A stretch of DNA of 64,000 nt from Melioribacteraceae bacterium (lineage in GTDB: Bacteria > Bacteroidota > Ignavibacteria > Ignavibacteriales > Melioribacteraceae): assembly GCA_027030245.1 (NCBI GenBank), contig JALVFE010000021.1:186001-250000 (forward strand). The letters run 5' to 3'. Position numbers and translations under genes: made by a program. This document shows, piece after piece, positions 1 to 64,000 of the stretch. The notes beneath the pieces were generated by a model that saw only the letters and a list, made by a program, of their open reading frames with translations, was not told the origin of the DNA and did no database searches. The first letter of the stretch is position 1. Each line of letters starts with the position of its first letter.

Positions 1-431
1 ACCTTTGTGTCGATTCATTATATTCCACAATTGCGTAATGACCCGTGGCAATATATTTTGCATCGAGCGCATCGGCTTTTTGCAGTAATTCTTCCCATTT
101 GATTTTTCTGTTACAAATAACACACGGGTTAGGCGTCCGGGCGTTAAAGTATTCTTCCACAAAATTTTCTATTACGGTTTCTTCGAAGGCTTTCGTAAAA
201 TCAACCGTATAATGCGGGAAACCCAATTTATTTGCAATTGCTTTCGCGTCGAAAATCGCATCCAAAGAGCAGCAACCGGATTCGTGTTTTGGCGCGCCGC
301 CGACTTCCATAAATCCCCAAGTCTTCATAGTTACGCCTATCACTTCGTAACCGGCTTTACTCAGCAAAGCTGCCGCCACGGATGAATCCACCCCGCCGCT
401 CATTGCAACTATTACTCTATTTTCGTTCATT
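1..431 (-). CDS. mnmA: tRNA-specific 2-thiouridylase MnmA (N-terminal part, cut by window edge)
   Basis: The first 143 codons read on the minus strand from an ATG at 431; the rest lies beyond position 1. MnmA activates U34 of Lys, Glu and Gln tRNAs with ATP and transfers sulfur to give 2-thiouridine in the cytoplasm. The PP-loop SGGVDSS is at residues 11-17. The conserved block around ARTPNPC places the catalytic cysteine at Cys103, and a GHYA motif lies near residue 132. It diverges from the DUF6125-like gene at 611. The start follows a weak GAAAG stretch. The identification is firm; only completeness is unknown. Confidence 0.93.
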
Positions 432-557
432 TTACTTTCTTTCGATTTTTTAATTTGCAAATATACCCAATTGATTTTCGATATTCTAATTATTTGCCAT
501 TTCTAAACTTATTATAAGTACGACAAGAACAAAAGTTTCTAAAAATTATATGCGGAA

Positions 558-574
558 TAGCAAATTTTTTGCTA
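558..574. promoter_or_regulatory. Perfect 7-bp inverted repeat upstream of the 611 gene
   Basis: TAGCAAA, three T, then TTTGCTA forms a perfect 7-bp inverted repeat 36 nt before the ATG at 611, in the divergent intergenic region with mnmA. It could be an operator or an mRNA hairpin. No factor can be named from the sequence, and AT-rich palindromes of this length also arise by chance. Confidence 0.25.
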
Positions 575-610
575 ATATTATTTTTCCGTTAACAATTATG
601 AAAGAGTAAA

Positions 611-1123
611 ATGGTCGAGAAAATAAAAAATCTATCCCGGGAAGATTTATTAAAATTAGTTGAAGTTTACGCAAAAAACTGGCTTGCACACGACGGTTGT
701 TGGTTTCTTTCCGCCGAAGAGACTCACGGCATGGAAACCGCGATGGATTTGGACACAAAATCGTGGGAAAAATTTGCGGAAATTGAAGCCAAAAGAATAA
801 AAAAAGAATTTAATCTTCCCGAAAACGGCGGATTAAAGGCTCTCGAAGAAGCTTTTAATTACCGTCTTTACGCTGCGATAAACGAACAGAAAACCGAATG
901 GTTAGACGAAAACACATTGGTTTTCAAAATGGTAAAATGCCGTGTTCAAGCCGCCCGGCACAGAAAGGGTTTACCGCTTTTCCCTTGCAAATCGGTCGGT
1001 ATCGTTGAATTTTCCACTTTCGCAAAGACGATTGATGCGAGAATAAAAACGGAAGTAATAAGTTGTCCGCCCGACGCAGTTAAAGATTTTTATTGCGGTT
1101 GGAAGTTTACAATCGAAGAATGA
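611..1123 (+). CDS. DUF6125-like uncharacterised cytosolic protein
   Basis: A 170-residue soluble protein with no signal peptide or membrane segment. It has an N-terminal helical part containing a W-F-L-S-A-E-E stretch (about residues 32-38) and a C-terminal part with cysteines in CPPD and YCGW motifs. I associate this pattern with the DUF6125 family, distant relatives of the L-2-amino-thiazoline-4-carboxylate hydrolase fold, but I recognise it only loosely. The ATG at 611 follows GAAAGAG at a workable spacing. It ends one base from the convergent glycerate kinase gene. The function is unknown. Confidence 0.6.
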   Translation: MVEKIKNLSREDLLKLVEVYAKNWLAHDGCWFLSAEETHGMETAMDLDTKSWEKFAEIEAKRIKKEFNLPENGGLKALEEAFNYRLYAAINEQKTEWLDENTLVFKMVKCRVQAARHRKGLPLFPCKSVGIVEFSTFAKTIDARIKTEVISCPPDAVKDFYCGWKFTIEE

Positions 1124-1124
1124 A

Positions 1125-2261
1125 TTAAGATTCCAAAAAATAACTTTCCGCTATTTTTTTACAGGCAAAATCAATTCCCTTTTCGAATTGCTTGATTGAT
1201 TCTTCTTCGTTTTCGAAAAATTCGATTAATTCGATTATGTGAAAATCTTCACTTTTGTTTTCGCTGGAACCTGCTATAACAAAAATTTCACAACCGGAAT
1301 TCTTAAACTCATTTATAACAATCGCCGCACCTTTATTCATATAAGTTTGAACGTCAAATTTACCTTCGCCGGTAATTAAAATTTGCGGAGAAAGGTTTTT
1401 GTTATTTATTCCAAGTTCATTTTTAATGAAATCTTCGGCATAAATTTCTTCCGCACCGAAAAAGAGTTTTAACCCCGCAGACAAACCTCCGCCGGCACCG
1501 GATAAAACCGTATCCGCTTGTGCTCCCGTTTTAGCAAGAATATTCTTAAATCCGTTTTCCAATATTTGCATTTCGGAATCGCTTGCTCCCTTTTGTTTTG
1601 CAAACACATAATTTGCTCCGTTTGGTCCCAACAACGGATTTTCAACATCAATTATTGTTTTTATTACGAAATCAAATTCCGGTTTTTCCCAAATTATTTG
1701 ATGAATTCCGTTAAAATTTTCCGGGAAAGGAGATAGAACATCGCCTTCTTTGTTTATCAATTTCATTCCGAATGCGGAGCATGCCCCGATTCCCAAATCG
1801 CTTGTTCCCGTCCCGCCAATTCCAATTACTATTTTATCAAATTTTATTTCCCCGGAATTTTTCAATTCATTCAAACTAAACAACAATTCTCCCAAACCTT
1901 TGGAATTAAGTCTGAGCGGCTGCCTTTTTCCGGGCGGTATTAATGCAAGTCCAAGCACTTTAGCCGATTCGATAAAAACGCTTTTGTTTTTTTCGGAATA
2001 AGCCACGGAACACTTAAACTTCCCTTTGCCCCAAGGCAAAGATATTTCCATACTGATTTCTTTTGTACCGAAATAAAAATCGCATACTTCCAAAAATCCG
2101 TCTCCTCCGTCGGAAATCGGCTTTTTTATAAATTCGTATTCCGTGCTTTTATTTTCGTTAAGATATTTATGAAGGGAAGTTTCGATTAGATTTGCGGCTT
2201 TAACGGAGTTTGCACATTCCTTGTAACTGTTCGGAGCTACAATGATTAGTTTTTTATTCAT
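1125..2261 (-). CDS. Glycerate kinase (type I, GlxK/GarK family)
   Basis: A 378-residue kinase that phosphorylates D-glycerate with ATP to 2-phosphoglycerate, feeding glycolysis. Family signatures are the N-terminal APNSYKE block, the SDGGDGF motif near residue 55, the glycine-rich GIGGTGTSD segment and the C-terminal LITGEGKFD motif. The length fits the family. I chose the ATG at 2261 because the in-frame TTG at 2270 adds only three residues. It lies 12 nt downstream of the HIT gene and is probably co-transcribed with it. Whether it acts at the 2- or 3-hydroxyl is inferred from the family. Confidence 0.9.
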   Translation of the reverse strand: MNKKLIIVAPNSYKECANSVKAANLIETSLHKYLNENKSTEYEFIKKPISDGGDGFLEVCDFYFGTKEISMEISLPWGKGKFKCSVAYSEKNKSVFIESAKVLGLALIPPGKRQPLRLNSKGLGELLFSLNELKNSGEIKFDKIVIGIGGTGTSDLGIGACSAFGMKLINKEGDVLSPFPENFNGIHQIIWEKPEFDFVIKTIIDVENPLLGPNGANYVFAKQKGASDSEMQILENGFKNILAKTGAQADTVLSGAGGGLSAGLKLFFGAEEIYAEDFIKNELGINNKNLSPQILITGEGKFDVQTYMNKGAAIVINEFKNSGCEIFVIAGSSENKSEDFHIIELIEFFENEEESIKQFEKGIDFACKKIAESYFLES

Positions 2262-2273
2262 ATTTCTCAAATT

Positions 2274-2786
2274 TCAAAGAAACCTGTTTTTAATTTTATC
2301 GATTTCCGTTTTTAAGTTTTTCTTCGTTTCCAAAAGATCTTGTGAAATGATTTTCACTTCGCCCAAAACAGGCATAAAATTAGTGTCGCCTTGCCAACGC
2401 GGAACCAAATGGAAATGGATATGTTCGTGAATGCCGGCTCCGGCTGCCTTACCGATATTGGCGCCGAAATTAAAACCGTGCGGATGCATTACGTTTTTTA
2501 CTGCCGTCATGGCAAGTTTATTAAGTTTCATAATTTCCATAATTTCGTCATCGGACAATTCAAGCGGGTCGCTTATATGCCGGTTTGGAATTACCATCAA
2601 GTGACCGTTATTGTAAGGATACAGATTCAACATAATGAACGAAGTCCGCCCTTTGAAAACAACAAGACTTTCTTTATCGTCCGGATTTTCGCTTACTGCA
2701 TTACAAAAGACGCATTCGTCTTCATCGGATTTATTCTTAAAAGATTCAATGTAATTCGAACGCCAAGGCGACCACATTTTTTTCAT
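2274..2786 (-). CDS. HIT-family nucleotide hydrolase/phosphorylase
   Basis: A 170-residue histidine-triad protein with the motif HIHFHLV, giving His122, His124 and His126 as the triad. A CVFC pair (Cys25, Cys28) suggests a structural zinc site, as in the Ap4A phosphorylase/HIT hydrolase branch. Such enzymes split dinucleoside polyphosphates or AMP conjugates in the cytoplasm. The ATG at 2786 follows GAGGT at good spacing. Upstream, a terminator separates it from the EF-G paralogue; downstream it is tightly linked to glycerate kinase. The exact substrate cannot be read from the sequence. Confidence 0.9.
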   Translation of the reverse strand: MKKMWSPWRSNYIESFKNKSDEDECVFCNAVSENPDDKESLVVFKGRTSFIMLNLYPYNNGHLMVIPNRHISDPLELSDDEIMEIMKLNKLAMTAVKNVMHPHGFNFGANIGKAAGAGIHEHIHFHLVPRWQGDTNFMPVLGEVKIISQDLLETKKNLKTEIDKIKNRFL

Positions 2787-2795
2787 AGTTACCTC

Positions 2796-2828
2796 AAAAT
2801 TAAAAAGGCGGAAGATATTCCTCCGCCT
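2796..2828 (-). terminator. Rho-independent terminator of the EF-G paralogue operon
   Basis: Read on the minus strand, AGGCGGA and TCCGCCT form a 7-bp GC-rich stem around a 9-nt loop, followed by TTTTTAATTTT. It lies between the end of the EF-G paralogue (2849) and the HIT start (2786), so the HIT/glycerate kinase pair probably has its own promoter or depends on read-through. Confidence 0.85.
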
Positions 2829-2848
2829 CTAAGAAAAACAGAATTTGT

Positions 2849-4939
2849 TTATTCTTCTTCTTTCGATTTTTTATATTCTTCGATAATTTTCGCTTCGATT
2901 TCTTTCGGAACCATTTCGTAATGCGAGAATTTCCTGAAATGAATTCCCCTTCCCGAAGTTAAACTACGCAAATGCGTTGAATATTTATAAAGTTCCGCCA
3001 AAGGAATTTTGGCTTTAATAATTTGGAAAGGACCTTCGGAATCCATACCGGAAATTTTACCTCTTCTACTCGAAATATCGCCCATTACATCGCCCATAAA
3101 TTCTTCGGGTACTTTGACCATCACATCGTAAATGGGTTCAAGGATAATCGGGTTAGCTTCGAGAAACCCCTTCTTAAATGCTTGTGAAGAAGCGATTTTA
3201 AATGAGATTTCATCCGAATCGACCGCATGGAATTTACCGTCGAACAACGTTACTTTAACGTCGACTACTTTGCTTCCGGTTAAAATTCCTTTATCCATTA
3301 TTTCGCGAATACCTTTTTCAACCGCAGGAATAAATCTGCTGGGAACAACTCCACCCACGATAGCATCTACGAATTCGAAACCGGCGCCGCGTGGCAACGG
3401 TTCGAGTTTCAAAAATACATGAGCAAATTGACCTCTACCGCCGGATTGTTTTTTATGTTTATATTCCGCGCTTTCGCATGTTCCTCTGATTGTTTCACGG
3501 TAAGGAATTCTCGGTTCCACCAAATCCACTTCCACATGATATCTTTCTTTAAGAACCTTAACCGCCAAGGAAAGTTGCAATTCACCCTGACCCGATACGA
3601 TTGTTTGTTTTAATTCGGGATCGAAGTGAACCGATAATGTAGGATCTTCTTCGTGTATTGTGTGCAATCCCGAAGAAATTTTATCTTCGTCCCCTTTGGC
3701 TTTGGGAATAATTGCACCTCTGATAACAGGTTCAGGAAAATCAATATCGGGTAATTTAACGGTAAACGATTTTGAGCAAAGAGTATCGCCCGTGTGAGTG
3801 TCTTTCAATTTAACTACGGCACCGATATCTCCTGCATTTATTTTTCCTACTTCTTTTCTGTGTTTTCCGTTAATAACAAACAACTGACCGATTCTTTCGG
3901 TTTTGTTTCTGTTAACGTTCAGCATATCCATTCCGGCGGAAATTTTACCGGAATAAACTTTAAAAATAGAAAGTTCGCCTACGTGTTGTTCGTTCATTGA
4001 TTTGAAAACTTGCAAAACAGGTTCTCCGTTAACGTCGCAAGGGACTTTAACTTTCTCGTTTTTACCTACAAGTTCGGCTTCCGGTGCTTCCCTATCCAAC
4101 GGAGACGGCAAATATTTAGCAGCAAATGTAAGAAAATTGTTTACTCCAACCGCTTTATCCGCCGAAACTGCAAATACCGGAACCAAACCGCCGGATACAA
4201 TAGCGCTTTTCATTCCAACTTTTAAATCCTCTTCCTCTAGCGTTTCATTTTCGAAGAACTTTTCCATTAACTCTTCGGAAGATTCAGCTACCTTTTCGAT
4301 TAATTCTTTATGTAAGCTTTCCGCTTTATCTTTAAGGTCAGCGGGAATTTCTTTTTCTTCAACCTTTTTGGAACCGGGTTCCCCAAAAGTATAAGCTTTC
4401 ATTGATATAACATCTATAACCGTATCGAACCCTTGCCCTTCTTTTACAGGAAACGTAATGATTGTTGCGTCTTGACTAAGACGGTCCTTACACATGTTTA
4501 CGGTATCATCGAATTTCGAATGCTCGTTATCTATTTTATTAACCAGAATTGCCGCAGGTAAATTTTTCTTCTTAACGAATTCCCAAGCCGATTCCGTACC
4601 GACTTCAACTCCTTCGGCGGCTTTAACGACTGCCACTGCAGTATCAACTACGTGCAAACTGCTGGCAACATGACCGATAAAATCGGAATATCCGGGAGTA
4701 TCGATAATATTTAATTTTACGTTTTCCCATTCGATGTGCAGCGGTGTAGCTGCAATCGATATTTGTCTTTCAACTTCGTTAGCAGAAAAGTCTGATGTAG
4801 TATTACCTTCTTCTACTTTACCAATTCTATTAATTTCTCCGCCGGTAAAAAGTATCACTTCGGAAAGTGATGTTTTACCGCTACCTCCATGACCTATTAA
4901 CGCCATATTTCTGATTGATTCGGCAACAAATTCTTTCAA
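2849..4939 (-). CDS. Elongation factor G paralogue (EF-G2/FusA2 type)
   Basis: A 696-residue translational GTPase with domain order G, II, III, IV, V. The P-loop reads GHGGSGKTS instead of the AHIDAGKTT of housekeeping EF-G, which marks the EF-G-like branch. NIIDTPGYSDF (switch II) and VNKID (G4) are present. Known EF-G2 proteins differ in whether they translocate or act in recycling, so its role here is open. The open frame extends to a TTG at 4954, but GGAGGG sits five bases before the TTG at 4939, which I take as the start. It is the last gene of a YtxH-DUF948-EF-G operon and is followed by a terminator. Confidence 0.9.
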   Translation of the reverse strand: MKEFVAESIRNMALIGHGGSGKTSLSEVILFTGGEINRIGKVEEGNTTSDFSANEVERQISIAATPLHIEWENVKLNIIDTPGYSDFIGHVASSLHVVDTAVAVVKAAEGVEVGTESAWEFVKKKNLPAAILVNKIDNEHSKFDDTVNMCKDRLSQDATIITFPVKEGQGFDTVIDVISMKAYTFGEPGSKKVEEKEIPADLKDKAESLHKELIEKVAESSEELMEKFFENETLEEEDLKVGMKSAIVSGGLVPVFAVSADKAVGVNNFLTFAAKYLPSPLDREAPEAELVGKNEKVKVPCDVNGEPVLQVFKSMNEQHVGELSIFKVYSGKISAGMDMLNVNRNKTERIGQLFVINGKHRKEVGKINAGDIGAVVKLKDTHTGDTLCSKSFTVKLPDIDFPEPVIRGAIIPKAKGDEDKISSGLHTIHEEDPTLSVHFDPELKQTIVSGQGELQLSLAVKVLKERYHVEVDLVEPRIPYRETIRGTCESAEYKHKKQSGGRGQFAHVFLKLEPLPRGAGFEFVDAIVGGVVPSRFIPAVEKGIREIMDKGILTGSKVVDVKVTLFDGKFHAVDSDEISFKIASSQAFKKGFLEANPIILEPIYDVMVKVPEEFMGDVMGDISSRRGKISGMDSEGPFQIIKAKIPLAELYKYSTHLRSLTSGRGIHFRKFSHYEMVPKEIEAKIIEEYKKSKEEE

Positions 4940-4944
4940 GATTA

Positions 4945-4950
4945 CCCTCC
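4945..4950 (-). promoter_or_regulatory. Shine-Dalgarno GGAGGG that decides a TTG start
   Basis: On the minus strand GGAGGG is followed by five bases and then TTG (4939-4937), the optimal distance. It lies inside the longer open frame from 4954, so the longer start would bury the ribosome site within the coding sequence. This supports a TTG-initiated EF-G paralogue. Confidence 0.75.
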
Positions 4951-4971
4951 GCAAAAAATTTAGTTACTAAA

Positions 4972-5349
4972 TTAACTCTTTAATCTATGCCAAAAAGCTG
5001 CTACTCCTTTTGATATAGCTGACAGGTTATCGATGAGATCGATTACCGGGTTTGCCGCTTTACTTTTGATATTTTTCAAGGAGAGCATTGAGATTGTTTT
5101 CCGCACGTCTTCGATGGACGAACCTAAAACCTTAACCTCTTGTTCGGCAATACTGACAACGTTATTTGCCTTTTCGGTTACTTCATGAAGGTTATCCAAA
5201 ACAGGATTTATTTTCGTGCGGAAATCGTTTACGGCGCCTTCGAGATTTGAAAGCGCCGAATTGAATTTTTTCAAAGAAATAATCATATAAATTCCGAGAG
5301 CGATAGCTACCAGAATTAAAATGATCAACAAAATATCAATTATTCCCAT
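4972..5349 (-). CDS. DUF948 family membrane-anchored protein
   Basis: A 125-residue protein with one N-terminal membrane helix (about residues 4-26), a short basic stretch, then a long amphipathic helix rich in Asn, Val and Glu typical of DUF948 proteins (related in look to chemoreceptor-type coiled coils). It probably sits in the inner membrane with a cytoplasmic coiled coil. It lies 6 nt after the YtxH gene and 32 nt before the EF-G paralogue. YtxH and DUF948 genes commonly occur together in this lineage. No enzymatic motif is visible. Confidence 0.8.
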   Translation of the reverse strand: MGIIDILLIILILVAIALGIYMIISLKKFNSALSNLEGAVNDFRTKINPVLDNLHEVTEKANNVVSIAEQEVKVLGSSIEDVRKTISMLSLKNIKSKAANPVIDLIDNLSAISKGVAAFWHRLKS

Positions 5350-5355
5350 ACCGGT

Positions 5356-5775
5356 CTATGCTTTTTCTTTTGCTGATTTATAAGTGTCCACTCCGGCTTT
5401 AATTGCCGATTTTAATTTTTCACTTTCTTCTTCTACTTTGGATTTTCCGGTATCAAGATATGTTGATGTTTTTTCTTTTGCTTCTTTCAGAATTTTTTCC
5501 GCTTCTTTCAGAAGTGCATCCACTTTTACTTTAGCGTCGGCAACAAGTTTTTCCGATTTCTTTTTACCGTCGTTAATTAATTCGTTAGCTTTTCCTTTAG
5601 CTTCCTCTATTACGTTTTCAGCGTCTTCGAAGAAATCTTCGCCCTTTTCTCTCAACTCGCGTCGTAATTCGCTACCCGATTTAGGCGCATATAATAAAGC
5701 TATCACGGAACCAACGATTGTTCCGGTTAAAAAGCCGACTATTAGACCTCTTCCTAATCCATTGTCGTCTTGCAT
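5356..5775 (-). CDS. YtxH domain protein
   Basis: A 139-residue protein. Residues 8-30 form a Gly-rich membrane helix ending in LLYAPKSG, the YtxH signature. The remainder is a highly charged Lys/Glu/Ala coiled coil of about 100 residues. Family members are small envelope or stress proteins of unclear role. An in-frame extension to 5823 exists, but GGAGGTAAAT immediately precedes the ATG at 5775, which fixes the start. It is first in the operon with DUF948 and the EF-G paralogue. Confidence 0.85.
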   Translation of the reverse strand: MQDDNGLGRGLIVGFLTGTIVGSVIALLYAPKSGSELRRELREKGEDFFEDAENVIEEAKGKANELINDGKKKSEKLVADAKVKVDALLKEAEKILKEAKEKTSTYLDTGKSKVEEESEKLKSAIKAGVDTYKSAKEKA

Positions 5776-5873
5776 ATTTACCTCCGTAAATTTTATTAAA
5801 ACCTTAGTTAATAATAATAACACCTATTTCTAAAATCAAGGAAATAAGTTAAAGTTCACAGTAATTATACAAC

Positions 5874-7193
5874 CTATTTCATATTTTTCACCAATTCGGC
5901 GGCAAATTGCGAACATTTAACTTTTTTAGCGCCTTTCATTTGTCGAGCAAAATCATAAGTTACAACTTTGGAGCGGATAGTTTTGCTCATCGATTTTTCG
6001 ATCATATCTGCGGCTTTTTTCCAGCCGAGATAATTAAGCATCATCACTCCGGATAGAATGAGCGAACCCGGATTCACTTTATCCATTCCGGCATATTTTG
6101 GCGCCGTCCCGTGCGTTGCTTCGAAAAGTCCGTATTCGTAACTGATGTTAGCGCCCGGGGCAATTCCCAAACCGCCTACTTGAGCGGCAGCGGCGTCGGA
6201 AAGATAATCGCCGTTTAAGTTTGGCGTCGCGATTACATCGTATTCATCTGGTCTTAATAATAATTGCTGGAACATTTGATCGGCAATTCTATCTTTAATT
6301 ACAATTCTGTCTCCCGGATCACCTGCTTTTCTACCGCCGCGTAATTTTTTAAATGCGCCGGGTTTGGTCATCGGAGTAACACCGTCGGGTCCTTTAACCT
6401 GATCCCATAATTCGTCTTCGGTAATTACATAATCGCGGAATTTTTTCACTGCAATTTCATAACCCCAATCTTTAAATGAACCTTCGGTAAATTTCATTAT
6501 ATTTCCTTTATGCACAAGCGTAACGCTCTTTCTATTATTATCAATGGCATATTCAATTGCTTTTTGAACAAGTCTTTGGGTTCCGAATTTGCTGATCGGT
6601 TTAATTCCAATACCCGACCCTTTTCTGATTTCTTTTTTAGCTTTTTTGTTAATGAATTCGATTACTTCTTTTGCGGCTTTTGTGTTGGCTTTGAATTCAA
6701 TTCCGGCGTAAACGTCTTCGGTATTTTCGCGGAATATCACTACATCCAATTTTTGGGGCGCTTTCATAGGCGAAGGCGAACCGCTGTAATATTTAACAGG
6801 TCTGACGCACGCAAATAAATCGAGTATTTGTCTTAGGGAAACGTTCAAGCTTCTGATACCGCCGCCAACGGGAGTTGTTAATGGTCCTTTAATTGCCACA
6901 ATAAATTCTTTAATTGCTTCTATAGTTTCGTCCGGTAACCAAGTATTTTTTCCGTAAACTTTTACCGCTTTTTCACCGGCATAAATTTCCATCCACTCGA
7001 TTTTCTTTTTACCTTTATAAGCTTTTTCAACCGCTGCATCCAAAACCATTTTAGTCGCTCGCCAAATATCCGGTCCAATACCGTCACCTTCGATAAACGG
7101 AATTATCGGATTATCCGGAACCGTTAATTTCCCTTTCGACGCTTTAATTTTTTCACCTTGTGCAGGTACTTTAATTTTCTTGTACTTTGCCAT
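5874..7193 (-). CDS. icd: NADP-dependent isocitrate dehydrogenase
   Basis: A 439-residue TCA-cycle enzyme converting isocitrate to 2-oxoglutarate and CO2. Conserved blocks are [11 protein letters not shown] near residues 33-43, the substrate loop [13 protein letters not shown] around 110-122 (with the serine equivalent to the regulatory serine of the E. coli enzyme), [14 protein letters not shown], and the C-terminal [12 protein letters not shown]. The length and sequence fit the NADP homodimeric type. AGGAG lies six bases before the ATG. The gene overlaps the end of the flippase-like gene by 23 nt. A second, different member of the dehydrogenase family is encoded at 25720. Confidence 0.95.
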
Positions 7194-8157
7194 TTTCTTC
7201 TCCTGAATTTAGATTAATAATTATTTCTTTATCAAATTTTCTATTATAAACTGCTAACGCAATTATACCTACCGCAATGGAAAACCATAAAGTTACTAAT
7301 CTGATTAACAAAGTAGCGGCAACGGCATTTTCTTTCGATATTCCTTGTTCGACAATCATTACGGTTAAAGAACCTTCTGTTAATCCCAGACCGGCGGGTA
7401 ACATCGAAATCGATCCGAGAATCATAGAAAAAGTATAAATAAAAGTCGACAAAAATATCGAAATTTCTTTACTAAAATTACTTAGAATTATGTAAAATCC
7501 AAAACATTCGATTAACCACGATACCAAACTCAGAAAAAACATTTTCACCAGCGGCACGGGTCTCAACATTATAAATGAATTTATATATGCATCAATTAGG
7601 TTCTGCACATACTTTTTTAAAAAATTTATTTTTTCCAATCCGTTTAAAATTTTAAGTGACAAATTTTTTCTGCTTATTAAAAAAATTATCCCAATAAAAA
7701 ACGCACCTGTAACAAGGATTAAGATTTTATCATGATTAAAAATATAAGCCCCCACAAACGCTAAAAACACCAATGATAAAAAATCCGTTATTCTTTCCGC
7801 AAAAATTATCGGTACGGATTTCCTTACGGGGTAACCGTTCATTTTATTTACCAAAAACGATTTTATCAAATCGCCCAATTTACCGGGTGTTAAACTCAGT
7901 GCCAAAGATGACATAAATATCCCGAAGGAATCCTTTTTACTTAAGCCAATGTTTAATAACTTCACGTAATAATCCCATTTCAAAAACCGTGTGTAAAAAT
8001 TAGCAAGTGAAATCAACAGCAAAAATGGAATGAGAAACCAGTTAAATTTCAAAAGTGCGTGATAAAGGGAATCGAATTCCGCATAGAATGAAAGAAGTAC
8101 GTAAACCAATACGGAAAAAATTAGATAGTAGATTATATTTTTGTTAAACTTCTCCAA
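7171..8157 (-). CDS. Flippase-like/lysylphosphatidylglycerol synthase-type membrane protein (UPF0104)
   Basis: A 328-residue polytopic inner-membrane protein with about eight to nine hydrophobic helices and the family motifs [14 protein letters not shown] (about residues 84-97) and [14 protein letters not shown] near the C terminus. Relatives include the membrane part of MprF and AglD-like proteins, which move or use lipid-linked substrates. The start is a TTG one base after the maf stop codon, with no in-frame ATG nearby. Operon order is maf, this gene, icd. The lipid substrate is unknown. Confidence 0.82.
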
Positions 8158-8158
8158 T

Positions 8159-8737
8159 TCACAATATTTCCAGCAACCGTTTATATAATTTAGAAATGGG
8201 CAATCCGACTACGTTGTAATAGCAGCCGTTAATCTTTTTTATAAAAACCGCCCCGAAATCATCTTGAATTCCGTAAGCTCCGGCTTTGTCCAACGGGCTT
8301 CCCGAAAGCACATATTTTCTAATTTCTGCATTAGTTAACTCGTGAAAATAAACTGCGGTTTTTTCATAATCTACCAACTGCTTATTGTTGAAAGGATTAA
8401 AAATAGAAAATCCCGTGTAAACAAAATGTCTTTTCCCGCTTAGAAGTTTTAGAATTCGTTCGGCATCTTTCGGATTTTCCGGTTTTCCTATAATTTTTTT
8501 ATCCAGAACCACAATAGTATCGGCAGTGATGATAATTCCGTCGTTAACTTTTTTTCTGGCGGCATTCATCTTTTCCAGCGCCAATCTTTTTACGGTTTTC
8601 ACCGGATGTTCGCCGTCTGTAATTTGTTCTTCCAAATTAACGGAAAAGGATTTAAACCGAATTTGTAATAATTTTAGAAGTTTTCTTCTTCGGGGAGATT
8701 TCGAAGCCAAATAAAATTTATAATCGGATAAATTCAT
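8159..8737 (-). CDS. maf: Maf-like nucleotide pyrophosphatase
   Basis: A 192-residue Maf/HAM1-fold protein. It has the N-terminal phosphate-binding SKSPRR at residues 12-17, TADTIV near 70, IGKPEN and a late DKAGAYGIQ block. Family members hydrolyse dTTP, UTP or modified nucleotides to the monophosphate, a house-cleaning role that has been linked to septum formation. I use the ATG at 8737 rather than the TTG one codon upstream. It is first in the maf-flippase-icd run. Confidence 0.92.
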   Translation of the reverse strand: MNLSDYKFYLASKSPRRRKLLKLLQIRFKSFSVNLEEQITDGEHPVKTVKRLALEKMNAARKKVNDGIIITADTIVVLDKKIIGKPENPKDAERILKLLSGKRHFVYTGFSIFNPFNNKQLVDYEKTAVYFHELTNAEIRKYVLSGSPLDKAGAYGIQDDFGAVFIKKINGCYYNVVGLPISKLYKRLLEIL

Positions 8738-8796
8738 CAAAGAAAACTCGATTTAATGAAGGTAAGGTTGGAATTATATTTTGCGGTGCGGGACAC

Positions 8797-9204
8797 TTAT
8801 CTGAATAAAGCTTTAATGCTACCCCAAGTTCTTTTAACGCTGGAAACTCCGTTGTGAGTAACAAAAGCAAAAATGGGCTCGGAACGGCTGCCGTCGTTAT
8901 CAACAATAATTAAAGCATAAGCGTAAAAGGATTCATCTGTTTTATATGCATTTTCATCAATATATGAATATTCCGAATTATCCCCTTTTGCTTCCACAAC
9001 TGCAATTTGAGCTAAGTGGTCTCTATCGGGACCCCGGAAAATAACAAATTCTTTAACGTTTTCTTCATTTAAGGTTTGCCAAGTAAGAACAATATTATCC
9101 CCGCTGCTTACAGCGTTGAAATATTGTATAAAAGCTCCACCGAAAACAACTAACTGAGCAATTAGGAAAATTCCGATAAAAAAGATGAGACTTTTCTTTT
9201 TCAT
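8797..9204 (-). CDS. Secreted or membrane-anchored fibronectin type III-like protein
   Basis: A 135-residue protein with a hydrophobic N-terminal segment (about residues 5-25) acting as signal peptide or anchor. One beta-sandwich-like domain follows, with the features GDNIVLTWQT, VKEFVIFRG and SYIDENAY typical of FnIII-like modules in FCB secreted proteins. The frame opens at an ATG at 9210, but an excellent promoter ends at 9211, so translation more likely begins at the ATG at 9204 on a leaderless or nearly leaderless mRNA. The function is unknown. Confidence 0.65.
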   Translation of the reverse strand: MKKKSLIFFIGIFLIAQLVVFGGAFIQYFNAVSSGDNIVLTWQTLNEENVKEFVIFRGPDRDHLAQIAVVEAKGDNSEYSYIDENAYKTDESFYAYALIIVDNDGSRSEPIFAFVTHNGVSSVKRTWGSIKALFR

Positions 9205-9210
9205 ACCCAT

Positions 9211-9239
9211 AATATATTTTTTACAGACTAGTTTGTCAA
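9211..9239 (-). promoter_or_regulatory. Consensus-like promoter TTGACA-17-TATATT
   Basis: On the minus strand TTGACA (9239-9234), exactly 17 bases and TATATT (9216-9211) precede the FnIII-like gene. The expected start of transcription, six to eight bases on, falls on or next to the ATG at 9204, suggesting a leaderless message. The spacer also holds an imperfect palindrome (9223-9236). Confidence 0.7.
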
Positions 9240-9306
9240 GTTTTTTATGAAAAAATCTTCAGAATATTATAATCGGATAAATAGGTAAAAATTATAGCGA
9301 TATTAC

Positions 9307-9336
9307 TTGATTTTTATATGCCAAAATGCATATTTT
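9307..9336 (+). promoter_or_regulatory. Possible promoter TTGATT-18-TATTTT
   Basis: TTGATT (9307-9312), an 18-base spacer and TATTTT (9331-9336) lie upstream of the first type IX cargo gene, leaving a 5' leader of about 30 bases with AAGGAG before the ATG at 9373. The match is moderate in an AT-rich region. Confidence 0.35.
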
Positions 9337-9372
9337 AGTTAAATGTAATTCACACCTAAAAAGGAGCTCACT

Positions 9373-10821
9373 ATGAAAGGTATCTACAAATTATTACTCC
9401 TGATGGTTTTTATTTTTTCAGTCAATCTTTTATCTCAAACATTCGACGGTGAATGGCAAATCGACTATGTAACTGAAGACGACGCGGGTAATGGAACCGG
9501 TCAGCGCACACTAGCAGTTACAGCCCTCGAAGAAAATACTTTTGTGGCTTTAGTCAGTCGCGAATCAGCCAATGCTTATTATATCGTCGGATATAAAAAT
9601 GCCGATTCCACATCCGGCAGACTGGGTGTATATCCTTACGGTAGCGATGCAAATGATTATCGTACAAGATGGATTGTCGGTTTCTTTCAAGTGGATTTCG
9701 AAAGGACCAGAGGGATTGCTTCGCATAACGGAATAATTTACGTTACGAACAACGATCCCGACCATTACATTTTAACTTTCGAGATGACAAATGATACGGT
9801 TATATCACACAATGCAAGATTATCAACCGGAACACAAAAAGACATTTGGGCTATCGATATTGATGACGCTGGTCGCGTTTACGTCACACAAGAAGGCGAT
9901 TCCACAAACCCCGGCACAGTGTTAATATACGATAATCTGGATAATGAATCTGCTTGGGCGAATGGAAGCGTTGGAACACCTTTGCAAACAATACAATTAC
10001 CTGAACCGGGTTCTGCTCGCGGAATTGCGGTAAATGAAGACGGTTCGGTCATTTACGTATCAAACCATTACTCCAAGAATGTATATTGTTATGTTGGCAA
10101 TCCCACAGACGGTTATACTTTGTATAATGGTTTCAATTTTAACGTTGATACAACGTTTATTGCAAGCGACACATCAACGGTGGTTGTAGGACCTTGGGGT
10201 ATGAGATACATGCGCGGCAATAATTTACTTTTTATTGCGCATGATGCCGACTTTCAACGCGGAATGGCTTACGAATACGGTAGAATTTACATAGTCGACC
10301 CGAATACCGGATCGGTTTTGGATACAATTAATGTAGCAGAATGGAATAAATCCGTAACCGGTTCCTACAACAATTACATTAACTGGAAAGCATCGGGATA
10401 TGCTTCCGTTTATTCCGTGGATTTCGATAATAACAAAAATGTTTATTCCCAATCTTATTATGCATGGACGGTAGATAAGTGGAAATACACGGGCACATTA
10501 CCGGTAATAGATTTAACTATTACATCGGTAGAAAAACTCGAAAACGAATTGCCACAGAAATTTGAACTGGCACAAAATTATCCGAATCCGTTTAATCCGA
10601 CAACAACTATACAATTCTCACTTCCCGAAAGTTCAACCATAACTTTGAAAGTTTATAACGTAACGGGTGAACTGGTTTCCGAACTTATTAAGAACGCTTC
10701 ATTTAATGCGGGAGTTTACAAAATATCATTCGATGCATCAAATTTGGCTTCGGGGACCTACATTTATAAGTTAAGTAACGGGAATTACACAATATCGAAA
10801 AAGATGATTTTGATGAAATAA
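9373..10821 (+). CDS. Secreted beta-propeller protein with type IX secretion sorting domain
   Basis: A 482-residue protein with a signal peptide (about residues 1-22) and a body that reads like NHL/YncE-type beta-propeller blades (repeats such as RGIAVNEDGSVIYVSNH). A C-terminal type A sorting domain begins FELAQNYPNPFNP near residue 400 and ends in the KKMILMK tail. Cargo with this domain is exported through the outer membrane by the Por/Gld apparatus and often anchored at the surface. AAGGAG precedes the ATG. The next cargo gene follows after 39 nt. The ligand or activity of the propeller is unknown. Confidence 0.85.
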   Translation: MKGIYKLLLLMVFIFSVNLLSQTFDGEWQIDYVTEDDAGNGTGQRTLAVTALEENTFVALVSRESANAYYIVGYKNADSTSGRLGVYPYGSDANDYRTRWIVGFFQVDFERTRGIASHNGIIYVTNNDPDHYILTFEMTNDTVISHNARLSTGTQKDIWAIDIDDAGRVYVTQEGDSTNPGTVLIYDNLDNESAWANGSVGTPLQTIQLPEPGSARGIAVNEDGSVIYVSNHYSKNVYCYVGNPTDGYTLYNGFNFNVDTTFIASDTSTVVVGPWGMRYMRGNNLLFIAHDADFQRGMAYEYGRIYIVDPNTGSVLDTINVAEWNKSVTGSYNNYINWKASGYASVYSVDFDNNKNVYSQSYYAWTVDKWKYTGTLPVIDLTITSVEKLENELPQKFELAQNYPNPFNPTTTIQFSLPESSTITLKVYNVTGELVSELIKNASFNAGVYKISFDASNLASGTYIYKLSNGNYTISKKMILMK

Positions 10822-10860
10822 ATTAATTAACCTAATTTCTCAAACAATAAAGGAGGTACA

Positions 10861-13464
10861 ATGAAATTAATTAAAATTACTGTGATTCTAGCAGTGATAA
10901 CTCTTTTCACCGGGTCGCTTTTTGCTCAACAAGCAATTTTTCAAAGAGCCGGTGAAATACCTGTACCGGCAATAGAAAATGCAGGCTTCGGTAATGTTAT
11001 CGCAGGCGTTGATTTAGACGGCGACGGATCACAAGAAGTATATGCAGTAAATAATATGTATGACCTTGGAGGTAACGAATTAACCCCAAGAATCTACAAA
11101 TTCGAATGGAACGGTACATCATGGGATTCCGTTTGGAGCGCAGAAGCTCCTCTGCCAGGTCAAAACACATGGCCTGCATTAACATGGGGCGATTGGGATA
11201 AAGACGGGAAATACGAAGTTATCTGGGGACCTGTAAATTATTTTATATCAGGAGGAGAAAATCCGTACAGAATTTTGGTGTACGAATCTAAAGGCGACGG
11301 TTCGGATATTATGGGTGTTGATGACGGAAACGGGAATTATATGCCCAATGCAAAATGGACTATTTTACCCGATTCAAATTCAGGTGAACAATGCCGTCCT
11401 TTCCGCTGGACATTAACCGATATTGACAATGACGGTGACGAAGAAATCGTTTTCGGTAGCCGACGTGGCGACAGAAGATTCGGTGTGATTTCCGTATCCG
11501 ATATCCCCGATAACGGAGACGGAAGCGAAGTATGGACTTTGGAAGAATCCGGATTATCCGACACAACCTTTACTTTTGGCGGCGGAACCATTTATGATAT
11601 GGTTACCGTTGACAGCACAATTTATCTTTTCCATTCCTTAGGGGATATTACAGCTGTTACCTATGACAACGGTTCTTGGGCTACAACTGTTGTTCCTTCT
11701 GCCGTTCCGGGCGGTTCTTGGAAATCGGCTCAAGTTGTAGATATTGACGGCGACGGGACAAAAGAAATTATGGTTGCTGGTTGGTTAACTGGAAATAACA
11801 GAATTTATGTTCTGCAAGTAGACGGCGCAAATATTACAACCAACGTTATCTTTGAAGCTGCCGACTTAATTGGCGCTTCGGGTAGATTTTACGGCGGTGG
11901 TGCCGGCGATACCGACGGCGACGGAAACGTAGATTTCATAACAGGTACAAGAAATGCTATTATCAACGGAATGATTGTTCAAATTTCTTATAAAGGTGGA
12001 GATATTACGGATCCTGGAAGTTATTTTGTTTCTGTTATAGACCAAGAAGCTTTCACAAACGGACGTTGGGGTTTAATCGGTGTTGGAAACATTAACGACG
12101 ATGCAAACGATGAAGTTCTCTATGCAAGCGACTGGAAAGGTAACGACGACGGTACTCCTCCTTACAGAGTTCCGTTAACCGTTCTCGATTATGTTACCAC
12201 GGTTGAATCGATTGCCAATATCAAAAAAGATATGGACGGCGATTTCGTACCCGATATGAAAGGTGACACCGTAATAATTAGTGGCGTTGTAACTTCGACT
12301 AATTTTAGACCAAGCGGACTACAATATTTTATTCAAGATGCAACGGGCGGAGTTCAATTATTTAATTCTTCTGCAGGTATTGCATTAAATGTTGGAGATT
12401 TCGTTATTGCTTCTGGTGCTGTTACTCAATATAGAGGTCTAACCGAACTTGAAGTTGCTGATCCTACAAATGATATTCAAGTCTTGGGTAGTGATGTTTC
12501 GGTTCCTGCAGTTCCTTTAACGATAGACGAATTTTTGGCTAATGCCGAAATGTATGAAGGTAAGCTAATTAAATTAATGAAGGTTACTAAAGCTCCTACT
12601 TCGAATGATTGGCCAATAGCTGGTAACTGGGCAAACATTACTCTATGGCATGGTTTCGGAACAGAATTAACGATGCATATAGATAGCGATACCGATTTAG
12701 ATGACAATGTTGAACCGACTTGGCCTGTAAATATTGTTGGAGTAGGTTCACAATATACAAGTAGCACTCCACCTAACGACGGATATCAAATTATGCCGAG
12801 TTTCTATGCCGATATAGAACAAGGCGTTCCGGTTCCTCCATTACCTAATTTCGCTATGTTGGAACCTGCGGACAGCAGCATATTAGAAATTTACGATTCA
12901 ACAGATACTTTTACATTTGTATGGGAAAAACCTGTTGACTTGAACGGCGACGCTTTGATTTATCAATTTATCTTTATGTTACCGGATACTACGGTTGAAG
13001 ATATTTTCCCCACTGACACAATGACAGTGTTCGACGGCGCTACATTGTTGGGTTATATGGGAACAGCAGATAGCGTTGTTGCTAAATGGACTGTTGTTAC
13101 CAAAGGTGCCGAAGATGATTTGGTTGCATCTTCAGACACTGCAATGGTTACATTAGTAAACAAAACCGCCGTGGGTATTGAAGATGAAGTTATTCCTACT
13201 AAATTCTTCGTCAATCAAAATTATCCCAACCCGTTTAACCCGTCAACGGTTATTAAATTCGGTTTACCTTCGGATGCAAGTGTTGATTTGAGAATTTACG
13301 ATATTCTGGGTCAAGAAGTGAGAGTATTGTTAAACAACAAATCATTCAAAGCCGGTGTACACAGCGTACAATTCGATGCGTCCGGACTTGCCAGCGGTAG
13401 ATATATTTATCGCTTGAAAGCCGGAAACAAAATCGTTACAAAGAAAATGATGCTGTTGAAATAA
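10861..13464 (+). CDS. Large secreted FG-GAP/VCBS protein with OB-fold region and type IX sorting domain
   Basis: An 867-residue protein. After a signal peptide (about 1-22) come at least five Asp-rich calcium-loop repeats of FG-GAP/VCBS type (DLDGDGSQEV, DWDKDGKYEV, DIDNDGDEEI, DIDGDGTKEI, DTDGDGNVDF). A DUF5689/OB-fold-like domain follows (about 460-590, GVVTSTNFRPSGLQYFIQD), then an Ig-like stretch, then the NYPNPFNPSTVI sorting domain ending KKMMLLK. It is a probable cell-surface adhesin or sensor-like protein. AAGGAGG sits four bases before the ATG. It is likely co-transcribed with the gene upstream and is followed by a terminator. Confidence 0.85.
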   Translation: MKLIKITVILAVITLFTGSLFAQQAIFQRAGEIPVPAIENAGFGNVIAGVDLDGDGSQEVYAVNNMYDLGGNELTPRIYKFEWNGTSWDSVWSAEAPLPGQNTWPALTWGDWDKDGKYEVIWGPVNYFISGGENPYRILVYESKGDGSDIMGVDDGNGNYMPNAKWTILPDSNSGEQCRPFRWTLTDIDNDGDEEIVFGSRRGDRRFGVISVSDIPDNGDGSEVWTLEESGLSDTTFTFGGGTIYDMVTVDSTIYLFHSLGDITAVTYDNGSWATTVVPSAVPGGSWKSAQVVDIDGDGTKEIMVAGWLTGNNRIYVLQVDGANITTNVIFEAADLIGASGRFYGGGAGDTDGDGNVDFITGTRNAIINGMIVQISYKGGDITDPGSYFVSVIDQEAFTNGRWGLIGVGNINDDANDEVLYASDWKGNDDGTPPYRVPLTVLDYVTTVESIANIKKDMDGDFVPDMKGDTVIISGVVTSTNFRPSGLQYFIQDATGGVQLFNSSAGIALNVGDFVIASGAVTQYRGLTELEVADPTNDIQVLGSDVSVPAVPLTIDEFLANAEMYEGKLIKLMKVTKAPTSNDWPIAGNWANITLWHGFGTELTMHIDSDTDLDDNVEPTWPVNIVGVGSQYTSSTPPNDGYQIMPSFYADIEQGVPVPPLPNFAMLEPADSSILEIYDSTDTFTFVWEKPVDLNGDALIYQFIFMLPDTTVEDIFPTDTMTVFDGATLLGYMGTADSVVAKWTVVTKGAEDDLVASSDTAMVTLVNKTAVGIEDEVIPTKFFVNQNYPNPFNPSTVIKFGLPSDASVDLRIYDILGQEVRVLLNNKSFKAGVHSVQFDASGLASGRYIYRLKAGNKIVTKKMMLLK

Positions 13465-13489
13465 TACAGAATCATTTTCTGTATAATTT

Positions 13490-13520
13490 AGCCCGACTGA
13501 AAAGTCGGGCTTTTTTATTT
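13490..13520 (+). terminator. Rho-independent terminator after the type IX cargo pair
   Basis: AGCCCGACT and AGTCGGGCT form a perfect 9-bp stem with a four-base loop (GAAA), followed at once by TTTTTATTTT. A smaller palindrome (TACAGAA/TTCTGTA, 13465-13483) precedes it. Confidence 0.95.
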
Positions 13521-13581
13521 TACATACTTTTATTAAAGCATTTTTTTTTATAATTTTTATGTCAAATGTTTTCTTAACAAC

Positions 13582-14124
13582 TTGCGGTTCTGCTTGACTT
13601 ACCAGGAAGAAATAAAATATCTTTTAAGATTGTACGGAATCAAGCAAAATTGGCTTGCCCATCAAATCGGTTTGAAGCCTCAAACCCTCTCTTACTTGCT
13701 AAACGAAAGTAAAAAATTTAATGAGGATTTATACAAATCGATAAAAGAAATAATAAATACTTATCAATATGATCAAGAGCTTTTTAACAGCAGGTTCGAC
13801 GATAATTACGATTTGTTTGATGACGAAAAATTGCGAATAGGAATAGGCGGCAGAATAAGAATTTTTGCAAAAAGAAAATACGGTACGCTTAAGAAACTTG
13901 CCGCGGCAATGGAAATCTCGCCCCAACAACTTCAACAATATATAACGGGCAAACGTGAACCGGGTTCAAGGATTTTAATCAAACTGCTTCGTTTGGGCTG
14001 CGATATTAATTGGTTGTTAAGCGGAACCGAATCTCTCGAATCATTTAAAATCGATAAACTTGAACGCGAGTTGAGAAAGCTTCAAGAAAGCTTGAATCAA
14101 ATTTCGGAGTTGGTGAAAAAGTAA
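13582..14124 (+). CDS. Tandem helix-turn-helix (XRE-like) DNA-binding protein
   Basis: A 180-residue protein with two HTH segments in one chain: residues about 8-45 (KQNWLAHQIGLKPQTLSYLL) and about 92-130 (LKKLAAAMEISPQQLQQYI, then GKREPGSRILIKLL). An NWLLSGT motif typical of phage-like regulators follows, then a C-terminal coiled coil that could mediate dimerisation. No ATG is available; TTG codons at 13582 or 13594 must serve, without a clear ribosome site. It stands alone after a terminator. The regulated genes are unknown. Confidence 0.65.
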   Translation: MRFCLTYQEEIKYLLRLYGIKQNWLAHQIGLKPQTLSYLLNESKKFNEDLYKSIKEIINTYQYDQELFNSRFDDNYDLFDDEKLRIGIGGRIRIFAKRKYGTLKKLAAAMEISPQQLQQYITGKREPGSRILIKLLRLGCDINWLLSGTESLESFKIDKLERELRKLQESLNQISELVKK

Positions 14125-14171
14125 ATTGTAATATACAGAATATGAGTACCGCAAAGGATTTACTTCTTTAA

Positions 14172-14360
14172 TTGACAAACAATCATCAAATTACACGCAG
14201 GCTGAAAAAAAATAAAATTATATTGACAGCGGTAGTTTATTTATTTGCAATATTAATACTTATCTTTTCTTCTTTTATTAATATAGACGAGAAATATATA
14301 ACCGCTTTACTTTTGCTTATTTCTTTTCCTGTTGTTTTTAAAAAGTTTTTTACCCGCTAA
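14172..14360 (+). CDS. Small two-helix membrane protein, hypothetical
   Basis: A 62-residue frame beginning TTG at 14172. It has a basic N terminus, two hydrophobic helices (about residues 17-35 and 42-57) and a basic tail. The composition is believable for a small membrane protein, but there is no good ribosome site and the surrounding DNA is very AT-rich, so it could be a chance frame. Confidence 0.35.
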   Translation: MTNNHQITRRLKKNKIILTAVVYLFAILILIFSSFINIDEKYITALLLLISFPVVFKKFFTR

Positions 14361-14688
14361 TTGAAAAACTAACCGCAAAAGAACCTCTATTTCAATACCA
14401 AAGCGAAACGAGTTTCTACATTCTTATACAAATCATTACTTTCGCGAATAAAGGTGAATAATAAAATAATCTGTTTATTGTAAATAAATATGATTGTTAT
14501 TTATCTTTAATTTTACCAGTCTGTATAAATATTATATTATATTTAATATTTATTTTAGTTTCAACTTAACTATATTTATTTCAATTAATAATTACATTAC
14601 ATTTTTTGTAATTTTTATTTATAATAATTAAATTTATTCATTATTTTTTGTTTATAATATTATTTACTGAATATTTTAGACAATTTAA
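14361..14688. other. AT-rich intergenic stretch without recognisable gene
   Basis: About 330 bases, strongly A+T rich, with no coding frame of note on either strand, no tRNA-like fold and no clear terminator. It probably contains the promoter of the orphan gene at 14689, but many TATA-like words make a specific call unsafe. Confidence 0.6.
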
Positions 14689-15531
14689 ATGCAAACTAAA
14701 AAATTCATTTTTCTTATTTCACTATTATACTTTTTTACAAGTGACAACTCCCAAAATCATTTCTTAACAGATTCATTATTTGGCAATTTATTATGGAACT
14801 CTGGTAAAAATAAATTGATTAACAATAATCTAAAAACAACCTCAACAACTGCGTTAATTGATTCTAACCATATTTTTACTGACCAAATTTTAGGTATTAA
14901 ATTTGAAACCGATATACCCAAAAATGACTATCAAAAATTTCTGGACAATATTGATACTAGTAATTGGTTAAAATATACAAATGCATCAAAAAAAATATCA
15001 ATTAAATTTCCACCGTGTTTAAAATTAGAAATGTTTGATAGTTTAGAAAATCTAATAATTTGCGATTCAGCTATTGTATTTGAATATTTTGATAAGAACG
15101 ATTCGGCTTATTACCCAATTATTTCTTTTTATTCTACAAAAAGTAGTTTTGAAAAGATTGCATTTAATTTTGGCTTCGATACAACCACAGCTATTTATTC
15201 AGAATATTCTAATCCTCCCCCAAAAAGCGAACAAAAACCAGTATGGGTTACTCATGGAAGACAAGGCTTAACTCTAGAAGCTGTAAAAATTGACGGCTAT
15301 CCGTGGCACGGTTTATATGGTGAAAATTTCTTTGGCGCTTCTCTTAATAACGGAGGGTCTGGTTTAGCAATAAGGGCACAAATGTTGCTCTTTTATGAAG
15401 AATCAAATGGATGTAATATTGTCTTTGAATATTATGATGAAGGAGGTTATACTAATTGTGAACTATCTAAATTTGAAGTTATAAAAATGGTAGAGATTTT
15501 TTATAAATCATCTATTCTTAGGAAACAATAA
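14689..15531 (+). CDS. Hypothetical exported protein, orphan
   Basis: A 280-residue protein with an N-terminal hydrophobic signal-like segment (about residues 4-18). It is Asn/Ser/Lys rich, reflecting the low GC of this gene compared with its neighbours. No known domain is recognised. The C-terminal half has GYPWHGLYGENFFGASL and a paired-cysteine region (two Cys about 18 residues apart) that may form a disulfide. The composition and isolation suggest recent acquisition. The function is unknown. Confidence 0.55.
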   Translation: MQTKKFIFLISLLYFFTSDNSQNHFLTDSLFGNLLWNSGKNKLINNNLKTTSTTALIDSNHIFTDQILGIKFETDIPKNDYQKFLDNIDTSNWLKYTNASKKISIKFPPCLKLEMFDSLENLIICDSAIVFEYFDKNDSAYYPIISFYSTKSSFEKIAFNFGFDTTTAIYSEYSNPPPKSEQKPVWVTHGRQGLTLEAVKIDGYPWHGLYGENFFGASLNNGGSGLAIRAQMLLFYEESNGCNIVFEYYDEGGYTNCELSKFEVIKMVEIFYKSSILRKQ

Positions 15532-15850
15532 TTTTGGCACTTTTTTCACCATGATATTCCAAAATAAACATCATTGTCAAGAAAGTATCCAATTTTTGTA
15601 AATTGATTTTATCTTGAATTATTTCTTGAGTCGTTGAAATATCAATTTAACAAAATAATTCCACAGATAAGCCACATAAAATATTAATTTTATATCATAC
15701 TTTATATTTGCTGAATTGGAAGGAATTGTTTGAATACGATTGGTAGAATATATAAATCTATTGAAAAATCTATTGAAAACGAAACTTATAAAAAAAATAG
15801 GCTTGCTGTTAAACAAACCTAAATCATTGTAAAATAATATGTTATCTCGG
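15532..15850. other. Intergenic stretch between orphan gene and tRNA
   Basis: About 320 AT-rich bases with no convincing gene. A minus-strand frame of 65 codons (15619-15816) is Phe/Asn/Lys biased with no start signal and is not believed. A 25-codon plus-strand frame beginning near 15750 follows GGAAGG but is too short to claim. Confidence 0.5.
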
Positions 15851-15923
15851 TGGAGCTAGGCGGGCTCGAACCGCCGACCTTTTGACTGCCAGTCAAACGC
15901 TCTCCCAACTGAGCTATAGCCCC
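15851..15923 (-). tRNA. tRNA-Ala (anticodon GGC)
   Basis: On the minus strand a complete 73-nt cloverleaf reads GGGGCTA (acceptor), a D-arm GCTC...GAGC, anticodon stem TTTGA/TCAAA with loop CTGGCAG giving GGC, and T-arm GGCGG-TTCGAGC-CCGCC. The acceptor partner is TAGCTCC with discriminator A. One G-U pair occurs in the acceptor stem. The 3' CCA is not encoded (ACCGAG follows). Confidence 0.96.
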
Positions 15924-15978
15924 AAAATTTCAAAATCGGTTGATAAACTTATAAAACTCAGCTTCAATTGTCAATAAA

Positions 15979-17313
15979 TTAATCGCGTAATTCGTTTTCG
16001 TTTAACGTATAAGAAAATATTTTGTTCCCGTCTTTATCGTAAACCGTGCATGTTAAATTTCTGTTTTTTCTCGGTCCGGTAACTTCGAAAATAGCAAAGT
16101 TCCTTTTTTCAACTAAAGTTCCGTCAATTCTTAAACGGTTAGGCGCATTTTTAAATGATGTAGGACCGGAAGTAAACGGTGAAATCGTAAAGTCGTAAAG
16201 AGGATAAGTGCCTCTGCGTTCCAATTTGGAAATTTCGGTTCTGTGCACATCGCCGGTCAAAAATATCACGCCGTTTATTTTTTCTTGTTCAATTAATTTT
16301 AGCAATTTTGTTTTTTCGACGGGATAACCTGAATAGTTTTCTTCGGTGGGAGTCGGATTCAAAACCTGCCCGCCGATAGCAATAATTTTGAACGGTGCGT
16401 GACTTGTTGTAAGATTATCAATCAACCATTCAATTTGTTCATCACCCAGGATTTGTCTTTTACCGAATTTTCTTCTGTCGGGACTTCTGTAATATCTGTT
16501 ATCGAGAAGGAAGAAATCCACATCTCCCCAAGTAAACATTGTGGTAGTTCCGGGTTTTCCGTTTATTCCGTAGGAGGGATTTCCCCAAAACAATTTAAAT
16601 GCTTCCAAAGTTGTTTCTTTGTTCCAAAATCCCCTGTCGCTGTTATTCGGTCCGAAATCGTGATCATCCCAAATTGCATAATGATGTGTTGAACCTAAAA
16701 GCGGTTGTAATTCCGGTAAAGATCTTCCATGGGTAAACCTTTTAAGAATTCCGGTTCGTGAATTCCAATCCACTTCCCGCAAATAAAAGTTATCTCCCAA
16801 CCAAAGCATAAAATCGGGGTTTTTATCATTAATACTTAAAAATATCTCGTAATCTCCGCCGTACGGTTTACCCGGTCGGTCGTATTGTTTTTGATTAATA
16901 AACGCACCGCTTCCGGTTGCAAAAGAAAAATTCGGCGGATCTTCCCTCCATTGCCAAAGTTTCTGCGTTTTAAAACGGAGCGGATAGGGTCTATCTACAA
17001 CTTTATTGTTTATGAACAGTTCGTACTCATAAGTATTACCGGGTTCAACTTCATCGGCAACTAATTTTGCTGTAAAAGCATTTTTCTTTTCCGTATGAAC
17101 AGTATTGGTTTCATGCCGGTTTTTCTTATCGTAAATATGCCAATAAACAATTTTAACGTCTGCGGCTTTCTTGGTTTGCACCCAGATTAACACTTCGCGC
17201 ATTGTGGAATAACCGAGCATAGGCCCCGATTGTAAAAGATCGGTTTGTGCATTTACATTTATTATGGAAACAAACAAAAACAAATAGAGTACAAAGAATT
17301 GAGTTTTTTTCAT
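15979..17313 (-). CDS. PhoD-like metallophosphatase, secreted
   Basis: A 444-residue protein with a signal peptide (about residues 1-22), an N-terminal FnIII-like PhoD domain (about 25-120), then a calcineurin-like phosphatase domain. Motifs seen are FMLWLGDNFYLR, YAIWDDHDFGPNN (the typical PhoD WDDHD), FFLLDNRYYR and FLTGDVHRTEI. PhoD enzymes hydrolyse phosphodiesters and monoesters outside the cytoplasm using Fe/Ca centres. The gene is divergent from the cytochrome-like lipoprotein. Confidence 0.9.
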   Translation of the reverse strand: MKKTQFFVLYLFLFVSIINVNAQTDLLQSGPMLGYSTMREVLIWVQTKKAADVKIVYWHIYDKKNRHETNTVHTEKKNAFTAKLVADEVEPGNTYEYELFINNKVVDRPYPLRFKTQKLWQWREDPPNFSFATGSGAFINQKQYDRPGKPYGGDYEIFLSINDKNPDFMLWLGDNFYLREVDWNSRTGILKRFTHGRSLPELQPLLGSTHHYAIWDDHDFGPNNSDRGFWNKETTLEAFKLFWGNPSYGINGKPGTTTMFTWGDVDFFLLDNRYYRSPDRRKFGKRQILGDEQIEWLIDNLTTSHAPFKIIAIGGQVLNPTPTEENYSGYPVEKTKLLKLIEQEKINGVIFLTGDVHRTEISKLERRGTYPLYDFTISPFTSGPTSFKNAPNRLRIDGTLVEKRNFAIFEVTGPRKNRNLTCTVYDKDGNKIFSYTLNENELRD

Positions 17314-17394
17314 GATATTTTTTCCATATTTTTGATAAAACCGCTAAATAATTATAATCAAAAAATAATTTTTCAACAACCGCTAAATAAGTTC

Positions 17395-17805
17395 ATGAAA
17401 CACATAACAACTATTCTGCTTGCTATAATTTTAATTGCCATATTTCTGGTTTACGGTTGTGATGATACAATTACAAATCAAAACATAGACGATATAGTTA
17501 TTCCTTCCAAAAATGTGAGTTATAGTCAACATATTCAGCCTTTGTTTAACGTAAAGTGCGCAACAAGCGGATGCCACGACGATAACACCCGAGCGGGCGA
17601 TTTAAGCCTTACTTCTTACGCAAATACTACGGCAAGCAGTTTAATTGTTTTCCCCGAAGATCCAGATAACAGTATTTTGGTTTGGGCAATAGAAGGAACC
17701 AATTTCAAACTTATGCCGCCCATTGAAGCGCCTGTTACGCCTCTGAACGAAAATCAGATTCAAGGAGTAAGAACATGGATTGCCGAAGGTGCTAAGAATA
17801 ACTAA
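17395..17805 (+). CDS. Lipoprotein with c-type cytochrome-like CX4CH motif
   Basis: A 136-residue protein. A hydrophobic signal ends in VYGC, so Cys22 is the probable lipid-modified residue. The mature part has CATSGCH (Cys55, Cys60, His61), an expanded heme-binding motif seen in small cytochrome-like domains of planctomycete-type and FCB proteins, and LMPP (Met107) as candidate sixth ligand. The open frame extends upstream to 17245 but into the PhoD promoter; the ATG at 17395 gives a clean lipoprotein signal. Heme attachment at CX4CH is plausible but not proven. Confidence 0.75.
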   Translation: MKHITTILLAIILIAIFLVYGCDDTITNQNIDDIVIPSKNVSYSQHIQPLFNVKCATSGCHDDNTRAGDLSLTSYANTTASSLIVFPEDPDNSILVWAIEGTNFKLMPPIEAPVTPLNENQIQGVRTWIAEGAKNN

Positions 17806-18259
17806 TTCGGATTCCGGGATATATATCCTCGAAATCAAAATAAATAGAGATTTTACTGTCAGTACTAAAACTTTCGAAAACTTTACTTTTAAAAAGGGTT
17901 TCTATTATTACGTTGGTAGCGCACAAAAAAACTTAAAAAGCAGAATTCAAAGACATCTTAAAAAAGAAAAAATTATTCATTGGCATATCGATCACATTAC
18001 AACAATCCGTGAATCGGAAATTACATCGGTTTACGTATTTAGAAGTAAAAAGAAAGATTTCGAATGCGAATTAGTTCAGACTTTAACCCGCAAAGGTATA
18101 TTAAAATACTCGGCGAAAAATTTCGGGAATTCCGATTGTAATATTTGCGATTCTCATTTGCTTTATTCCAACAAAAGAATTCCTTACAACCAATTCTCGC
18201 GTTTATACCAATCGATTGTACGCTTTAATCCTTCTTCCAACGAAATTTCCTGGGAATAG
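17780..18259 (+). CDS. GIY-YIG nuclease-like protein (DUF123 type)
   Basis: A 159-residue soluble protein with SGIYILEI (residues 12-19), then FYYYVGSA and a basic RIQRHLKK helix, matching the GIY-YIG/DUF123 fold. A CNIC pair (about residues 121-124) may bind metal. The start is a TTG at 17780 inside the end of the lipoprotein gene (26-nt overlap), with AAGGAG about 12 bases upstream. The 3' end overlaps the convergent reductase gene by 76 nt, which both reading frames tolerate. The substrate is unknown. Confidence 0.78.
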   Translation: MPKVLRITNSDSGIYILEIKINRDFTVSTKTFENFTFKKGFYYYVGSAQKNLKSRIQRHLKKEKIIHWHIDHITTIRESEITSVYVFRSKKKDFECELVQTLTRKGILKYSAKNFGNSDCNICDSHLLYSNKRIPYNQFSRLYQSIVRFNPSSNEISWE

Positions 18260-19176
18260 CCCAAATCGCGTTTGGCTTTGCTCACATCGCAAATCCAATA
18301 TTTTTGCACAAAATCCCTTGCTTTTTCCAGATTAAAAGTTGCGGGTTTATTGGAAAACATAGCGAAAAATTGTGCAAAAGCCGCAACCGTATAAACCAAA
18401 AAATGAGGCAGACGAATTTTAATTGCCCCTTTCCCCATTGCTTTTTTAATCCCTTCACTAATTCTGTCCCAATCGTAAAATTCTTCGGAACTGATAAAAT
18501 AAATTTTCCCGGTCGATTTATCGCTTGTACCGGCTTGGTAAATTCCTTTGACCAAATCCGCAACGTGAATTAAACTTACAAGTTTTTTATCGAACCCGAC
18601 TATTGTCATTAATCCTTGTTTATACGTTTTGAACATTAAATAAATCTCGGTATCCCTTTCGCCGTAAACTCCGGGCGCCCGCGTAATTGTGATTGGAAGT
18701 TTATCCATAAATGACATTGCAAGTTTTTCTTGTTCCAGCTTGCTTCTTCCGTAAGTTGTAATCGGGTGCGGTTCGGTTTCTTCCGTGCATGGCGTTCCGT
18801 CCAAAGAAGGACCGCATGCAGTTAAGCTGCTCATTACAACTACTTTTTTAATTGCAGGATTTACTTCGAGAACAGCTTCCAAAAGGTTTTTGGTTGTTTC
18901 AACATTTCCTTTGAAATATCCTTCTTCTGTTTTGGCTTTCACAACACCGGCAATATGATAAAGATAATCCGCATCTTTTAAAATTTCATTTAGTTTATCT
19001 TTATCAAATAAACCGGAATCGTAAATTTTAACATCTTTGTTTTTTAACCAGCGCAAATTACTTGTTTTTCTTACTATGCATCTGACTTCATAATTTTTTT
19101 CAAGTAATAAATCAACCAAATGGCTTCCTACAAAGCCAGTTCCTCCGGTCACTACGGCAATTTGTTTATCAGACAT
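18184..19176 (-). CDS. NAD(P)-dependent epimerase/dehydratase family protein, candidate ceramide reductase CerR
   Basis: A 330-residue extended short-chain dehydrogenase with nucleotide-binding TGGTGFVGSH (residues 10-19), a serine in MSSLTACG and the catalytic YGRSK (Tyr and Lys) near residues 147-151. It sits back to back with a serine palmitoyltransferase gene, next to a GNAT-like acyltransferase. Bacterial sphingolipid synthesis uses exactly these three families (Spt, bCerS, CerR), so reduction of a 3-keto-ceramide or 3-keto-sphinganine is the leading inference. Alone, the sequence would only support a sugar or steroid-type SDR. Confidence 0.75.
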   Translation of the reverse strand: MSDKQIAVVTGGTGFVGSHLVDLLLEKNYEVRCIVRKTSNLRWLKNKDVKIYDSGLFDKDKLNEILKDADYLYHIAGVVKAKTEEGYFKGNVETTKNLLEAVLEVNPAIKKVVVMSSLTACGPSLDGTPCTEETEPHPITTYGRSKLEQEKLAMSFMDKLPITITRAPGVYGERDTEIYLMFKTYKQGLMTIVGFDKKLVSLIHVADLVKGIYQAGTSDKSTGKIYFISSEEFYDWDRISEGIKKAMGKGAIKIRLPHFLVYTVAAFAQFFAMFSNKPATFNLEKARDFVQKYWICDVSKAKRDLGYSQEISLEEGLKRTIDWYKRENWL

Positions 19177-19298
19177 TTTTCCCTGTTATAAGTAATAAAT
19201 TTGATTTTATGGAAATAAGATTATAGTTTAGAAAATTGATTTAACAAAACAAATCGAAAAATAACAAAAAAAGCAGAATTAATTATATAAAGGGAGGA
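19177..19298. promoter_or_regulatory. Divergent promoter region of the sphingolipid genes, with unusual ribosome site
   Basis: A 122-bp AT-rich region between the reductase and the transferase gene should drive both directions. GGGAGG (19292-19297) ends one base before the ATG at 19299 but seven before an in-frame TTG at 19305. The real start of the transferase may therefore be that TTG, removing two residues. Confidence 0.5.
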
Positions 19299-20498
19299 AT
19301 GAATTTGGATTTATTCAAAAAGTGTTATGACTTTACTCGCGCCGATGAAGTAAAATCCCAAGGTGTTTATCCTTATTTTAGAGCTATTGAAGAGAACGAA
19401 GGACCGGTCGTTTCCATAGAAGGCAGAAAAATTATAATGGCGGGCTCTAACAACTATTTGGGGTTAACTTCCGATCCGAGAGTAAAGGAGGCGGCAATAA
19501 AAGCTATAGAAAAATACGGGACCGGATGTTCGGGTTCGAGATATTTAACCGGGACTTTGGATTTACACATCGAATTCGAAGAAAAATTAGCGAAGTTTTT
19601 AGGAAAAGAAGCGGTCTTGTTATTTTCCACCGGTTTTCAAACTGCACAAGGAATTATACCCACCCTTGTTCATAGAGGTGAATATGTTATATCGGATAAA
19701 GATAACCATGCATGTATAGTTGCGGGAAATTTGATTGCCCGCGGAGCTAACGTTGAGTTGTTACGCTATCGTCATAATGACATGAACGATTTGGAAAGAG
19801 TACTGAGTAAAATTCCCAAAGAAGCTCCAAAGTTAATTGTTAGTGATGGTGTTTTCAGTACGGGCGGAGAAATTGTGGACCTACCCCGTTTGGTTGAATT
19901 GGCAAAAGCAAATAATGCAAGAATATTAATTGATGACGCTCACGCAGTTGGCGTAATAGGTAAAGGCGGCAGAGGTACGGCAAGCGAGTTTGATTTGGTT
20001 GACGAAGTCGATTTAACAATGGGAACTTTCAGTAAAACATTTGCATCGCTCGGTGGATTTGTTGCCGGAGAAGCAAAAGTAATCGATTATATAAAGCATC
20101 ATGCACCGGCATTAATTTTCAGCGCTTCACCTACTCCTTCTTCCGTTGCTGCGGCAATGGCTGCATTGGAAATATTGGAAAAAGAACCGGAAAGAGTAAC
20201 TCAATTAATTAACAATGCAGAAAGAGTTAGGTCCGGACTTAAAGAAGCGGGATTTGAAGTGATAGACGGAAGAACCGGAATCGTCCCGGTATTGGTTGGC
20301 GGCAGTGACGAAATTGCATTAACCATGTGGAGACGATTATACGACGAGGGTGTTTTCGTGAATGTATTCATTCCGCCGGGTGTTCCGCAAGGCAGACAAA
20401 TGATGAGAACAAGCTACATGTCAACTCATAAAGAAGAACATCTGGATTACATTATTGATACATTTAAAAAAGTCGGGAAAGAACTTGGCTTAATATAA
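19299..20498 (+). CDS. spt: Serine palmitoyltransferase-type alpha-oxoamine synthase
   Basis: A 399-residue PLP enzyme of the AONS/KBL/SPT family. Conserved features are the glycine-rich [13 protein letters not shown] (about 73-85), [15 protein letters not shown] (about 212-218, PLP-binding Asp and His) and the Schiff-base Lys246 in GTFSKTF. It would condense serine with palmitoyl-CoA or acyl-ACP to 3-keto-sphinganine in the cytoplasm. Members acting in biotin or threonine metabolism look similar, but the flanking reductase and GNAT-like genes favour sphingolipid synthesis. It is followed after 17 nt by the acyltransferase. Confidence 0.8.
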
Positions 20499-20515
20499 AT
20501 TCCGTTGAGGTAAAA

Positions 20516-21643
20516 ATGAGTACAATTTCCGTTCGACCAGTAAAATCAAAAAAAGATTTTAAGACTTTTCTGAAGTTCCCATGGAAAATTTATAAAGACG
20601 ATCCTTACTGGGTACCGCCGCTTTTCATGGAGAAAAAAAGGATTCTCGATAAAAATAAAAACCCGTTTTTCAAAAGAGCCGATATGGAAATGTATCTTGC
20701 CGAAAAAAACGGCGAAGTTGTCGGAAGAATTGCCGCAATCCGTAACGATGTGCATAATGAAATTCACAAAGAGAATATCGGTTTTTTCGGATTTTTCGAA
20801 TCGATAAACGATCAAGATGTAACTAACAAATTATTTGAAACCGCAGAAAAATGGGTAAAAGCTCAAGGTTTGGATGCTATCAGAGGTCCGGCAAATCCTT
20901 CAAGTAATGACGAATATGCTTTATTAATCGAAGGATTTGATGATTCTCCTCGATTAATGATGACGTACAATCCGAAATATTATATGGATTTAATTGAAAA
21001 CTACGGATTTAAGAAAATCAAAGATTTATACGCTTGGAAAATTGAAAACGATAAGATAATGAAATCGGAGAAATTGTTACGCGTTTCGGAAATAGCGCGT
21101 AAACGTTCCGGTATAAAAATCCGCGAAGTGGATATGAAAAATTTCAAGAAGGAATTGGAAATAGTTAAGTATATTTATAACAAAGCGTGGGCTCCCAACT
21201 GGGGTTTTATTCCAATGACTGATGAAGAAATAGAAGCTTTGGCAAGCGATTTGAAACCGTTAATAGAACCTTCCATTGTATTGTTCGGCGAAATTGATAA
21301 CAAACCCGTTGGCTTCGCACTTGTAATGCTCGATTATAACCAGATTTTCAAAGAAATGAACGGACATCTTTTCCCGTTTAATTTCATTAAGCTTTACACT
21401 AAAAGAAAACAAATTAAATGGGCAAGGATAATTACTCTTGGAATTATTCCCGAATATCAAAAACGCGGACTCGATGCTGTATTTTATTACGAAATTGCAA
21501 AGCGCGCCGAAAAAATTGGGATACTTCTCGGTGAAGCAAGTTGGATTTTGGAAGATAACGAAATGATGAACCGCGGTGCAAAGGTTATGAACGGTACTCT
21601 TTATAAAAAATACCGGGTTTATCAGAAAGATATTACCGTATAA
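20516..21643 (+). CDS. GNAT-fold acyltransferase, candidate bacterial ceramide synthase
   Basis: A 375-residue soluble protein. It has an N-terminal block DDPYWVPP (about residues 25-32), RGPANPSSNDEYALLIEGF, and a C-terminal GNAT-like core containing LGIIPEYQKRGLDAVFYYE and EASWILEDN. These features are typical of a long GNAT-like family found beside bacterial serine palmitoyltransferases, whose Caulobacter member is the bacterial ceramide synthase. GAGG precedes the ATG. It forms an operon with spt. The acylation role is inferred from context and family memory. Confidence 0.72.
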   Translation: MSTISVRPVKSKKDFKTFLKFPWKIYKDDPYWVPPLFMEKKRILDKNKNPFFKRADMEMYLAEKNGEVVGRIAAIRNDVHNEIHKENIGFFGFFESINDQDVTNKLFETAEKWVKAQGLDAIRGPANPSSNDEYALLIEGFDDSPRLMMTYNPKYYMDLIENYGFKKIKDLYAWKIENDKIMKSEKLLRVSEIARKRSGIKIREVDMKNFKKELEIVKYIYNKAWAPNWGFIPMTDEEIEALASDLKPLIEPSIVLFGEIDNKPVGFALVMLDYNQIFKEMNGHLFPFNFIKLYTKRKQIKWARIITLGIIPEYQKRGLDAVFYYEIAKRAEKIGILLGEASWILEDNEMMNRGAKVMNGTLYKKYRVYQKDITV

Positions 21644-21679
21644 TATTAATAATATTTTCGGATAATTTCGTTTTCCGCT

Positions 21680-22570
21680 CTATTCTTCTTCCATAAACAC
21701 TTTATCGTATGTGGAAATGTGGGGCGGATCAACCTTTTTGAGAATTTTAAAGATTTCTTTATCCGGATAGTCTTTCATATATTGATAAATTTCAGCATGT
21801 TTTGCGTTAAAAAACACACGCAATAAAACACTTCTGCGATTGATTTTATCCAAGTCTTCGTCCAAATGCAAAATCAGTTTGGCTATATTTTTTTGAGCCT
21901 TTTCTTTATTAGTGAAATATTCGTCAAGTCCGTTATAATGATAATCGAAAAAGTCTTCGCGGAACCGTTGTAAATCGGAATCTCGCAAATCTTCCACCAA
22001 TGCCCTTCTGTTGTATGTCGAACTGTTCAATTGCCAACCGTCTGCATTCGAGCCCGAACCCAAAACCGCAATATCGTAAGCCCGTGCGAAATAATCGGAA
22101 CCGCCAAGAGGTTCATACGAATCCATATCGAATCCGATGATTAAATAAGCATAAAAATCCAAAAAGCTGGTTAAAGGGTCGAACACCGTTGGATCGAAAT
22201 ACAAGATTTGATTCTGTTCGTAGTTGAATTTCCATTTACTGTCTTGAATTCGCAGCATCAAAGAATTTCTATTCGATTTGTAAATCGGTCTTTGACTTGT
22301 AATCACTACCTGCGCGCTGTAATTTAAGTCGGAAGTTCCGCTTGTAAAAAAGATGTTAAAACTGCAATCAATCGGATCACCTTCCCAAGCATCACCCGTA
22401 AATTTATTTTGATTTAAATAATCTTCAATTACCTTAGCGAAATCTTCCAATCTTTCTTTCGATGCGGTTTCGAGTTTTTCATAGTTAACGGTAACCCGTG
22501 CATTCAATTCTTGTGCGTTAATTGTTACCGCCAAAATAAAAAAAGTAATTACAAGAAAATATTTCTTCAT
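21680..22570 (-). CDS. porD: DUF4835 / type IX secretion-associated PorD-like protein
   Basis: A 296-residue exported protein with a signal peptide (about residues 1-19). DUF4835 features visible are the QELNARVTVNYEKL start, NQILYFDPTVFDPLTSFLDFYAYLIIGFDMDSY in the middle and a C-terminal PPHISTYDKVFM. PorD is a periplasmic accessory of the Por/type IX system in Bacteroidota, consistent with the sorting-domain cargo at 9.4-13.5 kb. It is monocistronic and convergent with the acyltransferase gene. Confidence 0.85.
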   Translation of the reverse strand: MKKYFLVITFFILAVTINAQELNARVTVNYEKLETASKERLEDFAKVIEDYLNQNKFTGDAWEGDPIDCSFNIFFTSGTSDLNYSAQVVITSQRPIYKSNRNSLMLRIQDSKWKFNYEQNQILYFDPTVFDPLTSFLDFYAYLIIGFDMDSYEPLGGSDYFARAYDIAVLGSGSNADGWQLNSSTYNRRALVEDLRDSDLQRFREDFFDYHYNGLDEYFTNKEKAQKNIAKLILHLDEDLDKINRRSVLLRVFFNAKHAEIYQYMKDYPDKEIFKILKKVDPPHISTYDKVFMEEE

Positions 22571-22645
22571 AAGGCTAATTCTCTGTTGTTTTTATTATAA
22601 TAAAATAAAGATTTAATGATTATTATTCAAATACGGCAAATCTTC

Positions 22646-22666
22646 ATAAGAATCTTCGATTCTTAT
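22646..22666. promoter_or_regulatory. Perfect 9-bp inverted repeat between divergent envelope genes
   Basis: ATAAGAATC, TTC, GATTCTTAT is a perfect inverted repeat with a 3-base loop, 76 bp upstream of the porD start and about 135 bp upstream of the 22801 gene. It could be an operator or a small hairpin; no U-tract follows on either strand, so a terminator is less likely. Confidence 0.35.
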
Positions 22667-22738
22667 AATTATATCGAAAACCGGGCAAAAAGTTCCTTCT
22701 TTATTTTTATAACAAACGCGAAAATATATTTAAATTTA

Positions 22739-22767
22739 TTGACATTTCATTCTCAACAATTTATTTT
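22739..22767 (+). promoter_or_regulatory. Promoter TTGACA-17-TATTTT
   Basis: TTGACA (22739-22744), a 17-base spacer and TATTTT (22762-22767) lie upstream of the outer-membrane gene starting at about 22801, predicting a short AT-rich leader. The -35 match is exact. Confidence 0.6.
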
Positions 22768-22800
22768 TAAATTATATGTAAATAATTAAACATAATTCAA

Positions 22801-23681
22801 TGCTTAATTATTTCTACAAATTAATTTCTTATCATTTTTTGTTTTTGCTGTTTTTCATTCCGCAATTAATTATTTCCGGTCAAACTTTGGTTGGGGCAAA
22901 ACAATCCGCACTTTCTAATTCGGCGGTCGCACAAAGTAATGATGCATTTGGTATTTACGGTAATCCGGCAGGTATTGCGCAAATGCATTGGCGGGAATTC
23001 GGGATTTATTATTCCCCTTCTCCATTCGGGTTAAAAGAACTTGCAAATGCAAATGCCGTTTACGTGGAACCGACATCTTTCGGTAATTTGGGAATCGGAT
23101 TTTCGCTCTACGGTTTTGAATTATTCAAAGAAAACAAACTCGCGTTAACTTATGCCAACGAATTTTGGAATAATTATTTCATCGGCGTTACACTTATTTA
23201 CCAAAACTTGAAAATTAAAAATTACGGTTCTGCGAATGCATTTAATTTAATTCTTGGCGGAATTTCTTACATAACAAACGATTTGCGAATCGGTTTCTCA
23301 ATTGAAAATTTGCTCAGATCTACCTACGGAGAAGAGAAAAATCAAATTCCGGTAATTTTTCAATCCGGCTTCAGCTACGATGTTTTGGATAATGCTGTTG
23401 TTAACATCGCCGTTTTTAAAGAACTTGGTTATAACTTTTCCGTCCGGTTCGGGGCGGAGTATTTGCCGGTTGAATTCCTTGCATTAAGATTCGGGATGAA
23501 TACATTTCCGGGGAAATATTCTGCTGGAGTTGGAATTAATTTTTCTTTTTTCCAAATCGATTACGCGGTTGAACACCATAATATTTTGGGCATCACCCAT
23601 CAATTCGGTCTAACCTTGCAGTTCAGCGGTTTCGAAAACAGAATAAAAGCGGTAAAGCATTATTTGTTCGAACAAAAATGA
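22801..23681 (+). CDS. PorV/PorQ-like outer-membrane beta-barrel protein
   Basis: About 293 residues with a signal peptide (about residues 1-29). The mature protein begins with NSAVAQSNDAFGIYGNPAGIA, the typical start of PorV/PorQ/FadL-like barrels in this phylum. Alternating hydrophobic strands follow throughout, ending in an amphipathic strand and a short charged tail. It could be a type IX shuttle-type barrel (PorQ-like) or a general porin. The next gene overlaps its stop codon by four bases (ATGA), so the two are translationally coupled. The start ATG is at about 22801. Confidence 0.72.
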
Positions 23682-25630
23682 AAAGATTAATTTTCATTGT
23701 ATTGCTATTACTGTATCGTATTTCGTTTGCTCAAAACGATACCCTGCGTTCAATTGATGAATTGACCGATAAATTTTTGGAAAATGCCAACGAAACGGCG
23801 GAATATTCACAAATTTATTCGCTGTTTGAATACCTTCTCGAAAATCCGGTTAATTTGAAAACGGCTTCAGTTAACGATTTGCTTAAAATTCCCTTTTTGA
23901 CTTATCCGGTTGCAAAAAAGATTACCGAATACCTTAAAAATCATCCGGGAGTTAATTCTGTTTCATTTCTCGATTCGCTGGATTGGTTGGATAAAGAAAC
24001 TGCGGAAAATATTAAACCGTTTTTATCGTTCGGAAGAACATTACCGGAAACCGGTAGAAAACCCAATAGAAAAGCCGGATTACAATTCCGCAGCAGAATT
24101 CAAACGGATTTCCAACAACGTAAAGGATTTACGGAAAACAAATTTGCCGGCACGGGGATAAAGAATTACAACCGTTTGAAAATTAATTACGGTAATAAAT
24201 ACAGATTTACATTTTTAACGGAAAAAGATGCCGGTGAAAAATCTTATACGGATTTCACTTCTGCAAATTTGACAATAAACGGCAACGGACTTTTTAATAA
24301 AATCGTTTTGGGCGATTACTTAATCGAGTTCGGGCAAGGATTGGCGTTGTGGAGTCCGTATGCATTTTCTAAAAGTAGTGTTGCTGTTAAAACCGTTACG
24401 AAAAGACCAAGAGGACTTATAAGTTACACAAGTAGCGATGAAAACAGATTTTTCAGAGGCGCGGGAGCGTCAATAAATTTGGAGCCGTTAAATTTTATTC
24501 TTTTCTATTCACAAAACAAACTCGATGCTTCTCTTAACGACGATTCTTCTTCCGTTTCATCCATAAACGTAAGCGGATACCACAGAACAAATTCCGAAAT
24601 TTCCAAAAAAGATATTTTAAATGAGAAAAATTTCGGTTTAATGATTTTGCTCTCTCCTTTTACTAATTTTAAAATAGGTTATCTATTTTCCCATTCTGAA
24701 TTTTCACTTCCCTTTTACAACAATAGTATTTACAAATTAAACGGTAACCGTTTTAATTTCCATTCACTTTCAGTGGATTTATATTTTAATTTGCTTACCC
24801 TTTCAAGCGAAGTAGCTTACAATTCCACTTCGGTGGCAAGTTTGGTTAATGTAAATTTCAACCTTACGAAAAATTTTTATCTAGTTTTTTCTTTTCGCAA
24901 TTACCCGAGGAATTATTACAATTTATATGCAAACGGTTTCGGTGAACGAAATAACACTCAAAACGAGAAAGGATTTTATGCCGGAGCAACGTGGAAAAAT
25001 AATTTAGGAGAATTAAATTTTTATTACGACCAATTCTATTTCCCTTATTCTACTTACCTTAACATTTTTCCTTCTTCGGGTAATGAATTTATGATTGACT
25101 TTAAATCGAGACGCTTCCGTTCTTTTATTTTCGGTATCCGGCTGAAACACGAAGAAAAACCCAAAACTTCGGAGAACAAAGAATTAACTTCAATTACAAA
25201 TACGGCAAGAACCGAATTTATTCTACGAGGAAAGAATTATTCGTCCCGCACGAGATTTGAAATAAAATTCTACGACGATAAAATTTCCCCGCAGGAAAAA
25301 GGGATTTTATTATTTCAAGAGTTAAACTGGCAGATGTTCGGCAAAGTTAAACTCTCCGGAAGAATTGTATTCTTTAGCACGGATTCTTACGAAACAAGAT
25401 TATATGAATACGAGAGAAATGTAAGAGGAATTTTTTACAATCCGGCCTTATTCGGGAAAGGGATAAGATGGTATTTAGCGGGAAAATATCGAATATTCGA
25501 TTTTGCCGAATTGTCTTTTAAATACTCTGAAACATATAAACCTTTCGAGAAAAATCTCGGTTCGGGATATTCGGAAATTGATAGCAATCTTGATAATTCA
25601 CTTATAATCCAACTCGAAATGATATTTTAA
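23678..25630 (+). CDS. Outer-membrane protein with N-terminal helix-hairpin-helix domain
   Basis: A 650-residue protein with a signal peptide (about residues 1-18). A ComEA-like helix-hairpin-helix region (about 55-115: LKTASVNDLLKIPFLTYPVAKKI) is followed by a long beta-strand-rich barrel to the C terminus, which ends in an aromatic residue (MIF) as barrels often do. This combination is common but uncharacterised in Bacteroidota/Ignavibacteriota. An HHH domain in an exported protein could bind DNA at the surface or serve as a protein-binding plug. It is coupled to the PorV-like gene. Confidence 0.72.
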   Translation: MKRLIFIVLLLLYRISFAQNDTLRSIDELTDKFLENANETAEYSQIYSLFEYLLENPVNLKTASVNDLLKIPFLTYPVAKKITEYLKNHPGVNSVSFLDSLDWLDKETAENIKPFLSFGRTLPETGRKPNRKAGLQFRSRIQTDFQQRKGFTENKFAGTGIKNYNRLKINYGNKYRFTFLTEKDAGEKSYTDFTSANLTINGNGLFNKIVLGDYLIEFGQGLALWSPYAFSKSSVAVKTVTKRPRGLISYTSSDENRFFRGAGASINLEPLNFILFYSQNKLDASLNDDSSSVSSINVSGYHRTNSEISKKDILNEKNFGLMILLSPFTNFKIGYLFSHSEFSLPFYNNSIYKLNGNRFNFHSLSVDLYFNLLTLSSEVAYNSTSVASLVNVNFNLTKNFYLVFSFRNYPRNYYNLYANGFGERNNTQNEKGFYAGATWKNNLGELNFYYDQFYFPYSTYLNIFPSSGNEFMIDFKSRRFRSFIFGIRLKHEEKPKTSENKELTSITNTARTEFILRGKNYSSRTRFEIKFYDDKISPQEKGILLFQELNWQMFGKVKLSGRIVFFSTDSYETRLYEYERNVRGIFYNPALFGKGIRWYLAGKYRIFDFAELSFKYSETYKPFEKNLGSGYSEIDSNLDNSLIIQLEMIF

Positions 25631-25719
25631 ATATTTCAAAATCTGTTTTTCCTTGCTAAAATCGATAACTCTATCTAATTTTCATAACTGATTTTAATCA
25701 ACTAACCGAAAGGAAAACA

Positions 25720-26895
25720 ATGAGAACAATTGTAACAATGCCCGGCGACGGTATAGGAAAAATTGTGTTACCGGAAGCGCTAAAAGTTTTAAAAGCCGCC
25801 GGATTCGAGGCAAATTACGTTCACGGAGATATCGGATGGGAATTTTGGCAAAAAGAAGGAAACGCTCTTCCCCAAAGGACAATCGATTTGCTGGAAGAAC
25901 ATAAAATCGGTTTGTTCGGAGCAATTACAAGTAAACCGAAAGATGCGGCTGCGGAAGAATTGGATCCGGCTTTGAAAGATAAAGGATATGTTTATTTTAG
26001 TCCGATCGTAGGTCTACGCCAACATTTTAATCTGGATATTTGCATTCGTCCGTGCCAATCTTTTGAAGGTAACCCGCTGAACTTCATCAGAAAAACTTTG
26101 GACGGATACGAAGAACCGCACGTAAATGCAGTAATTTTCAGACAAAACACCGAAGGCTTATATGCCGGAGTGGAATGGACAAATCCGCCCGATGTGGTTC
26201 GCGAAGCATTGGAAACACATCCGAAAATGAAAAAATTTGCCGATGTTCCGAGCGAAGATTTGGCAATTTCAACAAGAATTGTAACTCGCCCGGCTTGTCA
26301 TAGAATTGCTAAAGAAGCATTTGAATATGCTAAAAAATTCGGTTATAAAAGCGTAACGGTTTGCGAAAAACCAAACGTGCTGCGGGAAACTTCCGGTATG
26401 ATGGTTGAAGAAGCCAGAAAAGTGGCAAAAGAATATCCGGAAATTGCACTATGGGAAACAAACATCGATGCACAAATGATGTGGCTTACCAAAAATCCGG
26501 AAGATTACGGTGTTATCGTTGCGGAAAATATGTTCGGTGATATTGTAAGCGACGGATTTGCCGGCTTGGTCGGTGGTCTTGGTTTTGCATGCAGCGCCAA
26601 TATCGGAAAGGAAGTTGCAGTATTCGAACCAACGCACGGTTCGGCTCCGAAATACGAAAAACTCGATCCGCCGATAGTTAATCCGATAGCTATGATTTTA
26701 AGTGCATGCATGATGTTGGATCATATCGGCGAAACGGAAAAAGCGACAAAAATTAGAAATGCTATTGCTGAAGTGATAAAAGAAGGAAAAGTGAGAACTT
26801 ACGATATGATGAAATTGCGCGGCGGTCCCGATGCATTAAATCAAGGGGCTTGCACTACTTACGAAATGACCGAAGCGATTATTCAAAAACTTTGA
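25720..26895 (+). CDS. Isocitrate/isopropylmalate dehydrogenase family protein
   Basis: A 391-residue beta-decarboxylating dehydrogenase. It starts TIVTMPGDGIGK and has IFRQNTEGLYAGVEW, the metal-site region ENMFGDIVSDGFAGLVGGLG and EPTHGSAPKY. It is shorter than, and clearly different from, the NADP-isocitrate dehydrogenase at 5874. Its place ahead of aconitase and citrate lyase genes favours an NAD-linked isocitrate or related hydroxy-diacid substrate over leucine synthesis, as no leu genes are nearby. AAAGGA precedes the ATG. It is first in the central-carbon block. Confidence 0.82.
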   Translation: MRTIVTMPGDGIGKIVLPEALKVLKAAGFEANYVHGDIGWEFWQKEGNALPQRTIDLLEEHKIGLFGAITSKPKDAAAEELDPALKDKGYVYFSPIVGLRQHFNLDICIRPCQSFEGNPLNFIRKTLDGYEEPHVNAVIFRQNTEGLYAGVEWTNPPDVVREALETHPKMKKFADVPSEDLAISTRIVTRPACHRIAKEAFEYAKKFGYKSVTVCEKPNVLRETSGMMVEEARKVAKEYPEIALWETNIDAQMMWLTKNPEDYGVIVAENMFGDIVSDGFAGLVGGLGFACSANIGKEVAVFEPTHGSAPKYEKLDPPIVNPIAMILSACMMLDHIGETEKATKIRNAIAEVIKEGKVRTYDMMKLRGGPDALNQGACTTYEMTEAIIQKL

Positions 26896-26904
26896 GAAGT
26901 TTGG

Positions 26905-26958
26905 ACGTGAAACGTGAAACGTAAGACGTAAAATGTTAAACGGAAGAGACGCTAGATG
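26905..26958. repeat. Left word-repeat arm of four-helix element 1
   Basis: Tandem degenerate words of the type ACGTGAA/ACGTAAG/ACGTAAAAT, then GACGCTAGA (26948-26956). The sense is the reverse complement of the right arm at 27380-27450, so the two arms bracket the four-helix gene as an imperfect inverted repeat. GACGCTAGA has exact inverted partners at 27382-27390 and 27424-27432. Confidence 0.75.
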
Positions 26959-27005
26959 AAAAACACTGAAAGCAAATCCGTTCATGGATGGAGAAATTAT
27001 AAAAT

Positions 27006-27362
27006 ATGTTAAAATTATCTCACAAAGAATTAGATGTTTGGAATCAAAGCATGATTTTAATTAAAAAAGTTTATGTTTTTACAAAAACTTTGCCTTCCGA
27101 TGAAAAGTTTAACTTAATTTCTCAAATGAGACGTTCTGCAATTTCAGTAGCGTCCAACATAGCAGAAGGATTATCCAGAACAACAAAAAAAGAAAAACAA
27201 AGATATATAGAAATTTCCCGTTCTTCATTAATTGAATTAGATGCACAACTTGAGGCATGTTCGGAAATTGGTTATTCTTCTACCGAGGATTTATCTGAAT
27301 TTGACGATTTATTAAATCACATTTTTGCAATGTTGACAAACTTAATGAAAAATATTGATTGA
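27006..27362 (+). CDS. Four-helix bundle protein (23S rRNA IVS/S23 family), copy 1
   Basis: A 118-residue all-helical protein with the family signature QMRRSAISVASNIAEGLSR (about residues 39-57) and the SSLIELDAQLE helix. Relatives are encoded in intervening sequences of 23S rRNA genes and are related to the Avd protein of diversity-generating retroelements; no enzymatic role is established. It is inserted between the dehydrogenase and HD genes and flanked by inverted word repeats. GGAG lies 12 bases before the ATG. A TGGAGAAATTAT word ahead of it recurs at the start of the next gene. Confidence 0.88.
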   Translation: MLKLSHKELDVWNQSMILIKKVYVFTKTLPSDEKFNLISQMRRSAISVASNIAEGLSRTTKKEKQRYIEISRSSLIELDAQLEACSEIGYSSTEDLSEFDDLLNHIFAMLTNLMKNID

Positions 27363-27379
27363 AAAATTAAACATTATTT

Positions 27380-27450
27380 CGTCTAGCGTCTAACGTTTTA
27401 CGTCTAACGTTTTACGTTTTATGTCTAGCGTCTTACGTCTATCGTATTTC
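27380..27450. repeat. Right word-repeat arm of four-helix element 1
   Basis: Repeats of GTCTAGCGTC, TAACGTTTTACG and TCTTACG lie immediately downstream of the copy-1 stop codon. It reads as the reverse complement of the left arm at 26905-26958. The tract stops just before the ribosome site of the HD gene. Confidence 0.78.
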
Positions 27451-27474
27451 CTCTTACATTAATCTGGAGAAATT

Positions 27475-28029
27475 ATGAGAGAAAAAATAAAACAAATTTG
27501 GCCCGAAATAGAACTTATTAAAAACGAAGAAATTAAAGAAAAGACTTATAAATGTTGGGAATATGCAATTGAGCATTCCCCGCTTGAACCCGAAGACTTG
27601 GAAAAAATTCCATTCTCATTGCTCATTGATAATTACGATATAAAATTTATGCAACATAAGCGGGCAGCTGTCCGTCTTTCAATAGCAATTGCCGAAGAAA
27701 TGCAAAAAAGCTTTGGTAACGAACTAAAGATTAATATGGATTATCTCATTTCCGGCGCAATTTTAATCGACGTAGGAAAATTGCTTGAATATGAAATGGA
27801 TGAGAACGGAAAACTTTCGACGAGCAAGAACGGTAAACTTTTACGTCATCCGTTCAGCGGGGTTTCGTTGGCGGAACGTTTCGGACTTCCGTGGGAAATT
27901 CAACATATAATTGCCACACATTCGAAAGAAGGAGATTTGGGAAAACGAACGGTCGAATCTATAATTGTGCATCATGCGGATTTTGTTTCGTTTGAACCGT
28001 TTCAGAACGAGAAGACGTTGAGATGTTGA
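27475..28029 (+). CDS. HD-superfamily phosphohydrolase-like protein with altered HD doublet
   Basis: A 184-residue helical protein. It has a first histidine in FMQHKRAAV (about residue 62), RHPFSGVSLAERFGLP, IIATHS and a C-terminal VHHADFVSFEPF. The usual HDxGK reads IDVGK (about residues 101-105), losing the metal-binding His; I recall Ala or other residues there in this subfamily. The last residues (NEKTLRC) are encoded by the left word-repeat arm of the second four-helix element, so the C terminus seems to have been rewritten by the insertion. GGAGAAATT precedes the ATG. It sits between the dehydrogenase and aconitase genes. Confidence 0.72.
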   Translation: MREKIKQIWPEIELIKNEEIKEKTYKCWEYAIEHSPLEPEDLEKIPFSLLIDNYDIKFMQHKRAAVRLSIAIAEEMQKSFGNELKINMDYLISGAILIDVGKLLEYEMDENGKLSTSKNGKLLRHPFSGVSLAERFGLPWEIQHIIATHSKEGDLGKRTVESIIVHHADFVSFEPFQNEKTLRC

Positions 28030-28039
28030 GACGTTAAAA
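28009..28039. repeat. Left word-repeat arm of four-helix element 2
   Basis: Words GAGAAGACGTTGAGATGTTGAGACGTT overlap the last codons of the HD gene. The orientation (GACGTT) is opposite to the ACGTCTAAACG words right of copy 2, again giving an inverted arrangement, though more degenerate than element 1. Confidence 0.6.
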
Positions 28040-28071
28040 ATATAATAAACAAATTTGAAGGATTTATATAA

Positions 28072-28434
28072 ATGTTAAAGTTAGGGCATAAAAACTTAAC
28101 AACATGGGAAAAAAGTTTAGAATTGGTTGAATCCATCTACAAGTTTTGCGATAAACTACCTGAAAAAGAAAAATATATCATAATTCCACAATTAAAAAGA
28201 GCTGCAATATCGGTTTCTTCTAATATTGCAGAAGGATATGCTAGAAAATCCAAAAAAGAAACTTTAAGATTTTTGGATATTGCCAGATCTTCTTTAGTAG
28301 AAATTGATACTCAGATTGCTATTACTGTAAAATTAAAGTATGTCGATGAAAAAAATATTAATAAATTATCGGAAACCATAAATCATACTTTCGCATTATT
28401 AACAAAATTAATAAACTCAATTATTCAGAACTAA
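28072..28434 (+). CDS. Four-helix bundle protein (23S rRNA IVS/S23 family), copy 2
   Basis: A 120-residue helical protein with QLKRAAISVSSNIAEGYAR (about residues 39-57) and RSSLVEIDTQI. It is clearly related to copy 1 (same length and start MLKL.HK) but well diverged, so not a recent duplicate. GAAGGA lies upstream of the ATG. The gene is in the same orientation as the surrounding metabolic genes and is followed directly by a 15-bp tandem repeat. Confidence 0.88.
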   Translation: MLKLGHKNLTTWEKSLELVESIYKFCDKLPEKEKYIIIPQLKRAAISVSSNIAEGYARKSKKETLRFLDIARSSLVEIDTQIAITVKLKYVDEKNINKLSETINHTFALLTKLINSIIQN

Positions 28435-28435
28435 C

Positions 28436-28507
28436 GTCTAAACGTTTTTCGTCTAAACGTTTTTCGTCTAAACGTTTTTCGTCTGCACGTTTATTCGATT
28501 GCACGTT
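28436..28507. repeat. 15-bp tandem repeat, right arm of four-helix element 2
   Basis: Three perfect copies of GTCTAAACGTTTTTC (28436-28450, 28451-28465, 28466-28480) are followed by degenerate units GTCTGCACGTTTATTC and GATTGCACGTT. The tract ends beside GGAGG, the ribosome site of aconitase. There are no spacers between units, so it is not a CRISPR array. Confidence 0.9.
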
Positions 28508-28521
28508 GATACGGAGGAACC

Positions 28522-30498
28522 ATGGCTCAAAATTTAGTTGAAAAAATTGCACAAAAATTTGCCGTTGATATTCCGGGAGATTTTAAAATTCATAGCGGAG
28601 ATTACATTTCCATTCAACCGGCTTATGTAATGACGCATGACAACACCGGAGCGGTAATTTCCAAGTTCAAAAAAATCGGCGCTAAAAAATTTGCTAATCC
28701 GCGGCAAGTTGTCCATACTCTCGATCATAATATTCAAGACAAAAGCGAAAAGAACATTGCAAAGTATATGAAAATCGAGAATTTCTCGCGGGAAATGAGT
28801 TGCGATTTTTATCCCGCCGGGCGCGGCATCGGGCACCAAATAATGGTTGAAGAAGGCTACGCATGGCCCGGTACCATGGTCGTTGCTTCCGATAGCCATT
28901 CAAACATGTACGGTGGAATTGGATGTTTGGGTACTCCAATCGTAAGAACCGACGCAGCAGCAATTTGGGCTACAGGCAGAACTTGGTGGCAAATTCCCCC
29001 TGTCGCAAAAGTAGAGCTGAAAGGAAATCTTAAACCCGGAGTTACCGGCAAAGATGTAATTATTGCTCTGTGCGGTTATTTTAATCACGACGAAGTTTTA
29101 AATCACGCAATTGAGTTTACAGGAGAAGGAATCAAAAATTTATCATTGGATCAAAGATTAACTATCGCCAATATGACAACCGAATGGGGTGCACTCGTTG
29201 GTCTCTTCCCTATCGATGAAATAACAATAGATTGGATTAAGAAAAGGATTGAATTTGTAAAGAAACGAGGACCGGCGGGAGTTCCTTCCGATGCGGATGG
29301 TAACGGTGAACATCCCCGATTAAATCAAAAACATTTGGAAGAATTGATCGAAGAACTTCCAAATTTGACACCGGACGACGACGCTTATTATTCCAAAGAA
29401 TTAACAATCGACCTTAGCACAATTGAACCTTACGTATCCGGTCCGAACACCGTAAAGGTAATGACGCCCGTTTCGGAAATTAAAAAACAAAATGTGAAAA
29501 TTAATAAAGCCTATCTTGTTTCATGCGTTAACAGCCGGTTGGAAGATATTGCCGAAGCCGCAAAAATCGTTAAGGGTAAAAAAGTTGCCGAGGGAGTGGA
29601 ATTTTACATTGCCGCCGCTTCAAGCGAAGTTCAGAAAGAAGCTGAGAGTTTGGGTTACTGGAATGATTTATTGGAAGCCGGTGCCATTCCGCTACCACCC
29701 GGTTGCGGACCGTGCATAGGTTTGGGAGCAGGTTTGCTGGAAGACGGAGAAGTAGGAATATCCGCCACAAACAGAAATTTTAAAGGAAGAATGGGCTCGC
29801 CAAACGCTGAAGCATACCTGGCTTCTCCTGCTGTGGTTGCGGCTTCTGCGATTTCGGGCAAAATAGATTACGGGTTTGAAAACGGCGGACACCAAATTAA
29901 CGGTGAGGTTAAAGTAAATCCCAAACCCGAAAGACCAAAAGGTAAAGTGGAAATAATTGACGGTTTTCCCAAACAAATTAAGGGCAATGTAATTTTCTGT
30001 CCGGCGGACAACATGAACACCGACGGTATTTATCCGGGTAAATACACGTATATCGACGATTTCACTCCGGAAGACCAAGCGAAAGTTGTAATGGAAAATT
30101 ATGATATTAAATTCAAGGAAATTGCAAAAGCCGGTGATATTCTTGCCGGCGGATATAATTTCGGAACCGGAAGTTCACGCGAACAAGCGGCTACCGCATT
30201 AAAATACAAAGGCATTCAATTGGTTGTTGTCGGTTCGGCAAGCGCAACATACAAAAGAAATGCAATAAATAACGGATTTTTGGTTTTGGAAGTTCCCGAA
30301 TTTATTGATTATCTAAAATCAAAATTCGGCGATGAAATGCTTACAATTAATACTGAGACCGAAGCCGATCTCGATTTTGTAAATTCCTTGTTAACTTTCG
30401 GAGATAAGAAGTTTGATATTGAACCGGTAGGTGTTGCCGCGCAGGAATTAATCGTATTAGGCGGCTTGGAAAATTGGGTTAAAAAACATCTTGTTTAA
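28522..30498 (+). CDS. Aconitate hydratase
   Basis: A 658-residue [4Fe-4S] dehydratase interconverting citrate and isocitrate. The cluster ligands are Cys335 (SCVNSRLED) and Cys395/Cys398 (GCGPCIG). Substrate-site blocks include VASDSHSNMYGG and the swivel-domain NFGTGSSREQAA. The length matches the short mitochondrial/archaeal-like aconitase rather than the 890-residue AcnA or AcnB types. GGAGG sits four bases before the ATG. It shares the block with the dehydrogenase, MmgE/PrpD and citrate lyase genes. Confidence 0.93.
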   Translation: MAQNLVEKIAQKFAVDIPGDFKIHSGDYISIQPAYVMTHDNTGAVISKFKKIGAKKFANPRQVVHTLDHNIQDKSEKNIAKYMKIENFSREMSCDFYPAGRGIGHQIMVEEGYAWPGTMVVASDSHSNMYGGIGCLGTPIVRTDAAAIWATGRTWWQIPPVAKVELKGNLKPGVTGKDVIIALCGYFNHDEVLNHAIEFTGEGIKNLSLDQRLTIANMTTEWGALVGLFPIDEITIDWIKKRIEFVKKRGPAGVPSDADGNGEHPRLNQKHLEELIEELPNLTPDDDAYYSKELTIDLSTIEPYVSGPNTVKVMTPVSEIKKQNVKINKAYLVSCVNSRLEDIAEAAKIVKGKKVAEGVEFYIAAASSEVQKEAESLGYWNDLLEAGAIPLPPGCGPCIGLGAGLLEDGEVGISATNRNFKGRMGSPNAEAYLASPAVVAASAISGKIDYGFENGGHQINGEVKVNPKPERPKGKVEIIDGFPKQIKGNVIFCPADNMNTDGIYPGKYTYIDDFTPEDQAKVVMENYDIKFKEIAKAGDILAGGYNFGTGSSREQAATALKYKGIQLVVVGSASATYKRNAINNGFLVLEVPEFIDYLKSKFGDEMLTINTETEADLDFVNSLLTFGDKKFDIEPVGVAAQELIVLGGLENWVKKHLV

Positions 30499-30581
30499 AA
30501 ACTAAAGAGATAATTTTCTTTTGATAATTATCATATAATATTTATGTTGCATTATACAATTTCCTATATTTTTTGCACAAT

Positions 30582-31784
30582 ATGAAAAACAAAATATATA
30601 AAAGAACTTTAGTTAACCAAATCGTAAAATTTCTAAAACGTTCAGATATAATTGTTATCATCGGAGCAAGACAAGTTGGGAAAACCACTTTATTAAAATA
30701 CCTGATAACTAATCATATAAAGAAAAACGTTTTTTATTTCGATTTGGAAAATATAAAACTCCTTCAATTATGCAATTCCGGGACCGAAAATACTTACCGG
30801 TATTTACTTGAACAAGGTGCAAACGAAAAAGAAAAGATTACGCTGGTCATTGATGAAATTCAATATCTGAACAACCCGTCTTCATTCCTTAAAATTTTTC
30901 ATGATCATTATAAAAATGTGAAACTTATAGTTTCCGGTTCGTCAACATTCGATATTAAGAAGAAATTTAACGAAAGCCTTGCCGGCAGAACAGTTACTTT
31001 TGAATTGTTCCCACTTTCCTTTGAAGAGTTTTTACTTTTTAAAAATAAATCATACAAACTATCAACAAATAATTCGCAAACTACAAACGACGAACTCATT
31101 AACCTTGCCGAGGAATATATCAAATACGGCGGGTATCCTAAAGTTGTTCTGGAAAAATCCGTTGAAGTAAAACAAGTTTACTTGTCGCAAATTATCAATA
31201 CATATATCAGAAAAGATATACGCGATATAGGAAACATTAGGAACATCGAGGCTTTTAATAATTTATTGGAACTTCTGGCGTCTCAGTCGGGCAGCTTACT
31301 TAATATTTTGGAACTATCCAATACTTTAAATCTAAATAGAAATACGGTTGAAACATATTTATATCTGTTGGAAAACACATTTATTATTAAAAGAATCAGA
31401 CCGTTTCATAAAAATCTAAGAACGGAAATATCGAAACATCCGAAAATTTATTTTTTAGATACGGGAATGATGCACTTGCTATGGTTAAAGGATTTCCCTA
31501 AAGTGATACTCGGAAATTCTTTCGAAACATTTGTATTTCTGGAACTATTAAAATCAAAAAAAGAAGTGAAATTCTGGCGTACAACTAATAAACAAGAAGT
31601 GGATTTTATTTTTCAAGGGAAAAAATTGCATTCGATAGAAGTTAAATTGAATTTCAATCATGCAAAACTTAAATCATTAAACTTTTTCTCACATAAATAT
31701 AATTCGGTAAAAACGGTTATCGGATTATACGGGAAAAAACAAGGGAAATATATTTGGGAATTTATAAAAGATAAATACTTGTAA
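30582..31784 (+). CDS. AAA_14/DUF4143 ATPase (accessory)
   Basis: About 400 residues. The Walker A GARQVGKTT (about 28-36) and Walker B LVIDEIQYL (about 92-100) form the AAA_14 domain. After it come LPLSFEEFL-like and YGGYPKVVL motifs and a C-terminal DUF4143 domain with the PD-(D/E)XK-like EVDFIFQ...IEVKLN. Such proteins are widespread, mobile and mostly uncharacterised; some are toxin-antitoxin or defence linked. I use the ATG at 30582 rather than the TTG at 30573. The gene is visibly AT-richer than the aconitase gene upstream. Confidence 0.85.
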   Translation: MKNKIYKRTLVNQIVKFLKRSDIIVIIGARQVGKTTLLKYLITNHIKKNVFYFDLENIKLLQLCNSGTENTYRYLLEQGANEKEKITLVIDEIQYLNNPSSFLKIFHDHYKNVKLIVSGSSTFDIKKKFNESLAGRTVTFELFPLSFEEFLLFKNKSYKLSTNNSQTTNDELINLAEEYIKYGGYPKVVLEKSVEVKQVYLSQIINTYIRKDIRDIGNIRNIEAFNNLLELLASQSGSLLNILELSNTLNLNRNTVETYLYLLENTFIIKRIRPFHKNLRTEISKHPKIYFLDTGMMHLLWLKDFPKVILGNSFETFVFLELLKSKKEVKFWRTTNKQEVDFIFQGKKLHSIEVKLNFNHAKLKSLNFFSHKYNSVKTVIGLYGKKQGKYIWEFIKDKYL

Positions 31785-31890
31785 AAATGATTGTAAATTT
31801 TGATATCCCGTTATTTTTATATTTGACAGAAAAAAAAGAATTGAAAATTTGTTTAAACTGAGATATTAAAAATTATGCTTGGACACATAA

Positions 31891-32340
31891 ATGGAAACTT
31901 ATAGAGTAAACCTATCTAATCCATACGGTAAAAAATCGAAATACCAACCGTATTTTTATATCATATTTGGAATTCTATATACAATCTTAGGAATACTAAA
32001 ATATATGAGTAGTTACTCTGATTATTTGTCGAGTGGAATTTGGACGATCACTGGAATCGGTTTTATAATTGTTGGTTTCATATCTAAAAATACTTTTTCA
32101 AAAAATTTTCTTGAGTTAAACGATAAAGCTATTTTTGCTCATCCTTCATATAATAAAAATATTAAAATTGATTGGAATGACTTGGAACAAATTAAAATTA
32201 ACCCGGTCTCTTTTGATTTTATCTTAAAAAACGGATCAACGGAATCTATTTCCCTTGGAAATCTTACTTACAAAGACGTAATCGAAACAAAGGAAAAGTT
32301 AAAAGAATTTGCACAACATCATAAAGTAAAAATAAATTAA
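31891..32340 (+). CDS. Hypothetical membrane protein with C-terminal PH-like domain
   Basis: A 149-residue protein with two hydrophobic helices (about residues 23-41 and 47-66) followed by a beta-rich segment (LELNDKAIFAHPSY, IDWNDLEQIKINP, FDFILKNGS) resembling bacterial PH/YcxB-like domains. It is AT-rich and lies in the accessory insert between the ATPase and DUF1016 genes. No function is recognised. The ATG at 31891 has no strong ribosome site. Confidence 0.55.
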   Translation: METYRVNLSNPYGKKSKYQPYFYIIFGILYTILGILKYMSSYSDYLSSGIWTITGIGFIIVGFISKNTFSKNFLELNDKAIFAHPSYNKNIKIDWNDLEQIKINPVSFDFILKNGSTESISLGNLTYKDVIETKEKLKEFAQHHKVKIN

Positions 32341-32356
32341 AAAATGAGTTTAATTT

Positions 32357-33382
32357 ATGGATAATTCGGTTGATCTGGATAAAAACCTAATCAGAGATTT
32401 AGCACTGATAATTGAGAAAAGCAAAAATCAATTATCTGTCCAAGTGAACAGCGCCCTCACACTAACTTTTTGGAAAATCGGAAAAACTATAAACGAACAT
32501 ATTCTAAAAAATAAACGAGCTGAATACGGGAAGCAAATTGTTAAAAATATTGGGATTAAATTAAGCGAACAATACGGAAGAAGTTTTAATTCTAAAAATC
32601 TGCACCGTATGATGCAATTTGCTGAAAAATTTCCCGACTTTGAAATTGTCGTTACACTGTCACGACAATTAAGTTGGTCGCATTTCATTGAAATTATTCC
32701 TATTAAAAATCCAGAAGCACGATTCTTTTATGCAAAAAAAATAGCGGAAGAAAAATGGAGCGTTCGTCAAACACGTAAACAAATTGAACGAAAAGTTTAC
32801 GAACGGACAGAAATTGCAAAAATCCAAGACCCAATAATTAGACAAAATATTGATTCGAGCAACGCGGTTTTTAAAGACCCTTACTTTCTTGATTTTTTAG
32901 GGCTTAAAGATGGATATTTGGAAAAAGATTTGGAAACGGCAATAATCAAAGAGTTGGAAAATTTTATATTGGAACTTGGTAACGGCTTTACCTTTATTGA
33001 ACGACAAAAGAGAATGATAATAGATGGGAAAGACTTTTATTTGGATTTGCTGTTCTTTCATAGAAAATTAAAGAGATTAGTCGCGATTGAATTAAAGCTT
33101 GGTGAATTTAAAGCTGATTACAAAGGACAAATGGAACTTTACCTTAAATGGTTGAACCGGTATGAAAAAGAAAAAGATGAAAATATGCCAATTGGTTTAA
33201 TATTATGCACCGAAGCAAGTCGTGAGCAGATAGAACTACTTGAAATGCATAAAGATGGTATTATGGTTGCAGAATATTGGAAAGAGCTACCACCTAAAAA
33301 AAAGCTTGAAGAAAAACTGCGAAAGATATTAGCTGAAGCAAGAAGTAGAATTGAAACAAGAAAGATTATAGAAAATGAATAG
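32357..33382 (+). CDS. DUF1016/YhcG-type PD-(D/E)XK nuclease-like protein
   Basis: A 341-residue protein. The N-terminal DUF1016 helical domain has FWKIGKTI, EYGKQIV, SWSHFIEIIP and ARFFYAKKIAEEKWSVRQTRKQI. The C-terminal nuclease domain has FYLDLLFFHRKLKRLVAIELKLGEFKADYKGQM, with the catalytic-type D...E-L-K. YhcG-like proteins are found in accessory regions and some are linked to DNA mobility or defence. It completes the AT-rich insert that separates aconitase from MmgE/PrpD. Confidence 0.88.
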   Translation: MDNSVDLDKNLIRDLALIIEKSKNQLSVQVNSALTLTFWKIGKTINEHILKNKRAEYGKQIVKNIGIKLSEQYGRSFNSKNLHRMMQFAEKFPDFEIVVTLSRQLSWSHFIEIIPIKNPEARFFYAKKIAEEKWSVRQTRKQIERKVYERTEIAKIQDPIIRQNIDSSNAVFKDPYFLDFLGLKDGYLEKDLETAIIKELENFILELGNGFTFIERQKRMIIDGKDFYLDLLFFHRKLKRLVAIELKLGEFKADYKGQMELYLKWLNRYEKEKDENMPIGLILCTEASREQIELLEMHKDGIMVAEYWKELPPKKKLEEKLRKILAEARSRIETRKIIENE

Positions 33383-33457
33383 AATTATAAGTTTAGACAA
33401 AATCAATTATTTCTTATTTATAAATAAATTTAACATATAAATTAAGGGTTTAAAATT

Positions 33458-34891
33458 ATGCAAAAATCTATTTCCAGAACCATTGCCGAATTTGCGGTAA
33501 ACTTAAAATACGAAGACTTACCCGAAAAAGTAATTTATGAAGTAAAAAGATATTTATATGATTCAATCGGTTGTGCGTACGGCGCATATAAAACAAAAGA
33601 TGTTAATATCGTTAGAGATATTTACAAAGAAATTGGCGGGAAAGAAGAAGCCACATTAATCGGTTTCGGAGATAAAATGCCCGCAGTAAATGCTACCTTG
33701 GTAAACTCTCTTGCAATTAGAGCGCTTGATTTTAACGATATATATTGGAAGGAAGATCCTTCGCATCCTTCCGATTTAATTCCTGCAGCTCTTGCCACAG
33801 GAGAGCTGGTAGGCGCTTCGATGAAAGATGTAATTGTGGCAATTGTTCTTGCATACGAATTCGAACAACGTTTATGTGAATTTGCAGTTCCCGGAATCCG
33901 AGAACGCAAATGGCATCATGCAACTTTAACTCAATTTGTATCGCCGATTGTTGCCGGTAAACTACTTGGTTTAACTGTCGACCAAATGGTAAATGCAATC
34001 GGTATAAACGGTTCGCACAACCACACAATCGGTTGCCCTACCGCCGGAAAATTAACCATGATGAAAAATACGGTTGACCCAATGGCTGTTCAATCCGGTG
34101 TATTTGCGGCTCTGATGGCTCAAAAAGGTTACACGGGAACCGAAAAGGTGTTTGAAGGTAAAGAAGGCTTTATGGATACATTTTTGGGGTGGAATGCTGA
34201 AGAAGAAAAACCGGACCCTATTGAAATGAAAGGTAGACAAAGCCTTGGTAAATGGACTTGGGACGTCGACAAACTTATTGGAAATCTCGGTCAAAATTTC
34301 AAAATTCTCGAATGCAGTATGAAAGCTTTCCCAACGGAAGCTTTAACTCACACTCACATTACTGCAACCTTAAAAGTCGTTACTAAAAACGATATCGATT
34401 ACAAAGATATAGAAGAAATTAAAATTACAACCATCGCGCGCGCCGTGGATATTTTATTCGATCCGCATAAATACAGACCCGAATCAAGGGAAACTGCGGA
34501 TCACTCACTTCCCTATTGTATTGCTGCAGCTGTTGTTGATAGAAAAATTACCACGGAAACGTTTTCCGAAGAGAAACTTAAAGATCCGAGAATTTGGGAA
34601 GTGATAGATAAGATTAAAGGCGAAGCATCGGAAGAATTCGAAAAAATGTTCCCGGCAAAACAACCTTCGCGGGCAACAATCAAAACCAAAGACGGTAAAG
34701 TCTATTCCGAATATCTAGAATACCCAAAAGGCGATCCGCGTGAACCGATGACAATGGAAGATTTGGATAACAAATTCAAAGCGCTTGCATCGGGATTAAT
34801 GAATGAAAATAAACAAAATGAAATAAAAAACGTTATTTTTAATGCTGAGAATTTTTCCGCAAAAGAGTTTATGGAAAAATTAATTGTTTAA
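33458..34891 (+). CDS. MmgE/PrpD family dehydratase
   Basis: A 477-residue protein with the N-terminal RTIAEFAVNLKYEDLP helix, DSIGCAYGA, NSLAIRALDFNDIYW, HPSDLIPAALA and a CSMKAFPTEALTH block, typical of MmgE/PrpD. The family includes 2-methylcitrate dehydratase, which can also dehydrate citrate. No methylcitrate synthase or PrpB gene is visible, and the neighbours are aconitase and citrate lyase, so it may act on citrate-type tricarboxylates here. That substrate is an inference. Confidence 0.88.
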   Translation: MQKSISRTIAEFAVNLKYEDLPEKVIYEVKRYLYDSIGCAYGAYKTKDVNIVRDIYKEIGGKEEATLIGFGDKMPAVNATLVNSLAIRALDFNDIYWKEDPSHPSDLIPAALATGELVGASMKDVIVAIVLAYEFEQRLCEFAVPGIRERKWHHATLTQFVSPIVAGKLLGLTVDQMVNAIGINGSHNHTIGCPTAGKLTMMKNTVDPMAVQSGVFAALMAQKGYTGTEKVFEGKEGFMDTFLGWNAEEEKPDPIEMKGRQSLGKWTWDVDKLIGNLGQNFKILECSMKAFPTEALTHTHITATLKVVTKNDIDYKDIEEIKITTIARAVDILFDPHKYRPESRETADHSLPYCIAAAVVDRKITTETFSEEKLKDPRIWEVIDKIKGEASEEFEKMFPAKQPSRATIKTKDGKVYSEYLEYPKGDPREPMTMEDLDNKFKALASGLMNENKQNEIKNVIFNAENFSAKEFMEKLIV

Positions 34892-34909
34892 CTTAATGAT
34901 GAGCGGTTC

Positions 34910-36109
34910 ATGAACAAAAACAATTTTGTTATTGCCGGAAAAAAAGGTGATAAAATCCGGTCGGATTGTTACGTAGAATTAAAATCCAAAAAATCCGGGG
35001 GAATAAAACTCGATTTAAAAAGTAAAGTCGAAGTAATGTACGGCGACGATATTCGCAAAACAATATTTGCAATGTGCGATTATTTCGGTATCAAACACGC
35101 CGGTATTTACATTGAAGATTACGGGGCTTTGCCGTCAACAATCATGGCACGATTCGAACTTGCGGTTAAACGGCTTTTCCCGGAAATCGAAAAAGAATCT
35201 CTGCCGGAATTTAATCCCGCTAATAATTACAAAACTAAAAAAGACAGATTACGCAGAAGCAGATTATATCTTCCGGGAAACGAACCGAAATTTTTTCCTA
35301 ATGCAGGTTTGCATAAACCGGACGGAATAATTCTCGATTTGGAAGATAGTGTATCTCCGATGGAAAAAGATGCCGCTCAACTGCTTGTGCGAAATTCATT
35401 GCGTGCAATTGATTTTTACGGCGCCGAACGTATGGTGCGGATAAACCAACTGCCGCGCGGTCTGGACGATTTAAAATATGTTGTTCCGCATAACGTTCAC
35501 GTAATTTTAATTCCGAAATGCGAATCTGCCGGTGATGTAAAAATCGTCGAAGAAAAAGTAAACGAACTCAAAAAGAAACATTCCGTAAAAAATAAAATTT
35601 ATTTTATGCCGATTATCGAAAGTGCCCTTGGCGTAATTAAAGCTTATGAAATTGCTACGGCATCGGAAAACAATTGTGCTTTGGCTATTGGTCTGGAAGA
35701 TTACACTGCGGATATCGGAACACAAAGAACCAACGAAGGCAAAGAAAGCTTTTTCGCTAGATCTATGTTGGTAAACGCGGCAAAAGCAGCACGAATTCAG
35801 GCAATCGATACGGTATTTTCGGATGTGACGGACATGGAAGGTCTGCGTCAAAGCGTTTTGGAAGCTAAAGCGTTGGGCTTTGAAGGAAAGGGTTGCATTC
35901 ATCCCCGTCAAATAAAAGTCGTACATGAGGCATTTGCACCAACGGAAGAAGAAATTGATAAAGCAAAAAAAATTGTTGAAGCTTTCAAAGAAGCTAAAAA
36001 GAAAGGGCTTGGCGTAGTATCGCTCGGCAGTAAAATGATTGATCCGCCGGTTGTAAAAAGGGCGGAGAATGTATTAAAGATGGCTAATCTAAAAGAAAAG
36101 GAGAACTAA
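34910..36109 (+). CDS. Fused citrate lyase acyl carrier (CitD) and beta subunit (CitE)
   Basis: A 399-residue two-part protein. Residues 1-95 resemble CitD (FGDxIR-like MYGDDIRKTI, YIEDYGALPSTIMARFELAVKR), with Ser18 in IRSDC a likely attachment point for the phosphoribosyl-dephospho-CoA group. Residues about 115-399 are the HpcH/HpaI-type CitE barrel (RRSRLYLPGNEP, DLEDSVSP, VRINQLPRG, IPKCES, GCIHPRQI). In classical systems these are separate subunits. It starts 18 nt after MmgE/PrpD; CitF follows after a four-helix insertion. No citX, citG or citC is present in the window. Confidence 0.85.
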   Translation: MNKNNFVIAGKKGDKIRSDCYVELKSKKSGGIKLDLKSKVEVMYGDDIRKTIFAMCDYFGIKHAGIYIEDYGALPSTIMARFELAVKRLFPEIEKESLPEFNPANNYKTKKDRLRRSRLYLPGNEPKFFPNAGLHKPDGIILDLEDSVSPMEKDAAQLLVRNSLRAIDFYGAERMVRINQLPRGLDDLKYVVPHNVHVILIPKCESAGDVKIVEEKVNELKKKHSVKNKIYFMPIIESALGVIKAYEIATASENNCALAIGLEDYTADIGTQRTNEGKESFFARSMLVNAAKAARIQAIDTVFSDVTDMEGLRQSVLEAKALGFEGKGCIHPRQIKVVHEAFAPTEEEIDKAKKIVEAFKEAKKKGLGVVSLGSKMIDPPVVKRAENVLKMANLKEKEN

Positions 36110-36130
36110 TTAGTTTATAGCTTAATAAAT

Positions 36131-36144
36131 TTGTTTTATTGCTA
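36131..36144. repeat. Left 14-bp inverted repeat of four-helix element 3
   Basis: TTGTTTTATTGCTA lies 45 bases before the copy-3 start codon and is the exact reverse complement of 36575-36588, just beyond the copy-3 stop. The flanking sequence is partly symmetrical beyond the 14 bp. Confidence 0.8.
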
Positions 36145-36189
36145 TATTGTTCAAAACAAAAAATAGTAGAACGGTAAAATATTAACAAT

Positions 36190-36561
36190 ATGAAATATTT
36201 AAAACTTAATGATATTGAAGCATATAAAATTTCGTTTAATTTGAGTAATATGGTCTGGGAAATAATATTGAATTGGAAACAATTTGAAAAAGATACTGTT
36301 GGTAAACAGTTTATTCGTTCTATTGATTCAATTTCGGCAAATATAGCCGAGGGTTTCGGAAGGTATCATAAAAAAGATAAAATTAAATTTTACAGATATA
36401 GTTATGGTTCCTTGTATGAATCGCTCGACTGGAATGAAAAAGCTAATAAAAGAAATTTAATAACCACAGAACAATACAATTACATTTTAAATCAATTACA
36501 GAAATTACCAAAGTCCTTACATCACTTAATAAATTTTACAGATAATAAACTTAAAATTTGA
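36190..36561 (+). CDS. Four-helix bundle protein (23S rRNA IVS/S23 family), copy 3
   Basis: A 123-residue helical protein with QFIRSIDSISANIAEGFGR (about residues 39-57) followed by YRYSYGSLYESLDW. It belongs to a different branch of the same family as copies 1 and 2. It lies between the CitDE fusion and CitF and is bracketed by an exact 14-bp inverted repeat. It is AT-rich with no strong ribosome site. The role is unknown; relatives are structural or RNA-binding-like four-helix proteins. Confidence 0.85.
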   Translation: MKYLKLNDIEAYKISFNLSNMVWEIILNWKQFEKDTVGKQFIRSIDSISANIAEGFGRYHKKDKIKFYRYSYGSLYESLDWNEKANKRNLITTEQYNYILNQLQKLPKSLHHLINFTDNKLKI

Positions 36562-36574
36562 ATTTGACATTAAT

Positions 36575-36612
36575 TAGCAATAAAACAATACAACAATATT
36601 ATAAGCAACCAC
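36575..36612. repeat. Right arm of four-helix element 3 with shared words
   Basis: TAGCAATAAAACAA (36575-36588) is the inverted partner of 36131-36144. It continues ACAATACAACAAT and ATAAGCAACCAC; these same words recur at 49236-49247 and 49358-49380, showing a dispersed repeat family. The last word runs up to the CitF start, so the promoter or ribosome site of CitF lies inside the repeat. Confidence 0.8.
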
Positions 36613-36613
36613 T

Positions 36614-38170
36614 ATGAAAATGATTAAGAATTCAGCTGGCAGACTTGTTCCATCAGAAGTAAACGGACAAAAACAAATACCGTTCAAAGGTGTTGGCAAA
36701 TACAAACCTAAAGGCAAAAAGGCTGCTCCGCCGATAAGAAGTTGTATTGATTACCCAGCCGATGGAAATAAAGTTGTTAAAAACTTACAGGAAGCATTAA
36801 AAAGAGCCGGACTTAAAGACGGAATGACAATTTCCACTCATCATCATCTGCGAAACGGCGACGCGCTTACAAATATGCTTTTCGATACTATAAAGTCGAT
36901 GGGTGTTAAAAATATCAGATGGTTCCCCAGCGCTTCCTTTCCGGTCCATCAACATCTTATCAAATATTTGGAAGACGGAACAATTCATCATATCGAAGGA
37001 AGTATGAACGGACCGCTCGGAAGATTCACTTCCGAAGGTAAGATGAAAGGAACGGGCGTTTTAAGATCGCACGGCGGCAGATGGCAAGCAATACAAGACG
37101 GCGAAGTTCACATCGATATTGCAGTTATAGCTGCACCGACAGCCGATCCCTTCGGAAATGCAACGGGTGATCGCGGTCCCACTGCATGCGGTCTGCTTGG
37201 TTTTGCATTAGCAGATTCCATTTACGCAGATAACGTAATTGTTGCCACCGACAACCTTGTTCCCTTCCCTTGTATTCCGTGGCAAATTCAAGGGAACAAC
37301 GTGGATTATGTTGTTGAAGTCGATTCTCTCGGCGATCCTACGAAAATAGTTTCGGGAACTACGCAAGTAACTAAAAGTCCGGATAGATTATTAATCGCTG
37401 AATACATTGCACAATTTTTCGAGGACGCAGGCATCATGAAAGAAGGTTTTTCGTTTCAAGCCGGTGCCGGCGGAATCAATTTGGCGTTTGCTGTTTACTT
37501 GCGCGAACGGATGAAGAAAAAAGGCATCAAAGCTCGCTTTATTCGCGGCGGAAGCACAAAATATTTAGTGGAAATGCTCGAAGAAGGTTTAACGGATTTT
37601 ATTTTAGACGGTCAAACATTCGATCTTGAAGGCGTTCGCTCAATGCGTGAAAACCCGAACCACGTTAATACAAGTCCGTTTACAAGTTATAATTATCACG
37701 GGAAAGGAAATTTTGCATCGATGGTTGATGCAGCAGTTCTCGGTGCCACTGAAGTGGATATCAACTTTAACGGTAATGTAGTTACTCATTCCGACGGATA
37801 TCTTCTCCACGGCATCGGCGGATGGCAGAACGCTTTGTTCGCCAAAACAACAATCTTGGCAATTCCTTCCTTCCGCGATAGAATTCCCGTTATTGTAGAT
37901 GAAGTTACTACGCTCGTCGGGCCCGGAGAATTAATTGATGTTATCGTAACCGAACGGGGAATTGCAATTAATCCGCGAAGAAAAGATTTGATAGAAGCGA
38001 CAAAAAAATCATCTTTGCCGATCAGACCGATAAAAGAAATTTACGAGGAAGTGAATAAAATTTGCGGAGGAAAACCTGCCAAACCGAAAGTAAAGAAAGA
38101 TAAAGTTGTTGCAATAATTAAATGGGTGGACGGAACAGTAATTGATTCCGTTTACCAAGTGGATAAATAA
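36614..38170 (+). CDS. citF: Citrate lyase alpha subunit (citrate-ACP transferase)
   Basis: A 518-residue CitF-type protein with TISTHHHLRNGDALTNML (about residues 75-92), GGRWQAIQDGEVHIDIAVIAAPTAD, GFSFQAGAGGINLA and TDFILDGQTFDLE. CitF exchanges the acetyl group on the acyl carrier for citrate, after which CitE releases oxaloacetate. Together with the CitDE fusion this supplies all three catalytic parts of citrate lyase. It is separated from CitDE by the copy-3 four-helix gene, so transcription must cross that insertion or restart. Confidence 0.9.
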   Translation: MKMIKNSAGRLVPSEVNGQKQIPFKGVGKYKPKGKKAAPPIRSCIDYPADGNKVVKNLQEALKRAGLKDGMTISTHHHLRNGDALTNMLFDTIKSMGVKNIRWFPSASFPVHQHLIKYLEDGTIHHIEGSMNGPLGRFTSEGKMKGTGVLRSHGGRWQAIQDGEVHIDIAVIAAPTADPFGNATGDRGPTACGLLGFALADSIYADNVIVATDNLVPFPCIPWQIQGNNVDYVVEVDSLGDPTKIVSGTTQVTKSPDRLLIAEYIAQFFEDAGIMKEGFSFQAGAGGINLAFAVYLRERMKKKGIKARFIRGGSTKYLVEMLEEGLTDFILDGQTFDLEGVRSMRENPNHVNTSPFTSYNYHGKGNFASMVDAAVLGATEVDINFNGNVVTHSDGYLLHGIGGWQNALFAKTTILAIPSFRDRIPVIVDEVTTLVGPGELIDVIVTERGIAINPRRKDLIEATKKSSLPIRPIKEIYEEVNKICGGKPAKPKVKKDKVVAIIKWVDGTVIDSVYQVDK

Positions 38171-38171
38171 A

Positions 38172-38513
38172 ATGGAAAAGTTAATTCAAAAACTAAAGAA
38201 TACCGGAACTATTCTTTTCGTCCTTTCCCTTCTGTCGGTAACTTGGCTCTTTCTCGATTACATGGCATTGAAAGATATTTGGGCGGAAACCGGAGCGCAA
38301 TATTCATATCGCTGGTTGATGATTATAATTAGCGGGGCTATTTTAATTTTATTGCATATTTGGATTTTCGCTACAGTCTATTATATTTTCCGGGTTAAAA
38401 TGAAATTCAAACAAGAACAAAAAGCTTTACAGAAAAAGAAAGAACAAAACAATAAAATGTTAACCGAAAATACCAATACGGATTCCGACTCAACACCGGA
38501 AACTAAAGAATGA
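38172..38513 (+). CDS. Small two-helix membrane protein, hypothetical
   Basis: 113 residues. Two hydrophobic helices (about residues 13-33 and 47-74) are followed by a Lys/Gln/Glu-rich cytoplasmic tail ending in an acidic Asn/Thr/Ser stretch. It starts one base after the citF stop and overlaps the patatin gene by four bases (ATGA), so it is translationally coupled to the latter. No family is recognised. The in-frame upstream ATG at 38142 lies inside citF and is not favoured. Confidence 0.65.
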   Translation: MEKLIQKLKNTGTILFVLSLLSVTWLFLDYMALKDIWAETGAQYSYRWLMIIISGAILILLHIWIFATVYYIFRVKMKFKQEQKALQKKKEQNNKMLTENTNTDSDSTPETKE

Positions 38514-39337
38514 AAATCGGACTTACTCTCGGATCGGGCGGTGCGAGAGGACTTGCTCACATATTAATCTTGGAAGCTTTTGACGAATTGGGAGTTAAAC
38601 CTTCCGTTATTTCGGGCTGCAGTATCGGGGCTATCATCGGAGGAATGTATGCCGCGGGAATTTCTGCTAAAGAACTTAAAGAATTGGTTGATGAAATAGT
38701 CTTTCAAAAAAACAGTAAGTTTTGGGAAATTCATAAAAAATCCGATTGGGGAAAAATGCTCGATTTCTTGGACCCGAGCATTCTAAAATCCGGCGGTATC
38801 ATCAAAGGCGAAAAGTTCATTAATTTCATCGGCGAACAAATAAAAATCAAAACTTTCCGCGAACTTAAAATCCCGTTGAAGGTTGTTGCCACGGATTATT
38901 GGGCTAAAAAACAAGTTGTCCTGAAAAAAGGTAATTTGCTGGAATCTATCCGTGCTAGTTATTCAATACCCGGATTATTTGCTCCCGTTAAACTTAAGAA
39001 GCATTTGTTAATCGACGGGGGAATGGTTAATCCCCTACCGTTCGATCTAATTAAAAACGAAGTCGATTTTACAATTGCCATAGACGTTACAACACCGAAA
39101 GCAAAATTCGAAGAAGAAATTCCGCCGGCATACGAATTATTATTTTCTGCTTATCAAATTATGCAAATCTCTCTGATAAACGAAAAACTTAAATTATCAA
39201 GACCTAATATTTTATTGAAAACCAACATCAAAAATATACGGGTCGGGGATTTCATGAAAGCGCCCTTAATTTACGAACAAGCCAAACCGTGCAAAGAACG
39301 ATTAAAAAGAAAACTCGATAAACTGCTAAATAATTAG
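38510..39337 (+). CDS. Patatin-like phospholipase
   Basis: A 275-residue cytoplasmic acyl hydrolase with oxyanion loop GSGGARG (residues 8-14), nucleophile Ser38 in GCSIG and Asp169 in the DGG motif, the full patatin dyad. It resembles the short RssA-type bacterial patatins without signal peptide. It is coupled to the small membrane protein upstream, which might tether it to the membrane. The lipid substrate is unknown. Confidence 0.9.
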   Translation: MKIGLTLGSGGARGLAHILILEAFDELGVKPSVISGCSIGAIIGGMYAAGISAKELKELVDEIVFQKNSKFWEIHKKSDWGKMLDFLDPSILKSGGIIKGEKFINFIGEQIKIKTFRELKIPLKVVATDYWAKKQVVLKKGNLLESIRASYSIPGLFAPVKLKKHLLIDGGMVNPLPFDLIKNEVDFTIAIDVTTPKAKFEEEIPPAYELLFSAYQIMQISLINEKLKLSRPNILLKTNIKNIRVGDFMKAPLIYEQAKPCKERLKRKLDKLLNN

Positions 39338-39457
39338 TTACGCTCCCAATCAAATAATTTAATCAACTTTCAACTTTTTACAACTGCGGACAATTTCCCG
39401 ATTTTATTCAAAAGTTTTACTATTTTGTTTGGTTATTTTTATCAAATTATTATTCGG

Positions 39458-40627
39458 ATGAAGCACAAACCGTCGTTAACAGTAATATTCTTAACGGTCT
39501 TTATCGACTTGATGGGATTCGGTATTCTCATTCCGATTCTTCCCACATTTGCCAGTAAACTACTCGGAATTTCAGATTTTGGAATTGGAGTAATTGTAGC
39601 TTCGTTTTCCTTTATGCAATTTGTTTTCAATCCTATTCTCGGGAAACTTTCCGATAGATACGGCAGAAGACCGTTTATCGTTGGAAGTTTATTATTAACA
39701 TCATCTTCATACATAATATTCAGCTACGCTGATTCTTTTTTTCTTTTACTGCTTTCCCGAATGCTTGGGGGGATTGGCGGAAGTAACATAAGCGTTGCGC
39801 AAGCATACATTGCCGATATTACATCCGCAGAAGACAGATCAAAAGGAATGGGGCTAATCGGTGCAGCTTTCGGACTCGGATTTGTATTCGGTCCGATGAT
39901 TGGCGGATTTCTTTCCGAAATAAGTTATGCATTTGCCGGTTTTGCAAGTGCCGGTTTTTCTTTTCTCGCTTTTATTTTTTCAATTTTCTTTCTACCCGAA
40001 TCGAATTTCAAAAGAGAATCATTTGATAAATCCGGCATCAAAATTTTTGATTTTAAAGTTGCCGTAAAAGCGCTACGTATGCCGGTTCTGGGAATTTTGA
40101 TAATTTTGTATTTCATCATTGTTTTTTCAATGGCAAATATTTACGGAACTTTTGCCCTTTTGGGTTATAAAAAGTATAGCCTGACTGATAGAGAAATCGG
40201 GTATCTCTTCGGATTAATCGGGATAATCAGCGCTTTGGTTCAAGGCGTTTTAATCAAATATTCAACGGAGTATTTTTCCGAGAAAAAATTGATATTAATC
40301 GGAACAATTTTAATGATGATTGGTTTGGGAATGTTACCTTACGGAATAAATTTTAACGGTTTGGTTGTTATCTCAACAATTTTTGCTTTGGGAACGGCTA
40401 CACTTCAACCGGTTATTCTTGGGTTGGTTTCTAAATACGCCCCCGAAAATGAACAAGGGGTTATTCTCGGTTTCAATCAATCCTTTTCTGCGGTAGCTAG
40501 AATTTTAGGACCTTTGTGGGGCGGATTCGCATTTCAATTTTTGGGTTACGAATTTCCGTTTTTAACCGGAGCTTTTTTTACATTTGTAACTCTGTTTATA
40601 ACTTATTTTTTACTCAAAGAAAAATAG
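39458..40627 (+). CDS. MFS transporter of the TetA-like drug exporter group
   Basis: A 389-residue inner-membrane protein with 12 predicted helices. The motif A loop GKLSDRYGRRPF lies between helices 2 and 3, and the motif C-like region AAFGLGFVFGPMIGG is in helix 5. The N-terminal FIDLMGFGILIPILP resembles tetracycline-type exporters. The ATG at 39458 removes a doubtful 11-residue extension. The substrate cannot be assigned; no repressor gene is adjacent. Confidence 0.82.
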   Translation: MKHKPSLTVIFLTVFIDLMGFGILIPILPTFASKLLGISDFGIGVIVASFSFMQFVFNPILGKLSDRYGRRPFIVGSLLLTSSSYIIFSYADSFFLLLLSRMLGGIGGSNISVAQAYIADITSAEDRSKGMGLIGAAFGLGFVFGPMIGGFLSEISYAFAGFASAGFSFLAFIFSIFFLPESNFKRESFDKSGIKIFDFKVAVKALRMPVLGILIILYFIIVFSMANIYGTFALLGYKKYSLTDREIGYLFGLIGIISALVQGVLIKYSTEYFSEKKLILIGTILMMIGLGMLPYGINFNGLVVISTIFALGTATLQPVILGLVSKYAPENEQGVILGFNQSFSAVARILGPLWGGFAFQFLGYEFPFLTGAFFTFVTLFITYFLLKEK

Positions 40628-40639
40628 ACGGAGTATTTT

Positions 40640-41650
40640 ATGTTTTCGGTCGGTAACATTAACATTGAAAAAGCGTTGCTTCTTGCACCGATGGAAGATA
40701 TTACTCACATCGGGTTCAGAAAATTATGTAAGGAATTAGGCGCCGATGTGGTTTACACGGAATTTGTAAACTCAGACGGTCTAATCCGCAATAACAAAAA
40801 AACGCAGAAGAAAATGATGATTACCGACGAAGAGCGTCCGGTTGGTATTCAAATTTACGGAGAAAAGTTGGATGCAATGGTCGAAGCCGCCAAAATTTCG
40901 GAATCCGAAGACCCGGACATCATTGACATAAACGCAGGCTGCTGGGTAAAAAAAGTGGCAAACCGTGGCGCCGGCGCCGGTTTGCTGAAAGATCCGCCGT
41001 ATATGCAGAAAATGGTTGAAGAAATAGTTAAAACCGTAGACAAACCGGTTACCGTAAAAACAAGAATCGGTTGGGACGAAAATTCTATAATGATTTTGGA
41101 AGTTGCCAAAAGAATGGAAGATGCCGGAGCAAAAGCATTAACGGTTCATTGCCGCACGAGAAGTCAAGGTCATAGCGGTGAGGCCGATTGGAGCTGGATT
41201 CCTAAAATAAAAGAAGTTGTTAGCATTCCGGTAATACTTAACGGCGGTGTTTTTACACCGGAAGATGTGATACGCGCTTTCGATGAGACCGGAGCCGACG
41301 GCGTTATGATTGCACGCGGAGCAATAAACCATCCGTGGATATTTTTACAAGCAAAAGAATTATTGAAATACGGAGAGATAAAAACCGAGATTACGCCTGA
41401 AATCAGAATTAAAACCGCCTTGAAACATTTGCGCTACGAAATAACTGCAAAAGAAGACGAGCGCAGAGCTGTTATTCCTTTCCGTAAATTCTATTCCGGT
41501 TACTTGAAAGGTCTGCACAGCGCCGCTAAAATCCGTCAAGAATTAATGAAATACGAATCATACGAACCGATTGAAGATTTATTGATGAATTATCTTGAAT
41601 ATCTGAAAAAATTGGAACTCTCCGGAAAAAATATTCAAAATGAAAAATAA
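40640..41650 (+). CDS. dusB: tRNA dihydrouridine synthase (DusB-like)
   Basis: A 336-residue FMN TIM-barrel enzyme that reduces uridines in tRNA D-loops. LAPMEDITHIGFR begins the barrel, Cys101 in INAGCWVKKV is the catalytic acid (Trp follows where many homologues have Pro), KTRIGW and HCRTRSQGH are the RNA and FMN contacts, and NGGVFTPED and GADGVMIARGA bind the phosphate. It overlaps the PAP2 gene by 11 nt. Confidence 0.92.
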   Translation: MFSVGNINIEKALLLAPMEDITHIGFRKLCKELGADVVYTEFVNSDGLIRNNKKTQKKMMITDEERPVGIQIYGEKLDAMVEAAKISESEDPDIIDINAGCWVKKVANRGAGAGLLKDPPYMQKMVEEIVKTVDKPVTVKTRIGWDENSIMILEVAKRMEDAGAKALTVHCRTRSQGHSGEADWSWIPKIKEVVSIPVILNGGVFTPEDVIRAFDETGADGVMIARGAINHPWIFLQAKELLKYGEIKTEITPEIRIKTALKHLRYEITAKEDERRAVIPFRKFYSGYLKGLHSAAKIRQELMKYESYEPIEDLLMNYLEYLKKLELSGKNIQNEK

Positions 41651-42227
41651 CTCCGTTACCCGAAAAATTGCCCGAATTATTTCTTACGCTTTTATTCCGC
41701 CGGTTATGAATTTACTGACTTTCATTTATCTGTCAACTTTCTACACGGGAAACGCAAAGTTGTGGACAATAACTTTATCCGTAATTTTCGGTGTTTTATT
41801 ACCAATTACATTTTTCATAGTGATGAGAAAAAAAGGTAAAATTGACGACGATGACGCAAAAATTAAAGAGCAACGTTCCGTTCCGTATTTATTTGGAATT
41901 TTTCTTATTATTTTAGCAATATTCCTTTCCGGACATCTAAATTTACCTAATGCCATATCGGTTGTATGGCTTGCATATTTGCTTAATTCCGTTTTGTTGT
42001 TGATTATAAATAAATTTTGGAAAATGAGCGCTCACGCTTTGGGCGCAGCAATACCGTTTGGTGTGGCAATTAATTTTTCGCTTACCACATCAATAATATT
42101 TTTTATAATTTTAGTGTTTACGTCTTTATCCCGATTGATATTGAAAGTCCATACTCCGGCTCAAGTTTTGGCGGGAGCATTTACCGGAATTTTGGTTACT
42201 TATCTTACAATTTATTTTTTAGGTTAA
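41640..42227 (+). CDS. PAP2-type membrane phosphatase
   Basis: A 195-residue protein with five to six membrane helices. The phosphatase motif pieces are KIKEQRSVP (KX6RP-like, about residues 77-85), SAHALG (PSGH-like) and SRLILKVHTPAQVLAG (SRX5HX3D-like, with Gln in place of the final Asp). The missing Asp is seen in some PAP2 homologues from this phylum and may alter rate or specificity. Substrates are probably lipid phosphates or undecaprenyl pyrophosphate. It overlaps dusB and is followed one base later by the PolX-like gene. Confidence 0.8.
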   Translation: MKNNSVTRKIARIISYAFIPPVMNLLTFIYLSTFYTGNAKLWTITLSVIFGVLLPITFFIVMRKKGKIDDDDAKIKEQRSVPYLFGIFLIILAIFLSGHLNLPNAISVVWLAYLLNSVLLLIINKFWKMSAHALGAAIPFGVAINFSLTTSIIFFIILVFTSLSRLILKVHTPAQVLAGAFTGILVTYLTIYFLG

Positions 42228-42228
42228 G

Positions 42229-43893
42229 ATGTCGTTAAAAAAATTAGTCTCTTCACATCTGAATGATATTGCGGACTTGATGGAATTTTCCGGAGAAAAC
42301 AGATTCAAGATTGCCGCATTCAGAAACGGAGCAAATATTATCCGCCGTCTGGAACGCGTTCTTGAAGAAATGATTGCCGACGGTTCGCTTCAAAAAACAA
42401 AAGGTATCGGTAAAGGAATTTATTCCGTAATACTTGAATTTAACGAAAGAGGAACGTCAACGGAATTCGAAAAATATTTCAACAATATTCCGCACGGAAT
42501 TCTCGATCTGTTCAAAATAAAAGGTTTGGGCGCTGGAAAGATTAAAAAACTTTATGAAAATTTGAATATCACAAACATTGAAGAACTCGAAAAAGCGTGC
42601 TCCGCTAATAAAGTAGCCGGGTTAAAAGGTTTCGGACAAAAAACTCAAGAAAAAATCCTACAAGAATTAGAAAGAATTAAAAGTAATAAAGGTAAAGTTT
42701 TATTAAGTGAGGCTATTGAAATCGCAGCATTGATTGAGGAAAAGCTAAAGTTAATGCCTTCCGTAGTAAAATTTAACCTTACCGGAGATTTACGAAGAAT
42801 TAGAGAGATAATTTCCACAATTGAATTTACAGTTCTTGTCAATTCTTCAAATTCTTTTTCAGATGATTTATCTAATTTGTTTATTTATAATAAGTTACAA
42901 ACTATCGCTTCAAGCACAACTTATGAGTTATCAACCGATTTTGAGCCCAAAATTTTGTTAAATGTTACATCCGATAAAACAGAATATCCCCTTCTTCTTT
43001 TTAAAACAACAGGCTCCAAGGGCTTTTTAGACGGTCTTAATCTAGACAAGATATCCGGTAAAGAAAAAAGCGAAAAAGATGTTTTTAAGTCTCTTGGAAT
43101 CAATTTTGTAATTCCGGAAATGAGAGAAAAGCAATTTCATGATGCTCCCCAAAAATTACGTAAAAACAGTAATCTGACATTGGAAAATTTTAAAGGTTTT
43201 CTCCATTTTCATACGGTTTGGTCGGATGGAACAAACACTTTGGCAGAAATGGTTAATGCCCTTGAAAAATTTGGATACGAATATTGCGCTGTATGCGATC
43301 ACAGTAAGGCAGCGTATTACGCTAACGGCTTGAACGAAGAGCGATTAATCAAACAAAAAGAACAGCTTGAAAAACTTCAAAAGTCTGTGGGAATAAAATT
43401 ACTTCATGGCAGTGAAGTAGATATTCTAAAAAATGGAGAATTGGATTTCCCTTCGGATATTTTAAGTAAACTGGATTTTGTTGTAGCTTCAGTTCACTCG
43501 ATTTTTAATTTATCCGAAGATGAAATGACCAAACGGATAATCAAAGCAATTGAAAATGAGCATACGAATTTATTAGCGCATCCCACGGGGAGACTTTTAC
43601 TCAGAAGAGATGCGTATAAATTAAACATAGAAAAAATAATTGATGCTTGCGCAAGTAACAATGTTGCGATAGAAATCAATGCAAATCCTTACCGTTTGGA
43701 TTTGGATTGGAGAAAACTTTATTATGCACGGGAAAAGAACTGTTTACTTTCCATTAATCCCGATGCCCATTCAATTGATGATATTCATTATATTAATTAC
43801 GGAATAATGGTAGCACGGAAAGGTGGCACGCAAGCTAAAGAAGTTATAAATACGTTTTCTCTCGACGAATTTTTAAATTTTACTCATAAATAA
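42229..43893 (+). CDS. PolX-like protein with degenerate polymerase domain and intact PHP domain
   Basis: A 554-residue protein with family X architecture: N-terminal 8-kDa-like and helix-hairpin-helix region (KTKGIGKGI, GLGAGKIKKLY, LKGFGQKTQEKI), a palm/fingers remnant (about 155-325) and a C-terminal PHP domain (about 333-554). In the palm, the metal-binding Asp-x-Asp reads Thr197-Ile-Glu199 after GDLRRIRE, and the third Asp is not recognisable, so nucleotide transfer should be lost. PHP metal residues are kept (HFHTVWSDG, CDHSK, HGSEVDIL, ASVHS, LAHPTG, NPDAH). It is likely a repair nuclease or phosphoesterase. Confidence 0.85.
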   Translation: MSLKKLVSSHLNDIADLMEFSGENRFKIAAFRNGANIIRRLERVLEEMIADGSLQKTKGIGKGIYSVILEFNERGTSTEFEKYFNNIPHGILDLFKIKGLGAGKIKKLYENLNITNIEELEKACSANKVAGLKGFGQKTQEKILQELERIKSNKGKVLLSEAIEIAALIEEKLKLMPSVVKFNLTGDLRRIREIISTIEFTVLVNSSNSFSDDLSNLFIYNKLQTIASSTTYELSTDFEPKILLNVTSDKTEYPLLLFKTTGSKGFLDGLNLDKISGKEKSEKDVFKSLGINFVIPEMREKQFHDAPQKLRKNSNLTLENFKGFLHFHTVWSDGTNTLAEMVNALEKFGYEYCAVCDHSKAAYYANGLNEERLIKQKEQLEKLQKSVGIKLLHGSEVDILKNGELDFPSDILSKLDFVVASVHSIFNLSEDEMTKRIIKAIENEHTNLLAHPTGRLLLRRDAYKLNIEKIIDACASNNVAIEINANPYRLDLDWRKLYYAREKNCLLSINPDAHSIDDIHYINYGIMVARKGGTQAKEVINTFSLDEFLNFTHK

Positions 43894-43905
43894 TTTGGCA
43901 ACAAA

Positions 43906-44421
43906 ATGGACTTAAAAAACATAATCAGAGATGTTCCGGACTTTCCGGTCAAGGGAATTATCTTCAAAGACATCACAACTTTGCTAAAAAACAAAGAAGC
44001 TTTTGAATATACTTTAGATGCTCTTTATAATTTAAGTAAAAACAAAGGGATAACGAAGGTTATTGGGATAGAATCCCGGGGCTTTATTTTCGGTGGAGCA
44101 CTGGCAGCAAAGCTCGGAGCAGGCTTTGTTCCTATCAGAAAACCGGGGAAATTACCCGCCGAAAAACTTTCCGAAACATACGAACTTGAATACGGAACCG
44201 ATAAAATAGAAATCCACAAAGACGCACTTGATTCCTCGGATAAAGTATTACTCCACGATGATTTGCTTGCCACGGGTGGCACGATGAAAGCGGCTTGTAA
44301 TCTTGTGGAAAAATTAGGCGCAAAAGTCGAATTGATTAACTTCGTTGTGGAATTATCTTTTTTAAACGGACGCGAAAAATTAAAAGACTACAACGTTGAA
44401 GCTTTAGTTTCATACGACTAA
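43906..44421 (+). CDS. apt: Adenine phosphoribosyltransferase
   Basis: A 171-residue purine-salvage enzyme forming AMP from adenine and PRPP. Signatures are the N-terminal DFPVKGIIFKDITTLL, IGIESRGFIFG, RKPGKLPAEKL and the PRPP loop LLHDDLLATGGTMKAA (about residues 115-130). The length is typical. It is the last gene of the plus-strand run from dusB and convergent with the thioesterase gene. Confidence 0.95.
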   Translation: MDLKNIIRDVPDFPVKGIIFKDITTLLKNKEAFEYTLDALYNLSKNKGITKVIGIESRGFIFGGALAAKLGAGFVPIRKPGKLPAEKLSETYELEYGTDKIEIHKDALDSSDKVLLHDDLLATGGTMKAACNLVEKLGAKVELINFVVELSFLNGREKLKDYNVEALVSYD

Positions 44422-44447
44422 TTGATGTAATTAGCCGTTTATTGAAA

Positions 44448-44912
44448 CTATATCGACGAAATGAATTTATTGTATTCGTCATCCAAGCCGTCGAAAAATC
44501 CTTCCGGTTCAACGAGAATACTTCTGCCTTCTACAGCCACTTCCCCATTAGGCAGAATAATTTCTCCGTATGCGAATATTTTCCTACCCGTTTTATTCTT
44601 TATTAAACCTTTAATTTGTATGGGAACGCCCAGCGGAACAGGTTTCAGAAAATTTATATTTAAGTTAACGGAAACAACTTTGTAACCTGCAACCCATGCG
44701 GCAGCGCCCATTGCTTCATCCAATAATGCGGCTGAAGCTCCCCCGTGCGCAAAACTTGGTGGTCCTTGTTGCTCTTCGGTCAACGTTATCTCACCATAAA
44801 TATTTTTATCGGCATCAACAAACCACTGAATACCAATACTTTTCGGGTTTTCCGTGCCGCATACGAAACAACTTCCATGTTCGGGTAAAGGCTTTAAGTT
44901 GGTTTTATCCAT
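44448..44912 (-). CDS. PaaI-type hotdog thioesterase
   Basis: A 154-residue hotdog-fold protein with a CFVCGTENP cysteine pair near the N terminus (about residues 16-19) and the PPSFAHGGASAALLDEAMGAA helix (about 52-72) that carries the catalytic-type Asp/Glu region. Such enzymes hydrolyse short acyl or aryl acyl-CoA esters. It is monocistronic, with its start at an ATG at 44912. Confidence 0.85.
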   Translation of the reverse strand: MDKTNLKPLPEHGSCFVCGTENPKSIGIQWFVDADKNIYGEITLTEEQQGPPSFAHGGASAALLDEAMGAAAWVAGYKVVSVNLNINFLKPVPLGVPIQIKGLIKNKTGRKIFAYGEIILPNGEVAVEGRSILVEPEGFFDGLDDEYNKFISSI

Positions 44913-45020
44913 TGTTCACTCGTTTTTTTATTTATAAAAATAACAACATCTTTCCGAAATGCCTAACATCAACTTTTACCATTAAAAATAAATCATTAAA
45001 TTGGCGTTTGTTTATAACCC

Positions 45021-46874
45021 ATGTTTGATATGAATAAAAATATCACTTTAATTAGAAATCTAATTGCCTTTATACTGTTAATCACAAACGTATGTTTGTT
45101 TTCCCAGACTTTTAAAATCTCGAAAGTCGAACCGCCGAACTGGTGGAGCGGGATGAAGACCAGTGAAATTCAATTAATGATTTACGGCGAAAATCTTTCG
45201 AATGTTTCCGTTTCAAGCGAATCGGATAACTTGAAAGTTCTTAATTCGGTTCATACTCAAAATAACAATTACCTTTTTGTCAACATAAAAATTTTATCCG
45301 GTATTGACTCGACAAACTCCTTTTCCGCCCGTTTACGTTTTACCGATGAGATTCACGATACTGTAATTAATTTTCCGGTATTGGCAAGAGTCCACAGAAC
45401 TTCGCATTCCGGGTTCTCAACTGATGATGTAATTTACCTGATATTCACCGATAGATTTGTAGACGGAGACTCTTCTAACGACAAAATAAATAATCCATAC
45501 GAAAAATTTCCATTCGGAGATTTGAACGGAAGACACGGCGGCGATTTAAAAGGAATAATCGATTATTTGGATTATCTGAAATACCTTGGCGTAACTGCCC
45601 TTTGGATTACTCCGGTTCTAGAAAATAATATGTGGATGAGTTACCACGGATATGCTGCGACCGATTTATACAAAATAGATCCGCGGTTCGGAACAAAAGA
45701 ACTTTACAAAAATCTGGTTGATTTGGCGCATCAAAAAGGTTTGAAAATTATAATGGATCAGGTAACAAACCATATCGGAATAAATCATGAATGGGTGCAC
45801 AATCCGCCTACTCCCACTTGGTTCAACGGAACACAGGAAAATCATCTTCCCGCTCATCACGATAAGCTGGCGTTTATTGATATGCATGGCGATTCTGTTA
45901 CTTACCTAAAAACCGAGCGGGGTTGGTTTACGGATTACATGCCCGATTTGAACCAACGCGATTCCCTTTTGGCAAAATACTTAATTCAAAATACTCTGTG
46001 GTGGATTGAATATTTGGGAATTGACGGAATTCGCGAAGATACATATTCTTATGTAAATCAAAAGTTTCTTGGTAAGTGGGCAAAAGTTATTTTGGATGAA
46101 TATCCGGAATTCAATATCGTGGGCGAAATTTGGAAAGGCGAACCGGCGTTTCTGGCAAAGTATCAGCATAATTCCATTTATTCCAGAGATTTTGATTCCA
46201 ATTTACCGGCGGTTTTCGATTTTGCGCTAGCCGATGCAATCAGAGATTTTCTTTCCGGGAAAAACGGTTTCCGGGGAATTTACGAAACAATTGCAGAAGA
46301 TTTTGTTTATTCCAATCCGGAAAATCTGGTTACCTTCATCGATACTCATGACATCGACCGTGCACTCTTTGTTGCAAACGGAAATACGGATAAATTCAAA
46401 ATAGCATTGGCTCTAATTTTAACCACACGCGGCATTCCGCAGATTTTATACGGCACCGAAATCGGGATGAACGGCGGCGGACACCACGGAAAAATAAGGG
46501 CTTCCTTCCCCCTTGAATTTAACGGCGATACGTTATCGGTCGTAGATAATATTCCTTCCGAAAAAGGTAAAGAAATTTTCGGATTCACGAAAAAATTACT
46601 TAAGCTCAGGAAAAATTACCGTGCTTTTCGTAAAGGTAAATTAATTCATTATCCTCCGGGGGAAAACTTTTACGTTTATAAAAGAGTTTTGGAAGACCAA
46701 AAAATAATAATCATGTTAAACAATTCGGATTCGTTAAAAATTAAATTGACCGATTTTTATTCTTCCGAAAACATACCGCGCGGTTTAAGAAATTTGTTAT
46801 CCGGTGAATATGTTGATACTTCAAGCGGGGAAATTGAAATTAACAATCCCGTTAATATTTTTTTAGAAAACTAG
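45021..46874 (+). CDS. Exported alpha-amylase family enzyme (cyclomaltodextrinase/neopullulanase-like)
   Basis: A 617-residue GH13 protein with a signal peptide (about residues 10-30) and an N-terminal Ig-like cyclomaltodextrinase_N domain (VEPPNWWSGMK, about 35-115). The TIM barrel has catalytic Asp340 (GIREDTY), Glu369 (VGEIW) and Asp444 (IDTHDIDR). A small C-terminal beta domain follows. It should cleave maltodextrins in the periplasm or outside. The start may be the ATG at 45021 or at 45030. A sugar-type MFS transporter follows 9 nt later, making a maltodextrin uptake pair. Confidence 0.9.
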   Translation: MFDMNKNITLIRNLIAFILLITNVCLFSQTFKISKVEPPNWWSGMKTSEIQLMIYGENLSNVSVSSESDNLKVLNSVHTQNNNYLFVNIKILSGIDSTNSFSARLRFTDEIHDTVINFPVLARVHRTSHSGFSTDDVIYLIFTDRFVDGDSSNDKINNPYEKFPFGDLNGRHGGDLKGIIDYLDYLKYLGVTALWITPVLENNMWMSYHGYAATDLYKIDPRFGTKELYKNLVDLAHQKGLKIIMDQVTNHIGINHEWVHNPPTPTWFNGTQENHLPAHHDKLAFIDMHGDSVTYLKTERGWFTDYMPDLNQRDSLLAKYLIQNTLWWIEYLGIDGIREDTYSYVNQKFLGKWAKVILDEYPEFNIVGEIWKGEPAFLAKYQHNSIYSRDFDSNLPAVFDFALADAIRDFLSGKNGFRGIYETIAEDFVYSNPENLVTFIDTHDIDRALFVANGNTDKFKIALALILTTRGIPQILYGTEIGMNGGGHHGKIRASFPLEFNGDTLSVVDNIPSEKGKEIFGFTKKLLKLRKNYRAFRKGKLIHYPPGENFYVYKRVLEDQKIIIMLNNSDSLKIKLTDFYSSENIPRGLRNLLSGEYVDTSSGEIEINNPVNIFLEN

Positions 46875-46883
46875 GAAAAAATT

Positions 46884-48173
46884 ATGCTTACGATTCAGAA
46901 AAAACTTTCCAATACATTTTATGCTCTCTTAAGTTTGCCGGCAACGGCTATGGGATTTGCCCTTTCCATTCAAATTTCTGCGTTAAGTTGGATTTTGGTA
47001 ACGAAATTCAATCTCAATCTGGAAGAAATGGGTTTTGTTTGGGCTGCCGGTCCGGTTGCCGGATTAATCGCTCAACCTATCGTTGGATTAATAAGCGATA
47101 ACGTTTGGTTTTGGGGCGGAAGACGCAGACCGTTTATCATAATCGGCGGAACCCTTGCGGCTCTTATGCTTTTGGCTCTTCCGAATATCGATGTAATAAA
47201 CGAAGCTACCGGAATAGGAAAACTTATTGCAGTCGCCTTGGTTGTTGCCCTTACTCTCGATTTATCGATTAACGTCAGCTTTAATCCAACCAGATCGTTA
47301 ATTGCCGATGTTACGCCTGACGGTATTCCGCGCACAAAAGGTTACACTTGGATGCAAACAATTTCCGGAAGTTTCGGTGTATTGGCTTACGCAATCGGCG
47401 CAATTTTCGGAAACTATTTTTTAATTTATTTCGGTGTGGGTTTGGTTTTACTCTTTACGTTAATCCCTTCTCTGCTCATCGAAGAACCGCGCGAATTAAA
47501 AAAAGATACGGAAGATACGACAATTGAAAACAATGGAAATAAAACAAATGTAATTGAGTTCCTTAAAATTTGTTTTGCAAATGCTTTTTCGTGGTTGGGC
47601 GTTCAAACGATGTTTGTATTTATAATTGCGTTCATCGGACAAAAAATTAATCCAACGCCGGACGGTTCCACCAAAGAAATGATCGACGCAATCGATTTGA
47701 AAACTGGTCAGATAATTTCTATTTCGTTCTTGGTTTTGAACGCCGTCGGTGCGATTCTACCGGTGCTTGTTTTGGAACCGGTATCGGAAAAATTGGGAAG
47801 AGTGAGAACGCATTTATTAAGCGTGGGCATAATGTCAATAGCTTACTTCGGAATATTATTTTTTGGAAAATCTGAATATGTCCTTTATTTTCTAATGGCA
47901 ATTGCGGGAATCGGTTGGGCGGCAATTGTAAGCCTGCCGTTCGCAATTATGTCGGAAACGGTAAACAAAAGCAAAATGGGATTTTTTATGGGGATGTTTA
48001 ATCTGTCGATTGTAATTCCCCAATTAATCGTGAGCATGTTTTTCGGAAGTCTGATTCAAAACGCACAAGATAAAGGAATCGTATTTATCATTGCGGGCGT
48101 CTCGCTTGCGGTTTCTTCCATTGTTTGGTTGATTGTTAAAGAGCAAACAAAATCGGTTGTGGGGCAAGAATAA
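46884..48173 (+). CDS. MFS sugar transporter (SUT/MalY-like)
   Basis: A 429-residue, 12-helix inner-membrane protein. Helix 1-3 features ISALSWI, GPVAGLIAQPIVGLISD and WGGRRRPFIIIGG match the sucrose/maltose transporter branch of MFS. It is directly downstream of the exported amylase, with AGGA before the ATG, so import of maltose or small maltodextrins is likely. A cytoplasmic loop of about 40 charged residues joins the two halves. Confidence 0.85.
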   Translation: MLTIQKKLSNTFYALLSLPATAMGFALSIQISALSWILVTKFNLNLEEMGFVWAAGPVAGLIAQPIVGLISDNVWFWGGRRRPFIIIGGTLAALMLLALPNIDVINEATGIGKLIAVALVVALTLDLSINVSFNPTRSLIADVTPDGIPRTKGYTWMQTISGSFGVLAYAIGAIFGNYFLIYFGVGLVLLFTLIPSLLIEEPRELKKDTEDTTIENNGNKTNVIEFLKICFANAFSWLGVQTMFVFIIAFIGQKINPTPDGSTKEMIDAIDLKTGQIISISFLVLNAVGAILPVLVLEPVSEKLGRVRTHLLSVGIMSIAYFGILFFGKSEYVLYFLMAIAGIGWAAIVSLPFAIMSETVNKSKMGFFMGMFNLSIVIPQLIVSMFFGSLIQNAQDKGIVFIIAGVSLAVSSIVWLIVKEQTKSVVGQE

Positions 48174-48174
48174 A

Positions 48175-49236
48175 ATGAGAGTTTTATTAATACTTTTACT
48201 TTGCGTAATTAATATTTCCGCACAATATTATCACAATAATAATTTTGACTTCAGTGCAATCCCGGTATTTTGGCACATCGTAGACATTCTTTCTGCGAAT
48301 GAAGAACCTTCGGTAAAAGACTGGGATGATCTTTTTAATACACCGGGCTATTCCGTGCTTACTCGCAGAGAATTTTCCAAAGATTTTTTCAAAAAGAATT
48401 TCCGGTTGGCTTTCAAACCTTCATTGAAAGACGAGTTGAACCAAAAGCTTCAACAAAACAACAAGGAAAGTTATTATTTGCACTATTATGTTAAAGTTAA
48501 AAACAACAGGGAAAAACTTGGATATCAACTTAATAAACTCAAAAGCAGATCCTTAAACAAAGAAGCTCTTGATTTAACCTTAAGATATTTGCCGGTAAAT
48601 TCCGTCTCCAGTTTTCCCCCGGTTGCGTTTGTAATTTTCGAAAATAACGGCAGGGGAAGTTCGCCGATTGTTGTTGATCTTCAGGCAACGCTTGAGTGGG
48701 ATTTTATTTCATTTTTGGCGCACGAATTTCATCATTTCTACCGGAATAAACTTACCAAACTGGATTTCAATTCCATGAAAAAAGAAGACAAACCGCTTGT
48801 TGAAGCAATGATTAAAATTGAAGCCGAAGGAATAGCCGACCGCGTGGATAAGAAAAAATGGTTTAATTCTTCATATCGCCAATCTTCCCCTTACGCTTAT
48901 GATTTTAAAAACGAAGTGCGAAAAACTCCGCAACTTTTAACAAAAATAAACAACCTTTTGGAAATGTATTCGCTTCAAGAAAGTTCGCGGGAAACACTGG
49001 GAAAACAAATCCGGGAAATAATTCCGCAAAAAGGTCATCCGACTGGATATTTTATGGCTTCGCTTATAGAAGAAAAACTGGGCAGAAACGAATTGGTAAA
49101 ATGTGTCGGAAATCCGTTCAGATTTTTCATTGCATACCATAATGCTGCAAAACTTAGCGGGAACCAATACCCGAAATTTTCACCTAAAGTATTACGATTG
49201 CTCACTAACATGGAAAACCATTATATTTCTGATTAA
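48175..49236 (+). CDS. Exported DUF5700-like putative zinc metallopeptidase
   Basis: A 353-residue protein with a signal peptide (about residues 1-15). His183-Glu184-x-x-His187 in AHEFHHFY is a gluzincin-type zinc site, with a likely third ligand in IEAEGIADRVD about 35 residues on. The pattern resembles DUF5700 (putative Zn-dependent proteases). It follows the transporter stop by one base. The upstream extension to 48133 lies inside the transporter gene. The substrate is unknown. Confidence 0.72.
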   Translation: MRVLLILLLCVINISAQYYHNNNFDFSAIPVFWHIVDILSANEEPSVKDWDDLFNTPGYSVLTRREFSKDFFKKNFRLAFKPSLKDELNQKLQQNNKESYYLHYYVKVKNNREKLGYQLNKLKSRSLNKEALDLTLRYLPVNSVSSFPPVAFVIFENNGRGSSPIVVDLQATLEWDFISFLAHEFHHFYRNKLTKLDFNSMKKEDKPLVEAMIKIEAEGIADRVDKKKWFNSSYRQSSPYAYDFKNEVRKTPQLLTKINNLLEMYSLQESSRETLGKQIREIIPQKGHPTGYFMASLIEEKLGRNELVKCVGNPFRFFIAYHNAAKLSGNQYPKFSPKVLRLLTNMENHYISD

Positions 49237-49490
49237 TAAGCAACCACTTCCCACAAATGACTATTGACAAATGACGAATGACCAATTCACTAAACCACAA
49301 AAAACAAATAACAAATTCCAAAAGTCCAAATAACAAATCCCAACATTTTTTCACCAAACAATACAACAATTTAGCAATAAAGAAACACAACTATTCATCA
49401 ACTCCATTTCCCACCAACCTGCTACCATTGACAAATGACCAATGACCAGTGACCAATGACCATTAACCATTGACAAATGACCATTATCCA
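49236..49490. repeat. Gene-less low-complexity word-repeat tract
   Basis: It begins ATAAGCAACCAC, continues with TGACAAATGACGAATGACCAA words, AACAAATAACAAATTCC words, ACAATACAACAAT plus TTAGCAATAA (49358-49380), then a run of TGACCAATGACCAGTGACC and related heptamers (49429-49484). Three words match the right arm of four-helix element 3 at 36575-36612, but there is no four-helix gene here. The rest to 49624 holds only the leader of the DUF2249 gene. Confidence 0.8.
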
Positions 49491-49624
49491 ACCTTTTCCC
49501 AACATCAAAAATCAATCTCTCCGTGAACCGACTTCCTTTTTTAATCGGAATTTTTATTCTTTTTATTTATATTTAATCCAAATAAAAATGAGTTTTATTA
49601 ACAATTTGGAATTAGCGAGAGAAA

Positions 49625-50161
49625 ATGGAAAAAGAAAAAAACAATTTGGTAACGTTGGACGTTCGACCGACAATACAAAGCGGAAGAGATCCGTTCGACG
49701 AAATTATGTCAACGGTCAAAGAACTTAAAGACGATCAAACATTGGAAATAATAAATGTATTTGAACCGATTCCGTTGATTAACAAATTGAAAAGTATGGG
49801 ATTTGATTCCGAGGTCGTAAGGAAAGACGGTGCCGTTCATACTTATTTCAAAAAAACAGAAGTTGACGAAAACGAAAAAAAGAAATCCCATGTGTATAAA
49901 CCCGATCCGGAAGAATTTGATAAAACCCTTGCCGGCTTTGGCGATAAAGTTAGAACAATCGATGTTCGACCTTTGGAAATGCCGGAACCAATGGTGACTA
50001 TTTTAAAAGAAATTGAAACTTTGGAACCGGATTGGGTATTGTTCGTGGAACACAAAAAAATTCCGCAATATTTACTTCCGGAATTGGAAGAAAGAAATTT
50101 TAACGTAGTAATAAAAGAATTGGAAGATAATCACGTTCAGCTTTTAATATTTAAGTCTTAG
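49625..50161 (+). CDS. Protein with two DUF2249 domains
   Basis: 178 residues: one DUF2249 unit at about 8-72 (LDVRPTIQSGRDPFDEIM, ending VHTYFKK) and a second at about 108-178 (IDVRPLEMPEPM, ending VQLLIFKS), joined by a charged linker. DUF2249 is a TusA-like small fold often encoded near hemerythrins, NO-reducing oxidases and Fe-S repair factors. GAGAG lies before the ATG. It opens a four-gene cluster with a heme-copper-like protein, DUF59 and DUF1858 proteins. Confidence 0.85.
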   Translation: MEKEKNNLVTLDVRPTIQSGRDPFDEIMSTVKELKDDQTLEIINVFEPIPLINKLKSMGFDSEVVRKDGAVHTYFKKTEVDENEKKKSHVYKPDPEEFDKTLAGFGDKVRTIDVRPLEMPEPMVTILKEIETLEPDWVLFVEHKKIPQYLLPELEERNFNVVIKELEDNHVQLLIFKS

Positions 50162-50167
50162 TAAACT

Positions 50168-51454
50168 ATGAACAATCTACAGACCGATAACGCACCTTCC
50201 ATAACGGTGGTGAAACCGCATTTTATTTTTGCAGGTATTGCTTTTTTCGTTTCCACCGTATTAATTGTTTTTGCCGGAGAAAGTTTGCTCGGACCTTATT
50301 TCGGAGTAAAGATTGTTGCAATCACACACATAGCCGTTCTCGGTTGGGCAACAATGATAATCTTCGGCGCATTGTATCAACTTATTCCTATCGTTTTCGA
50401 AACGTCTTTGTTCAGTGAAAAATTAGCTAAAATTAATTTCTGGATTTTTGCAATAAGCATAACGCTTCTCGGTTATTCTTTTTGGGTTAATTCATTATCC
50501 GACCTTTTAATCTATGCATCATTTCTACTGTTAATCTCACTGTTGATGTTCATTACCAACGTTTTGTTAACCCATAAGAATTCCAAAAAGAAAAATATTC
50601 AATCGAGATTTATAATTACATCTATTTACTGGTTGCTGGTAACCGTTATTTTGGGCACGTTGATTGCCTTTAATTTCAGATTCGGTTTTTTCGAAAAAAC
50701 ATATCTTCATTATTTGAAAATTCACGCCCACGCAGGTTTGGTAGGTTGGTTTTTATTGTTAATAATCGGAGTAGCGTCAACTCTTGTTCCGATGTTTTTC
50801 GTTTCGCATAATACCGATGAGAAAAAAATTAAATATTCGTATTACCTTATTAATGCCGGATTATTGCTAATGTTGTTTGAGTGGCTGGTTTTAGGAACCG
50901 GTAAATTGATTTACCTGGATTGGTTATTAATTTCGAGCGGAGTGTTATTCTTTTTGGCTTTTGCTTGGGAATCTTACAAACAACGTTTGAGAAAAACGCT
51001 CGATACGGGAATGAAACACACGGTAATTTCCCTTTTGTTATTGTTTGCTCCCGTAATTATTTCCATAATTTTAATTATGCTACATAACAATAATTCGTCT
51101 TTGCTTCTTCGCATAACCACTTTATACGGTTTTTCAATCATATTCGGCTTTATCACTTCTTTGATTTTAGGACAAACATACAAAACCCTTCCCTTCATAA
51201 TTTGGCTCGATAAATACAAAAAGCACGTAGGGAAAGCCAAAACTCCGATGCCGAAAGATTTATATTCGGAAACTTTGGCAGGATATCAATTGTATCTCTA
51301 TCTTGCTTCGATATTGGTTTTAGGCATTGCTTTGATTTTTAATATTTTACTTTTAATTAAAATTGGAAGCTATCTGATTTTAGCTACCGCTTTGGTTTAC
51401 AACATAAATTTATTCAAAATAGTTTTACACAAAACAAAAATAGAGAAACTATGA
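50168..51454 (+). CDS. Heme-copper oxidase subunit I-like membrane protein
   Basis: A 428-residue inner-membrane protein with about 12 helices. Histidines in membrane context include THIAVLGWATMIIFGALYQLIP (His about 57), KIHAHAGLVGW (about 190-196) and a later MKHTV. The layout resembles the short subunit I-like family annotated near cbb3 oxidases and NO reductases, but I do not see the full set of heme-copper ligands, so electron transfer to O2 or NO is unproven. It starts 6 nt after DUF2249 and overlaps DUF59 by four bases. Confidence 0.7.
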   Translation: MNNLQTDNAPSITVVKPHFIFAGIAFFVSTVLIVFAGESLLGPYFGVKIVAITHIAVLGWATMIIFGALYQLIPIVFETSLFSEKLAKINFWIFAISITLLGYSFWVNSLSDLLIYASFLLLISLLMFITNVLLTHKNSKKKNIQSRFIITSIYWLLVTVILGTLIAFNFRFGFFEKTYLHYLKIHAHAGLVGWFLLLIIGVASTLVPMFFVSHNTDEKKIKYSYYLINAGLLLMLFEWLVLGTGKLIYLDWLLISSGVLFFLAFAWESYKQRLRKTLDTGMKHTVISLLLLFAPVIISIILIMLHNNNSSLLLRITTLYGFSIIFGFITSLILGQTYKTLPFIIWLDKYKKHVGKAKTPMPKDLYSETLAGYQLYLYLASILVLGIALIFNILLLIKIGSYLILATALVYNINLFKIVLHKTKIEKL

Positions 51455-51765
51455 TGGACAAAATAGAAGAAACAAAAAAACATATTTACGAAATATTGAA
51501 ATCCGTAATGGATCCGGAAATCGAACTAAACATTGTTGATTTGGGACTCATTTACAATTTGGAATACGACGGCGACAAGCGTGTAGATATTGAGATGACT
51601 CTGTCAACACCAGCTTGCCCGCTCGGCGATGCGATAATAATAAACGTAAAGGAAAGCATAAAAAAACATTATCCCGATTTCGACGTGAACGTAAAATTGG
51701 TTTACGATCCGCCATGGAATCCTTCATTAATCAGCGAAGAAGGAAAAGCAAAGTTGGGGATGTAA
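51451..51765 (+). CDS. DUF59/MIP18 family Fe-S assembly factor
   Basis: A 104-residue SufT/PaaD-type protein: VMDPEIELNIVDLGLIYNL (about residues 19-37), STPACPLGD with the conserved cysteine (about 53) and VYDPPWNPSLIS. These proteins help mature Fe-S or other metal centres. It overlaps the stop codon of the heme-copper-like gene, implying coupled expression. Confidence 0.92.
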   Translation: MMDKIEETKKHIYEILKSVMDPEIELNIVDLGLIYNLEYDGDKRVDIEMTLSTPACPLGDAIIINVKESIKKHYPDFDVNVKLVYDPPWNPSLISEEGKAKLGM

Positions 51766-51800
51766 AACCTTTTGTTTTGGTTCGCGGATGTTAATTTTTT

Positions 51801-52343
51801 ATGCAGTCAATTAAAGAAAATATGAAAAATAATTTATTGGAAATATTACCCGAAACAAAGGTCGGGGAACTTCTCGATCATTACCCCGAACTCGAAGCGA
51901 AATTAATCGAGATAGCGCCGCCGTTTAAAAAATTAAGAAACAAAGTGCTTCGTAAAACGATTGCCAAAGTAACTACGCTTAAACAAGCGGCTAAGGTCGG
52001 GAATGTTCCCCTTTCCGAACTTGTGAACAAACTGCGGAACGAAATCGGACAAATGGAAATAGAAATAGACAATGAAAAAGCCGTTGTAGTGCAAAAACCG
52101 GATTGGGTAAAAGAAGAAAACATTGTAAAAACATTTAATGCTATAGCCGATTTGGAAAAAGGCATTCAACCTGTAACAAGAGTATCGCAAGAATTGGCAA
52201 CCTTAAAAGAGAACGAAATTTATTTATTAATTACGCCATTTGTTCCCGCCCCTCTTATAAACATTTTTGAAAATAAAGGTTATGTGATTTATTCGGCAAT
52301 CATCAGAAAAGATTACGTTCAAACCTTTATAAAAAAGAAATAA
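51801..52343 (+). CDS. DUF1858 plus DUF2249 protein
   Basis: 180 residues: an N-terminal DUF1858 domain (about 10-75, TKVGELLDHYPELEAKLIEIAPPFKKL and VTTLKQAAKVGNVPLSELVNKL), the small helical domain also found in ScdA/Ric-type Fe-S repair proteins. A C-terminal DUF2249 unit (about 130-180, YLLITPFVPAPLINIFENKGY) follows. It starts at the ATG at 51801 or possibly 51822. It closes the DUF2249/oxidase-like/DUF59 cluster and supports a redox or NO stress theme. Confidence 0.8.
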   Translation: MQSIKENMKNNLLEILPETKVGELLDHYPELEAKLIEIAPPFKKLRNKVLRKTIAKVTTLKQAAKVGNVPLSELVNKLRNEIGQMEIEIDNEKAVVVQKPDWVKEENIVKTFNAIADLEKGIQPVTRVSQELATLKENEIYLLITPFVPAPLINIFENKGYVIYSAIIRKDYVQTFIKKK

Positions 52344-52445
52344 GGTGATTTCCGGTTAATTCCACGCATAGTTTGATACCTTTATTATTAAAGTATATTT
52401 TTTTTAATATTCATTGTATCTCTCTATCTCATTTAAAACATTATA

Positions 52446-52487
52446 TGTTACAAAAAAGCCGGCATGAAAACAAATTCATTCCGGCTT
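52446..52487 (-). terminator. Rho-independent terminator of the GldL/M-like operon
   Basis: On the minus strand AAGCCGG-A-ATGAA pairs with TTCAT-G-CCGGCTT (one mismatch) around a TTTGTT loop and is followed by TTTTTTG. It lies about 30 bases beyond the stop codon of the outer-membrane gene at 52518. Confidence 0.88.
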
Positions 52488-52517
52488 AATCGATGGAGAC
52501 AGATATGCTAAAGTTCT

Positions 52518-53657
52518 TTACAAAGAAGTCCCAACTTTCAAACGCATGTTAAAGAATATGGAAATGACGCCGAAATTTCCGCTGGACGTTTTGGAGAAAA
52601 TTGCGCTTGGTCCCAACGCAAACGCGCTGAATCCCCAAGATTCCAAAATTTTCTGCACAACTATGTCTAAGACATATTGCGGATTTCTATCCGGCGACGA
52701 TGGCATTGCATCGATACGAAGATCGAATGTACTTCCGGCTAACGACAACTCCCTACCCGTAAACCCGAAATGCCATTCATTCATATACTTTGCAAGGTAG
52801 AACTTACCTCTTGTTGCACCGAAGACTTTCACGGGATATCTGAATTCCCAGTTCAAATACGAACCTTGAGTAAATTTCGGATAATATTCCATTCCGGATA
52901 GTCCGTATTTGTCACGCAGCGTTTGAATTTCGTCATCGGTGAACTCCCTTGAAATTTTCTGATAGCTGATTTCAAAAAAGTTACCGAATGGGATAACATA
53001 AGCAAACTGCATCCCTTGAGTAGTATAAAGATTGTTAAAATTATTGTTGTTTCTCACCAAGGTAAATGCTTGAATATTGCTGAACATTCCCACGCGGAAT
53101 CCGAGAATGTGAAAATTGGCTTCGATAAATCCGGTTTCCAGCGGTCCGGAATAAGGCGTACCGAGTCCAAATGAAATCCCGATATCTTTTTTAATCGGTA
53201 TTCCGAATCTTTCGCCGCCGAACAATTGCAAATAAGGATTGATGTAAGATGTTGTGGAACTTATCTGAGTCTTGGTGGGCGGTTCAATGATTTTTTTGAA
53301 TTTCATTTTTTCGAAAACGCTTGTAAAAACCGACGTGAACGTAACGTCATTCATCAAATCGATTTTAAAGGGATACGTTACAATCTTAGCCCTTGTTTCC
53401 GGCGAAAACGCAAGCAACGGATAGAGCGAGCCTTTAATCATTAAAGTTTGATTATTCGGATCCCTTAAATCAACAATAATTTCCGCTTTCGGATCCGGCG
53501 GATCGATAAACATTTCTTCTTGAATTTTAATGAATAAGCTATCGTCCAACGGTTCCATTTGATAGTAAACTATCTTCTCTTCGTCCTGAGCTAAAAGGTT
53601 CAGTCCCAAATTAAAGAAGAGAAAAGTAAAGAGTAAAGCGAGTAATTTGAGTTTCAT
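52518..53657 (-). CDS. Outer-membrane beta-barrel-like protein
   Basis: A 379-residue exported protein with a signal peptide (about residues 1-23). An acidic N-terminal region (DDSLFIKIQEEMFIDPPDPKAEI) precedes a strand-rich domain from about residue 140 (FGIPIKKDIGISFGLG, TGFIEANFHILGFRVG, GVISIFFNMRLKVG) that looks like an outer-membrane barrel. No family is recognised. It is the last gene of an operon whose first two products look like an inner-membrane motor pair, so it may be the outer-membrane partner. AGGA precedes the ATG. Confidence 0.65.
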   Translation of the reverse strand: MKLKLLALLFTFLFFNLGLNLLAQDEEKIVYYQMEPLDDSLFIKIQEEMFIDPPDPKAEIIVDLRDPNNQTLMIKGSLYPLLAFSPETRAKIVTYPFKIDLMNDVTFTSVFTSVFEKMKFKKIIEPPTKTQISSTTSYINPYLQLFGGERFGIPIKKDIGISFGLGTPYSGPLETGFIEANFHILGFRVGMFSNIQAFTLVRNNNNFNNLYTTQGMQFAYVIPFGNFFEISYQKISREFTDDEIQTLRDKYGLSGMEYYPKFTQGSYLNWEFRYPVKVFGATRGKFYLAKYMNEWHFGFTGRELSLAGSTFDLRIDAMPSSPDRNPQYVLDIVVQKILESWGFSAFALGPSAIFSKTSSGNFGVISIFFNMRLKVGTSL

Positions 53658-53669
53658 GATATATCCTGT

Positions 53670-54620
53670 TTATTTTGCAAAATCCGTAAAGTAAAAAGAA
53701 TCCCCTACCTGAACCTTTTGTTTAGATTTTGTATCGTAAGCAACAAAAAAGAAATTAACTTTGTACCTTCCGTCCGGCTCTTCCAAATTTTCGTTTTTAT
53801 CAATCCAATCGTCAAATCTCCTTTCGGTGCTTGCCAGTTTGAGCGATACATTGTAAACCAAATTTCCCTTTTTGTCTTTATAAGGTTTCGATACGCTTAT
53901 CGGTCCGGAATATTTAACTTTAATCTGTTCCGGTCTTTCATCCGAAATTGTTACCGTAAAGCAAGTAGTTCTCTGCAAATCTTTTACGTAAATATCTTGC
54001 TTATCCATTTTCGTTGTTACTTTAGTAATCTTAATTTCCGGTGGCAGATTTTCTTTAACCGGTATTTTTGTTTCTTGACTACCGTATTTCACAATCAGTT
54101 CGTCTTCGCCTCCGACCTCAAATTCCTTTACCGATTTGGGCGGAACAACAACCAAAGGTTTATCCGGGTTTTCGGGCGAATAAATTTCAACTTCAAAATC
54201 GCCCTTGTTTTCCGCTTTGTTTGTTGCATATTTAAGAAACGAAAGACTTTTTACAAACGGGAAGCGCAATGATTTTTCTTCAACCGGTTTTTCGTCTTCC
54301 GGCTTTTCTAAAATTGGCTCTCTTTCAATTTTACTGCTTAGACTTGCTATCTTTTTATTTAACGAAGATAATTTCTTTTTCAATTCCAAGTTTTCCGTCA
54401 CCACATTGGTATCTATTTCTATATTGAATTTCAGACCTTGGCCGGAAAGAGAATCGACAATTGCAATCAGCGAATCACGGATGCTTTTATCGACCACTTT
54501 GTCTTTTCGTACTACTTCGCCTAAATTCAGTTCGGCGCCTTTCAATGCCAATACCGTAATTACGAAGATGTAGAGCACTTGATAAATAACGAATTTGGAG
54601 TCGCGGCTTCTTCTAACCAT
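53670..54620 (-). CDS. GldM-like single-pass periplasmic protein
   Basis: 316 residues. A basic N terminus (VRRSRDSKF) leads to one membrane helix (about residues 10-30, VIYQVLYIFVITVLALKGAEL), then a coiled coil (about 60-95) and several beta-rich periplasmic domains (VVPPKSVKEFEVGGEDELIV onward). The basic start, single helix ending ALxxxE and extended periplasmic part recall GldM of the type IX motor. Overall similarity is too weak for me to name it gldM. It starts right after the TolQ/GldL-like gene with AAGGA before the ATG. Confidence 0.6.
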   Translation of the reverse strand: MVRRSRDSKFVIYQVLYIFVITVLALKGAELNLGEVVRKDKVVDKSIRDSLIAIVDSLSGQGLKFNIEIDTNVVTENLELKKKLSSLNKKIASLSSKIEREPILEKPEDEKPVEEKSLRFPFVKSLSFLKYATNKAENKGDFEVEIYSPENPDKPLVVVPPKSVKEFEVGGEDELIVKYGSQETKIPVKENLPPEIKITKVTTKMDKQDIYVKDLQRTTCFTVTISDERPEQIKVKYSGPISVSKPYKDKKGNLVYNVSLKLASTERRFDDWIDKNENLEEPDGRYKVNFFFVAYDTKSKQKVQVGDSFYFTDFAK

Positions 54621-54621
54621 T

Positions 54622-55602
54622 TCAGCTTTCCTTTTTGTTAACTATTGAGTTTAAATTGTCGAGTGATTTGCTTACATGCTCGTGATTAAGATGCATTGCC
54701 ATTGAATCAATCGACTTACTCAATTCGTCCAAATCCTTCATGTGCTCTTGATTATTCTGCAGAAGAAGTTTTGTTCGTTCCAAAACTTGATTGATTGCTT
54801 TAAAGTTCTGATAAGTATCGAAACTGATTTTTTGTACTTCGAGTAAATTCTCTTTATAAGATTTAAGCTCATCGGCAGATAATTTATGGTTAACGGCAAA
54901 TGAATATTTTTCACGGTTTTCTAAAAGCGAAACTAATTTTTTGATTTCTTCCAACTGTTGCTTCGGATAATACGAATCACGTATATTTGCAGCCTTGTTC
55001 AAAATCTTCTGGAAGTTTTCGCCCATCGTATCCAAAACCGGTTCGAAGAGTTTTGCCAGCGCTAAAACAATAAGAGCTTTTATTTCGAATGGTACGGAAA
55101 TTCCGAGAAATATTTCGGGACCGAGTTTTATGCTTACCAACAAAATGGCGGCTCCAATCAACGGTAAAGCGGTTGCAATACCATCCACCAAACTCATCGC
55201 CGACGAAATTATCCGTTCGGTATTTTCGTGTGGTGTATCATCGGCTACCAATTTTCTCAAATCGGAATATGTTTTATATGCAATCAACATAAACAAAGCA
55301 TAAGCCGCAAACGGTAACCACCAAAATTGCAGCGGCTCAATTGCCCTGTTGGCAGGATTCCATTCGGGATATACGCTTTTTGCCAAATTGATTGAAATTT
55401 CACCTAAGAACGGTACTTTCGATATATCAAGAAAGAATGTTACGATTAATGCAAAGAAAGAAATCAACGCGGGTTTTATAAATATCGCGGGTGTTATTTT
55501 CTTTAATCCCGCAGCTTTAATTTGTTTTACTTGTTCCTCAATATCGCTTTGGGTTGAAATATTCTTATTATCGTTAAAATCACTGATATTGTTTTCTCTC
55601 AT
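54622..55602 (-). CDS. GldL/TolQ-like polytopic motor protein
   Basis: 326 residues with four membrane helices (about 43-63, 93-113, 138-158, 165-188) and a long C-terminal cytoplasmic coiled coil (about 190-326). The helix 3-4 segment GIATALPLIGAAILLVSIKLG resembles the ATAPLLGLLGTV region of TolQ/ExbB/MotA stators. It is paired with the single-pass periplasmic gene, as stator units are (MotA/B, ExbB/D, GldL/M). A perfect Crp-type palindrome lies 29 bases upstream. The motor role is inferred. Confidence 0.6.
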   Translation of the reverse strand: MRENNISDFNDNKNISTQSDIEEQVKQIKAAGLKKITPAIFIKPALISFFALIVTFFLDISKVPFLGEISINLAKSVYPEWNPANRAIEPLQFWWLPFAAYALFMLIAYKTYSDLRKLVADDTPHENTERIISSAMSLVDGIATALPLIGAAILLVSIKLGPEIFLGISVPFEIKALIVLALAKLFEPVLDTMGENFQKILNKAANIRDSYYPKQQLEEIKKLVSLLENREKYSFAVNHKLSADELKSYKENLLEVQKISFDTYQNFKAINQVLERTKLLLQNNQEHMKDLDELSKSIDSMAMHLNHEHVSKSLDNLNSIVNKKES

Positions 55603-56044
55603 TCCGGTACCCGAAATTTGTTCTAAAAAGTGTGATTTAAATCACATAAATTGTGCCAAATTGTGTATTCTTGATACTTTTATCTCAGGGCATGGAATTT
55701 AGGAGAATTAGATTGTTGGGTAATTATCGTTTATTTTTCACGAAGTTTTAGAAAATTATTGTATTTTTAATAAATAATGTTAAACCGCAGAATACAAATA
55801 TCTTTTTGTTTAAGGCGCGGTCTTAACCGGATTGGTGTTTTTTTCTCATTTTAAAATGTTTTAATCTCGATTCAAGACACATTAAAATTTATTTTTAAGA
55901 TAAGTATGATGTTATTAGATTACATTTTAAAACAAAAAGGTAAATTTTACGTGTAATAAAGTATTTTTTTCAGTAATTCTTGATATCTTCTTAATTTTTC
56001 TTCTATTTTGACGAAGATAATATAATATAAAGGAAAAGATAATT
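55603..56044. other. Long divergent intergenic region
   Basis: 442 bp between the GldL-like gene and the hybrid response regulator. Besides the Crp-type palindrome near its left end it contains AT-rich DNA with several TATAAT-like words (for example about 56018-56023), but no well-spaced -35 partner and no coding frame or RNA fold that I can support. Confidence 0.5.
55631..55646. promoter_or_regulatory. Perfect Crp/Fnr-type operator
   Basis: TGTGATTTAAATCACA is a 16-bp perfect palindrome that matches the TGTGA-N6-TCACA Crp consensus exactly. Its centre is 36 bases upstream of the GldL-like ATG and about 406 bases from the divergent regulator gene. So close to the start codon it may overlap the core promoter of the motor-like operon (repression or close activation). 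The binding protein is not encoded in this window. Confidence 0.7.
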
Positions 56045-58369
56045 ATGCTTCACGGCTTAAAGTTAGATATTTTAAATAAGCATCTTTCGTTATTAAAAAA
56101 AGCTCAGTCCGGAAAGGATGGCTTTCCAAGTGATTTGTGCAATTTTCTTGTAATTGAATTTGATTTCAAGGAATCTCTGATTTTCGACATCCAAGGGGAA
56201 AATAAATTATATCTGCTCGGTAAATCGTCTTATGCCGGCGCCGAATTCGTTCCGGGAAACTATTACGATTGCAACGTATGCAAAGATGCCGCAAATAACA
56301 ACATAATAAATATTAATGCTAATTATAATTGCAACATAGGATTCTCGAACTCGCCGACAGATGTAAGTTGTGTTGCCTTTAAAACCGAAAACGAAAAAAA
56401 CATACTTGTAAAATTTACCCGTAAAGTTCATTTTACCGAAGCGGACGAATCTGCCTTAAAAAATATTGCGGAAATAGTTGAAAATTATTTAACACTTTGG
56501 TTTACTGCCCGGGATAATGTTTCATTTATTCAGAGTCCGCGCTATCCGGAGATAATAGGAAAATCTCTGAGTGAATTAATCAATTCTTTGAACAAGGTCT
56601 TGGGTAATTCGTCTTTGGTTTTGGGAACAGAGCTGCAATCAAACCAGCAGAAATATTTAACCGAAATAAAAAATTCCACCAGAAATATTTTATCGGAAAT
56701 AGAATATCTTAAAACATTAAACGAAATTGAATCAAAAGGACCGGAGAAAAACGAAATAAAAGAAATAAACTTATTGCAACTTTTGGATGAAATTAAAAGT
56801 AATTCCGGCTTACGATTTAATATAAAATCCACCGCCGGCAATCCGGTTTTAAGAAACGATCCTAAAAAAATAAAGCACATTTTAAAAGCAATCTTAACTA
56901 ATCTTTCGGAAACTAAAACCCATGAAAATGCGGAATTAGTACTTTCCGGAACATCAAAAGGCATTTCGTTAAAAATTGAATACGGGCAGACGGAAAGTGA
57001 AAAAGTTATCAATAATTTGATTTCATATTTTTCTCCGGTAAACGTAATTAACGGGGATTCGCCAACGAATTCAGCAATGTTGTTTCTAGCTGCAAAATAT
57101 GCGGAAGACACCCAAACCTCCGTTGTTAAAGAACAAAACGCTAAAGACGGAAGCGTATTTTCGATTTACTTCGCTAATTTAACTACCGCTAAAGATGAAT
57201 GTCCGGAAAGTTCAACCGAAACAAAAACCGAAAAGAGAAAAGTTTTAGTCGTTGGAAACGATTATGCAACCTCGAAATTATTGAATAAATATTTGGATAA
57301 ATGGAATTACAATCCCGTAACCGTAAATAATGTTTCCGAAATTTTTACTAAGCTCGATTCAGAAGATTTTCTCGCCGTTATTCTGGATATTGAACAAAAA
57401 GACGAAAACAGCGTGGAACTTATCCGGAAAATTAAAAATCACGAAAAAGCAAAAGGTCTTCCCGTAATTGTTTGTTCAGTTGAACCGGAAAACGAAGAAG
57501 CCTTTGTAATCGGCGCAATAGAATATTTAACCAAACCGATAAACTACAATAATCTTGTTGAAATTTTAACAAGCTACAAATTTACTAAAGACTCGAATGT
57601 CCTCTGCGTTGATGATGATATTCCTACATTAAACTTGGTAAAACAAGCCATAGAAACCGCCGGATTTAACGCTATTGCCGAATTCCGCTCGGACAAAGTA
57701 ATGGAATTAATCTCAGGTATGTCTTTGGATTTGGCAATCATCGATTTGGATATGCCCCGCTTGAACGGATATGAGCTCATTAAACTCATCAAATCCAATC
57801 CCAAATTCACTGAACTCCCGATAATAATTTACACTGGCAAAGAAGATTTCGACGATGAATTAAAAAGCGTGGAAGGACTTTTCAGTTATCTGCTTAGCAA
57901 AAATTCCGTTGGAATGAAAGATTTGGAAAATGCAATCCGGAATATGATTGAAGGAACGGTGTCCGTTCCGGAACAAAAGAAGTACGAAAGCGGAATTAAA
58001 ATTTTACTTGCCGAAGATTACAAACATTCGCAAATAATTGTAACAAGACTGCTGAAACGCAATAATTTCAGTAACGTTGTTGTTGTGGAAAACGGGCAAG
58101 AAGCGCTCGACTATGTAAGAAAAGAAAAAGTGGACTTGATTTTAATGGATATGCAAATGCCTGTAATGAACGGCTTCGAAGCGATAGAACGGATAAGGGA
58201 AATTCCCGAATACCGCGAAACCCCGATTATTTCCATTACCGCTTTTGCAATGAAAGGCGACCGCGAAAAATGTTTGGAAGCCGGTGCAACCGATTACTTG
58301 CCAAAACCGCTTGACAGTAAAGAGTTTATCGAAAAAATAAAATATTATTCCGGAAGCTTGGTTAAATAA
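56045..58369 (+). CDS. Kinase-dead hybrid: GAF-like, degenerate histidine kinase and three receiver domains
   Basis: 774 residues. Residues 1-160 form a GAF-like input with clustered cysteines (76, 79, 96, 109). The region 165-225 aligns with the HisKA dimerisation helix, but the phospho-acceptor His position reads Ser176 (LSELINSLN). Residues 245-380 resemble an ATPase domain with an N-box-like ILTNL but no DxGxG box. Receivers follow: REC1 (about 399-510, Asp448), REC2 (about 518-635, DDD at 523-525, Asp567) and REC3 (about 652-770, Asp702, Lys754). It probably relays or buffers phosphate from another kinase. AAAGGA precedes the ATG. Confidence 0.78.
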   Translation: MLHGLKLDILNKHLSLLKKAQSGKDGFPSDLCNFLVIEFDFKESLIFDIQGENKLYLLGKSSYAGAEFVPGNYYDCNVCKDAANNNIININANYNCNIGFSNSPTDVSCVAFKTENEKNILVKFTRKVHFTEADESALKNIAEIVENYLTLWFTARDNVSFIQSPRYPEIIGKSLSELINSLNKVLGNSSLVLGTELQSNQQKYLTEIKNSTRNILSEIEYLKTLNEIESKGPEKNEIKEINLLQLLDEIKSNSGLRFNIKSTAGNPVLRNDPKKIKHILKAILTNLSETKTHENAELVLSGTSKGISLKIEYGQTESEKVINNLISYFSPVNVINGDSPTNSAMLFLAAKYAEDTQTSVVKEQNAKDGSVFSIYFANLTTAKDECPESSTETKTEKRKVLVVGNDYATSKLLNKYLDKWNYNPVTVNNVSEIFTKLDSEDFLAVILDIEQKDENSVELIRKIKNHEKAKGLPVIVCSVEPENEEAFVIGAIEYLTKPINYNNLVEILTSYKFTKDSNVLCVDDDIPTLNLVKQAIETAGFNAIAEFRSDKVMELISGMSLDLAIIDLDMPRLNGYELIKLIKSNPKFTELPIIIYTGKEDFDDELKSVEGLFSYLLSKNSVGMKDLENAIRNMIEGTVSVPEQKKYESGIKILLAEDYKHSQIIVTRLLKRNNFSNVVVVENGQEALDYVRKEKVDLILMDMQMPVMNGFEAIERIREIPEYRETPIISITAFAMKGDREKCLEAGATDYLPKPLDSKEFIEKIKYYSGSLVK

Positions 58370-58540
58370 GTTTTCCCGGATTTAACAGTCTCCCACATTT
58401 ACCCGACGAATCATTTACTTGAAATTCCGGAATTCACTAGGAAATCCGTAATAATCCCATCTCTAAACAAAAGATTTAGTAGTTTGTTATCTTGATTTTA
58501 TTTACTATTAAAAATAACTTTGTGGTTTATTTAATTTACG

Positions 58541-58993
58541 ATGAGTGAACAAACCAGAAATATAACCGTTAACCGCAAGGCAAGGCACGAATATCATATT
58601 CTGCAAACCTACGAAGCGGGAATTGCACTTGTAGGGACCGAAGTAAAGGCGTGCAGACAAAACAAAGCAAATTTAACGGACAGCTACGCGCGCGTAAAAA
58701 ACGGTGAAGTTTGGCTTATCGGAGCATATATCGGTCATTACGAGCAAGGAAACAGATTTAATCATGATCCGCACCGCGACCGGAAGCTTCTGTTAAACAA
58801 ACGCGAAATTCGTAAATTAGATAAAATAGTAAAAGAAAAAGGGGTAACTTTGATTCCGTTGCGTATGTATTTTACACGTGGGAAAGTAAAAGTGGAGCTT
58901 GCGGTTGCAAAAGGTAAAAAAGTTTACGATAAACGCGAAACCATTGCCAAACGGGATCAACAAAGGGAAATGGAAAGAAAATTCAAATATTAA
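58541..58993 (+). CDS. smpB: SsrA-binding protein
   Basis: A 150-residue tmRNA partner for ribosome rescue. It has the N-terminal NRKARHEYHILQTYEAGIALVGTEVKACR (about residues 11-39), the EVWLIGAYIGHYEQGNRFNHDP block and the basic C-terminal tail KKVYDKRETIAKRDQQRE that enters the decoding centre. The length is typical. No tmRNA gene was seen in the flanking DNA. It is followed 28 nt later by tyrS. Confidence 0.96.
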   Translation: MSEQTRNITVNRKARHEYHILQTYEAGIALVGTEVKACRQNKANLTDSYARVKNGEVWLIGAYIGHYEQGNRFNHDPHRDRKLLLNKREIRKLDKIVKEKGVTLIPLRMYFTRGKVKVELAVAKGKKVYDKRETIAKRDQQREMERKFKY

Positions 58994-59021
58994 TTCACTA
59001 TAAAAAGAAGGTCGTAAAATA

Positions 59022-60242
59022 TTGAAAAACAACATGTTTCCTCCGGTTAACGAACAAATGGATTTAATCAAACGGGGCGCTTCGGAAATCATTCCCGAAG
59101 AAGAACTCGTTCAAAAACTTGAAAAATCGATTAAAGAACAAAAACCTCTGAATATTAAACTGGGATGTGATCCCACAAGACCCGATCTTCACATCGGGCA
59201 TTCGGTAGTGTTGCGAAAGCTAGCACAATTTCAACAATTGGGTCACCAGGCAATACTCATCGTGGGAGATTTTACCGCGATGATCGGCGATCCATCCGGC
59301 AGGAATTCAACCCGCCCTCCTTTAACTTTTGAAGAAGCACAGCAAAATGCTAAAAGTTATTGGGAGCAAGCTTCTAAAATTCTGGATAAAAACAAAACCA
59401 AAATAGTTAACAATTCCGAATGGTTAAGCAAAATGTCTTTTGCCGATGTAATTCATCTTGCCTCCAAATTTACGGTGGCAAGAATGTTGGAAAGGGACGA
59501 CTTTTCAAAAAGATATAAAAGCGGCATTCCGATTAGTATTCATGAATTTCTTTACCCGCTTGCGCAGGCGATGGACAGCGTGGAAATTCAAAGCGACGTG
59601 GAGTTGGGCGGAACGGATCAAACTTTTAATTTGCTCGTCGGGCGGGATATCCAACGTGAATACGGTCAGGAGCCTCAAGTAATTTTAACCATGCCGTTGC
59701 TTGTTGGTACGGACGGTGTGGAAAAAATGAGTAAATCATATAATAATTACATTGGTATAGCTGATCCGCCGAACGAAATTTACGGAAAAACCCTTTCCAT
59801 ACCCGATGATTTAATTTACACGTATTTTGAGCTTGCCACCGATGTTTCACAAGCGGAATTAAATGAAATAAAACGGAAATTGGAAGACGGGAAAACCAAT
59901 CCGCGCGACTTAAAACGAATGCTCGCAAGGAAATTGGTTGCGATGTATTATTCCGAAGAAGACGCAAAACGCGCTGAAGAAGAATTCGATAAGATTTTTA
60001 TCAATAAAGGAATTCCCGACGATTTACCGGAAATTACATTAAGCGAAACCGAAATAGGTATTTTGGATTTGATTCTAAAAGCCGGCTTTGCTCCTTCCCG
60101 CAGCGAAGCAAGAAGATTGGTAATTCAAGGCGGGGTATCAATTGACGGTGAAAAGATAACCGATTTCAAACAAAACGTTCCGGTAAAAAACGGAATGATA
60201 TTAAAAGTAGGTAAACGGAAATTTGCAAAAATAACCGGTTAA
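59022..60242 (+). CDS. tyrS: Tyrosyl-tRNA synthetase
   Basis: A 406-residue class I synthetase. HIGH motif in [10 protein letters not shown] (about 48-57), Asp-Gln pair in [17 protein letters not shown] in [10 protein letters not shown] (about 235-239) and a C-terminal S4 RNA-binding domain ([18 protein letters not shown]). The sequence fits the TyrZ-like subgroup. The start is probably the TTG at 59022, ten bases after AGAAGG; an ATG four codons later is possible. It lies 11 nt before the arginine decarboxylase gene. Confidence 0.95.
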
Positions 60243-60253
60243 GGAGATAGAAC

Positions 60254-60799
60254 ATGTACGTTCCAACAAAAATATTTTTTACGAAAGGTGTAGGCATTCA
60301 CAAAGAATATTTGGCATCGTTCGAGCTGGCTTTAAGAAATGCGAAAATAGAAAAGTACAATCTGGTGACAGTTAGCAGTATTTATCCTGTAGGATGTAAA
60401 AAGATTTCTGTTGATCAAGGAATCAAGTTATTGAAACCCGGACAAATAGTTCACGCCGTAATGGCACGTAATGCAACCAACGAACCGAACAGATTAATCG
60501 CTGCATCGATCGGAATCGCACTTCCGAAAGATAAAAGCATGTACGGATATTTATCGGAACACCACCCCTTTGGTGAAACCGCGCGTGTTTCCGGTGATTA
60601 CGCGGAAGATTTGGCGGCTTCCATGCTTGCCACTACACTCGGCATCGATTTCGACCCGGATAAAGCATGGAACGAAAAAGAACAAGTGTTTAAAATGTCA
60701 GGTAAAATTGTTAACACAACAAACATTACACAATCCGCAAGGGGAAACAAAGACGGATTGTGGACAACTGTGATTGCCGCGGCAATACTTTTAAGTTAG
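60254..60799 (+). CDS. pdaD: Pyruvoyl-dependent arginine decarboxylase
   Basis: A 181-residue proenzyme that self-cleaves at the Ser41-Ser42 bond in TVSSIYP to make beta and alpha chains, the latter with an N-terminal pyruvoyl group. [21 protein letters not shown] and the [12 protein letters not shown] helix fit PdaD. It converts arginine to agmatine, the first step of polyamine synthesis. AAGGAG lies before the ATG and 11 nt separate it from tyrS, so co-transcription is likely. PdaD-type enzymes are common in archaea and scattered in bacteria, including Chlorobi relatives. Confidence 0.93.
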
Positions 60800-60906
60800 A
60801 TTATTAAGTATTTACTAATTGAATTTTATTAAAAAAATTTTTATATACAATAATAAATTTAGTCTTTTACCTTTATAAAGGTACAAACAAAAATTAAGAG
60901 CATTAA

Positions 60907-62286
60907 ATGGTTACCACATCCACTATCGAGCAAATCAAAGAAAAGGTTGCAAAGAAGAATATTATTTTTCAAAGAAAACTTGAAAAACGACTAATTAATA
61001 TTACGGAAATAAGTAATGATTTCGGAGAAACATTAACACGTGTTGATGGCGAAATCCCAGTTGATTTAAAGGTAAATAAAGGAGACAGATTTTTATTCAT
61101 TAGTTATGAACAAACCCGTTACACACACGGGATTCATAAATATCCCGCAAAATTTTTTCCTGAACTACCCCGTTGGTTGATAAAAAAATATACTAACGAA
61201 TATGATATTGTATTAGACCCTTTCGGTGGAAGCGCTACTACAAGTATTGAAGCCTTGCTGAACAGAAGAAATTCAATAAGTGTTGATATAGATCCTTTTG
61301 CACAATTTTTAGCTAAAGTAAAAACTACAAAACTTAATAATGAAGAACTGGAAATTTTCACTAATATTTTGATTAAAAAAATTACAGAATTTAGAATTTC
61401 AAAAGACCTTGAAAATTTCATTCCTGAATTTCCTTATAGGGACAATTGGTTCAATAAAGATATTATTTATGAGCTTGCTTATATTAAAAAAAGTATTTAC
61501 GAATTGAACATTAGCAAGGAATTACAAAATTTCTTTCTTGCCACTTTTTCCTCAATAATACGTGCGGTTTCCAATGCGGATAATAATTGCACCAGAACTG
61601 TAATAAGAAAAAGGTTGAATAAACAAATCTATCCCACTTTGGCATTAACCAAATTTGTTGAAAATTTACTATTATACAAATCGAGAATAGAAGAATTTAA
61701 TAAATATGTTCCGGAGAATGTTTTCGTTGAAATACCAACTGATTGCGATGCAAGGGAATTAAAATACTCTGAGAATTTTTTCGATTTCGCTATAACCTCA
61801 CCCCCTTATGTAAATGCTGTAGACTATCCACGCACACATCAACTTGAAATATACTGGTTGGAATTGGAAAAAGGTAGTTTAACCCCGCTAAAGAAAAAAC
61901 ATGTCGGAACTGAAAGTGTTAGTATTAACCAATATAAAAAATTACACTATATCGGAATTGATGAGGTTGACCGAGTAATAGAAAATATTTACAATGTTGA
62001 TAAAAGAAGAGCATATATTGCTTATAAATTTTTAATTGATATGGAGAAAAACCTTAAAGAAGTTTACAGGACATTAAAAAATGGAAGTAGATATGTTATT
62101 GTAATTGGAAATAATAAAATCAGAGGTTTTACATTTGAAAGCTGGAAATATCTAATTTATCTTGCAGAAAAAAATAATTTTAAGCTTGAAACTTATTTTG
62201 GATCTGAAATTATTAAACACTTCATAAAAATAAAACGTGATGAACGAATCAATACAGATTGGGTAATAATTTTAAGGAAACCATAA
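60907..62286 (+). CDS. Site-specific DNA methyltransferase (probable N4-cytosine type)
   Basis: A 459-residue AdoMet enzyme. YTHGIHKYPAKFFPELPRWLI precedes motif I DPFGGSATTSIEAL (about 104-117) with the acidic motif II VDIDPF. The catalytic motif IV TSPPY is at 297-301, and a later YVIVIGNN block follows. TSPPY usually marks N4-cytosine methylases. Motif I precedes IV by about 190 residues, leaving room for a target-recognition region between them. The gene is AT-rich and is followed one base later by a nuclease-like gene, forming a type II R-M pair. Confidence 0.87.
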   Translation: MVTTSTIEQIKEKVAKKNIIFQRKLEKRLINITEISNDFGETLTRVDGEIPVDLKVNKGDRFLFISYEQTRYTHGIHKYPAKFFPELPRWLIKKYTNEYDIVLDPFGGSATTSIEALLNRRNSISVDIDPFAQFLAKVKTTKLNNEELEIFTNILIKKITEFRISKDLENFIPEFPYRDNWFNKDIIYELAYIKKSIYELNISKELQNFFLATFSSIIRAVSNADNNCTRTVIRKRLNKQIYPTLALTKFVENLLLYKSRIEEFNKYVPENVFVEIPTDCDARELKYSENFFDFAITSPPYVNAVDYPRTHQLEIYWLELEKGSLTPLKKKHVGTESVSINQYKKLHYIGIDEVDRVIENIYNVDKRRAYIAYKFLIDMEKNLKEVYRTLKNGSRYVIVIGNNKIRGFTFESWKYLIYLAEKNNFKLETYFGSEIIKHFIKIKRDERINTDWVIILRKP

Positions 62287-62287
62287 T

Positions 62288-62797
62288 ATGGTTGATGAGC
62301 TGGATAAATCCACCCGGGGAAAGCAAGCATCAATTGACGGATTTGCACACGAACATATTGTAGTCGGTATATTGATGAAAAAATTTCAGAATGTTTCATT
62401 GGTCGATCTTCCGCTTTCTTCTTATGATATAATTATAGCTAGAAAAAGTAAAAACAGCAAAAAGGAAGATATTATCAGAGTTCAAGTTAAAACTGCGAAA
62501 AAAAGCATTTCCTTTATCGGCGGAAGCCGCGGAGGCATTGATAGAACTTATAAATCAAATGTAAAAACTTATACCCAATCTACAAAAATTTCCGATGTTA
62601 TCGTTGGTATTCAACCTACGGCTAAACATGACAGTTTTAATTTGTTTTTTGTACCGACAATTTTGGTTGAAAAATGGGGGCAAAAAAGCATTTCTCTAAA
62701 TAAAATTCAAGCGTTAAAAAACAATTACGAAATGCTGGAAAATTGCAAGAATCACAAATTCATCTTGAAGAAAGCAAAAGAACTTAACCTAATTTAA
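62288..62797 (+). CDS. Putative type II restriction endonuclease (PD-(D/E)XK-like)
   Basis: A 169-residue soluble protein with a possible nuclease core: HEHIVVGILM (Glu22), SYDIIIAR (Asp47) and IRVQVKTA (Gln66-x-Lys68), consistent with the D...(E/Q)xK arrangement of many restriction enzymes. A basic glycine-rich GGSRGG loop follows. It shows no close resemblance to a named enzyme. It lies one base after the methyltransferase stop, the classic arrangement of an R-M pair. The specificity is unknown. Confidence 0.65.
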   Translation: MVDELDKSTRGKQASIDGFAHEHIVVGILMKKFQNVSLVDLPLSSYDIIIARKSKNSKKEDIIRVQVKTAKKSISFIGGSRGGIDRTYKSNVKTYTQSTKISDVIVGIQPTAKHDSFNLFFVPTILVEKWGQKSISLNKIQALKNNYEMLENCKNHKFILKKAKELNLI

Positions 62798-62828
62798 CAA
62801 TAATTGATTTAATTATTATTTTTTTTTA

Positions 62829-63512
62829 TTATATACTAATCACCGGAATTCCAAAAACCAAAATAAGTAGTAATGCGCTTCTCATAGCGGAATAAGTCGT
62901 GTTTTTAGATTGAACCGAATTTGCAACAACCAACAAAACGAAACTCCAGAGAAACATAACGACCTCGATAAAGAACAGAATATTTGCCGTTGCACCGTTT
63001 AATTCAAATGCCAAGGGAATTTGCAGAAACCAGTATTCCCCGAATAAAGCATATTCCACACCGGTTAAGATAAAAAGAGAGATTATCAGCGGAATGAAAG
63101 CATACGTGAAGATTGACAAATTGTCTTTGAACCTTGTTTCTAATCCCAAATTTTTATTTACCACAGTAATTATATAACTGAAAACTATCAACAAAATTAC
63201 GGAAAGAATTGCCGCCGAAATAGAAAAAACCAGCCAGTCAACATTAGGCTTGCCCATAATACTTTTAATCTGCAATTCCATCAAAGCCGCCTTAATACCG
63301 AATAAAACCAGCAACGGTGCGACCATATTTTTATTTTTAGCAAAGATTATATTAAGAAAAGCTTTATTGGGAGAATGAAAAAGCGCCCAAAAAGTTTTCC
63401 AAAACTCGATGTTATTAACCCTTCCCCGCAAAAAAGAATTGCACTCAACACATGTTAGTCTGTAAACCGGATTTTCTGCATTGCACTTTTCACAAATAAC
63501 TATATTCTTCAA
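62829..63512 (-). CDS. Zinc-ribbon YIP1-like membrane protein
   Basis: 227 residues. An N-terminal zinc ribbon (Cys7, Cys10, Cys21, Cys24) is followed by an amphipathic FWKTFWALFHSPNKAF stretch and five membrane helices of the YIP1 type. It sits in the inner membrane with the ribbon in the cytoplasm. YIP1-like bacterial proteins are of unknown function. Its start overlaps the stop of the upstream DUF5683 gene by four bases, so the two are coupled. Confidence 0.75.
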   Translation of the reverse strand: MKNIVICEKCNAENPVYRLTCVECNSFLRGRVNNIEFWKTFWALFHSPNKAFLNIIFAKNKNMVAPLLVLFGIKAALMELQIKSIMGKPNVDWLVFSISAAILSVILLIVFSYIITVVNKNLGLETRFKDNLSIFTYAFIPLIISLFILTGVEYALFGEYWFLQIPLAFELNGATANILFFIEVVMFLWSFVLLVVANSVQSKNTTYSAMRSALLLILVFGIPVISI

Positions 63513-64000
63513 CGTGTCCCCAATCTATTGAAATAAAATTTAAAGTTTAATTCCGGAGCACGTGTAAATTGATTTTCCGAAATGTCAAAATCGAACAGAT
63601 GAGCATCAACGTAAGCATCGACCAGATTAACAAAATAAGCCAATCCGATAAAAACGGCAAACAAATCGCGTTGGTCTTTATAAAATTCCCGTAACCTTTT
63701 ATAATCATTATCCGGAGCGCCTTTTACAACCGTTTGATAATATAAATCGCGGTATTGTTGCGTCAATTTATTTCTGTCGATCCAACCAAGAACAAGTGCG
63801 GTTGTTCCGCCCCAAATTACCGGAATTTTCCAATAAGATTCGTTGTAAAACTGCCCCCAACCCGGAAGAATTGCACTGCGGAGCACGGCTCCCCACGGTG
63901 ATTTTTTCATGACAAATACAGTATCGTTTTCCGTTTGCTGATCTCCGGCGGAAATGGTTTGCGCGTTTGTTACCGAAATGACGATGAAAGATATTACAAA
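63509..64000 (-). CDS. DUF5683 family exported protein (5' end beyond window)
   Basis: The frame stays open on the minus strand from 64000 to the stop at 63509, about 163 codons visible. The edge begins within a signal peptide (hydrophobic run, then VTNAQT), followed by about 25 residues and the DUF5683 core RSAILPGWGQFYNESYWKIP. A second hydrophobic segment (about FAVFIGLAYFVNLVDAY) follows and the protein ends NRLGTR. DUF5683 proteins are envelope proteins of unknown role in Bacteroidota/Ignavibacteriota. An internal ATG at 63910 is not the start, because the signal peptide lies upstream of it. Confidence 0.85.
   Translation of the reverse strand, partial: FVISFIVISVTNAQTISAGDQQTENDTVFVMKKSPWGAVLRSAILPGWGQFYNESYWKIPVIWGGTTALVLGWIDRNKLTQQYRDLYYQTVVKGAPDNDYKRLREFYKDQRDLFAVFIGLAYFVNLVDAYVDAHLFDFDISENQFTRAPELNFKFYFNRLGTR

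Follow-up and report, generated by a model that had tools for sequence, protein, structure and literature searches.

Inverted heptad arrays around S23-family genes suggest a candidate one-gene mobile element in bacterial operons

Comparison of orthologous junctions shows that genes of the S23/four-helix family are gained or lost together with the arrays on either side of them, as an arm-gene-arm unit. Because some bacteria have this unit between given operon genes and others lack it at the same place, it has the appearance of a tiny mobile element. The reading we favor, with a probability of roughly 0.55, is that S23 cassettes, each about 0.45-0.5 kb long, are mobile elements with a single gene, that the arms are their DNA ends, and that the S23 protein helps them move. 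The locus under study lies in a 64,000-nucleotide stretch of a Melioribacteraceae genome (the window; its genome is referred to as G000), with the following features.

25720-26895, isocitrate/homoisocitrate-dehydrogenase-like gene, upstream neighbor of A
26904..26956, plus strand, left arm of A, degenerate heptads ACGTGAA/ACGTAAG/ACGTAAA, last word GACGCTAGA
27006..27362, plus strand, first gene (A), S23-family four-helix-bundle protein of 118 aa (PF05635, 7.3e-33; TIGR02436, 2.2e-31)
27377..27451, plus strand, right arm of A, inverted heptads GTCTAAC/GTTTTAC/GTCTAGC
27475-28029, HD-domain gene, downstream neighbor of A
28011..28036, plus strand, left arm of B, ACGTT words overlapping the 3' end of the HD-domain gene (read from the sequence)
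28072..28434, plus strand, second S23-family gene (B), 120 aa, 43% identical to A (PF05635, 8e-33)
28432..28494, plus strand, right arm of B, ACGTCTAAACGTTTTTCGTCTA repeats with a spacing of 15 (read from the sequence)
28522-30498, homoaconitase-like gene, downstream of B
36120..36149, plus strand, left arm of C
36190..36561, plus strand, third S23-family gene (C), 123 aa (PF05635 match G000:C21:222211-222522)
36578..36606, plus strand, right arm of C

Gene A belongs to PF05635 and TIGR02436, scoring 113.4 bits against a curated cut-off of 33.8 and 108.3 bits against 24, respectively; 2gsc and 2rld are solved relatives. The original prediction had placed an S23 gene between inverted arrays of ACG words at this position, and this holds: the local inverted score in the 120-bp flanks is 29, a value reached by none of 2000 dinucleotide shuffles (mean 12.1, largest 24). 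The longest ungapped inverted pair joins 26904-26947 with 27382-27425 over 44 nt at 82% complementarity. The exact 9-bp inverted pair reported earlier is also found, with GACGCTAGA at 26948-26956 and TCTAGCGTC at 27382-27390 and again at 27424-27432. Inverted repeats around the ORF are a feature of 23S rRNA intervening sequences (IVS); however, A is not inserted in a 23S rRNA helix, as its neighbors are protein genes. An Rfam scan of the 64-kb window at gathering thresholds gave one tRNA and no other match. Across the window, lag-7 identity of at least 0.66 is confined to the arms of A (26895-26950 and 27374-27451) and to 49244-49493, where heptad arrays with CAAATGACCAATGACC words and no S23 gene occupy the spacer between the ORFs at 48133-49236 and 49625-50161.

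Genes B and C were not mentioned in the earlier account of the window. B has ACGT words on both sides, with an own pair score of 15 that is not significant (153 of 2000 shuffles); the left arm of A pairs with the right arm of B at a score of 24. The words of C are unlike those of A and B, and its score of 17 is reached by 17 of 2000 shuffles, the gene ends being shifted by one base in this test. G000 contains 11 PF05635 matches, among which 10 S23 ORFs were testable. Four have arms at a level reached in at most 1 of 100 shuffles (A, L005, L010, and L006) and six do not, most of the latter being flanked on at least one side by low-complexity arrays as judged by eye. On contig C40 of this genome, the region at about 9-17 kb holds, inside 8 kb, three similar S23 copies (L002, L005, and L009) whose arms are of the AAGGTTA type with period 6; two of the copies are incomplete, and several gene-less heptad arrays lie around them. 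Phages searched with the B protein gave no match. Just 3' of the homoaconitase-like gene, the window carries genes for a DUF4143/AAA_14 ATPase (30573-31784) and a YhcG-type PDDEXK nuclease (32357-33382).

We surveyed S23-family genes in family and phylum genome collections, with matches in 55 of 57 and 116 of 148 genomes, in named genomes, where 80 loci were kept from at least 568 candidates, and in plasmids, where 13 of 16 S23 records (15 of the 16 being cyanobacterial) were fetched. Once partial ORFs, genes with short flanks, and identical genes had been taken out, 184 hits left 140 full-length ORFs, which were analyzed with 200-bp flanks. Among the matches listed, which span many phyla, 83 of these 140 ORFs are flanked by inverted arms at p<=0.01 and 57 have no significant arms, compared to 11 of 200 control genes, which were drawn from 409 available at the same loci and partly share the arms because many adjoin S23 genes. 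Flank similarity in direct orientation reaches the same threshold for only 19 of the 140. A nonredundant set (182 reduced to 169) gives 99 of 169; neither the surveyed loci nor the same-junction pairs considered below are phylogenetically independent. At the 83 significant loci, the arms lie at a median of 25 nt upstream of the start codon and 9 nt past the stop codon.

The arms are spread widely over bacteria. Among the matches listed for named genomes, 46 of 67 ORFs reach this threshold, and by record titles they come from Clostridia, Beta-, Gamma- and Deltaproteobacteria, Bacteroidetes, Ignavibacteriae, Acidobacteria, Acetothermia, Cloacimonetes, Anaerolineae, and candidate phyla, a few of the alignments (L079, L114, and L136) not being heptad-like by eye. 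Nine of the 13 plasmid loci pass, two of which (L171 and L172) are near copies of one region; the four that fail include L178, with long heptad arrays in direct orientation. The words themselves vary by locus, with a mean arm score of 19.9 within a locus and 11.2 between loci. The cassettes therefore differ from miniature inverted-repeat transposable elements (MITEs) and insertion sequences in lacking terminal inverted repeats that recur from copy to copy.

The flanks of S23 genes show autocorrelation peaks at 7, 14, and 21, which are also seen, more weakly, in control flanks. Arrays of any period occur in 46 of 304 S23 flanks and in 42 of 818 control flanks, 29 of the latter 42 having period 7. 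Lag-7 windows make up 4.2% of the sequence at less than 100 bp from an S23 gene and 0.05-0.15% beyond 400 bp, a density about 28 to 85 times higher. The original prediction implied that relatives should carry the gene with its repeats and that the repeats should be rarer beside unrelated genes. Neither comparison refutes the prediction, with arms at 83 of 140 S23 ORFs, although absent at 57, and at 11 of 200 controls.

Filled and empty sites, as known for MITEs and insertion sequences, are found for S23 cassettes in several groups. A comparison with empty orthologous sites had been proposed, and such sites exist among the four genomes compared for the genus of the window (G000-G003). The junction that holds gene B is filled in G000 and G001, the G001 gene being 76% identical to B, and empty in G002 and G003. 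At the junction of gene A, G000 has A itself, G002 has a gene 86% identical to it, G001 has a different S23 gene with CTAGAAG words (47% identical to A and 51% to B), and G003 has no S23 gene. Words of the type ACGTGGAACGTC after icd in G003 are arm-like, but their pair score is reached by 368 of 1000 shuffles, and we discarded them as a decayed cassette.

Similar variation is seen elsewhere. In one operon of one Bacteroidota genus, four junctions vary among five species, containing one S23 type, another S23 type, a copy with an internal deletion (L229), or nothing, with gaps of -4, 3, 46, and 67 bp at the empty junctions. The operon encodes 3-hydroxyacyl-CoA dehydrogenase, thioesterase, thiolase, hexapeptide, aldehyde-dehydrogenase-MaoC, and enoyl-CoA-hydratase proteins and is probably of the phenylacetate type. 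On Nostocales plasmids, filled and empty junctions can be aligned with a flank identity of about 85-95%: the integrase junction (L171/L172 filled, L194 empty, 91%), the TraM junction (L177/L184 filled, L185 empty, 95%), the nrdB-nrdA junction (L174 filled, L227 empty, 85%), and a further junction filled in L188, L190, and L191 and empty in L189. At the TraM junction, L186 has kept arm-like arrays with no annotated gene, and L187 carries a different heptad-armed insert, again with no annotated gene. Several cassettes hold the same position across genera, which is compatible with slow loss as well.

One junction can hold different S23 cassettes with different arms, and both arms of a locus change in concert. 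In 127 same-junction pairs, which are not independent, the own-arm score exceeds the cross-arm score in 95, is lower in 22, and ties in 10. The arms reach into the coding ends of neighboring genes, namely the last codons of the HD-domain gene in the window and, in several of L228-L232, the beginning of the aldehyde-dehydrogenase gene. Among 37 pairs of S23 genes that share at least 60% identity and lie in unrelated surroundings, an arm similarity of at least 20 on both sides is retained in just three (L173/L181, L176/L177, and L107/L075), so that the arms are seldom recognizable after a move. At L188, a putative TTCTA repeat blends into the arm, and no clear target-site duplication is seen at the remaining sites. 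The cassettes resemble MITEs and other non-autonomous inverted-repeat elements in being small, having inverted ends, occupying many sites, and lacking a transposase, and differ from them in their conserved ORF and the variable sequence of their ends.

Heptad arms are not exclusive to S23 genes. A multicopy Nostocales repeat, detected through a copy lying within the S23 gene of L191, consists of a non-coding core between heptad arms and occurs at 101 places in 43 plasmid records, ruling out exclusivity. The L191 copy (772-968), which interrupts the gene, has a hairpin-like core as well as heptad arms, and its outer ends are conserved. Of 21 arrays of period 6 or 7 in a non-random sample of 464 kb of G000, 13 have one of nine S23 ORFs within 200 bp, and eight have no S23 gene. 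Elsewhere in G000 (L265), a small ORF at 5808-6143, HigA/XRE antitoxin-like by eye, has an ACGTAAG array on either side (5534-5641 and 6199-6249), both arrays pointing the same way.

Given the arms on a non-coding core, several heptad-armed elements would be served by S23 or by some other factor. The latter leads to an alternative that we regard as unlikely, in which heptad-armed units are moved in trans by another enzyme and S23 is cargo. The Nostocales repeat speaks for it, as do the arms without S23 in G000, at L186, and at L187. Against it, the two enzyme families examined do not provide a general mover: among 12 chosen one- or two-contig genomes that bear S23, RVT_1 (PF00078) has no match in eight and Y1_Tnp (PF01797) has none in two, so neither is a universal partner. 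An obligatory role for a reverse transcriptase or a Y1 transposase was rejected for the same reason. The S23 protein is a distant relative of Avd/bAvd of diversity-generating retroelements (NF033474, 2.4e-05 and 1.1e-06; PF22296, 5.8e-04 and 3.3e-04), with all matches below the curated cut-offs. Avd is a reverse-transcriptase-binding protein. The reverse transcriptase gene that accompanies the avd-like gene of such a retroelement was not found among the nine window ORFs searched.

The S23 gene shares the orientation of its operon neighbors at 112 loci, is opposite to them at 7, and has mixed neighbors at 24 (143 of 152 loci with usable neighbors, not independent of each other). This is most simply explained by dependence on transcription of the host operon, although a mechanism acting on the transcript fits as well. 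In 23S rRNA, S23p ORFs are known in stem-bounded intervening sequences, for which mobility, with the ORF as its component, is an old proposal (PMC4990558). An IVS-like RNA element, with arms that fold in the mRNA, a stem cut by RNase III, and an S23 segment that is removed or separated, would account for the sense bias of 112 to 7 and has its precedent in the S23 ORF of the RNase III-cut IVS stem (PMC4990558). The A locus is in line with it, since its arms form the terminal stem of an RNA with a z of -5.95 in sense and -2.96 in antisense.

Across loci, a selected mRNA hairpin is not supported. Mismatches between the arms on the sense strand comprise 189 G.U and 234 A.C at 99 loci (183 and 228 at 83 loci), with no G.U excess. 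At 102 loci with significant arms, the sense duplex is more stable in 52 and less stable in 49, and z is lower for the sense strand in 40 of 102; moreover, seven of the 143 cassettes are antisense to both neighbors. In the absence of both a G.U excess and a sense preference, we read the arms as ends that probably act on DNA. Long stems may tolerate mismatches, and the tRNA acceptor-stem control for the G.U test (six tRNAs found, two usable) was too small to be informative, so that these results only weaken the IVS-like model, which we judge improbable. With respect to the original prediction of a non-autonomous mobile or RNA-structured element, the mobile part agrees with a gained and lost unit that contains no transposase between its arms, while the proposed hairpin in an mRNA finds no support in spite of the strong z of the A locus.

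A non-mobile origin, in which old operon genes are repeatedly lost and heptad arrays gather in adjacent spacers as slippage products, is very unlikely: it draws on junctions conserved across genera, decayed copies such as L186 and the internal deletion in L229, and the slippage proposed for 7-mers (PMC4679880), but slippage by itself gives no locus-by-locus complementarity of the two sides, one junction hosts unrelated S23 lineages with other arms, and related S23 genes occur in unrelated surroundings.

If S23 cassettes are mobile elements as we propose, each would consist of a heptad array, a ribosome-binding region, the S23/four-helix ORF, and an inverted heptad array, in this order. The arms would be recognized as DNA ends or fold into a single-stranded hairpin, and the S23 protein would bind the arms or this hairpin and aid movement of the cassette using host replication or repair enzymes. 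Slippage could be the source of added heptads, and hairpin-templated copying could keep the paired arms alike while the words drift between loci.

Both halves of this association have precedents. Among the longer tandem repeats, those of seven bases are reported to be the most abundant in many bacterial genomes, and the short tandemly repeated repetitive (STRR) sequences of cyanobacteria are heptamer repeats. From their word length and position, we consider that cyanobacterial STRR sequences may be S23-type heptad arms. GGGAATC heptamers are described in Xanthomonas and Nostoc; those of Xanthomonas frequently form inverted pairs and lie for the most part between genes of the same direction (PMC4692102). 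TAACTGA heptamers are described in Beggiatoaceae (PMC4679880). These repeats resemble S23 arms in being tandem 7-mers in spacers, whereas the arrays described here are tied to S23 cassettes. The terms "S23" and "four helix" occur 0 times in the main texts of PMC4692102 and PMC4679880. In an X. vasicola S23 locus (L131), GGGAATC words stand on the left and degenerate complements on the right by eye, with no exact GATTCCC and a computed arm score of 11. The literature covered, mostly titles and abstract starts with preprints and most subscription papers outside its scope, holds no report that joins S23/four-helix genes to heptad arrays. While heptamer repeats and S23 elements have each been described before, the link between them appears to be new.

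The cassettes share with the 23S rRNA IVS an S23-family ORF within a segment bounded by inverted repeats (PMC4990558), and differ from it in lying between protein genes, in having heptad arms with locus-specific words, and in showing empty and refilled junctions with no detected RNA-level constraint. A wider reading is possible, and we offer it tentatively: S23 cassettes would form a pan-bacterial, transposase-free class of one-gene elements, their arms, which may be counted whether intact, decayed, or borrowed by non-coding cores, would be a main origin of the unexplained heptanucleotide repeats in bacterial genomes, and the rRNA IVS would be the members residing in rRNA. If this is true, the role of the S23 four-helix protein and the abundance of seven-base repeats would become a single testable question, and a tiny element would repeatedly settle within operons and leave them unbroken.

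The junctions involve genes of complex I, succinate dehydrogenase, ribonucleotide reductase, CRISPR, and aromatic degradation. In the L024 group, the S23 gene directly precedes that of the complex I 49-kDa subunit, and in the L091 group it lies between the succinate dehydrogenase flavoprotein and iron-sulfur genes; related S23 genes are found in matching surroundings in other genera for both groups. On plasmids of Anabaena sp. 90 (L175) and Pseudanabaena galeata (L178), S23 genes lie between annotated cas6 and cas4 genes and are flanked by heptad arrays.
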